DNA from: a virus | IMG/VR virus record: IMGVR_UViG_3300046514_000370 | Location: 1 to 31,929 of that record | Strand: one strand, 5' to 3' | Length of the DNA: 31,929 bases | Shown: positions 1 through 31,929 of the stretch, in pieces | Layout of the letters: each line of letters begins with the position of its first letter | Position numbering within the stretch: the stretch's first letter is position 1 | The notes under the pieces: model-generated | Databases searched by the model: none | The model's input: only the letters and a program-made list of their open reading frames with translations | What the model was told of the DNA's origin: nothing | Position numbers and translations under genes: made by a program

Positions 1-579
1 TTTGGGCTTTGTACTCTCGGACGTTGCCGCGAGACCAAACATTGGCTGGCTTGGTCGCATGCTTGGTGTCACGAGAGCGTCCTGCAGCGAAGGCAAACCA
101 TCGCGGCAACGCTGCAGGATTTCCAGACTAATGGAGAACTGACAATTGTCCAAGACGAACTGGATGACATCACCGCCATCATTGCGATCATTTCCGACAT
201 CAAGCGAAGAAATCTTCTGGCGGCTGTCGCTGTTGACCCTGCTGGCCTCGGTGAATTCGTGGACGAACTCGGAAAAATCGGAATCTCCGCCGCCGACAAA
301 AACCTGATCGGCGCGCCGCAAGGCTACCAGATGATGAACGCGATTAAGGGCAGCGAGCGCAAGCTGGCCAACGGCACGCTCTGGCATAGCGACTCGGCGC
401 TGATGTCCTGGTGCGTTGGTAACGTCAAGATAGAGCCGACCGCGACGGCTATCAGAGCCACCAAGCAGAATGCCGGCGACGCCAAGATCGACTGCGCGAT
501 GGCGATGTTCGATGCCGCGCTGGTCATGCAGAACAAGCCCGACGAGGCACCGGCGTTTCAGATGTTCTTTGTCGGCTGA
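1..579 (+). CDS. Phage terminase large subunit, C-terminal part (5' end cut by window)
   Basis: The frame is open from base 1 and ends at the stop at 577-579, giving about 192 residues of the C-terminal part of a large terminase. This ATPase/nuclease motor packages DNA into the prohead. The visible part has a W-S-H-A-W-C-H motif near the start, followed by a stretch ending LTIVQD. Acidic residues then fall in VDPAGLGE and AKIDCAMAMFDAAL, where the RNase-H-like nuclease domain of terminases usually keeps its last metal-binding aspartate. The Walker motifs lie outside the window. The ATG at 259 is internal, because homologous-looking sequence continues upstream. The 3' end overlaps the convergent gene at 558-1103 by 22 bases. 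Family assignment comes from motif memory plus position beside capsid and portal genes; I am fairly sure. Confidence 0.85.
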   Translation, partial: FGLCTLGRCRETKHWLAWSHAWCHESVLQRRQTIAATLQDFQTNGELTIVQDELDDITAIIAIISDIKRRNLLAAVAVDPAGLGEFVDELGKIGISAADKNLIGAPQGYQMMNAIKGSERKLANGTLWHSDSALMSWCVGNVKIEPTATAIRATKQNAGDAKIDCAMAMFDAALVMQNKPDEAPAFQMFFVG

Positions 580-1103
580 AAGTTTCGACATACAAAAATA
601 TCGCTTTCGGTGTGCCAGGTCATTGCGTGATTCTCTGCCCAGGCCGTAACCGCATCTAGGTGCGGATAGGGGCCATAAACATGTTGTTTGCCGGTAAACA
701 GGTGCAAGTCGTCTATGAAAACCACCACCTTTGACCAGCGCGCCAGGTTGTCGGCAATGCACGCCAACTCATCGACAATCGGCGTGTCTTGCGGGCCTTT
801 ATGGGTGAGCTCGTCGGAGTAATGGCCGTCCAACCAAAAACAAACGTTGCCGGCTATGTGCGGCAATAACTCGGGCAAAACATTTTCGCTCAAGCCGTTG
901 ATGATTCTAACGTTGGCGTGGCGCTTGAAACGCTTATGCGCCTCGAGGAATAACCTATCGCCAGGCTCTATGCTGTAAACCATTTTCGCCGAGCATGATA
1001 AAAACTCGGTCGTGTCGCCGAGATAAGTCCCTGATTCAATCCAGGTTGCGCCGGTAAAGCCGTTGCGCGTTAGCACTTCTTCCATCAGTGCGCGGTCTTG
1101 CAT
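558..1103 (-). CDS. SAM-dependent methyltransferase-like protein, antisense to the late operon
   Basis: A 181-residue protein on the minus strand. Residues about 20-28 read WIESGTYLGD, matching the glycine-containing SAM-binding loop (motif I) of class I methyltransferases. SIEPGD follows, where the acidic end of strand beta2 is expected. WLDGHYSD and the later VVVFIDDLH fit motifs of small methyltransferases often found in polysaccharide and glycosylation clusters. The substrate is unknown. I chose ATG 1103; the frame runs on to 1589, but that part lies wholly antisense to the capsid gene and does not read like this family. ATG 1085 is an alternative. The start faces the capsid start at 1116 with 12 bases between, so any promoter must lie inside the capsid gene. 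The 3' end overlaps the terminase by 22 bases. It looks like a late-acquired extra gene (moron). Confidence 0.7.
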   Translation of the reverse strand: MQDRALMEEVLTRNGFTGATWIESGTYLGDTTEFLSCSAKMVYSIEPGDRLFLEAHKRFKRHANVRIINGLSENVLPELLPHIAGNVCFWLDGHYSDELTHKGPQDTPIVDELACIADNLARWSKVVVFIDDLHLFTGKQHVYGPYPHLDAVTAWAENHAMTWHTESDIFVCRNFQPTKNI

Positions 1104-1115
1104 AAGGACAAACCC

Positions 1116-3041
1116 ATGACACTCAATCGCGCCTATTCGGTGCTGGATATCAAGTCGCTCAACGACGAGCAACGCATCATCGAAGGCGTTGCCTCGACGC
1201 CGACGGTCGATCGCGTTGGCGATGTCGTCAAGCCGCGCGGTGCCAAGTTCGACTTGCCGATGCCGATGCTGTGGCAACACAAGTCGGGCGAGCCGATCGG
1301 CCATGTTGTCTGGGCCGAGGCTAGGGACGACGGCATTCCTTTCCGCGCCAAGATTGCCCAATCGACCGAACCAGGCAAATTGAAAGACCGGCTCGACGAG
1401 GCGTGGCAAAGCATCAAGCTTGGCTTGGTGCGGGCGGTGTCGATCGGCTTTCAATCGGTCGCCGACAAGGTCACGCACCTTAAAGGCGGGGGCATTCAAT
1501 ACGACGAATGGGAATGGCTCGAATTGTCCGCCGTCACCATTCCGGCCAATGCCGAAGCGTCCATCCATACAATTCGCGCCATCGATCAAGGCCTACGCGC
1601 CGTGTCCGGCGAAACGCAGGCAAAACCGGCCGTGTCCGGCCATCAGCCCGCCGGTGTTCCGGCATCCCGTTCCATCAAATTGGAGGCCAGGACTATGGCC
1701 ACGACAACCAACGCCGAGAGGATGAAACACCTCGAGGCAACACGCGCCGCCGAAATGGCCGCACGTGACGCAATTCAGAAGACGGTTGCGGATGAAGACC
1801 GCACCAAGGATGAGGCCGAAGTGGTTCAATTCGACGAACACCAATCCAAGATTACGTCAATCGATCGCGAATTGAGAGACTGTCGGCTGATCGAGAAAGA
1901 ATTGATCAATACGGCAAAACCCGTATCGAACGGCGATGGCATCGAGATGCATTCACAATCGATCCAGGTGAAGGCACCGACGTTGCCGCCGGGCATTGGC
2001 CTGATCAAACGGCTAGCCTGCCAGTCGCACGCCGATATGTATCATCGCGACGTAATCTCGGTGGCACGGCAATATTGCGGGCAATGGCCGCAAATTGAAA
2101 TGGATATCAAGGCGGCGGTTGCCACCGGTACGGTTGCGACGCCGGCATGGGCAGGCGTCCTGGTCTATCCGCAAAACCTGACGGCCGAATTCCTGGAATT
2201 TCTGGTGCCGCAGACCTTCATGGGCCGCATTCCCGGACTAACGCGGGTGCCGTTCAATTCGCGTATCCCGCGCGAAAACTCGGTGATCACGGCAACCTGG
2301 GTCGGGGAGGGCGCATCCAAGCCGGTGGCGGCCGGTTCGTTCGATACCGTCTCGTTGAGCTTTGCCAAGACGGCGTGCATCATGGGCGTTACTGACGAAC
2401 TTGCAAGGTTCTCCAGCCCATCCGTGGAAATGCTGGTGCGGGATAATTTGGCAAAAGGTATCGCCAAGTTCCTCGACGAGCAGTTCATCAAGCCGACGGT
2501 CACCGCAGTAGTTGGGGTGTCGCCGGCCTCGATCACCAACGGTGCCGACAGCGACGCGGCTTCCGGTACCGATATCGCGGCGGTGATCCATGACATCCGG
2601 CAAATCCTGTTCCACTTCCAGGAGTATAATATCCCGACTGATAACCTGACGTTGATAATGCAGCCAGTGCTGGCGACGGCGATTGGCAGCATGATGACGA
2701 CGCTGGGGGTGATGCAGTTCCCCAACATCAACGGCAATGGCGGCAATGTCTTCGGGGTCAACGTGATTACCTCGAACAACTCGCCGGCCGGGCAGATTAC
2801 CGCGTTGCATCCACCGTCAGTCTTCGTGGCGGATGAGGGCGGCCTGCAGATCGACGTGTCGCGAGAGGCTTCAGTGGAAATGGACTCGGCCCCGGCAGCG
2901 ACTAATTATCATCTGATCTCGGCATTCCAGAACAACTTGGTGTTCGTGCGTGCCGAGCGTTACATCACCTGGGTTCGTGGCCGAGACAAGGGTGTGTTCT
3001 ATCTCACCAATGCGGCCTATGCTGGCCCGGTGACCGGATGA
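1116..3041 (+). CDS. Prohead protease-major capsid protein fusion (HK97 type)
   Basis: A 641-residue fusion. Residues 1-150 resemble the HK97 prohead protease (family U35): MLWQHKSGEPIG supplies the likely catalytic His55, VRAVSIGF the likely Ser109, and WLELSAVTIPAN the usual third conserved block. After a linker, residues 194-641 form an HK97-fold capsid protein. It has a charged helical scaffold-like segment at about 200-262, then a core beginning near TPAWAGVLVYPQ and ending near RAERYITWVRGR. ATG 1116 is preceded by AAGGA at 7-base spacing; an upstream TTG at 1098 is in frame but less likely. An in-frame ATG at 1695 has its own strong Shine-Dalgarno, so free capsid protein may also be made. 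The next gene overlaps by 4 bases. Cleavage between scaffold segment and core is expected during maturation. Confidence 0.9.
   Translation: MTLNRAYSVLDIKSLNDEQRIIEGVASTPTVDRVGDVVKPRGAKFDLPMPMLWQHKSGEPIGHVVWAEARDDGIPFRAKIAQSTEPGKLKDRLDEAWQSIKLGLVRAVSIGFQSVADKVTHLKGGGIQYDEWEWLELSAVTIPANAEASIHTIRAIDQGLRAVSGETQAKPAVSGHQPAGVPASRSIKLEARTMATTTNAERMKHLEATRAAEMAARDAIQKTVADEDRTKDEAEVVQFDEHQSKITSIDRELRDCRLIEKELINTAKPVSNGDGIEMHSQSIQVKAPTLPPGIGLIKRLACQSHADMYHRDVISVARQYCGQWPQIEMDIKAAVATGTVATPAWAGVLVYPQNLTAEFLEFLVPQTFMGRIPGLTRVPFNSRIPRENSVITATWVGEGASKPVAAGSFDTVSLSFAKTACIMGVTDELARFSSPSVEMLVRDNLAKGIAKFLDEQFIKPTVTAVVGVSPASITNGADSDAASGTDIAAVIHDIRQILFHFQEYNIPTDNLTLIMQPVLATAIGSMMTTLGVMQFPNINGNGGNVFGVNVITSNNSPAGQITALHPPSVFVADEGGLQIDVSREASVEMDSAPAATNYHLISAFQNNLVFVRAERYITWVRGRDKGVFYLTNAAYAGPVTG
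1682..1697 (+). promoter_or_regulatory. Internal ribosome binding site and start for the capsid part
   Basis: GGAGG at 1682-1686 lies 8 bases before an in-frame ATG at 1695-1697, inside the protease-capsid fusion. The start falls exactly at the protease/capsid boundary (residue 194) and would give a 448-residue capsid precursor. This resembles nested starts such as lambda C/Nu3, where one frame makes a fused and a separate product. Use of this start is inferred. Confidence 0.6.
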
Positions 3042-3223
3042 TGATGCGCGCGTTGAAGGCGTTCGAATACAACTACCGCAGAGTGAAGGCGGGTGAAATG
3101 TTCGAGGCGCTGTCAGACGCGCATCGCATGGTATTGGCCGCGGCCAAGTTGGCCGTGGAAGACGATGCACCGGAGCGCAAGAAGCAGCGCTACCGGCACC
3201 GAAAACTCGAGGCCGAAGGGTGA
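3038..3223 (+). CDS. Small conserved head-region protein, function unknown
   Basis: A 61-residue protein rich in Lys, Arg and Glu, with the block YRRVKAGEMFEALSD. Proteins of this size and pattern occur next to capsid genes in many HK97-like phages and have no firm role. The start ATG 3038 overlaps the capsid stop (ATGA) and is followed at once by two more in-frame ATGs, so the exact start could be 3038, 3041 or 3044. The stop overlaps the portal start (GTGA). Position suggests a minor head or connector role, but nothing in the sequence proves it. Confidence 0.7.
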   Translation: MMMRALKAFEYNYRRVKAGEMFEALSDAHRMVLAAAKLAVEDDAPERKKQRYRHRKLEAEG

Positions 3224-4566
3224 AGATCCTCGGCTTCGAGGTTTCCGTTCGCAAGCAGTCGCCGATGCTGCCGACCGCGATTTATGACCGCGGCTGGTGG
3301 CCGATCGTGCGTGAGCCGTTTGCCGGCGCCTGGCAACGCAACCAGCCGCTCAGCATGGAAAACCCGTTGCAGAACGCTACGCTTTATCGTTGCGTCTGCA
3401 TGATTGCCGCCGACATCGCCAAGATGCGGCTCAAGCTGATGCAGCCGATCGATCAGGTCTGGGAGGAAACCAACGCCTCGGCATTCTCACCGGTGCTGAA
3501 CAAGCCGAACCGCTACCAAAACAGGATACAGTTCTTCGAAAGCTGGCTGATCGCAAAACTGCGCACCGGCAATGCCTATATTCTCAAGGAACGCGATAAT
3601 CGCAACGTCGTCAGCGCCCTGTATGTGCTCGATCCCAACCGGGTCAAGCCGATGGTGGCTGCCGACGGTTCGGTATTCTACGAGCTCAACACCGACAACC
3701 TGGCTGGCCTCACCGAAGAAGACCACGTCACGGTGCCTGGCGATGAGGTCATGCACGACCGCATCAATTGCCTGTTTCATCCGCTGGTGGGAATGTCGCC
3801 ACTCTATTCGACCGCGGCGCCGGCGGCACGCGGGCTTTCGATCCAGCAATTCTCAGCATCGTTCTTCGGCAATGCGGCAAGACCTTCCGGCATTCTCACC
3901 GCGCCGGGCAACATCGACCAGACCACCGCGGAAAGACTGCAGAACAACTGGAACAGCAACTACACCGGAATAAACCAGGGCCGCGTTGCCGTGCTCGGCT
4001 CGGGCGTGACATGGAATCCGCTGCAGCAGAATGCCGTCGACAGCCAATTGATCGAGCAGCTCAAGCATAGCGATGAGACGATTTGCACCGCGTTCGGCAT
4101 CCCGGCCTTCATGGTCGGGGTCAAGGATCCGCCCAATTACAATAACGCCGAATTGCTCGACCTGCAGTATTACAAGCAATGCCTGCAAAGCCTGATCGAG
4201 CATATTGAACTGACGCTGTCGGAAGGCCTCGGGCTGATCGATGCCGGCTACCGCGCCGAATTCGATCTCACCGGCCTGTTCCGCATGGACTCGCAGACAC
4301 AGATCACGGTGCTAGCGGAAGCGGTGAGTAAAGGCATCCTCTCACCCAATGAAGCGCGGCGGGTGCTGGGTTACATCGACGTAACCGGCGGCGAGTCGCC
4401 GATGGCCCAGCAGCAGATGTTCACATTGGATGCGCTGGCCAACCGCGCCAATGCGCCGGCTTTGCCGGAGGCACCGGCGCCGATGCCAAGTCCAGTCGCC
4501 CCGGCACAAATCAATCAGCGCGCCTTGCTCGACGCTATCCGCAGGAGCCTCAGTCATGCAACTTGA
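3220..4566 (+). CDS. Phage portal protein (HK97 family)
   Basis: A 448-residue portal protein, of normal length for the family. It forms the dodecameric ring at one capsid vertex that docks the terminase and passes DNA. NPLQNATLYRCVCMIAADIA near residues 47-66 is the typical N-terminal portal block. LIAKLRTGNAYILKERD and LFHPLVGMSPLYSTAAPAAR follow, then FFGNAARPSGILTAPG, VLGSGVTW and the late block TAFGIPAFMVGVKDPPNYNN. The start is GTG 3220, which overlaps the previous stop as GTGA; this coupling explains the non-ATG start. The C-terminal tail is Pro/Ala-rich. The end overlaps the collagen-like gene by 11 bases. The order is unusual: portal normally precedes protease and capsid. Confidence 0.92.
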   Translation: MKILGFEVSVRKQSPMLPTAIYDRGWWPIVREPFAGAWQRNQPLSMENPLQNATLYRCVCMIAADIAKMRLKLMQPIDQVWEETNASAFSPVLNKPNRYQNRIQFFESWLIAKLRTGNAYILKERDNRNVVSALYVLDPNRVKPMVAADGSVFYELNTDNLAGLTEEDHVTVPGDEVMHDRINCLFHPLVGMSPLYSTAAPAARGLSIQQFSASFFGNAARPSGILTAPGNIDQTTAERLQNNWNSNYTGINQGRVAVLGSGVTWNPLQQNAVDSQLIEQLKHSDETICTAFGIPAFMVGVKDPPNYNNAELLDLQYYKQCLQSLIEHIELTLSEGLGLIDAGYRAEFDLTGLFRMDSQTQITVLAEAVSKGILSPNEARRVLGYIDVTGGESPMAQQQMFTLDALANRANAPALPEAPAPMPSPVAPAQINQRALLDAIRRSLSHAT

Positions 4567-5098
4567 GGACAGTTTCGGGCGTGAGATTGCCGAGATCATC
4601 AAGGAACACGTTGCACCCTATAGAGCGATCGTAATGCAGCAAGAACAGCGCATTGCTGCGCTGGAGGCGCGCAAGCCGGAAAAGGGCGACCCGGGCGAGA
4701 AGGGTGAAAAGGGTGATCCGGGTTCATCAATAATCGGGGTGCAAGGTCCACGCGGCAATCCGGGACCTGACGGTCGTGATGGCAAGGACGGCAAGGACGG
4801 TGCGCCGGGAAACAATGGCGAAAAGGGCGAGCCGGGTCCGCAAGGTCCGCCAGGAATGGACGGCGCCGGCCCATCACGTGGCCGTTATCGCGGACCATGG
4901 AAGCATGACGAGGAATATTGCCTCGATGACATGGTCTCGCGTGATAGCTCCGGCTGGGTGTGCACGGTTGAAGCTACAAAGCGCAAGCCGGGTGATTCGA
5001 AAGACTGGCAATTGTTCGTCAGGAAAGGCCGCGACGGTAAGGACGGCGAAAGGGGTCCGCCCGGCCCGCAAGGTCCAACCGGCAGGTACGAGCCATGA
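4556..5098 (+). CDS. Collagen-like virion protein with coiled coil and carbohydrate-binding-like module
   Basis: A 180-residue protein in four parts. Residues 1-40 look like an amphipathic coiled coil (EIAEIIKEHV...RIAALEARK) that could trimerise. About 44-105 are Gly-X-Y collagen-like triplets, with KGD, KGE, DGK and GPQGPPG repeats. About 108-156 form a compact aromatic segment with W-K-H-D-E-E-Y, GWVC and DWQLF, like the small carbohydrate-binding modules (CBM5/12-like) on phage fibres. The end returns to collagen triplets (GRDGKDG to the C terminus). The start ATG 4556 has AGGAG at 4543-4547, spacing 8, inside the portal gene. Collagen-like phage proteins are usually fibres or decorations; the place among head genes suggests a capsid or neck fibre. 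Exact location is inferred. Confidence 0.8.
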   Translation: MQLEDSFGREIAEIIKEHVAPYRAIVMQQEQRIAALEARKPEKGDPGEKGEKGDPGSSIIGVQGPRGNPGPDGRDGKDGKDGAPGNNGEKGEPGPQGPPGMDGAGPSRGRYRGPWKHDEEYCLDDMVSRDSSGWVCTVEATKRKPGDSKDWQLFVRKGRDGKDGERGPPGPQGPTGRYEP

Positions 5099-5772
5099 GA
5101 AAATCCCTTGTCACTGTCCTAGAACCAACCGCGCCGGTCTATGACCTGACCACGGTCGATGCGGTCAATATGTCGCTCGGGATAACCGGCAATACCGCCG
5201 ACGATGCTATTATGGCGGAAAACATTACCAGGGTGTCGCGCATGATCGGTGCATTGTGCGACCGGACTTTCGCTTTGCTTACGGTTTCCGAAAGCTTCCG
5301 CATGTCGTTTTACGATCCGGTACGTGGATTGAACTTGCGGCAGTTTCCGGTCACGCAATTCAACTCCATAACGGTCGGCGGTCAGCCGATCGATGCAGGC
5401 GGCTATGAATTGGACATGGATGCCGGTCTGCTCTGGCTGATATCGGGTTCGTGGTCATGGTCCTATTATTCGTCGGTCAACAGTCATTGGGCTGGCGAGG
5501 TGATTGTGCAATACAGCGGCGGTTATGATTTGCCCGACGGAGCCCCTGCGTTGTTATCGCAGGCGTGCATCGAGACGTTAAGGGCGCAACGGTTTGCCGC
5601 AAGGCGCGATCCAGCCATCCGCAGCACGACGCACAGCGATACGACGGTTACATTCGGTGACTATTTCAACCGTTTCCGCTTAACCGCAGCACAGGGCGGC
5701 GTTCCCGAGAGCCTGGTTCTGCCGCCCAATGCCAACGACATGATCCAGCAATACAAGAGGCTGATTGTTTGA
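5095..5772 (+). CDS. Head-tail connector (gp6/gp15-like adaptor)
   Basis: A 225-residue protein. The N-terminal half (LTTVDAVNMSLGI, then AENITRVSRMIGALCDRTFA) is the helical pattern of head-tail connector proteins that sit below the portal. The middle is a beta-rich insertion with LRQFPVTQFNSITVGG and YELDMDAGLLWL. VIVQYSGGYDLPDGAPALLSQACIETLRAQRFAARRDP is the standard second helical block of the family. The stop-start overlap ATGA with the collagen-like gene and the TTG overlap with the next gene show tight coupling. The family call is good; which connector number it corresponds to is not certain. Confidence 0.8.
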   Translation: MRKSLVTVLEPTAPVYDLTTVDAVNMSLGITGNTADDAIMAENITRVSRMIGALCDRTFALLTVSESFRMSFYDPVRGLNLRQFPVTQFNSITVGGQPIDAGGYELDMDAGLLWLISGSWSWSYYSSVNSHWAGEVIVQYSGGYDLPDGAPALLSQACIETLRAQRFAARRDPAIRSTTHSDTTVTFGDYFNRFRLTAAQGGVPESLVLPPNANDMIQQYKRLIV

Positions 5773-6389
5773 ACTGGCGGATCGAACCTGCCTGGAAAGG
5801 GGAAGTGGGCTATATCGTTGGTGGTGGGACTTCGTTGCTTGCGCAGAACCTTGAACTCATCCGCGACAAGAAGGTTATTGCCATCAACAGCTCATATCTT
5901 GCGGTGCCCTGGGCGCAATACGTCGTCTTTGCCGACATGCGCTGGTTCCTGCATCATCGCAAGGCACTGATGAATTTCACCGGCAAGGTGGTCAGCTGTT
6001 CAAGCGCTGCCAACGGGCCGCCGCCAGTGTTGAACGTGATCCGCAAGACTTCGTTAGGCCTCGCCACTGATACGCATACGCTGATGGTGAAGAACACCAC
6101 GTTAACTGCGGGCATCAATTTGGCGGTGCATCTGGGCGTGAGCAAGATCGTTTTGCTCGGCATCGACCAGAAGGCCGGGCCGGATGGGAAAATCCATCAC
6201 CACCCGCCGCATCCGTGGAAGGTGACGGCGAATTGCTGGAGCCGGCAGCAAACCGACTTGCCGAAGGTGGCCGAAGACCTGGCTCGGCTCAACATTGAAT
6301 GCGTCAACGCCTCGCCGGGGAGTGCTCTGACACTGTGGCCGATCGTGAACCTGGAGGACCATGCCGCCGCTGCCCAGGTCGCAGCCTGA
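5769..6389 (+). CDS. MptE/DUF115-like Rossmann-fold protein, first copy
   Basis: A 206-residue protein starting at TTG 5769, which overlaps the connector stop (TTGA). GYIVGGGTSL at residues 14-23 is the nucleotide-binding-like loop of the DUF115/MptE-like family. KKVIAINSSYL, YVVFADMRWF and GINLAVHLGVSKIVLLGID then follow in the expected order, and a His cluster (KIHHHPPHPW) comes late. The family includes the archaeal pterin diphosphokinase MptE and flagellin glycosylation proteins such as Maf; phage members have no proven reaction. It is the left bracket of a five-gene cassette whose other members are sugar-transfer and methyltransferase types, which favours a role in making or moving a modified sugar. 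A second, longer relative lies at 8443-9321. Confidence 0.7.
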   Translation: MNWRIEPAWKGEVGYIVGGGTSLLAQNLELIRDKKVIAINSSYLAVPWAQYVVFADMRWFLHHRKALMNFTGKVVSCSSAANGPPPVLNVIRKTSLGLATDTHTLMVKNTTLTAGINLAVHLGVSKIVLLGIDQKAGPDGKIHHHPPHPWKVTANCWSRQQTDLPKVAEDLARLNIECVNASPGSALTLWPIVNLEDHAAAAQVAA

Positions 6390-7320
6390 TCTGCACGTTC
6401 TGGGCATGCAGGGGCTGGGCGACAATATATTCCAGCGTCCGTTTATTCATGCGCTATCGCGAACCAACAATATCTGGCTGGAAACGTCGTGGCCGGAATT
6501 ATATGCCGATTTGCCGATCAAGTTTGTCAGGCCGATGGGCGGGTATTCGCACCTGCGCACGCAGAATAAGAACATCGCCAGGAGCCGCGTTGTCTGGCAA
6601 CCACGGCCGACACGGTTTCAGAGGGTGCGCAACAGCTATCAGCATGCCTTCCAGATGGGCCTTTGCATCATCGTCGGCATGGAACAGTCGTTCGGCATAA
6701 AACTCGATCCACAGTTGTTCTATTTGCCGCGATTGCCAGCAGTGCCGGTTAAGACTGACAAGCCTATTGCTTTCGTGCGTCCGGTTACACTCAGGAGCGA
6801 ATGGTTTAATTCGGCGCGCAACCCCGAGCCGCAATATCTACTCGATATTGTCGAAGCGTTGCGGCCGACGCACCACATCGTCTGCGTGGCCGATGTTGTG
6901 GGCCGGGAAGAATACTTCGTCGGCCAACCGCCCAAAGGCGATACGGAATTCATGCACGGTGAACTGCCGGCAATGGATATGCTGGCGCTGTTGGCGGCAT
7001 CGGACATCGTCATCGGCGGTGTAGGGTTCATTGTGCCGGCATCACTGGCGCTGAAGAAGGACTGTTTTGTCATACTCGGCGGCCAGGGCGGGCATAATGC
7101 TCCACACCGCGTGCTCGATCCGCGGCTGGACTGTTCGCGCATCGCGTTCGCAACCCCAGGGAATTTCTGTCAATGCACGAACATGCGGCACGAATGCAGC
7201 AAGACCATCCCGGACCTGATGCAACAATTCTGCCGTTTCCTCGACCAACGCTGCACGAGCACATTGCCGAGCGCAGCCTGCAATGGTTCCCAGAAATTGG
7301 AGTCGGCTATTTCCCAGTAA
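6361..7320 (+). CDS. Glycosyltransferase family 9-like (heptosyltransferase-like) protein
   Basis: A 319-residue GT-B-like protein. LGMQGLGDNIFQRPFIHAL near residues 14-32 is the N-terminal loop of ADP-heptose/GT9-type transferases. LLAASDIVIGGVGFIVPASL at about 208-227 matches the donor-binding region that in GT9 reads like 'A.ad..ig.dtG..HlAaAl'. ILGGQGGHNAPHRVLDPR and a Cys-rich end (CQCTNMRHECSKTI) follow, the latter common in phage or capsule-cluster relatives. The expected reaction is transfer of a sugar from a nucleotide donor; acceptor and donor are unknown. ATG 6361 overlaps the upstream gene by 29 bases. The last 148 bases overlap the next gene, and the final 30 or so residues look non-conserved. 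It acts within the five-gene cassette. Confidence 0.72.
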   Translation: MPPLPRSQPDLHVLGMQGLGDNIFQRPFIHALSRTNNIWLETSWPELYADLPIKFVRPMGGYSHLRTQNKNIARSRVVWQPRPTRFQRVRNSYQHAFQMGLCIIVGMEQSFGIKLDPQLFYLPRLPAVPVKTDKPIAFVRPVTLRSEWFNSARNPEPQYLLDIVEALRPTHHIVCVADVVGREEYFVGQPPKGDTEFMHGELPAMDMLALLAASDIVIGGVGFIVPASLALKKDCFVILGGQGGHNAPHRVLDPRLDCSRIAFATPGNFCQCTNMRHECSKTIPDLMQQFCRFLDQRCTSTLPSAACNGSQKLESAISQ

Positions 7321-7868
7321 CGGAGTCGCCTTACGACCAGGCCTATTTCGATCGCTTTGCCGAGCAGGCAGACAGCCCGATAGGCAGGGAGTTGATGGCG
7401 GGCCGGGTTGAATTTGTCGAGCAATACTATCGCGGCTGGATGGTCGATATCGGCATCGGTTCCGGTGCATTCATCGAAAGACGCAATGCAATTGCCCCGA
7501 CTTTCGGCTTTGACATAAATCCGGCCGGTGTGGCGTGGCTCAAAGAACGCGATCTGTGGTGCGATCCCTATGATGCGGCGGTGCCGGCCATATCGATGTG
7601 GGACGTGCTCGAACACATGCATGATTTCCGGCCGTTGCTGGCCAACGTGCAGCAGTGGCTGTTCCTGGCGGTGCCTATCTTCCGCGATGCCGAGCACGTC
7701 TTGCGCTCGAAGCACTACCGCAAGGACGAACACTGCTGGTATTTCACTCGGCATGGACTGGTCAGCATGCTGCGCGATTCGGGATTTGAATTGATTGCGG
7801 ACAGCGACATGGAAATATACGCGGGTCGCGAGGATATCGGTGCCTTTGCTTTCAGGAGAACGGAATGA
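7173..7868 (+). CDS. Class I SAM-dependent methyltransferase (Methyltransf_23-like)
   Basis: A 231-residue protein. MVDIGIGSGAF at about residues 90-100 is motif I (SAM loop) and FGFDINP the acidic strand-2 end. AISMWDVLEHM is the motif IV region typical of the UbiG/Methyltransf_23 type. EHCWYFTRHGLVSMLRDSGF is the late block seen in methyltransferases from glycan clusters. The first 45 residues (His/Pro-rich) lie in the overlap with the glycosyltransferase gene, so a shorter product is possible, but no better internal start is seen; ATG 7173 has AGGGAA about 9 bases upstream. The overlap with the next gene is ATGA. It is a likely sugar or small-molecule methyltransferase; the substrate is unknown. 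Confidence 0.75.
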   Translation: MHEHAARMQQDHPGPDATILPFPRPTLHEHIAERSLQWFPEIGVGYFPVTESPYDQAYFDRFAEQADSPIGRELMAGRVEFVEQYYRGWMVDIGIGSGAFIERRNAIAPTFGFDINPAGVAWLKERDLWCDPYDAAVPAISMWDVLEHMHDFRPLLANVQQWLFLAVPIFRDAEHVLRSKHYRKDEHCWYFTRHGLVSMLRDSGFELIADSDMEIYAGREDIGAFAFRRTE

Positions 7869-8446
7869 CTCTGCACGTCAACGACAGCACCGCGCCGGAA
7901 CGACTCAAGTATGAGGAAATATGGAGCTACCCAGAATACAGCAAATATTCACCTGGCCTGGATAATGTCGAGCGCTTCATCGAGGTGCTTGAGCCGGTTG
8001 CCATGGCTAGCCTCATCGACATCGGCTGCGGCGCCGGGGTGGCTGGGATGAAGTTCGCCAACCTTGGCTTTCGGGTTTCGTGGCTCGATCTGACTGACGC
8101 CGCGCTAGATCCACAGATTGACCGCACGCGGTTCATTCGGGCGGCGCTGTGGGACAATTGGGCCATCAACAACAAGTTCGGTTGGGATTACGGCTTCTGC
8201 TGCGACGTGATGGAACACCTGCCGCCCGAATACACCATGCTGGCGCTTGACCGCATCTTCAAGGCGTGCCGGACGACTTGGCTGCAGATCGCCTTGCATG
8301 ACGATGGCTACGGAAAATTCATCGGTAAGCCGCTGCATCTGACCGTGCAGAATTTCGTCTGGTGGCGTGATCGCATCGCTACCTTGGGCAATCTTATCGA
8401 GGCGCGTGACCTGTGCGGAACGGGCCTCTACGTGGTGCAACGATGA
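7865..8446 (+). CDS. Class I SAM-dependent methyltransferase, second copy
   Basis: A 193-residue protein with LIDIGCGAGVAGMKFANLGF at about residues 50-69 as a clear motif I, WLDLTDAAL as the acidic strand-2 end, and GFCCDVMEHLPPEYT as motif IV. KACRTTWLQIALHDDGYGK follows, resembling the end of the core domain. It lacks an obvious C-terminal extension, so it is close to a minimal methyltransferase fold. Its start overlaps the stop of the preceding methyltransferase (ATGA) and its stop overlaps the next start, so it is translated with the cassette. The two adjacent methyltransferases differ clearly in sequence, which suggests different positions or substrates rather than a recent duplication. 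Confidence 0.78.
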   Translation: MTLHVNDSTAPERLKYEEIWSYPEYSKYSPGLDNVERFIEVLEPVAMASLIDIGCGAGVAGMKFANLGFRVSWLDLTDAALDPQIDRTRFIRAALWDNWAINNKFGWDYGFCCDVMEHLPPEYTMLALDRIFKACRTTWLQIALHDDGYGKFIGKPLHLTVQNFVWWRDRIATLGNLIEARDLCGTGLYVVQR

Positions 8447-9321
8447 GGCACGACGCGGCGCAGACGCACGTCATCCCGTTTGATCCGAAGCGCGTCATGG
8501 AGATTGCGTTCTCGCCGGACTGCCGCGTCAACGTCACCGATGAGCAATTGCTCGAACAGGTTCGCCAGAACATTCAGCGTGGCTTGCCGCAGGCGATGCC
8601 GTATGACCCCAACCCCGACGTGGCTATTCTGGTAGCGGGCGGGCCGTCGCTCAAGAGCACGGAGAAAGAGCTGGTCGAAACGATCTGGCGCACCGGCGGC
8701 AAAGTGTTCACGGTCAACGGCGCCTATCAATGGTGTGTCGATCACAATATCCGCCCGCATGCCGCGGTGGTTATGGACGCACGCGAGTTCAATGCGCGGT
8801 TTGTCGAAACGCCGGTGCATGACTGCCATTATCTGCTGGCATCGCAATGTCATCCGAGGACATTCGAGATATGCCGCGACCGCATCGTCACTATTTGGCA
8901 CGCACTGAGCGCAGGCGACGACGAGATCAAGTTATTGGATTCCTACTATTTCAAGCGGCATAACCCGGTGACCATCGGCGTGACCGTGACGATGCGCGCC
9001 ATATCGCTGATGCGCATGCTCGGCTTCCAGCGGCTTGAAATATTCGGCCTCGACTCATGCTGGCTTGACGGCGATCACCACGCCTACGAGCAGGCAGAAA
9101 ACAACAATGAAAGAACCATGAGTGTGTGGTGTAGGCCAAAGGGACGAGACGACTTGGCGCAACGGTTTGTCTGTTCTGTTTGGCAGGCCAAGCAGGCCGA
9201 GGACTTCTTGCAGCTTGTTAAGGAACGTGGCGAGTTGTTTCAACTACACGTGCACGGTCCAGGACTTATCGCAACCATCATCCGCACTGGCGCGGAATTG
9301 GAAATAGAAGAGGAGAAATAA
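8443..9321 (+). CDS. MptE/DUF115-like protein, second copy
   Basis: A 292-residue protein. VAILVAGGPSLKSTEKEL at about residues 53-70 is the glycine-rich loop of DUF115/MptE-like proteins. GKVFTVNGAYQW, PHAAVVMDARE, then TVTMRAISLMRMLGFQRLEIFGLDSCWLDGDHHAY, carry the family pattern (G-L-D-S near the C-terminal strand, followed by an HHAY block). ATG 8443 overlaps the previous stop; an in-frame GTG at 8413 is less likely. This closes the cassette: the following gene starts 1 base after its stop, with a GAGGAG Shine-Dalgarno inside this gene's end. The reaction is unknown. Relatives act in pterin diphosphate transfer or protein glycosylation, so a role in handling a nucleotide-activated sugar is inferred. 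Confidence 0.72.
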   Translation: MRHDAAQTHVIPFDPKRVMEIAFSPDCRVNVTDEQLLEQVRQNIQRGLPQAMPYDPNPDVAILVAGGPSLKSTEKELVETIWRTGGKVFTVNGAYQWCVDHNIRPHAAVVMDAREFNARFVETPVHDCHYLLASQCHPRTFEICRDRIVTIWHALSAGDDEIKLLDSYYFKRHNPVTIGVTVTMRAISLMRMLGFQRLEIFGLDSCWLDGDHHAYEQAENNNERTMSVWCRPKGRDDLAQRFVCSVWQAKQAEDFLQLVKERGELFQLHVHGPGLIATIIRTGAELEIEEEK

Positions 9322-9322
9322 A

Positions 9323-9778
9323 ATGGCAGTCGGTGCGTGGACCTTTTATAACAAATTCAAACGTAACCTCGGGCAAGCGTTCCCGATCAATCTCGGGAGT
9401 GGCAACTTCCGTATCGCCCTTTACACATCGGCATCGAATGCCGCGACGGCAACGCTGTCCATCATATCGAGCATTACCAACGAGGTAACGGAGGCGAACG
9501 GCTATTCGTCATCGGGCAAGGCATTGGCGTCGAAGACCTGGACGGCCGGCGCATCCGGCGGGCAGATGCGGTTTAATGCGGCGGCGACGGTGTGGACCGG
9601 CACTGGCGGCACCATCTCTAACATCAAGTTTGCGGTGATATGGGCCTCGGGTGCTTCGGCCATCGCCCGCAAACTGGTTTGCTATAGCCAACTGTCAACG
9701 GCGCAGTTCAACCTGACCATCAATAATACGCTGACCATCACGCCGGCGGCGACGGGTATTTTCAATCTCGCGGGCTGA
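9323..9778 (+). CDS. Putative virion structural protein, beta-rich
   Basis: A 151-residue protein, Ala/Thr/Ser/Gly-rich, with predicted alternating beta strands. Recognisable elements are an N-terminal WTFYNKFKRNLG, GNFRIALYTSAS, a middle ANGYSSSGKALASKTWT and ISNIKFAVIWASG. This order is familiar from small phage structural proteins near neck or decoration genes, but I know no proven function. GAGGAG ends about 8 bases before ATG 9323, a strong ribosome binding site, which suggests high-level expression as for a multicopy virion component. It is the first gene after the glycan-type cassette. Confidence 0.6.
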   Translation: MAVGAWTFYNKFKRNLGQAFPINLGSGNFRIALYTSASNAATATLSIISSITNEVTEANGYSSSGKALASKTWTAGASGGQMRFNAAATVWTGTGGTISNIKFAVIWASGASAIARKLVCYSQLSTAQFNLTINNTLTITPAATGIFNLAG

Positions 9779-9780
9779 CC

Positions 9781-9933
9781 ATGGAAGAAAAACAAACAGA
9801 GCAAGGCCGCGAGGTCGTGCATGACGGGGCACAGCTTTGCATCAAGACTGAATCGCCAAAGTTGCGCGTCAAGCCGAAGCCGGATGCGCCCATGGTTATC
9901 ACGCCACCGACGGCTACATTTGGAGTTGGGTGA
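9781..9933 (+). CDS. Very small phage protein (50 residues)
   Basis: ATG 9781 to TGA 9931-9933 gives 50 residues: a charged start (MEEKQTEQGREV), a middle KVKPKP-like basic/proline part and an end PPTATFGVG. It fits exactly between its neighbours, starting 2 bases after one stop and ending on the base before the next ATG, which is the best support for a real gene. Small proteins of this look accompany the neighbouring structural genes in related phages, but I can give no function. Confidence 0.55.
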   Translation: MEEKQTEQGREVVHDGAQLCIKTESPKLRVKPKPDAPMVITPPTATFGVG

Positions 9934-10404
9934 ATGGCCTATTATGACACGCTCATAGCGGCATGGAATAACCCGACGCAGCCGCCGCCGGGCGTTGTCG
10001 GCACCGGGCTGAACCCAGCCTGGAGTACGCCTCAGAAAGTCACGACCATCAACGGCTGGAAAGTCGCGCCCGCAGCGCAGCCGATGCTGATCCCGACCTA
10101 CAAACTTTATAATTGTCTGGTGGCAAGCGAGTGGGCGGCGCTAACCGATGTGCAGCGTCAGAACGTGCGTGATATTTTCATGCTGGGTACGACCGATGGC
10201 TCAGTCGGCACGGCAACACGCACGACGCTACTGGCAACATTCGGCGCCGGATCGCAGACGCGGGCCAACCTTGTAACGCTGACGACGCAATTCGATACGC
10301 CAAGCAATGTCGATTGGTGTTTTACCTATTCCTATCCGACTTATGGATCGCAGGGACCGGGCAATCTTTCGACTTCGGACGCGGCAAACGCGGGGCTCGT
10401 ATAA
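9934..10404 (+). CDS. Phage structural-region protein, function unknown
   Basis: A 156-residue protein. The N terminus MAYYDTLIAAWN and the blocks INGWKVAPAAQPMLIPTYKL, VASEWAALTDVQRQNVRDIF and TRTTLLATFGAG form an order I associate with an uncharacterised family found near decoration/tail genes of proteobacterial phages. The middle is helical, the C terminus low in charge. ATG 9934 follows the previous stop directly (TGAATG). It belongs to the run of small genes 9323-12489 that probably build accessory virion parts. No enzymatic motif is seen. Confidence 0.6.
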   Translation: MAYYDTLIAAWNNPTQPPPGVVGTGLNPAWSTPQKVTTINGWKVAPAAQPMLIPTYKLYNCLVASEWAALTDVQRQNVRDIFMLGTTDGSVGTATRTTLLATFGAGSQTRANLVTLTTQFDTPSNVDWCFTYSYPTYGSQGPGNLSTSDAANAGLV

Positions 10405-10406
10405 CG

Positions 10407-10865
10407 ATGGCAACCGAACTCTGGACGACGCCCGGTGCATATGCCGATGCATTTAGTACGGCGACACTCAATAGTATTGCCAGTGGCAATTCGATCCTGT
10501 CCGATCTGGCGTTAACCAACACCAATGGCGACATGTTTTGCGACGTGAGTTTTGTGCTCGCATCGGCCGGATTCTTGGCGCCAAACTTTATCGGCATTTA
10601 TATCTATCCACTGAACAAGGATGCCTCGACTTATGGTGACGGCAGATTTGGTACATCCGCAGCTGGGACTCCACCAGGTAACTACACCGGGCAGAGCGTT
10701 GGCATCGTTGCCGCAACGCAGGCGCAAGAAGGCACTGCGATCAGATTGACACTACCGGCCAAGGGCTGCGGATATAAATTTGTATTGTATAACGGCGGCG
10801 GCGTGGCGTTTGCCTCGTCGGGCAATACTTGTCAGTATCGCACATATAACCGATCTATTATTTAG
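10407..10865 (+). CDS. Phage structural-region protein, beta-rich, function unknown
   Basis: A 152-residue protein. ELWTTPGAYADAF opens it, then SILSDLALTNTNGDMFCDVSF, FIGIYIYPLNKDASTYGDGRFG, and an end block KFVLYNGGGVAFASSGNTC before YRTYNRS. The pattern is a compact beta sandwich-like protein that recurs in phage structural clusters. ATG 10407 lies 2 bases after the previous stop; an in-frame start 93 bases upstream lies inside the other gene and is rejected. The gene after it starts 2 bases beyond its stop. The role is likely in the virion surface; this is inference from context. Confidence 0.6.
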   Translation: MATELWTTPGAYADAFSTATLNSIASGNSILSDLALTNTNGDMFCDVSFVLASAGFLAPNFIGIYIYPLNKDASTYGDGRFGTSAAGTPPGNYTGQSVGIVAATQAQEGTAIRLTLPAKGCGYKFVLYNGGGVAFASSGNTCQYRTYNRSII

Positions 10866-10867
10866 AT

Positions 10868-11710
10868 ATGGCCAGAAGTTTCAACGGCTCTACTGATAAG
10901 ATTGTTGGCGCTAGCGTCACGCCGATAAATTTTAATTATAACAATCCATTCAGTGTTGCTGGTTGGGGATATTTAACCGATTTCTCCTACAACTGTTTGG
11001 TCGGACATCTTGATACCGCGTCTGGCTTTAGAGGATGGGAATTGTCGCGGTCGAATAGCAGCGGCGGTATTTTGGATTTTTTTCTGGTCAATAGTTATTC
11101 CGCCACTGCTATCGAGCAATCTATGGCAAATGTCCCCTTAACTTGGGGAACAGCACTTAATAATATATGGGTGCCTTTCGGCGTGACATACTCAGGCTCC
11201 GGTATTGCGTCCGGTTGCGTTTTTTATTTACAAGGAATAAATGCTGGGGTGGCAACTGCAAGCTTTAATAGTCTCGCCGGAAATACAACAACAAATACGA
11301 TTCCACCGCGTCTCGGGCAGAGGATTGACGGGACTATCCCAATTGCCGCTGGCGGGGCTTTGTCAGATGTCGCAATTTGGAATGTGATTTTGACAGCAAG
11401 AGAAATGCTTGAACTTAGTCTAGGCCGACGCGCGGGCACGATTCGCCCTGAGTCGATTGTTTCATATTGGCCACTTGGCGGAACTGAGTCACCTGAGCCC
11501 GACCTTAGTGTGAATGCAAACTACGGAACATTGACAGGAACGAAATTCGCATTTGATCCGCTGCAAATGCAATTAGCGCCCGATGTAATGCCCATGATGC
11601 CAATGATGCTACCCCCGCCGCCTCTTAGACAAAAACATTTTCGCTTTCGCACCGACACTGGCGCAGCAGATGCAACACCGACATGGGGTGCGCTAGAGGA
11701 TACCAATTAG
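10868..11710 (+). CDS. LamG/concanavalin A-like domain protein
   Basis: A 280-residue protein. Residues 1-200 carry the LamG-like pattern: MARSFNGSTDKI at the start, NPFSVAGWGYL (strand with the typical 'f.v..W' motif), VPFGVTYSGSG, then ALSDVAIWNVILTAREMLELS and IVSYWPLGGTES, the last two being very typical of the closing strands of this jelly-roll. Such domains bind sugars or proteins on phage particles. The C-terminal 50 residues are Met/Pro-rich, including MPMMPMMLPPPPL. DNA here is visibly richer in A and T than the flanking genes, which suggests separate acquisition. A second LamG-like gene sits at 24635-25408. Confidence 0.7.
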   Translation: MARSFNGSTDKIVGASVTPINFNYNNPFSVAGWGYLTDFSYNCLVGHLDTASGFRGWELSRSNSSGGILDFFLVNSYSATAIEQSMANVPLTWGTALNNIWVPFGVTYSGSGIASGCVFYLQGINAGVATASFNSLAGNTTTNTIPPRLGQRIDGTIPIAAGGALSDVAIWNVILTAREMLELSLGRRAGTIRPESIVSYWPLGGTESPEPDLSVNANYGTLTGTKFAFDPLQMQLAPDVMPMMPMMLPPPPLRQKHFRFRTDTGAADATPTWGALEDTN

Positions 11711-11935
11711 ATGGCATTCAATCCGGGCACGGCGACATTCCGCATCCGCTTCAGCATAGCCAATACCGATGTCGCTGCGAGCGGCGCCACATTGTTCGAG
11801 CTGTATATGTCAAAGAACGGCGGTGCCTATGCGCCGGTGACCACAACCTCAACCAATGGCGTGAAATCCACCGATGCCGGGTCGGATGTCGATAATACCA
11901 TCATCACCATTCCACGTCTGACCGCAGGCGCCTGA
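11711..11935 (+). CDS. Short beta-rich protein, possibly the N-terminal half of a split domain
   Basis: A 74-residue protein: FRIRFSIANTDVA, LFELYMSKNGGAYAPVT and VDNTIITIPRLTAGA. It stops abruptly after RLTAGA. From memory, relatives continue here with a part reading like 'F..G.YDE.G....I.....YTE.EF', and exactly that part occurs twice inside the repeat protein at 12496-14754. So this may be a truncated or domain-shuffled remnant. ATG 11711 follows the previous stop TAG with no gap. Real translation is likely from context; function unknown. Confidence 0.5.
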   Translation: MAFNPGTATFRIRFSIANTDVAASGATLFELYMSKNGGAYAPVTTTSTNGVKSTDAGSDVDNTIITIPRLTAGA

Positions 11936-11952
11936 ACTCGGAAGGATATCCA

Positions 11953-12489
11953 ATGTCTCGACAATACTTCGACGATGTCCTTACTGAACCGATCAATGCG
12001 GACTTCACCACGATCACTGCCACGACTGAGACGGTTCTCATCCCGACTGTTTACACGCCGATCAATGCGCTGGAACCGAGGGCGGGGAAAGTCTACGAGC
12101 TGCTTGTCGGAGGTACAGTCACCACCGGTGCGGCGGGAACGCTAACCATCACGCCCCGTTACGGGACAGTCATCGGCGGCGTAAGCATTGGCGCTTCGGG
12201 AGCGCAGAACTACGTCCCCTCGATTACGACCGCGCCATTTCTATTGCGCTATCTTCTGATGTTCCGCTCGATTGGCATCGCCGGAGCAAACTCGGTAGTC
12301 TACGGTTGTGGGCAATGGCTGTCTGGTGGCGCGGTCGCTACGGCGGCGAGCCAGACGTCGGTCAATATCGCCGCGACCGCTACGGCTTCCGTGGATACTT
12401 CAATCGCATCGGCGCTCTGGATGGGTGTTACTTTCTCCGTCGCGCCATCCGTCATTCCAAAATTCCACGTCTGGCGATCGCTGAACTAG
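11953..12489 (+). CDS. Putative virion protein, jelly-roll-like, function unknown
   Basis: A 178-residue protein with alternating polar/nonpolar stretches: TETVLIPTVYTPI, KVYELLVGGTVTT, GTLTITPRYG, FLLRYLLMFRSIG and an end FHVWRSLN. The pattern of many short strands and the lack of charged helices suggest a beta-sandwich or jelly roll, as in minor capsid/fibre head proteins. The start ATG 11953 has GGAAGGA 6 bases upstream. It is separated from the preceding short gene by 17 bases and from the repeat protein by 6. No specific family name can be given. Confidence 0.55.
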   Translation: MSRQYFDDVLTEPINADFTTITATTETVLIPTVYTPINALEPRAGKVYELLVGGTVTTGAAGTLTITPRYGTVIGGVSIGASGAQNYVPSITTAPFLLRYLLMFRSIGIAGANSVVYGCGQWLSGGAVATAASQTSVNIAATATASVDTSIASALWMGVTFSVAPSVIPKFHVWRSLN

Positions 12490-12495
12490 CATGAC

Positions 12496-14754
12496 ATGCC
12501 AAAGACTCTTGGCCCGCATGCGGGAGGATCTGGTAGAGGCGTAGGGTTCTGGGCACAACAGCCCAATTTGATTCCGATCAATATTCCGGCAACCCCGGCG
12601 AGCGCTGCTCTTGCATTATCTAGTGATACGGCGGCGAAAGTAACGTTTGTCGCTGGTCAGTATGACGAGACCGGCGAGACTGCCAGCATTACTCTGGCGC
12701 CGGCCCCGTCATATACCGAAGTCGAATTCGGTGTTGTTCTCGATTACACAAGTCTGGCGCTTGGAGACCGCTTAGATTTTCAGGTTTATGCCAACGGCGT
12801 TGCGATATCCTATGACGTAACGCCGGAACTTATTGCCGCAGCATTACCGGCGGCCGCCAGCCTTGCGCTATCGTCGGCCGCACCTGCGTTGCTGCAGGGC
12901 GCGATCAAGACGCCGGCCGTTGCAGCTCTAGCTCTATCGGGCAATACGCCGAGCATAAGCCTGGCGTTCTCTATTGTTCCAACCGTTGCCGCGCTCGCAC
13001 TATCGTCGTCAGCGCCGAGCAGTGTTCAGGATAGCGCAAAGATTCCGGGTGTCGGATCGCTGACGCTGAGCGGCACGACCGCGACGCTGAAGCAGAGCAT
13101 TTCGTTAACACCATCCGCCGCCAGCCTGAATCTATCCGGCACAGTTTCGACGGCAACGGCCGGTGTCAGTTTCTCCCCGGCAGCCGGAGCGCTTGCTCTT
13201 ACTTCGGCGGCTTCGTCGCTCAAGTTTATTATTGGTCAGTATGACGAGACCGGCGAGACCGGTGCGATCAACATACCGGGCTTGTCTTATACCGAAATTG
13301 AATTCGGTATCGTTCTCGACAATGCCCATCTGGCGAATAATGACACTCTTGATTTCCGGGTGTATGCGGGCGGCAGTCCGCTTGCCGGTTATGATGTAAC
13401 CCCGCGAATTACTGCGGTCGTCGGCGGTGTTACCTTTGTCCCTGCCGCCGGTACGTTGACGTTAAGCGGTCAGACGCCAGTCGTCTCGGCTGGCATCAAC
13501 ATCAATGTAACGCCTGCGGTCGGTTCGCTAACGTTAAGCGGACAGACGCCGGTTGCGGCGGTCAATAACAACAAGATCCCGACGGTTGGGTCGCTTAGCT
13601 TAAGTGGGCAGATCCCGACCAGCGTTCAGAATACCGTCAAGGTTCCGACCGTTGCGTCATTGACGCTAAGCGGAACGGTTTCCGCAGTCGTCCAGAATAC
13701 TATTGCGACGCCTGCTGTTGGGTCACTGACCTTAACTGGTGTTGCACCGAGCCTCAGTCAAAGCCTCTTCAAGACGCCAGCAGTGGGAGCGCTGGCACTA
13801 TCCGGTAACATACCGGCTCTGACGTTCAGTTATATCTTCATTCCTGCCGTTGGGTCGCTGACGCTGACCCGCGAAATGCCGAACGTGCTGCTGAGCGGCG
13901 CGCTTTATCCGAACACCGCAAGCCTCACACTATCGGCCCTTGCGCCTTCGCTAAAGACGACATTCCAGGTTGCGCCTGCTGCGGGTGTGCTGGCGCTAAC
14001 TGGTGCGGTTCCTTCAGTCGTTCAAAATATGCCGCTGGTCGCGGCTGTCGGTTCGCTGACGCTGAGCGGGACAATATCCAACCTCGCGGGCGGCTATTAT
14101 CTAGTCCCGTCGGTTGCCAGCCTGACACTATCGGCAGCCGCTCCGAGCGTCGGCGGCGTCGTAACAAAGCAACCGACCGCGGGCGCATTAACGCTGACCG
14201 GCAATGCGCCGGTTGCAAAGATCGATATACGGCTATCGCCGGCGGCAGCGGCGCTATCCTTAAGCGGGCAAACACCAAGCCGCGATGTCGGCGTCGCCTT
14301 CATGCCGGCAAGTGCGACGCTGGCGCTATCCGGCGGCACGCCAATTCTGCTGCGCAACTTCCGCAATATCCCGGCGGCCGGGTCGCTGACGCTATCGGGG
14401 CAGATACCAAACGTTCAGCTCGGCGGACAATTGCGGCCGGCAACGGCGTTGCTCTCGCTCACTGGAAATACGCCGCAACGCAGTATCGGAACTAAGCTCA
14501 CCGTCCCGGTCGGATCGCTTGCTCTCAGCACAGTCGCCCCGCTTGTCGTAAAAACGACCGACGGCTATGTGCTGCCGATCACGATCTGCCATCTCAACGC
14601 GGAAATGACGGAAGGCGGATTGAATATGCTTCTCGCTACCAACGAACTTAATACGCTGATGAGCGCTGGTGAACTAAATACGATCATGGCCGCCGATGCC
14701 CTCAACGTCGAGATCGATAGCGCCATGCTGGATGCGGAAATGGGGTGCCACTGA
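12496..14754 (+). CDS. Large repeat protein: 22-residue repeats, two inserted modules, nonapeptide tail
   Basis: A 752-residue protein. The body is made of about 24 copies of a 22-residue unit with consensus P-x-V-G-S-L-T-L-S-G-x-x-P; the first Pro recurs at residues 118, 140, 162, 184, 206, 228, and then from 340 every 22 residues to 670. Two related modules of about 60 residues, each with GQYDETGET and a YTE-EFG block, sit at 51-110 and 244-303. The C-terminal 53 residues are nine-residue L-N repeats. The strict period suggests a beta-solenoid or strand-stacked rod. Charge is very low and there are almost no Cys. It lies between decoration-type genes and neck genes and probably forms an extended virion appendage. 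ATG 12496 has only a weak ribosome binding site. Function unknown. Confidence 0.75.
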   Translation: MPKTLGPHAGGSGRGVGFWAQQPNLIPINIPATPASAALALSSDTAAKVTFVAGQYDETGETASITLAPAPSYTEVEFGVVLDYTSLALGDRLDFQVYANGVAISYDVTPELIAAALPAAASLALSSAAPALLQGAIKTPAVAALALSGNTPSISLAFSIVPTVAALALSSSAPSSVQDSAKIPGVGSLTLSGTTATLKQSISLTPSAASLNLSGTVSTATAGVSFSPAAGALALTSAASSLKFIIGQYDETGETGAINIPGLSYTEIEFGIVLDNAHLANNDTLDFRVYAGGSPLAGYDVTPRITAVVGGVTFVPAAGTLTLSGQTPVVSAGININVTPAVGSLTLSGQTPVAAVNNNKIPTVGSLSLSGQIPTSVQNTVKVPTVASLTLSGTVSAVVQNTIATPAVGSLTLTGVAPSLSQSLFKTPAVGALALSGNIPALTFSYIFIPAVGSLTLTREMPNVLLSGALYPNTASLTLSALAPSLKTTFQVAPAAGVLALTGAVPSVVQNMPLVAAVGSLTLSGTISNLAGGYYLVPSVASLTLSAAAPSVGGVVTKQPTAGALTLTGNAPVAKIDIRLSPAAAALSLSGQTPSRDVGVAFMPASATLALSGGTPILLRNFRNIPAAGSLTLSGQIPNVQLGGQLRPATALLSLTGNTPQRSIGTKLTVPVGSLALSTVAPLVVKTTDGYVLPITICHLNAEMTEGGLNMLLATNELNTLMSAGELNTIMAADALNVEIDSAMLDAEMGCH
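12646..13404 (+). repeat. Two copies of an internal protein module (12646-12825 and 13225-13404)
   Basis: The two stretches encode about 60 residues each, starting F-V/I-A/I-G-Q-Y-D-E-T-G-E-T and ending Y-D-V-T-P. The DNA from 12655 to 12680 and 13234 to 13259 is identical. The 22-residue repeats lie between them. A duplication inside the gene is the simple reading. Confidence 0.75.
12847..14568 (+). repeat. Tandem 66-bp (22-codon) coding repeats
   Basis: Protein-level repeat units of exactly 22 residues run from codon 118 to codon 691, interrupted once by the second copy of the 60-residue module. Units keep Pro1 and the block G-S-L-T-L-S-G at 4-10, with Pro at 13; positions 14-22 vary freely. 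DNA copies have diverged at third positions, so the array is old and under protein-level selection. Confidence 0.85.
14593..14751 (+). repeat. Nonapeptide L-N repeats at the C terminus of the repeat protein
   Basis: Six units with a strict 9-residue period: LNAEMTEGG, LNMLLATNE, LNTLMSAGE, LNTIMAADA, LNVEIDSAM, then LDAEMGCH. Leu1 is invariant, Asn2 nearly so, and Met/Ile/Leu sits at position 5. The unit differs entirely from the 22-residue repeats before it, so this is a separate module. Confidence 0.8.
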
Positions 14755-15056
14755 TGACCACCAAAGTCTTTCGCGGGCAGCTCCTGGTGTTCACGTCAAC
14801 GCCGAAGGACGATGATGGCAACCCAGTCACGCCATCATCGATCAAGCTCTATCTGAATTATCCGCATACGAATGGCGTGACTTCGACGGATGAGCCGATC
14901 GATATGTTGATGCAGACCGATGGGAAATGGAAAGCTGACTTCGATACGGCCGACACAAAACCCGGCGCGGCATTTGCCTCGTTGCGCGCCTCTAATCCAC
15001 CGGGCGCAGAGGATATCAAGTTCACCATCGTGGCCAACCCGGCCAACCCGCCATGA
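14754..15056 (+). CDS. Small beta-rich neck/tail-region protein
   Basis: A 100-residue protein with KVFRGQLLVFTSTPKDDDGN, SIKLYLNYPHTNG, and KWKADFDTADTKPG before FASLRASNPPGAEDIKF. The strand pattern and length suggest one Ig-like domain. ATG 14754 overlaps the stop of the repeat protein by one base (TGATG); an in-frame GTG 9 bases earlier is less likely. The end overlaps the head-tail joining gene by 4 bases. Position suggests a neck or adaptor accessory protein; no firm family. Confidence 0.6.
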   Translation: MTTKVFRGQLLVFTSTPKDDDGNPVTPSSIKLYLNYPHTNGVTSTDEPIDMLMQTDGKWKADFDTADTKPGAAFASLRASNPPGAEDIKFTIVANPANPP

Positions 15057-15394
15057 TCGATTGGCAATCTAATCACTATGATCCGATTTATAATACCCTC
15101 GGGGTATCGGCCACCATCGCATCCGCCGGTGGACAGTCCGCAACCGTCACCGCCATGGATAAAACCAGCGGTGTCAGCATTCCCGATCCACGCACGCAGA
15201 TCGAAACCGTACGACCCGTGGCGCGGGTCCGGGCGCGAGAACTCGAGCAAGCCGGCGTTCTGGTGTCGGATCTGCCGGAGGGTACGATCCTTATTAACGG
15301 GCAGACGTGGCGGATAAAAACCTACCAGCCGATGCCGTCGCCCGGCGGCGAGGCTGACGGCGAGATCATGCTGATCCTGCTGTTTGAAGCATGA
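15053..15394 (+). CDS. Putative head-tail joining (neck) protein
   Basis: A 113-residue protein. Its length, its position directly before the tail terminator and tail tube genes, and its sequence VTAMDKTSGVSIPD, VRPVARVRARELEQAGV, EGTILINGQTWRIKTYQP fit small head-tail joining proteins of the lambda FII or phage H-T-join kind. These seal the connector and attach the finished tail. The ending G-Q-T-W-R-I then acidic EADGEIMLILLFEA is typical of the last strands of such proteins. Start and end overlap neighbours by 4 bases. The exact family is uncertain. Confidence 0.6.
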   Translation: MIDWQSNHYDPIYNTLGVSATIASAGGQSATVTAMDKTSGVSIPDPRTQIETVRPVARVRARELEQAGVLVSDLPEGTILINGQTWRIKTYQPMPSPGGEADGEIMLILLFEA

Positions 15395-15855
15395 GTTTCC
15401 TCCGACGTGAAATGATCCTTGCCCGCCTGGCCGTCGTGGTCGGTGGCATTTCTGGCATAGAAACGTCGGGGCGCAACCTTGATCGCGTGGCCGATACCAA
15501 ACTGCCGGCGGCCATCGTGTTCGATGGCGATGAGGATACTGTTGACAATCCTAACGCGACAGGCAGCGCGCCCAATATCGCATTGATGACGCCGGTTATC
15601 GTGGTGTCGCTCGGCGACGTGCCGGAAAATATCGGCACGGTGACCAACGAATGGCTGGCCAAGGTGCAGAAGGCGGTGCTGTTCGATAGCGAAATAGAAC
15701 TGCTGTGTTCGGGCACGGCTTCGGGCAGGCGGCGCGACCGCCGTGGTGCGCGTTATCTCAATCACACCAATTCGCTGCACGAGGGCCGCTCGTCGCAAGT
15801 CGACCTGAACGTGTTTTTTATTATTGCCTATCCGTTCATCCCCAGCGAACTCTAA
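15391..15855 (+). CDS. Putative tail terminator protein (gpU-like)
   Basis: A 154-residue protein. The N-terminal helix SFLRREMILARLAVVVGGI is the usual opening of tail terminator proteins, followed by LPAAIVFDGDEDT, ALMTPVIVVSLGDVPEN and NEWLAKVQKAVLFDSEIE. The late block YLNHTNSLHEGRSSQVDLNV and the last strand VFFIIAYPF also fit. Such proteins cap the tail tube once its length is reached. It sits immediately before the tail tube gene, as in many siphophages. Start overlaps the upstream gene (ATGA). Confidence 0.68.
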   Translation: MSFLRREMILARLAVVVGGISGIETSGRNLDRVADTKLPAAIVFDGDEDTVDNPNATGSAPNIALMTPVIVVSLGDVPENIGTVTNEWLAKVQKAVLFDSEIELLCSGTASGRRRDRRGARYLNHTNSLHEGRSSQVDLNVFFIIAYPFIPSEL

Positions 15856-15873
15856 CCCAGGAGAAAACGACAA

Positions 15874-16425
15874 ATGGTAAGCCCAGGCACAATACCCGCA
15901 ATTACGAATTATCAGATACCGACTGGCGTCGTATGGTGGACGGACGATCAGGTTGGCGCCGGTGGCCGGCTAAAGCTTGGCAACTGCGTCGAATTCTCGA
16001 TCACTCCCAGCATCACCACCAAGGATCATACCCGCACCTATGGTGGGTCACGGTTGATCGACAAGACTATCGTCACGCTGGCATCCGGCACGGTTAACTT
16101 CACTCTGGATGAAATCACACACATTGCCGTCGGTATGTTTTCCCTTGGCAACGTCACCGATAATACCGGCGGCGCCGGCTGGGATATCATGGCTCTGACG
16201 AAATTGAACTTTAACGGTGTGCTGGAAATAAATGGTGACAACGTAGAGGGCCCACAGCTGGATTGGATCGGCTATGTCAACCTCTCCCCCACTTCTAACC
16301 TCTTTCTGATCCGTAACAATGATGACTGGAATACGGTTCCACTGCAGGGCAAGATTCAGGCGCATCCGGTGCATGGCCTGGGCCACTTCACCAACCGTGC
16401 ATTGCATGAAGGTCTGACGGCATGA
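15874..16425 (+). CDS. Major tail tube protein
   Basis: A 183-residue protein, normal for a siphophage tube protein, which stacks in hexameric rings. CVEFSITPSITTKDHTRTYG near residues 30-50, VTLASGTVNFTLDEIT, then LLEIN-type strands (KLNFNGVLEINGDN) and VNLSPTSNLFLIRN form the beta-barrel pattern of the tube family. GGAG precedes ATG 15874 by about 9 bases, in a 18-base gap, which is one of the few genes here with a free, strong ribosome binding site, in line with high copy number. The following gene overlaps by 4 bases. Confidence 0.75.
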   Translation: MVSPGTIPAITNYQIPTGVVWWTDDQVGAGGRLKLGNCVEFSITPSITTKDHTRTYGGSRLIDKTIVTLASGTVNFTLDEITHIAVGMFSLGNVTDNTGGAGWDIMALTKLNFNGVLEINGDNVEGPQLDWIGYVNLSPTSNLFLIRNNDDWNTVPLQGKIQAHPVHGLGHFTNRALHEGLTA

Positions 16426-16901
16426 GCGACTTTCTCTCTATCAATCCGGCACCTGACACGGTGACGATCAGCGGCAAGAAAATTGCCGTGCATGGCATAT
16501 CGATGGAAGGCTTCGGCCATCTCATCCCGCGCTTTCCCGATCTGATGAAGTCCTTGCAGGATCGTATGCAAAAGGACGGTGCGCTGACGCTGATCGGCAT
16601 CATGGAAGTGGCCGGGCCGGCCATTGGTCCGGTACTCGCAGCGGGGCTGGGCCATCCTGGCGACGAAGAAGCCGAGAAGCGTGCGGCGATGATGTCGGCG
16701 GCCGAGCAACTGAAGGCGCTCACCAAAATAGTGGAGAAGACCATGCCCGATGGCCTCGGCCCTTTCGTGGAACAGTGGGCCGGACTCATGGCGAAATTCG
16801 CGGCACCGCCACCGCGCAAGATGCGCTTCAAGATTTTGCCGACAGAATCGAATTCCTCGTCGGAGAGTGCGGACATTCCACTGAAGCAATCTGGCGCATG
16901 A
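16422..16901 (+). CDS. Tail assembly chaperone, G-type product
   Basis: A 159-residue protein between tail tube and tape measure genes, the place of the lambda G gene. It opens with SINPAPDTVTISGKKIAVHG, has helices FGHLIPRFPDLMKSLQDRM and EEAEKRAAMMSAAEQLKALT, and ends with a non-conserved charged tail. The chaperone binds the tape measure protein during tail assembly. A second frame, one base back (-1), stays open through the last 160 bases and on to 16966, as expected for a G/GT frameshift pair. No perfect X-XXY-YYZ slippery site could be found by eye. Confidence 0.7.
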   Translation: MSDFLSINPAPDTVTISGKKIAVHGISMEGFGHLIPRFPDLMKSLQDRMQKDGALTLIGIMEVAGPAIGPVLAAGLGHPGDEEAEKRAAMMSAAEQLKALTKIVEKTMPDGLGPFVEQWAGLMAKFAAPPPRKMRFKILPTESNSSSESADIPLKQSGA

Positions 16902-16966
16902 CGCCGCGGCAGATTGACGGGTACACACGATTGGCCGGAAAGCGCTTCGAGCGGATGAAGCCATGA
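16775..16966 (+). CDS. Frame -1 extension (T part) of the tail assembly chaperone
   Basis: The frame one base back from the G product encodes, at its end, DFADRIEFLVGECGHSTEAIWRMTP split across 16830-16905, then RQIDGYTRLAGKRFERMKP. This has the look of the T part of G/T proteins. The stop at 16964-16966 overlaps the start of the next gene (ATG 16963), the same coupling used at most junctions here, while the G stop at 16901 would leave a 61-base gap. So translation reaches this frame. The GTG at 16775 is only the first in-frame start codon; the likely product is a fusion with the G part. A short independent product from ATG 16898 (22 residues) is the other option. Confidence 0.6.
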   Translation: MGRTHGEIRGTATAQDALQDFADRIEFLVGECGHSTEAIWRMTPRQIDGYTRLAGKRFERMKP

Positions 16967-17649
16967 GGATCGTCACCAGGGCCGATGCCGGGCAATGGCT
17001 GAAGGCAACTAACGAATACGAGCGCATCATGGCCAAGGCGGCAACGCAGGCCATGCGCGACGTTGGCAAACTGGCGCTCAAGAATGGCCGCGCGGTGATG
17101 GCGGGCGCAGGATTCAGCACTGAATTCCAGCGCATGCTGCGGGTCATCAATAAGCCGGCCTCGGGCTATGTGCTTAATCCCAGCGAGTATATTCACAGCC
17201 TGGTCAATTACGCCGACGTGTTCGAGAAAGGCAAGACCATTACAGGCTCGCCGTTCCTGTGGTTGCCGCTGCCTAACGTGCCGCCCAATCCAGGATCAGG
17301 TGTGCAGTTCGGCGGATTTGTCGGGCGTGCGCATATGACACCTTCGCAATATGTGCGCAAAGTGGGGCCGTTATATACCATGCGCCGGCCGGGTCATCTG
17401 CCAATGCTGGGCGCGCGATTAGAGACGGGTTTTACCAAACCAACACTCAAGAAACTGCGGCGCACGCAAGCGCGCAGGGTGACGCTTGGCGAATCCCGAC
17501 GCAGCTTCCGTCTTGTCCCGATGTTTGTGGCGGTGACATCAATCACCATTCCGCAGAAGTTCGATCTCAAGGGTGCGTTTCAGGATGCCTTCGACCAGTT
17601 GGATGAATTCTACGCAAAGCGTGTGGAAGCCTATGAGGGGCGCAAGTAA
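16963..17649 (+). CDS. Tail-region protein, possibly DUF6441-like
   Basis: A 228-residue basic protein. RAMRDVGK-like helices open it (KAATQAMRDVGKLALKNGR), then a middle YADVFEKGKTITGSPFLWLP with LPLPNVPPN, and YTMRRPGHLPMLGARLE. The late part carries a Arg-rich loop and FVAVTSITIPQKFDLKGAFQD-type end. The blocks SPFLWLPLP and the helix-strand-helix order match my memory of the DUF6441 family of alphaproteobacterial phages; the name is tentative. It lies between tail chaperone and tape measure, an unusual place since those two are normally adjacent. The stop TAA overlaps the tape measure start by one base. Confidence 0.6.
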   Translation: MRIVTRADAGQWLKATNEYERIMAKAATQAMRDVGKLALKNGRAVMAGAGFSTEFQRMLRVINKPASGYVLNPSEYIHSLVNYADVFEKGKTITGSPFLWLPLPNVPPNPGSGVQFGGFVGRAHMTPSQYVRKVGPLYTMRRPGHLPMLGARLETGFTKPTLKKLRRTQARRVTLGESRRSFRLVPMFVAVTSITIPQKFDLKGAFQDAFDQLDEFYAKRVEAYEGRK

Positions 17650-19745
17650 TGGCGATTAAAGAATTCATCACGCTGGAAGGCGTTGAAGAAATTGAGACAA
17701 AACTCAAGCGCCTTAACGCTCTTGGCGAAGACAGCCTGGCGAATTTTCGTAATCTCGGATCTGCTGCCGGCGGTACGGCCGATCCGTTCGGCAAGTTGGT
17801 TGATGGTGCCAAGAACGCCGGGCTTGAATTGCAAACCAGTTCGCGGCACGCCAATACATTGCGCGAAGCACTGCATGTCCTGCATCCGATCCTGCAAATA
17901 GCCGGCGCGCGGGCGGGCGAATTGGGCAGCTTCGCGCGGCTGGCCGGCGCCGGTCTTTCAGCTCTAGCGATTGCTGCCGGCGGCGTGGTTGTCGTTGGGT
18001 TGGCAAACCTGGAGGAACAGGCGAAGAAAACAAAGGCTGCGCTTAACGGTTTATTCGGTTCAAAGGAAGCTGGTACGCAAGCGTTCAATGCGCTTGAAAA
18101 GCAAGCCGAGGGCTTGAATACAAGTGTCGAGGGCCTCGCCCCGGCTTTTGAAAGCGCAACGACGGCATTGAACCGTTTCAAGCAAACCGGGCAAGGTTTC
18201 AAATTCGTTGCCTTGCGACCGGAGGATCTGCCGACCGGCAATATCGAGGATACAATTACCGCGGTCGGCAATCTGTTCAAGATTCTCCGCGCCGGCGGTC
18301 AGGACGAGGCCGATGCGCAGAAATCCGCCAAGGCGTTCTTCGACACCATGAAGGAGGGCGGCAAGCTCACCGCCGATGCCTTGAAGCAGATGGACCCCGG
18401 TGCGGTGCGATTGATTGCTGCAGCAATGGGGACCGGGGCTGTCGATGCCGAAAAATTTATTGCCCAGGTTGGGCTAGCGCCGATCCCGATTAACAAGCTG
18501 ATCGAGCGGCTGGCAAAATTCAGCGAGGGCGCACAACAGGCCTTTGACGCGAATGCGGTGAAAAGCTTCAAGGATGAATTCGCAGCACTGTTGCGCGATC
18601 TGCAAAAGGACTTCAAACAACTTCTTGGCGTCGAGTTCAGCGACTTCCTGCTCGGTGAACTGAAGAAATTTCGCGATGATGTGAAGCAATTCATTGCCGA
18701 TATTACGGCGATCAGGGATGCCATCAAGGCTGCGTCAAGTCCTGCCGGTGGCGCGCCGGTACGCGAGGCCGCTGTCGCCGAGGCCGATAAATTAAAAGGG
18801 GTGCAGCCATTCAAACTGACCGACCTTTTTGGCGATGCCAGGGAAGCGGAGAAAACCGTCACCGAGCTGGGTGACAAGACCAAGCAAGCGGCAGACACCG
18901 GCAAGATCGCCTGGGATGACGTTGCAAAAAGCATAAAGAATTCATCGGATACCGCCGTGCAGGCCGGCGAGGAAATGCTGCAAAGGTTTAAGCAGGTAGA
19001 GAGCGCTTCAAAGTCAACAGTCAAGTTCGTTCAAGCGCCGCTGCCCGGCGTTAGTGGACTTGGACCAACCCCGGCAACTACGCCAGAGCAGCAGGCAAGT
19101 CAGCTCACAAACCTGGTTAAGCCATTTCAGGATGCCGACGATCAGATCAGGTTGATATGGATTGCCCTGGTTGACTACATAACAACGGCATTCAACGACA
19201 TTGACTTAAGCTCTATTGTCGCCAAGCTTGTGCAGCCGTTTCAGGATGCGACACCGCAAATTCAGAGTGCGGCGCAATCCTGGTGGGACAGCATCCAGTC
19301 AATATTCAACAATCCGATCAAGGTTAACTTTGACACCAGCGGCAGCTCTGGTGGGCCCTTTGGTGGTGGCCGCGCGTCCGGTGGTCTTGTGCGTGGCCCC
19401 GGCAGTACGACAAGTGACAGCATCTTCGCGTGGCTGTCCGACATGGAATACGTAATCAGCGCGCGTTCGGTTAAACACTATGGCGCCGATCTGTTCGGCG
19501 CGCTCAATGCCATGGCTTTGCCCAAGGACTTTATGAACCGCTTTGCCATGGGCGGACTGGCGCGTTCTGCCGGCAATAGGTTTGCATCTGGCGGACAGGT
19601 TAGTTCTGGCAATTCCGTCACGTTGAAGATCGATCGGCATACCTTCAACATGACGGCCGGCGACGATACCGTGGCGGCCATCAAGCGCTTCGCGGTGGCG
19701 GCGCAGATATCCTCCACCGGCCGCAAGCCGCGCTTTGTCAGATGA
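17649..19745 (+). CDS. Tape measure protein
   Basis: A 698-residue protein, the second longest in the window. It sets tail length and is ejected with DNA. Residues 1-80 are helical, 97-121 form a hydrophobic segment (LAGAGLSALAIAAGGVVVVG), 180-460 are long Ala/Lys/Asp-rich helices, and the end is Gly/Ser-rich. ASGGLVRGPGSTTSDSIFAW at about 577-596 and the following MEYVISARSVKHYG are the typical C-terminal block of many tape measure proteins. At the usual rule of about 0.15 nm per residue the tail would be near 100 nm. ATG 17649 overlaps the previous stop by one base; the end overlaps the next gene by 4. Confidence 0.88.
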   Translation: MAIKEFITLEGVEEIETKLKRLNALGEDSLANFRNLGSAAGGTADPFGKLVDGAKNAGLELQTSSRHANTLREALHVLHPILQIAGARAGELGSFARLAGAGLSALAIAAGGVVVVGLANLEEQAKKTKAALNGLFGSKEAGTQAFNALEKQAEGLNTSVEGLAPAFESATTALNRFKQTGQGFKFVALRPEDLPTGNIEDTITAVGNLFKILRAGGQDEADAQKSAKAFFDTMKEGGKLTADALKQMDPGAVRLIAAAMGTGAVDAEKFIAQVGLAPIPINKLIERLAKFSEGAQQAFDANAVKSFKDEFAALLRDLQKDFKQLLGVEFSDFLLGELKKFRDDVKQFIADITAIRDAIKAASSPAGGAPVREAAVAEADKLKGVQPFKLTDLFGDAREAEKTVTELGDKTKQAADTGKIAWDDVAKSIKNSSDTAVQAGEEMLQRFKQVESASKSTVKFVQAPLPGVSGLGPTPATTPEQQASQLTNLVKPFQDADDQIRLIWIALVDYITTAFNDIDLSSIVAKLVQPFQDATPQIQSAAQSWWDSIQSIFNNPIKVNFDTSGSSGGPFGGGRASGGLVRGPGSTTSDSIFAWLSDMEYVISARSVKHYGADLFGALNAMALPKDFMNRFAMGGLARSAGNRFASGGQVSSGNSVTLKIDRHTFNMTAGDDTVAAIKRFAVAAQISSTGRKPRFVR

Positions 19746-20119
19746 TGTCCGATAGTACGTTGCTCGCCATCACCGGTATCACCATCCCGGATTATGCCAT
19801 CCGCGGGCTGACGCTCAATCTTCAGCTCATCAATGCGAGCGATGGTCTGCAGCGCTCGATCAATGGGGCACTGCTCGATCTGACGGCACCGCAATTCCGA
19901 AAATATAAGGCCACGCTTTCCTGTGAGGACCAGGATGTGCCGACCCTAACCGATATCTGGCAAGGGCAGATCGTAACGATCACTTGTATTCCCGGTGTCG
20001 GCCCGGCCAATAATACCGATGGCACCTTAACGCTAAGCATGATGGTTGATGCATGGACAACAAGCCGGGTGGAATGGGATGCACTGACAAGCTGGTCGAT
20101 AGACTTTCTGGAAATCTGA
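19742..20119 (+). CDS. Distal tail-region protein, function unknown
   Basis: A 125-residue protein directly after the tape measure gene, where distal tail or tail-tip proteins are coded. Strands LLAITGITIPDYA, RGLTLNLQLIN, KATLSCEDQDVPTL, IWQGQIVTITCIPGVG and TLTLSMMVDAW suggest a compact beta barrel such as a ring-forming tail-tip protein. Two adjacent in-frame ATGs (19742, 19745) overlap the tape measure stop. The gene after it starts 1 base beyond its stop. No specific family can be named; a baseplate ring role is inferred from position. Confidence 0.62.
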   Translation: MMSDSTLLAITGITIPDYAIRGLTLNLQLINASDGLQRSINGALLDLTAPQFRKYKATLSCEDQDVPTLTDIWQGQIVTITCIPGVGPANNTDGTLTLSMMVDAWTTSRVEWDALTSWSIDFLEI

Positions 20120-20120
20120 C

Positions 20121-22082
20121 ATGACTGCGGCGGCTGGCCCCTATTTTCTCGCCTGGGTGGCAGAAACCGAGACGACGTTTGGTCCCGAGCACCACGTCGA
20201 GGACGAGGAAATAGTCCGCTTCCGCATCGCGCAAGTTGAGGGCGACTTTGCCACGATGAGCCTCGACGTGCGCAACCCTAGAATTGGATTGCTTAACGTT
20301 GGACGGAAAGTGTGGGCCTGGTTTTCATGGGATAGCGCCGGAACTGGTGGCGTGGTTCCACTGTTCTTCGGCCGCCTGGTCGGTTCTCCGTCGAATATGT
20401 TTGCCGAGGTGGTCACGCTGGAATTCGTCGCCAAGCCATTGGACTTCAACGCACAGAAAGCGGCATTGGCGGAAAGCCTCAAGGTCAGGCCGTATTACGA
20501 TCCGATATTCATTGACGAACAGAAGCGCTCTGACCCCGATACGGTGCTCGAGGGCTATAGCGCGTTATGGCACATCGGGCGAACGGATCTAGTCGTTTCC
20601 ATCAGCGACGTGTTGCAAGGCGAGGACGGTGTGCTGGTATTTACCTCGGACGAAGTGCCTTACGCCAGCGTGCAACAATCATTCGGCAAGCCACCGCTAA
20701 CCTCGGTGCAGGTCACTGGCGACGTCAATTGGGCGCAGGCGGCAACTGGGACGATAGATTTCGGCACACGGTCATTCGATACATGGACTGGCGGCAGCAT
20801 CGTCAGTTCATGGCCGAAGACAGGTGCGCAATTGTCGGGCGGATGGAGCGTGCGCAATGGCTTTGCCACCGATGTACTCAACGTCGGCGGACAGTCGGCG
20901 ACCAGTCATAATTTAAGCTACGAGAACCGCGCCAAGGAGCATGCGGTTGGCGACGCGATGAGTATGCACCAGTCGTGGACTACATTCCCAGTCGGCGGAT
21001 TTGTTTTTACTTCCGGCTTACAACGTCAGGCCGGTGTCGTCCCGGCGCAACAGGTTATTTCCTACGATCCCGCTGGGTCTGGGCAACCGATTGATCCGTA
21101 TGCCGCTATCGATAATCCGGATGGTAGCGAAAAGGCGGCCATTCCGCTGCATGTCGAATATCACCAGACGATGGTTGCCGGCTGGTTGGTCAATACCGGG
21201 CTGGTGCTCGACTACAACGCCAACAACAAGCGCGAGGAAACCGTACTGTTCACCATTGCCGCAGACTTGCAGCCGATCGTGACGCTGCCCGATCCGGCCG
21301 ATGTGGTGGAACAGATACCCTTGAACGGTGCCGATGTCGGCATTCCCATCGACGGTGTGGCACCGCAAACGGACACGTCCCGGTATGTTTACTTCGAAAC
21401 CGATCGCGGGCGCTGGTCGCTGGAATACATGATCTCGGTGGCGTGCGCGCACATTCGTTACCGAGCACGGGCGGTCAATCTATCCTGGGCCATTCCGTTC
21501 GATCGGGCGGTTGATTTATCCTGCCGCAAGAACGCCACGCTATACGATGACCGCATCGGCGGCGGCACGGCGACCGGCAAGATCATCGCCTATGAGCTGA
21601 CTGGCGACGGATCCGCGGGCCTGCAGATCGGTAACGTGACTATCGGTTGCGCTATCGGCCGCGATGGCATCGTAGCGGCGGTGGCCGGAACACCGACTTG
21701 GGTCGAGATTGGATGGGTCAATGATGGCTGGCAGGTTATGGATGGCGCGACCACCACGCTCGGCGGCGGTAGCGTGGCCTATGAATTGCCTTCGGTAACA
21801 CCTGGCGGACTGATCTATCCACTGACCAAGGATCAGGTTGTAGTCGCTGAAAGGGTGGATGTTACTGAGACTGAACCGGTACAGGTTGGCGAAGATCCAC
21901 CGGGCCGGCGCGAACCTTTCATTTATACCGACGTGACAAAATACTATCAGACATTTCCCAGCCAATCGTATTATCTGGAATTGCTGCCGACCACCGACAA
22001 TGTTTTTAACACGCCATATGCCCCGGTGGTCAGCAATCTCAAAATACCCAAGCAGATCGACCTCGAGGCGGCACCCATATGA
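20121..22082 (+). CDS. Tail hub/tip protein
   Basis: A 653-residue protein in the tail-tip position. The first 150 residues (YFLAWVAETETTFGPEHHVE, then EGDFATMSLDVRNPR and VPLFFGRLVGSP, VTLEFVAKPLDF) have the strand order of tail hub domains, in which a 'gdfa.m.l.vrNP' block and a 'fFGRlvg' block are typical. The middle and end are beta-rich, with a late C-terminal segment ending near YYLELLPTTDNVF, like the receptor-side parts of siphophage tip proteins. The protein probably forms the trimeric hub that closes the tube and carries fibres. It has no recognisable peptidase or lysozyme motif. ATG 20121 follows the previous gene at once, and the next start overlaps its stop. Confidence 0.68.
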   Translation: MTAAAGPYFLAWVAETETTFGPEHHVEDEEIVRFRIAQVEGDFATMSLDVRNPRIGLLNVGRKVWAWFSWDSAGTGGVVPLFFGRLVGSPSNMFAEVVTLEFVAKPLDFNAQKAALAESLKVRPYYDPIFIDEQKRSDPDTVLEGYSALWHIGRTDLVVSISDVLQGEDGVLVFTSDEVPYASVQQSFGKPPLTSVQVTGDVNWAQAATGTIDFGTRSFDTWTGGSIVSSWPKTGAQLSGGWSVRNGFATDVLNVGGQSATSHNLSYENRAKEHAVGDAMSMHQSWTTFPVGGFVFTSGLQRQAGVVPAQQVISYDPAGSGQPIDPYAAIDNPDGSEKAAIPLHVEYHQTMVAGWLVNTGLVLDYNANNKREETVLFTIAADLQPIVTLPDPADVVEQIPLNGADVGIPIDGVAPQTDTSRYVYFETDRGRWSLEYMISVACAHIRYRARAVNLSWAIPFDRAVDLSCRKNATLYDDRIGGGTATGKIIAYELTGDGSAGLQIGNVTIGCAIGRDGIVAAVAGTPTWVEIGWVNDGWQVMDGATTTLGGGSVAYELPSVTPGGLIYPLTKDQVVVAERVDVTETEPVQVGEDPPGRREPFIYTDVTKYYQTFPSQSYYLELLPTTDNVFNTPYAPVVSNLKIPKQIDLEAAPI

Positions 22083-22375
22083 GCGGTCTCGAGGGCATCG
22101 TCCGGCCGTTCCAGACCAGCGACATCGGGCCGCCACGTTCGCCATTGCTAGGCAGTCTCGGTACGTCAACAGCGACATCAACGACTGCCGATGCAGCGAA
22201 AAATACCATCATTAATCCGGGGAAAGATGGTCAGGTGAAAACGTTTTCCGGCAGCTTCAGCCTGACCATTACGTTCTATTTTATCAAGAAACCGAAAGAG
22301 AAAAAGCAACAGCCGTTGAGTGATATCAGCGGCGGCAATCCAAACCCGCCGCCAGTTCCCGGCAATTCGCCATAA
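22079..22375 (+). CDS. Small tail-tip accessory protein, function unknown
   Basis: A 98-residue protein: a Pro/Ser/Thr-rich N terminus (VRPFQTSDIGPPRSP), a middle TFSGSFSLTITFYFIKKPKEKK that is one beta hairpin followed by Lys, and a Pro-rich, flexible end (NPNPPPVPGN). Starts by ATGA overlap with the hub gene, so it is made with it. The layout, one small beta unit between disordered arms, suggests a clamp or linker between hub and fibre. This is inference; no family is recognised. Confidence 0.55.
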   Translation: MSGLEGIVRPFQTSDIGPPRSPLLGSLGTSTATSTTADAAKNTIINPGKDGQVKTFSGSFSLTITFYFIKKPKEKKQQPLSDISGGNPNPPPVPGNSP

Positions 22376-22384
22376 GGAATAGCA

Positions 22385-23113
22385 ATGCCCCTCATCCTGC
22401 GCTCAGTCAAAGGATCGAATCTGACGCCGAACGAGGCGGATGGAAACTTTACCTATCTGAATAATCTTATTGCATCGGTCGAGGACAATATCACCGCTGG
22501 GCGCGGCATCGAAGACATAACGATCAGCGGGAATACGCTGACTTTCCATATGAGCGACTCGACGCTCGAAACCGTGACAATTCCGAGCGGAACATTCGCA
22601 TGGGTTCCAAAAGGCGAGTGGCAACCGAGCACAGTTTATGCCGTCAACGATGTGGTTTCCTATTTTGGTTGGCTCTATCTGGTAATTTTCGCGCATACAT
22701 CGCATGCCTCATTTGACCCTTCGGCTAACGATGGATTGGGGCATAATTTCTACTCACTGGTCTTGCCGAAAGAGCCTATATGGGGACAGACCATCAGCGA
22801 TAATACTTACACGACAGTACTCACCGACGCTAACACTTACATGCGCTTTACGAGTCCGACCGGTTGTTTTGTCACCATCGATCCTGCGGTTGACTATCCG
22901 GCCTGGACGGAAATGCATTTCCGCGACGAGTGTGATATCGGCATCACGGCAGGCATCGGCGGCCTGACCATCGATGCCCCAACACCTGGCGCCATCAATC
23001 CGATCAGAGGCTACCAGCTCACGACTGCGACCATGGGCGCCACGCTCGCGGTTAAACAAGTTGGAGCCACCAAGGTTTGGGATCTCATGGGATTAATGGC
23101 GCTTGGCACTTGA
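22385..23113 (+). CDS. Tail fibre-like protein with carbohydrate-binding-like module
   Basis: A 242-residue protein. LILRSVKGSNLTPNEADGNF at residues 3-22 is a common start of phage fibre proteins (the 'LT..E.D.Nf..L' block), followed by a beta segment. KGEWQPSTVYAVNDVVSYFG at about 76-95 is a CBM5/12-like module of the 'G.W...t.Y..gDvV...g..Y' type. The last third (FTSPTGCFVTIDPAVDYP, then MHFRDECDIGITAG) resembles the C-terminal domain of fibres. AAGGA lies 7 bases before ATG 22385. It probably contributes to host recognition; the receptor is unknown. Confidence 0.68.
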   Translation: MPLILRSVKGSNLTPNEADGNFTYLNNLIASVEDNITAGRGIEDITISGNTLTFHMSDSTLETVTIPSGTFAWVPKGEWQPSTVYAVNDVVSYFGWLYLVIFAHTSHASFDPSANDGLGHNFYSLVLPKEPIWGQTISDNTYTTVLTDANTYMRFTSPTGCFVTIDPAVDYPAWTEMHFRDECDIGITAGIGGLTIDAPTPGAINPIRGYQLTTATMGATLAVKQVGATKVWDLMGLMALGT

Positions 23114-23126
23114 ATTGAGTTCTTGA

Positions 23127-24623
23127 ATGCCAGCCGAAACTAAGCGTGTCATCAAGAACAAGAAAATAAAATTGCCTGATGGCAATACCGTTCTGTTTCC
23201 TATTATTGATCAGATCACATTTACGGACGATGCCGACCGTGGGCAGGAAACAATCTACAAGTGCGATAATAGCGAGATCGGCAAACGAGAGATTCACGTC
23301 GGATGGGTCGGACCCAAGGGATCGACAAATGCGACCGAGCAAGTGCCGCTCGATGTTGAAACCCCCGATGATTGCATTGCGGTTGAGCGGCTCGACAAAT
23401 GGTTCCTCGGCGATGCTACCGACCGCGGCCAAGAGACAGAAGTTCAGTTTGACAACAAGACATTTGACAGGGACGGCCCACCCTATTTTACGACGCATAA
23501 AAGGACGCATGTTCTTCGAGTCAGGAACGAGCCGGACGACGGCAACTGGATCGAGACCGAAGTTATTGACGCCGGCATCGTTCTCGACGCCACAGATCGC
23601 GCGCAAGAGACTCAATTTACCTTGGCCAATCCCGATGGCGAGCCAGATGCCGAAGGCAATCTAATCATTGCGGCAAATCCCGACGATGCAATCGAGGACG
23701 ATTCGGGTACCGCAGTCGATCCACCATGGCGCACCGATCCTTTCCAGAATATCGTCAATCTCAATAGCGCACGGTTTGCGGTCTATATAAGAATTATAGC
23801 CACGACTCCGGTGACGATTGGAAGCGGAGGAACATGCGCCGGGCCAGGGGCGCCGCAGCGGTCTGATTTCGATCTGGAAAAATATCTGCTCTCGTTTAAG
23901 GGCGCCTACATGGGCTTCGATATCTACAGATCGAAGGGCAGCATTACCTCAGAGACAGCCAATTGGCAATTGATTGCAGATAACAACGCTCCTGCACCGG
24001 GACTGATATTTAATGATAGTTACTTACTCGGGATATTTTCCGAAGCGGATACGGGCGGGCATGGTGTGCGCGGATACAGGACCTACTCGCTGAGTGCATT
24101 CCAATTTGCTTCTCAGGCGTCTGCACCAATGGAGCTTGACCATGTCTGGTCGGCGCAACCGGCATCACCGAATGTCAATGCACCCAATGGCGATCCGATC
24201 CTCGGGCCAATCCGGGTTTATGATACGACCAATCCAGATCTGACGAACCAGCCTTTTGCCGCGACAACGGCGGCAACTGCCAAGATATATTCTTGGGCCT
24301 TTACCGCCGCACAGCAATGCACTCTTTTTGATCCGCCGGGTGTTTCCCTGATCGCCGCGCCGACATCACTGCCATCCAATTATCAAACGTTGTTTGGAGC
24401 GCAAAGAATTCAAATCATGGAATATCAAGGCTCAGCGAACGTTGCCGCTACCAGCAGCTATGATTTTGCGCCGCTGCAACTTACCTACAAGGGAATAACC
24501 TATATTCCGGAGGGCATCCAGGTTGATGAAGGAGCACCAGACCAACATTTTATTGCAGGCAATCCTGTCGCCGTTGGCGGCTACACGATCGGCATTTTGT
24601 TCAAACCGCAACCGCCTGTATAG
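23127..24623 (+). CDS. Putative tail fibre/tip protein with three acidic repeats
   Basis: A 498-residue acidic protein. Within the first 165 residues the block DATDRGQET occurs three times (about residues 35-42 as DADRGQET, 96-104, and 154-162 as DATDRAQET), about 60 residues apart, each followed by a beta strand, so three related small domains are likely. The rest is beta-rich with YLLSFKGAYMGFDIYRSKG, GVRGYRTYSLSAFQFAS, and a C-terminal half with AFTAAQQCTLFDPPG. The ribosome binding site before ATG 23127 is weak and the gap to the previous gene is 13 bases. No family is recognised; the position among tail fibre genes suggests a fibre or tip part. Confidence 0.58.
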   Translation: MPAETKRVIKNKKIKLPDGNTVLFPIIDQITFTDDADRGQETIYKCDNSEIGKREIHVGWVGPKGSTNATEQVPLDVETPDDCIAVERLDKWFLGDATDRGQETEVQFDNKTFDRDGPPYFTTHKRTHVLRVRNEPDDGNWIETEVIDAGIVLDATDRAQETQFTLANPDGEPDAEGNLIIAANPDDAIEDDSGTAVDPPWRTDPFQNIVNLNSARFAVYIRIIATTPVTIGSGGTCAGPGAPQRSDFDLEKYLLSFKGAYMGFDIYRSKGSITSETANWQLIADNNAPAPGLIFNDSYLLGIFSEADTGGHGVRGYRTYSLSAFQFASQASAPMELDHVWSAQPASPNVNAPNGDPILGPIRVYDTTNPDLTNQPFAATTAATAKIYSWAFTAAQQCTLFDPPGVSLIAAPTSLPSNYQTLFGAQRIQIMEYQGSANVAATSSYDFAPLQLTYKGITYIPEGIQVDEGAPDQHFIAGNPVAVGGYTIGILFKPQPPV

Positions 24624-24634
24624 GTAAAAACAGC

Positions 24635-25408
24635 ATGCCGCTTTATGCAGTTGAGGCACAATATAATGCTGCGGTCCCGACTTACAGAGCTAGTGCGGTC
24701 CATTTTGCCGGCAGCAATCAGGGTGATGGCACAACTTATTTGAATATTGCTTCGCTGGCCTGCACCAATAACGGCTACTTTTCCTTTTCAATTTGGAGCC
24801 ACAATTTATGCGATGAAAATAACGATAGCGCTGTAATTTACGTTGTAGACCCCGCCGTAGATTATGTCATTTATGCAAAGGCACATGTTTTTGGTCCGGT
24901 TCCACCAAGCTCATTGCTGTTTGCATACGGCACCGTTGCCGACGCATCGAGTATTGGTATTGCTGCCCTGCCTGTGACCGGCTGGCATAACATCATCGGA
25001 TCGGTCGATGTCAATCGGGCATCGGCAACCCAGATCATGTCTATTTATTTCGATGACATTCTGGACACACCGCTGACGACTGCTCCGAACAGCAGCAACG
25101 CAGCGGTCAATCTGATGAACGGCAAAAGATTTGTGTTTGGCGATGACAGCTTTAGCTCTGGGCCGACATGTGACTTTGCCGACGTGTGGATTGCGCCCGG
25201 GGTCAAGCTGCACGAAACCGACGGCACAATATCGGAAGCCAACAGGCGCAAATTCATTACTGCGAGTTTGAAGCCGGCAGATCCTGCGGGATGGCCAACA
25301 TCGGCAATCCAGTTCTACGGCAATGCGAGTAATTTTGCCACCAACCGAGGAACCGGTGGTGTCTTTACCTTGACCGGTTCGTTAACTAACGCAAGCACGC
25401 ATCCGTAA
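24635..25408 (+). CDS. LamG/concanavalin A-like tail protein
   Basis: A 257-residue protein with the LamG pattern: AVHFAGSNQGDGTTYLNI at the start, NNGYFSFSIWSHNLC as the early strand, GWHNIIGSVDVN, and CDFADVWIAPG as the closing block, and the usual tail VFTLTGSLTNASTHP. This jelly-roll fold is common in phage receptor-binding and decoration proteins and often binds polysaccharide. It sits at the end of the tail fibre region, so a receptor contact is plausible. The ATG 24635 ribosome binding site is weak. The DNA is somewhat AT-richer than neighbours, as in the other LamG gene at 10868-11710; the two proteins are not close copies. Confidence 0.7.
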   Translation: MPLYAVEAQYNAAVPTYRASAVHFAGSNQGDGTTYLNIASLACTNNGYFSFSIWSHNLCDENNDSAVIYVVDPAVDYVIYAKAHVFGPVPPSSLLFAYGTVADASSIGIAALPVTGWHNIIGSVDVNRASATQIMSIYFDDILDTPLTTAPNSSNAAVNLMNGKRFVFGDDSFSSGPTCDFADVWIAPGVKLHETDGTISEANRRKFITASLKPADPAGWPTSAIQFYGNASNFATNRGTGGVFTLTGSLTNASTHP

Positions 25409-25424
25409 CAAAGGAGAAATGAAA

Positions 25425-25766
25425 ATGGCGCAAGTTCCTGTTTCAATGCAAGTCGTGGTCTATCCGCGCGACAAAAGTGTGAAGCCATATCCGGCGACCA
25501 TTTGCGGTTTCGCCTGGATCACGGGGCTCAAGCCCGGTGGAGCTCCAATGCCTGGTGGTCCCGGTGGAGGTCCGCCGCTCGAGATATGGGGCGACATCGG
25601 TGACTATATCGACGCCGGCTTGCCGTTGCCGCAGCCGCCGCCAGCGATTCCGACAACACCCACCGAGCCAAAGCCGCCACCGGCAAATGGCGGTTGGGGC
25701 TGGTCCCCGGATTACGGATGGGGCTATTTCCCGCCTCCTGGGTCGGCAACTCCAAAGCGTCCATAG
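25425..25766 (+). CDS. Proline/glycine-rich small protein
   Basis: A 113-residue protein. The first 35 residues are one beta unit (VSMQVVVYPRDKSVKPYPAT), followed by a Gly/Pro-rich stretch (PMPGGPGGGPP), a short IWGDIGDYIDAGLPLPQPP, and a Pro/Trp/Tyr-rich end (GWGWSPDYGWGYFPPPG). AGGAG at 25412-25416 lies 8 bases before ATG 25425; the ATG at 25419, two codons upstream, would leave only 2 bases and is less likely. The aromatic-proline tail looks like a binding or interaction surface. It stands between tail and lysis genes; function unknown. Confidence 0.55.
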   Translation: MAQVPVSMQVVVYPRDKSVKPYPATICGFAWITGLKPGGAPMPGGPGGGPPLEIWGDIGDYIDAGLPLPQPPPAIPTTPTEPKPPPANGGWGWSPDYGWGYFPPPGSATPKRP

Positions 25767-25775
25767 GAAAAGTAA

Positions 25776-26420
25776 ATGAGCCAAGCCGATAAGAAGGCCA
25801 TCCTTAAACGCCTGTGGCCGCGTGCGCCGCAGACGTTGATTGATGCCATTATCGAGCATGGCCCGGCCATTGCGGAAAAGTACGAGCTGACGACACCGCT
25901 GCGGCAGGCGCATTTCATGGCGCAGATCAGTCATGAAAGCGACGGCGGCACGGTCACGCAGGAGAACATGAACTACACGACGGCCAAGCGCATCCGCGAC
26001 GTTTGGCCGTCACGCTTCACAGTCGAGAGCGCGCAGGCCTATGTACGCAACCCCAGAGCTCTGGCAAACAAGGTCTATAATGGGCGTATGGGCAATCGCA
26101 CCGGCACGGACGATGGGTATAACTTTCGCGGCCGCGGACTGCTGCAATTGACTGGGCGCGAGTCCTATACGCGGGTCGGCAAGTCTGTCGGCCTCGGTCT
26201 TGCCGATGATCCCGATCTCGTATTCAAGCCACCGGAAAATTCATTCAGGATCGCGGCCTGCGAATTCAAGGAATTAAAGTGCCTCGGCGCCGCCGATGCC
26301 GACGACATCAGGCTAGTCACCAAACGGGTTAATGGGGGCTATATTGGTCTCGACTCGCGTAAGGTGTGGCTGGCCAAATGGAAGCCGATGTTTGTACCAA
26401 AACTGGACTTGGTAGCATGA
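25776..26420 (+). CDS. Endolysin, glycoside hydrolase family 19 type
   Basis: A 214-residue soluble lysozyme-like enzyme of the GH19 chitinase fold, which in phages cuts the peptidoglycan sugar backbone. FMAQISHESDGG holds the likely catalytic Glu54, TQENMNYT a second Glu63, and YNFRGRGLLQLTGRESYTRV is the hallmark block at about 115-135. FRIAACEFKELKCLGAADA and VTKRVNGGYIGLDSR complete the fold. The length is typical for phage members. No signal peptide is seen, so it needs a holin or similar to reach the wall. AGGA lies about 8 bases before ATG 25776. The end overlaps the next gene (ATGA). Confidence 0.9.
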   Translation: MSQADKKAILKRLWPRAPQTLIDAIIEHGPAIAEKYELTTPLRQAHFMAQISHESDGGTVTQENMNYTTAKRIRDVWPSRFTVESAQAYVRNPRALANKVYNGRMGNRTGTDDGYNFRGRGLLQLTGRESYTRVGKSVGLGLADDPDLVFKPPENSFRIAACEFKELKCLGAADADDIRLVTKRVNGGYIGLDSRKVWLAKWKPMFVPKLDLVA

Positions 26421-26686
26421 GCATTCCAGAAGAAGCCGGAAAGGTTGCCAGCACTGCCATAGATGCAATGCGGTCGGTACCGCTTGCCATCGCGCTATTG
26501 CTGGTCAACGCCGGGTTTCTCGGTTTCAACGGTTATGTACTGAGCGAAGTGTCGGCCAATGCACGCGAGCGCAACAAGGATCAGATGGCGTTAATCGCCG
26601 GTCTTGTGCGTGACTGTCGTGGCTCGCAAAACGGCAAATCAATGCTGTTCAAAGACGTGATCGGCAAGCCGGTATTTACACCATAG
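26417..26686 (+). CDS. Small one-helix membrane protein, possible holin or lysis accessory
   Basis: An 89-residue protein with one clear membrane segment at about residues 22-43 (VPLAIALLLVNAGFLGFNGY), a short N terminus and a C-terminal tail of about 45 residues with charges (ARERNKDQM) and one Cys. The start ATG 26417 overlaps the endolysin stop; an in-frame start 51 bases upstream lies inside the endolysin and is rejected. Coupling to endolysin suggests a lysis role such as a one-helix holin; a spanin part is less likely because no lipobox or long coiled coil is seen. It is the last gene of the rightward late operon. Confidence 0.6.
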   Translation: MSIPEEAGKVASTAIDAMRSVPLAIALLLVNAGFLGFNGYVLSEVSANARERNKDQMALIAGLVRDCRGSQNGKSMLFKDVIGKPVFTP

Positions 26687-26687
26687 A

Positions 26688-26996
26688 TTAACGGAATGGC
26701 TCATCTTTCAATGCCCTTATGGCGGCCCCTACTGTGGGATAGCCGCGATATTCTTTGTCGTAATCATCCGCCACCTGCGCACAGCGTTCTTTAGCGAGAA
26801 CAAAACCAAGCCGATAAGCCTTGTTGATTTCATCCTGCAATGAGCCAAGACTGATGGCTCCCACCCCCGCAGCGGCGGTGAGGGCGGCATTGGCAAGTTG
26901 GTGCCAATAGGTTTCATTTTTAGAAACGTCCCATTGATAGCTGGCATGTAACGCTTTCGCCGCCGCCTCTATCTGTGCTTGGGTTGGTTCGGTCAT
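26688..26996 (-). CDS. Small phage protein, function unknown
   Basis: A 102-residue protein on the minus strand, converging on the lysis gene with 1 base between the two stops. EPTQAQIEAAAKALHASYQW at the start and the later KEYRGYPTVGAAIRALKDEPF are known shapes from small accessory proteins of alphaproteobacterial phages. It is mostly helical and soluble. The 141 bases upstream (26997-27137) separate it from the next gene, so it may have its own promoter. No function can be given. Confidence 0.55.
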   Translation of the reverse strand: MTEPTQAQIEAAAKALHASYQWDVSKNETYWHQLANAALTAAAGVGAISLGSLQDEINKAYRLGFVLAKERCAQVADDYDKEYRGYPTVGAAIRALKDEPFR

Positions 26997-27075
26997 GGAA
27001 AACGTGATCCAATCATTTCAAAGGTGTGACGGTTATACGACTTGGACGAGAGATCGAACTAAACCTTTGATTTCG

Positions 27076-27116
27076 TTGACACGCGTTTGCTGCCGTTTGC
27101 TATACCCGTTTGCTAT
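27076..27116 (+). promoter_or_regulatory. Possible promoter/operator with CGTTTGCT direct repeats
   Basis: TTGACA at 27076-27081 and TATACC at 27101-27106 (19-base spacer) could form a rightward -35/-10 pair. Inside and after it CGTTTGCT occurs three times (27084, 27094, 27107), and the 11-base CCGTTTGCTAT twice (27093, 27106). No rightward gene follows, so a real transcript would run antisense to the 27138-27775 genes; the repeats might instead be an operator or part of an attachment site. The repeats are seen; any function is inferred. Confidence 0.3.
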
Positions 27117-27137
27117 GTGTTCACGCACCATCGGTAT

Positions 27138-27488
27138 TCAACTTGGTAATCCCATAGCAGTATTTTCCGTTTCCTTTGCCCGAGGAGCTTCTTCTGCTTG
27201 TGCATCCAGATCGCTGTTTACATCATGGACGAGTTTTAAAAAATGTTCATAGGGGTCGAGACCATCAGTATCATCACGATTATGAACGACCCAAGTGACT
27301 AAATTCAAAAACAGCGCGTGATGTATGAGCGCCATCAGGCAACCCAAAACGAAAGCCCCATCACTAACGCCCTTGCATTGTGAAGGCAGTTTGTTGAGGC
27401 GGTATTCGATAAACGCTTTAGCCTTTGTCACCTGTGCCATAATTTCATCTTCAGTTAATTTTGGATCATCAAATGGGTTTTTTATCAT
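27138..27488 (-). CDS. Small phage protein with one hydrophobic segment
   Basis: A 116-residue protein. The first third is charged and helical (EDEIMAQVTKAKAFIEYRL), the middle has a hydrophobic stretch GAFVLGCLMALIHHALFLNL that could be a membrane or buried helix, and the C terminus is acidic (DTDGLDPYEHF, then NSDLDAQAEEAPR). The start overlaps the previous gene's stop by 4 bases on the minus strand, placing it in the integrase-to-recT operon. No family recognised. Confidence 0.55.
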   Translation of the reverse strand: MIKNPFDDPKLTEDEIMAQVTKAKAFIEYRLNKLPSQCKGVSDGAFVLGCLMALIHHALFLNLVTWVVHNRDDTDGLDPYEHFLKLVHDVNSDLDAQAEEAPRAKETENTAMGLPS

Positions 27489-27775
27489 CTTGATTTTGCC
27501 CTCCGTTCTGCCCGCGCGCGCTGGCGAAGCGCCTTCAAACGCAGAAGCGTGTTACGGTGTAGCGGCTTTTTATCGAGAATGTTTCTAATGGGAACATACA
27601 TGCTGCGAATTTGCTCTGCGTCTGTCATGTAGCGATCGGGCCCATCGGAATTGGGCGTGCGCGCACCTTCGGCGAATAACACCCGCGCAATTTCCATTGG
27701 CGTGTGACCTTTACGGGCCAACTGTTTTATCCGCTTCCGACGATCAGACAAAAACCCGGTGTATTTGTAAGCCAT
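27485..27775 (-). CDS. Small basic protein with HTH-like N terminus
   Basis: A 96-residue, very basic protein. RRKRIKQLARKGHTPMEIAR at about residues 12-31 has the spacing of a helix-turn-helix of the type seen in resolvase/recombinase tails (a 'l...G.s..eIar.l' block). The C terminus is rich in Arg/Lys. It could be a DNA-binding regulator. It follows the integrase on the same strand with 2 bases between, so it is probably co-translated with it. The exact function is not known. Confidence 0.55.
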   Translation of the reverse strand: MAYKYTGFLSDRRKRIKQLARKGHTPMEIARVLFAEGARTPNSDGPDRYMTDAEQIRSMYVPIRNILDKKPLHRNTLLRLKALRQRARAERRAKSR

Positions 27776-27777
27776 CG

Positions 27778-28956
27778 CTATTTCTCTTGCGTCCGACTCG
27801 CGACGCGCAACTTAGCAACGCGGCTTGTCTGCTCGGTGCCGGCGCGACGATAGCGGCGCGAGGTTGCGACTTGCGTGTGAGTTGCTAGCGCCATCGCGCC
27901 TTCGGTCGTGGATCCTGCCTCATAGGCTTCAGTCACGGCACCGGCGCGAGCATCCATGTTCCAAATCTCATCCGGTATGCCGGCCTCGCGCGCGATCAAT
28001 CGGAACCAGCGGCGATATTTTTCCGGCGTGTACGGGAGTTGAGTCCCTTCATCAATGACAAGAGGGCCGACGCGACTTTCGAGCGGCGTTGCCGCCAGGT
28101 CAGCGGCAAGCTCGGGGTAGTCGGCAATACGGTGCTCGGCATCGGCACCGGTTTTGCTTGTCGTCTTTCGTAATATGCCGTCCCTGCCGATATGCGACCA
28201 TGTAAGGCCATTGGACCATCTTCCGTTGTTCCAATCTCCCAAAACGTCACGTTGGCGGAAAGCAAGTTCGAACTGCAAGAGAACTCCACGCGCCATCGAG
28301 TGCCGTCCTCGTTTGATAGATACAAGACGGAATCGCGCGACTTGCTCATAGGTCAATCTCGTTTTCCTGGCTGGCGGCTGTTTGAAGCGCGTGGCTGATA
28401 GCTGCTCGCGCAGCGGGATGCATGGATTCGGTTTCATCAGATTGGGACCGCGCGACGCGCCCCAAGACACAATGGCTTTGAATATGCCGATAATTGTGTA
28501 GGCATACGACAGCTTTGGCTTGCCCTCCGGCTGATCTGGCGCCGCAATTTTTTTGTACCAGCGCCGCACGTCGTCGCCCATGACCATGGCGAGCTGACGA
28601 TCGCCGACACGTTGGCACAGGATGCGCATGTGCTTGCTGTAGTTTTTTTGTGTTGTCGGGCGAAGGTCGTGGTATGGCGAGTCGGGGTCAACCTCATAGC
28701 AATTCACGAGACTGCGCACGGTCCCATCGAACGGCCGGCGCTGCCTGCTCGTGTTGGTTGACCATTCGAGCATTTCCGCTTGCAGCACGCGGCAACGGTG
28801 CTCGATCAACTCCATGTTGCCGTCGTAATGCAGCGGCACACATTTCGGCGTATAGCCTCGCTTTATGAGGTCCGATCTGCTGATCCAATAGGCACGACGT
28901 TCCCCGTTGGCGCGGTTTCTCCACTGAAGTCCTGGGGCGCTGACTTTGTCGGCCAT
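27778..28956 (-). CDS. Tyrosine recombinase (phage integrase)
   Basis: A 392-residue integrase of the kind that inserts phage DNA at an attachment site. The N-terminal part (QWRNRANGERRAYWISRSDL) is an arm-type domain. HMRILCQRVGDRQLAMV near 109 is the core-binding start. Catalytic positions read as Arg234 (FELAFRQRDVL), Lys268 (TTSKTG), Arg337 in NMDARAGAVTEA, His360 (THTQVATSRRY) and Tyr369. The usual first His of the HxxR box is Met334. ATG 28956 has GGAG about 9 bases upstream; it overlaps the excisionase-like gene by 94 bases, so the two are coupled. Presence of an integrase makes the phage temperate. Confidence 0.85.
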   Translation of the reverse strand: MADKVSAPGLQWRNRANGERRAYWISRSDLIKRGYTPKCVPLHYDGNMELIEHRCRVLQAEMLEWSTNTSRQRRPFDGTVRSLVNCYEVDPDSPYHDLRPTTQKNYSKHMRILCQRVGDRQLAMVMGDDVRRWYKKIAAPDQPEGKPKLSYAYTIIGIFKAIVSWGASRGPNLMKPNPCIPLREQLSATRFKQPPARKTRLTYEQVARFRLVSIKRGRHSMARGVLLQFELAFRQRDVLGDWNNGRWSNGLTWSHIGRDGILRKTTSKTGADAEHRIADYPELAADLAATPLESRVGPLVIDEGTQLPYTPEKYRRWFRLIAREAGIPDEIWNMDARAGAVTEAYEAGSTTEGAMALATHTQVATSRRYRRAGTEQTSRVAKLRVASRTQEK

Positions 28957-29186
28957 GTTTCAGCTCCATCGGGCGTTGCCGGCTGAACGGTGCCAAGTCC
29001 GTGACGCCGGTAGAGAAACGCTAGTACCGCCGGCAAAAACCGTCTACCCGTCACAGGGTCGATTTGCGGGAGGCCGTGGCGTTCCTGCACCGCGGCAAAC
29101 GCCCGCCATTCAGCCAGCCGGCCAGGGCCGAACACCCTGTCGGCAATCTGTCCCTCGGTGGCGTAGAGCGGCGTTTTACTTTCCAT
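28863..29186 (-). CDS. Putative excisionase/winged-helix DNA-binding protein
   Basis: A 107-residue protein. Residues 1-66 form a compact helical unit: ATEGQIADRVFGPGRLAEWR, then HGLPQIDPVTGRRFLPAVLA and FLYRRHGL. The block L-P-x-I-D-P-x-T-G-R-R-F-x-P-A-V is familiar from small proteins lying directly upstream of integrases in Hyphomicrobiales, probably recombination directionality factors of the winged-helix type. The last 40 residues lie in the 94-base overlap with the integrase gene and look disordered. Position supports a role in excision or in regulating integrase. Confidence 0.62.
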   Translation of the reverse strand: MESKTPLYATEGQIADRVFGPGRLAEWRAFAAVQERHGLPQIDPVTGRRFLPAVLAFLYRRHGLGTVQPATPDGAETWPTKSAPQDFSGETAPTGNVVPIGSADRTS

Positions 29187-29646
29187 TCATTTTCTCAGCC
29201 AGGATTCGCAGGCCATATTCACGCAATGCTTCGTGCGGCAAATCCTCCAGGGGCGGCCAGCAGCATCCATCCTCGGTGATCTTCAATGGTTCATCGCTGC
29301 GCAACGGTGCTTGTAATTTGACGGCCGGAAGCGCGGGCAGGCTTTTAGCCTCGGCACGAATCGGATGCAGCACTGGATCGATCTTGATGTTGCGAGGTGG
29401 GCCGCGCCGGTCGCTCCAGCAATGATCCTTGGAGTACCAGTAGATGTGTTGTTTCGGCCAAAGATGGCGGGCCTCTTTCTTGCTCAGGCAGACCTCGCTG
29501 GCCGCTGCCGACTGCGTCATAACCAAAATCATGATGGACAGCACAATGATGATCAGGCCGAGCGCGATGATGAGCAGATAGAGTTGGCGGATGAGCTGAT
29601 TGTGCCGCATGATTTTTTCCGCCTGGCGGTCGATTGACAGCATCAC
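29176..29646 (-). CDS. Membrane-anchored Cys/Trp-rich protein, function unknown
   Basis: A 156-residue protein. A long hydrophobic helix spans about residues 22-44 (LYLLIIALGLIIIVLSIMIL), an N-terminal anchor or signal. Beyond it EVCLSKKEARHLWPKQHIYW and the following YSKDHCWSDRRG give two Cys and several Trp/Tyr/His that could form a disulfide or metal-bound small domain in the periplasm. A third pair of Cys lies in DGCCWPP near the end. GTG 29646 overlaps the previous stop; ATG 29643 next to it is the alternative. It could be an exclusion or envelope protein, but nothing proves that. Confidence 0.58.
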   Translation of the reverse strand: MMLSIDRQAEKIMRHNQLIRQLYLLIIALGLIIIVLSIMILVMTQSAAASEVCLSKKEARHLWPKQHIYWYSKDHCWSDRRGPPRNIKIDPVLHPIRAEAKSLPALPAVKLQAPLRSDEPLKITEDGCCWPPLEDLPHEALREYGLRILAEKMNGK

Positions 29647-30239
29647 ACTGCCATCCCTTGCTGTTCGTCTAAGTGATCAAGCCAATATTTCAATCGTGGC
29701 CAATTGGTATCGGGACCGAATCTCAGGAATGTTCCGTCAGCACTATCGCAACCAATACCAACAGCAGCACGGAGGCGATCCAAAGAATTAACGCGACCCA
29801 TATGTGCCAGCTTGCCTCGTGCCTTCGCTGCAGCCACCGCATTCCGGCCGCCTCGAAACTTGAAAGCAGTAGTGCCGCCGACAAAAAGAGTGTCCAACTC
29901 ATCCCAGGGTGTAGTGTCATTTTGCCATCCGTCCTGCGCAACAAATGCTGATTTCAGTCCCATGGCGCGGATCTGGCGCAGCATGGGGGTAGATCGCTTG
30001 ACCGTCTCCTCGTGATTTCCGAGCACGTCTGGCGCGGTGGCGAACATGGTTCGATCGCGCGGCATTCGCTCGAGATATTTTAGATAGCGGACATCCGAAT
30101 AGCCGTTAGGATTGGTGAAGCAACCATTGTCAGCCGCTATTTTCACGGCATCCGGCAGCCGGTTTCCCATGTCCGGCGTCATGATAAAGCCAAGTCTCGG
30201 ATGCTTCTGCGCATAAATTGTGCCGCTGAGATAAATCAT
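29643..30239 (-). CDS. Short queuine tRNA-ribosyltransferase-like protein (DpdA-type, candidate DNA transglycosylase)
   Basis: A 198-residue protein that reads like the short TGT/DpdA relatives of phages. Those in the DpdA group exchange guanine in DNA for a 7-deazaguanine and so shield phage DNA from restriction. AADNGCF (Asp37) stands where TGT has its DSGGF acid/base block. ATAPDVLGNH (Asp71) and FVAQDG (Asp103) follow, then LFVGGTTAFKF, HMGRVNS and GCDSADGT (Asp165/Asp168), where the nucleophile Asp is expected. The order fits a TIM-barrel enzyme much shorter than bacterial TGT (about 370 residues), as in actinobacteriophage members. ATG 30239 overlaps the previous stop (ATGA). No preQ0 synthesis genes are in the window, so the base would come from the host or genes outside. 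Confidence 0.68.
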   Translation of the reverse strand: MIYLSGTIYAQKHPRLGFIMTPDMGNRLPDAVKIAADNGCFTNPNGYSDVRYLKYLERMPRDRTMFATAPDVLGNHEETVKRSTPMLRQIRAMGLKSAFVAQDGWQNDTTPWDELDTLFVGGTTAFKFRGGRNAVAAAKARGKLAHMGRVNSLDRLRAAVGIGCDSADGTFLRFGPDTNWPRLKYWLDHLDEQQGMAV

Positions 30240-30772
30240 GCATGTCCCGGCGCTTTGTTGTTTGCGACCAAGGCGCTCATTTGCTTGTGCGTCGGTGGCG
30301 CTAGAATTTTTGGCGCTTCGGCATCTTCGGCCACCGTCTGACGAATGACCGGCGTCAGCGGAATTTCAAAGGCGCGCAATTGGGCCAGCACCGAAGTGAA
30401 CAGGCCCTGCAGTTTGCCGTGCCGCACCACTGCCTCATCGCGTTCCAATTGATAGCCCGTGCAGCGGCTCTTGAGATCGACGATCTCGTTTTGCAGGCCG
30501 ATAATGCAGCGGCTCTTGAGATCGACGATCTCGTTTTGCAGGCCGATAATAGTGTGCTTGGCCTGCGTGCAAAGCTCCATGGCGCGGTCATAGTCGGCCC
30601 GCACATTGTCACGATCTTCCTTGACGGCGGCAAACTCGGCAATGCCGGCCTCGATGGCGGCCTGTGCTTGTGATGAGCGCGGACGGGCCACCGCTGCGAT
30701 CTTGGGAATGTCGGGCATATCATCCCTCCGTATTGCGTTTTTCAGGGATTGCATTCGGCTGGTGACTGACAT
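30236..30772 (-). CDS. Coiled-coil protein with a perfect internal duplication
   Basis: A 178-residue protein. Residues 50-120 form a coiled coil (VKEDRDNVRADYDRAMELC and on), inside which the 15-residue unit IIGLQNEIVDLKSRC occurs twice back to back. The C terminus is proline-rich with PLTPVIRQTVAEDAEAPK. Two starts compete: ATG 30772 with AAGGA 8 bases upstream, and ATG 30718 with a stronger GGAGGG at 30729-30724 and 5-base spacing, which removes the first 18 residues. I kept the longer one because it leaves only 12 bases after the recT gene. Its end overlaps the DpdA-like gene. Function unknown; the place beside RecT suggests a recombination or replication accessory. Confidence 0.6.
   Translation of the reverse strand: MSVTSRMQSLKNAIRRDDMPDIPKIAAVARPRSSQAQAAIEAGIAEFAAVKEDRDNVRADYDRAMELCTQAKHTIIGLQNEIVDLKSRCIIGLQNEIVDLKSRCTGYQLERDEAVVRHGKLQGLFTSVLAQLRAFEIPLTPVIRQTVAEDAEAPKILAPPTHKQMSALVANNKAPGHA
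30461..30550. repeat. Perfect 45-bp tandem duplication
   Basis: Bases 30461-30505 and 30506-30550 are identical. The unit is 45 bp, so it keeps the reading frame and adds 15 residues (two heptads plus one) to the coiled coil. Identity at every base, including silent positions, shows it is recent. Confidence 0.97.
30724..30729 (-). promoter_or_regulatory. Strong Shine-Dalgarno for an alternative start of the coiled-coil protein
   Basis: On the minus strand GGAGGG stands 5 bases before ATG 30718, in frame with the longer start at 30772. It is among the strongest ribosome binding sequences in the window, so the shorter 160-residue product may be the main one. Confidence 0.5.
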
Positions 30773-30784
30773 TGTGCATTTCCT

Positions 30785-31591
30785 TTATGCTTTTTGATTT
30801 TCCAGTTCGTCACTGATCTCGACACCGGGCTGGGCTTTTTCCTCGTCACCGCCGAAGGCATCGAGCGCGTCGACCATGTTGGTGATCGGCTTGATGTCGG
30901 AGGTTGGATTATTTGGTTTGTTGAATTCATACAGATCATCGTCGGCCCGGATCAGGTCATCGAGATCGGATGACATCGGCAGGCGCTTGGCTAAATTTCT
31001 CAGTACTGTTTTTTGCCAAGCTTCCTCGGTCCATTCGGTCCACAGCGGCGAATTTTTTGCGCGCGAGACATTGCGGCGTTTATTGATTTCACTCTCCGAC
31101 ATGACTTCAACCATGATGCCGCCGTCTTTGGTGTTGGCAATTGCATAAGCCTTCACTGGCTTGCCGGTACCATCACCCGGTACATGATTGAGATGCGGTC
31201 CATGCTCGTCTTTGTAATAATGGAACACGTCATTATCTCGCACGATGTCGACATCGATCGATTTGAATTGTCCGCTATTTCTAAATCTTTTGAGCAAACC
31301 ACCGACCATTGGCAGCCATTGCGCCTTGTCCTTGAATGGGACGATGGCACCGTCGCGACCATCCGGGAGCAAGCCATCGGAGGCCGCTCGAAGACAGGCG
31401 TTCCATAGCGATTGCCGATCACATGCCAGCAGATCAGTATTGAGCTGCACGGCTGTCATCACCACGCGGATAAAGCGTTCCGGCGGAATGTGGACCGGCA
31501 GGGCGTTTTTTAGTTCACCGGCGCGGGAGTCGAAGTGTTCGCGCAGGGTAATTAGTGGATGTTTTTGTTTATCGGTCTTGGTGGTGGTCAT
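30785..31591 (-). CDS. recT: RecT-family single-strand annealing protein
   Basis: A 268-residue RecT-type recombinase that pairs complementary single strands in phage recombination. PERFIRVVMTAVQLNTDLL at about residues 34-52 is the usual opening, then LWNACLRAASDGLLPDGRDG, VPFKDKAQWLPMVGGLLKRF (a hallmark block), the KAYAIANTKDGGIMVEVMS segment, and WTEWTEEAWQKTVLRNLAKR-type end. An acidic tail follows (DALDAFGGDEEKAQ). The start ATG 31591 has AGGA close upstream; the frame runs open to 31753 but that part overlaps the neighbouring gene and does not resemble RecT. No matching RecE-type exonuclease is seen; it may lie beyond the right edge. Confidence 0.9.
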   Translation of the reverse strand: MTTTKTDKQKHPLITLREHFDSRAGELKNALPVHIPPERFIRVVMTAVQLNTDLLACDRQSLWNACLRAASDGLLPDGRDGAIVPFKDKAQWLPMVGGLLKRFRNSGQFKSIDVDIVRDNDVFHYYKDEHGPHLNHVPGDGTGKPVKAYAIANTKDGGIMVEVMSESEINKRRNVSRAKNSPLWTEWTEEAWQKTVLRNLAKRLPMSSDLDDLIRADDDLYEFNKPNNPTSDIKPITNMVDALDAFGGDEEKAQPGVEISDELENQKA

Positions 31592-31605
31592 ATTTCCTGC
31601 TCCAT

Positions 31606-31929
31606 TCAGCGGTTGTCCTGCGGGATTGGTGGCTGCGTGGCTGGCTGGCCGCCATTGCCTTGAGTGTAAGTCGAGTTGTAGTAGCCGCGCGGCAGCGGTG
31701 CCGGCTCGCTGACGGTGTTCTCGCCGATGAACTGGCAGCCCTGTTCCCAGCATGAGAACTGCATGAAGCTGGCCGCGTTGGCCTTGTTGTGGATCTTGAC
31801 GAAGCCCGATCCTTGAGCGTCGACAACGATGGTCACGTTTCTCACCGGCACTTTCTGCGCATTGAGCAGCAGCATGTTTGTAGTGCCAGTCTTGCGGCCT
31901 TCGATCAGCACCGCATGGTCGGTCAATGG
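31606..31929 (-). CDS. Small protein with pilus/secretin N-terminal-like motif (5' end cut by window)
   Basis: The frame is open to the window edge (the codon before the TTG at 31926 is CCA), so the start lies outside; 107 residues are visible. HAVLIEGRKTGTTNMLLLN at the visible start fits the 'l.i.Gk..GtTnl...d' motif of the pilus-formation N-terminal domain that precedes secretins such as CpaC. After VTIVVDAQGSGFVKIHNKAN comes a two-Cys block (FMQFSCWEQGCQF) and a Pro/Gln-rich tail. No secretin domain follows, so this is a stand-alone domain. It lies 14 bases upstream of recT on the same strand. Function unknown. Confidence 0.55.
   Translation of the reverse strand, partial: PLTDHAVLIEGRKTGTTNMLLLNAQKVPVRNVTIVVDAQGSGFVKIHNKANAASFMQFSCWEQGCQFIGENTVSEPAPLPRGYYNSTYTQGNGGQPATQPPIPQDNR

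Follow-up and report, generated by a model that had tools for sequence, protein, structure and literature searches.

The window analyzed here, the whole stretch of 31,929 nucleotides, comes from a 31.9-kb IMG/VR virus record that may be a fragment, and it most likely represents a phage carrying a miniature DpdA-type transglycosylase in solo form, which needs a base from the host. We estimate at roughly 0.7 the probability that the gene product is a miniature enzyme of the tRNA-guanine transglycosylase (TGT)/DpdA type that likely marks phage DNA with a 7-deazaguanine, the base being supplied by the host or otherwise. The analysis establishes the predicted fold, the conserved residues, the accessory insertion of the gene, and the co-location of its family with genes for base supply.

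The operon that contains the short gene runs in the order RecT, a 178-aa probable coiled-coil protein, the short gene, a 156-aa protein, further genes, and an integrase-like protein:

30785..31753, minus strand: RecT, a single-strand annealing protein that precedes the short gene in this operon (Pfam PF03837, 4.8e-38)
30236..30772, minus strand: upstream neighbor, a 178-aa probable coiled-coil protein and one flank of the insertion site (84-85% identity in the sister loci L002, L251, and L253)
29643..30239, minus strand: short DpdA-type transglycosylase gene, an intact ATG-started open reading frame of 198 aa in the PHROG 15826 family (open reading frame check, PHROG, AlphaFold, Foldseek)
29176..29646, minus strand: downstream neighbor, a 156-aa protein with an N-terminal hydrophobic stretch and the other flank of the insertion site (open reading frame; in L251 and L253, located immediately after the coiled-coil gene)
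27778-28956: integrase-like protein at the far end of the operon (weak Phage_integrase match in Pfam)

Overlaps of 4 bp join the short gene to both neighbors (30236-30239 and 29643-29646). The gene is intact and under purifying selection, with a dN/dS of 0.14 against the sister loci L002 and L012. Within the coiled-coil neighbor, a 15-codon tandem duplication (IIGLQNEIVDLKSRC twice, window 30455-30560) is present as a single copy in L002. Elsewhere in the window, several genes among the structural genes at 5769-9321 resemble glycosyltransferases or methyltransferases by sequence only (for example, 6361-7320, 7173-7868, 7865-8446, and 8413-9321), and a 752-aa protein at 12496-14754 consists mostly of PAVGSLTLSGxxP-type repeats. 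As for the host, no near-identical phage record was found, and portal protein matches were only about 29% identical in 385 genomes of one class.

In a profile search, the short protein matched PHROG 15826 ("unknown function") at 3.3e-52 over residues 12-193. The Pfam, NCBIfam, and PADLOC scans returned no significant model, so the gene would have been overlooked in a search restricted to TGT HMMs. In particular, bacterial TGT (PF01702) gave no Pfam match, PHROG 887 (phage DpdA) gave no row at E values up to 1, and a sequence-profile search of PDB sequences found nothing. Because PHROG 887 does not match it, the short gene represents a distant subfamily and not DpdA in the strict sense. A beta-glucanase identity was also considered; its weak matches (E 0.02-0.3) were judged to be chance similarity around a TPWDExD motif.

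At least 573 relatives of the short gene were found in one IMG/VR scan, and bacterial genomes contributed 66 loci. The set used for genomic context comprised 387 short-gene loci, reduced to 268 non-redundant clusters. Direct relatives of the window gene, 43-48% identical by tblastn, occur in cluster P mycobacteriophages (GreaseLightnin gp55), Arthrobacter phages Sonali and Aoka, and Rhodococcus phage ReqiPine5 (gp03). GenBank already labels most or several of them "DpdA-like tRNA-guanine transglycosylase". More distant relatives occur in Synechococcus, Vibrio, Erythrobacter, and Escherichia phages. A frameshift or sequencing error divides the short gene of Escherichia phage phiG7 (L010:7881-8473), and that of SHIN8, between two overlapping frames, and a full-length DpdA is intact nearby. 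The phage searches gave no homolog in phage CAjan, and its published dpdA deletion therefore does not bear on the short family. The family has a median pI of 6.8 and a median charge near zero, whereas the window protein has a pI of 9.3; since the median family protein is not basic, DNA binding is not obvious from charge.

An AlphaFold2 model of the short protein, built with 72 relatives, reached a pLDDT of 95.7 and predicts a compact fold in which strands and helices alternate. The top PDB match in Foldseek was the DNA preQ0 insertase DpdA (7UI4, 1.6e-5), with other TIM barrels behind it and TGTs dominating the list; TM-scores of the model to TGT/DpdA were only about 0.5. VIA-align gave TGT a Z of 14.4 over 193 residues and gave ribulose-phosphate epimerase the same Z, so the fold alone is not decisive. 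In hhalign, the phage DpdA profile scored 2.3e-5 with 72 rows and 2.4e-4 with 255 rows, the TGT profile scored 0.043 and 6.7e-4, respectively, and unrelated control families ranged from 0.0035 to 0.63. Collectively, the predicted TIM barrel is closest to DpdA/TGT, a resemblance that is weak as a sole criterion, and the profile comparison prefers phage DpdA to TGT and to unrelated families.

The short protein has the barrel fold and the catalytic motif order in common with bacterial TGT. In contrast, it is about half as long, it has no Pfam match, and the zinc- and tRNA-binding C-terminal part of TGT is absent; the 72 aligned relatives contain no conserved Cys-x-Cys-x2-Cys (CxCxxC...H) zinc site. 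With the phage DpdA proteins of PHROG 887 (9g, CAjan, and Rosebush) and the bacterial DpdA 7UI4, it shares the TIM barrel as well as an ordered series of motifs (DNGCF/DSGAF, PDV/LDG, GG, H, and SxD), and both groups occur with QueC, QueD, QueE, or FolE. However, members of the short family are about 200 aa long, compared with 300 aa or more for DpdA, they do not match PHROG 887, and they often lie beside one supply gene or a transporter instead of a full preQ0 pathway.

The proposed active-site residues are encoded as follows:

30129..30131, minus strand: Asp37 codon (ADNGCF), kept in 72 of 72 relatives and paired by hhalign with DpdA DSGAF
30027..30029, minus strand: Asp71 codon (APDVLG), counterpart of DpdA LDGIGD, 72 of 72 (hhalign)
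29934..29936, minus strand: Gln102 codon (VAQDG), 72 of 72, placed by motif order as the probable equivalent of TGT FGIVQGG
29874..29879, minus strand: Gly121-Gly122 codons (FVGGTT), counterpart of IGG in DpdA and TGT (hhalign)
29802..29804, minus strand: His146 codon (HMGRVNS), counterpart of H in DpdA HGFGIT, 72 of 72 (hhalign)
29736..29738, minus strand: Asp168 codon (SADGT), proposed nucleophile, 72 of 72, paired with the Asp of DpdA SCDSS (hhalign, 255 rows)

D37, P70, D71, Q102, F119, G122, H146, G148, N151, D168, and G169 are invariant in the 72 aligned relatives, and G121 is kept in 69 of them. Asp37 is the counterpart of the first conserved Asp in DpdA (LDSGAF) and TGT (TDSGGF). The nucleophile of Z. 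mobilis TGT is Asp280 (PMC3660597), and Asp168 would be its natural counterpart. Asp165 was dropped as a candidate nucleophile, being Asp in 50 of the 72 relatives, whereas Asp168 is invariant. The conserved aspartates and the putative base-binding Gln and Gly residues stand in the barrel order of TGT/DpdA.

These results bear directly on an earlier note on this DNA, which had read the gene as a shortened TIM-barrel transglycosylase of the TGT/DpdA type. The motifs on which it drew (ADNGCF, TAPDVLG, VGGTTAFK, HMGRVNS, and GCDSADGT) are all present and in TGT order, and the motif-bearing gene is real, far beyond chance. The predicted fold is indeed a TIM barrel, with DpdA 7UI4 as the best-ranked solved structure, and the active-site aspartates whose lack would have spoken against the idea are invariant. 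The name DpdA holds in part: the best structural match and hhalign point to DpdA, whereas PHROG 887 is unmatched. Similarly, the suggested HMM search against DpdA and TGT families yielded neither PHROG 887 nor Pfam TGT, and the link to DpdA came from hhalign.

Across the family, the short gene recurs beside genes for 7-deazaguanine supply. QueC, QueD, QueE, or FolE occurs in 48 of the 268 clusters, a fraction biased upward because one scan was seeded with Que-linked members; it was about 1/7 in the first, window-centered set of 80 loci. These enzymes were counted as beside the short gene in 43 clusters and lie within 150 bp of it in 40, compared with 12 clusters on average and 19 at most when the short gene was placed at random within the same loci. 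All 115 matches agree in strand with the short gene. Usually a single enzyme is present (QueC in 14 clusters, QueD in 11, QueE in 5, and FolE in 1), and QueC, QueD, and QueE occur together in a minority. In the operons of L073, L074, L031, L264, and L089, these three precede the short gene (Pfam and NCBIfam checks), and PHROG 887 DpdA is absent from the whole records of L073, L074, and L089. Full-length DpdA was found in only four of the 268 clusters (Sonali, R29Z, phiG7, and L296). Thus, elsewhere the short protein is the sole enzyme of its kind detected, and where both occur, their roles may differ.

The commonest neighbor, which was unexpected, is a Vut_1/QPTR membrane protein (PF02592) adjoining the short gene in 91 of 268 clusters; all 140 matches agree with it in strand, and the median gap between the two is 44 bp. 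A QPTR-family member of E. coli imports preQ0 and preQ1 (PMC11130926). Across whole records, Vut_1 exceeded the Pfam cut-off in 21 of 42 records of the short-gene group (among them L251 and L253, both without the short gene) versus 0 of 42 records with full-length DpdA. It lies directly or almost directly upstream in cluster P mycobacteriophages, Aoka, and ReqiPine5. In cultured actinobacteriophages, Vut_1 and the short enzyme are located at L005:5424-6585 (GreaseLightnin gp54-gp55), L006:5438-6588, and L007:5107-6591, and in Aoka a QueF-family gene lies between the two. The actinobacterial genomes L092 and L094 (Micromonospora) and L093 (Planomonospora) carry the short gene and Vut_1 without TGT or a convincing QueC; an imported base would therefore be the only evident source there.

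A third neighbor is a protein of 80-92 aa, found in 19 of 268 clusters on the strand of the short gene. It is modeled as a T-fold, its eleven best PDB matches are archaeosine synthase QueF-Like structures (TM about 0.85), and a Cys-Pro, a Glu, and a His are invariant. This family (L002:6124-6378 and 19 further loci; closest structures 5JYX and 5K0P) is without a Pfam match. Based on the model, it is probably a new QueF-like family that accompanies the short enzyme. No recognized supply gene lies nearby in 124 of 268 clusters.

On the tree, supported branches force at least 14 gain or loss changes for the transporter and at least 11 for the synthesis genes, so the association is recurrent. By simple counting, transporter and synthesis genes share one cluster against 14.6 expected (Fisher 1e-7); however, over independent pairs on the tree the exclusion is not significant (median p 0.6), which leaves mutual exclusion of the two as only a suggestion. 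Rfam gave no match in the window or in eight related loci, and hence no preQ1 riboswitch there. Moreover, DNA methyltransferase-like genes are frequent in the 3-kb flanks of the 268 loci (three neighbor groups in 19, 14, and 9 clusters), one group being confirmed by Pfam only via a single relative, L016:8644-9741. We consider it an even bet that the short family provides the catalytic core for minimal phage cassettes that mark DNA with only one to three genes, the insertase being combined with a single supply gene; the partner would be a QPTR importer scavenging external base, an enzyme that boosts the pathway of the host, or a tailoring enzyme of the QueF-like kind.

Comparison within the clade of the window reveals how the gene sits in its operon. 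The closest sister, L002 (short protein 78% identical, RecT 95%), carries a cassette at 4917-6378 in which the short gene, QueE, and an 84-aa QueF-like gene follow in overlapping order. Its QueE scores 268 bits in TIGR04508 against a curated cut-off of 240, and the cassette is located inside the homolog of the 156-aa gene of the window. Among other near relatives, L018 has a QueF-like gene, L016 has QueE and a QueD-family match, L013 has a Vut_1-like gene below the Pfam cut-off, and in L014 no supply gene was found. L251 and L253 have RecT and the genes for the coiled-coil and 156-aa proteins in common with the window, and the short gene is absent, the 156-aa gene following directly after the coiled-coil gene. 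Given this empty site and the different site in L002, the short gene is a mobile accessory at a variable spot and not part of the recombination machinery. The coupling to a recombination operon that the earlier note had described is thus real in the window, where RecT lies upstream and both overlaps exist, but it does not extend to sisters in which the same operon has an empty site.

The search for que genes that had been proposed found no QueC, QueD, or QueE in the 31.9-kb window record, and no PHROG 887 DpdA, Vut_1, or QueF-like gene was detectable in it either. The supply-gene neighborhood is therefore a feature of the family and of L002, whereas the window record, which may be incomplete, has none; a supply gene could be missing because the record may be a fragment. 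The description of the gene as acting alone fits the record, whereas in the closest sister QueE and a QueF-like gene follow immediately.

Based on these observations, the enzyme would be a transglycosylase reduced to the catalytic barrel of the TGT/DpdA superfamily, and it would most likely replace guanines of the phage DNA with a 7-deazaguanine, either preQ0 or a base derived from it. By analogy with TGT and DpdA, Asp168 would attack the sugar to give a covalent intermediate, guanine would leave, and preQ0 or a derivative would enter, while Asp37, Asp71, Gln102, and Gly121-122 would keep the base in place and activate it. DNA is the probable substrate in view of the homology to DpdA and the precedent of CAjan, in which DpdA-dependent preQ0 in DNA blocks restriction enzymes (PMC6884629). 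The modified guanines would presumably shield the phage genome from restriction. The supply of base may vary by phage and often depend on one adjacent gene, namely a Vut_1/QPTR importer, QueC/QueD/QueE/FolE, or the QueF-like protein. As the record holds no supply gene, the window phage probably uses a base made or imported by its host, or else a gene outside the record.

The substrate could also be different. An enzyme acting on free nucleotides would exchange the base in dGTP or in one of its precursors, leaving incorporation of the modified nucleotide to the polymerase. The missing tRNA-binding part of TGT, the near-zero median charge of the family, and the position of the short gene just before a DNA polymerase gene in Vibrio phage R29Z and Escherichia phage phiG7 are consistent with this. 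However, DpdA, the nearest structure in terms of E-value, acts on DNA, and no TGT-superfamily enzyme is known to act on free nucleotides; we regard this route as unlikely. Action on host tRNA, by which a phage TGT would raise or alter queuosine during infection, is improbable: although the catalytic motifs are TGT-like and QPTR and Que neighbors also serve tRNA queuosine synthesis (PMC11130926), the protein has neither the C-terminal zinc/tRNA-binding region nor a Pfam TGT match, and Vut_1 cassettes occur in the L092, L093, and L094 genomes without TGT or a convincing QueC. An equally small chance is left for the window gene being a leftover of a cassette that lost QueE and the QueF-like gene, so that the enzyme no longer matters; L002 does carry both where the window has none, but the dN/dS of 0.14, the full-length frame, the retained invariant residues, the 4-bp overlaps on both sides, and the many relatives that are likewise alone argue against decay. 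Finally, convergence of an unrelated TIM-barrel enzyme is very improbable, since the motifs follow the DpdA order, profile comparison favors DpdA over controls, and the recurrent neighbors belong to 7-deazaguanine metabolism, despite the tie of ribulose-phosphate epimerases with TGT in VIA-align Z and the failure of TGT sequence models to match.

The preferred reading, a miniature DpdA-type enzyme in solo form, has a close precedent. Lone ("singleton") DpdA was described as a third group of 76 phages by Hutinet et al. 2019 (PMC6884629), so a one-gene system as such, which the earlier note had envisaged, was already on record. Like the window phage, these phages have a DpdA-like gene without phage base-synthesis genes, and a host-made or imported base was suggested for them (PMC6884629). 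Of two singleton phages tested, mycobacteriophage Orion was unmodified and 7-11 contained dADG in trace amounts only, and YhhQ transporters showed no correlation with any phage group (PMC6884629). In the short family, unlike those phage groups, the transporter is a regular neighbor. The window gene also differs in context from its direct relatives: GreaseLightnin, Aoka, and ReqiPine5 have Vut_1 just upstream, and Sonali has a full-length DpdA with the preQ0 pathway, whereas the window has neither arrangement. The name is not new, as some mycobacteriophage members are annotated as DpdA-like. Searches of the open-access literature yielded no report of a regular pairing with a single supply gene, the importer in particular, and the cassette logic appears to be new.

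Phages with a lone DpdA-like gene have been puzzling, since the published test of one of them detected no modification and the base had no evident source. The neighborhood pattern offers an answer, in which the phage brings an importer or one enzyme of the pathway. Mycobacteria are without the 7-deazaguanine pathway (PMC6884629), and cultured cluster P mycobacteriophages carry the importer-enzyme pair (in GreaseLightnin, Vut_1 as gp54 and the short DpdA as gp55), so that the prediction is testable by feeding preQ0. Collectively, the reading would provide a 22-kDa base-exchange enzyme and a function for PHROG 15826, and, if true, the importer form would let phages mark their DNA in hosts unable to make the base.
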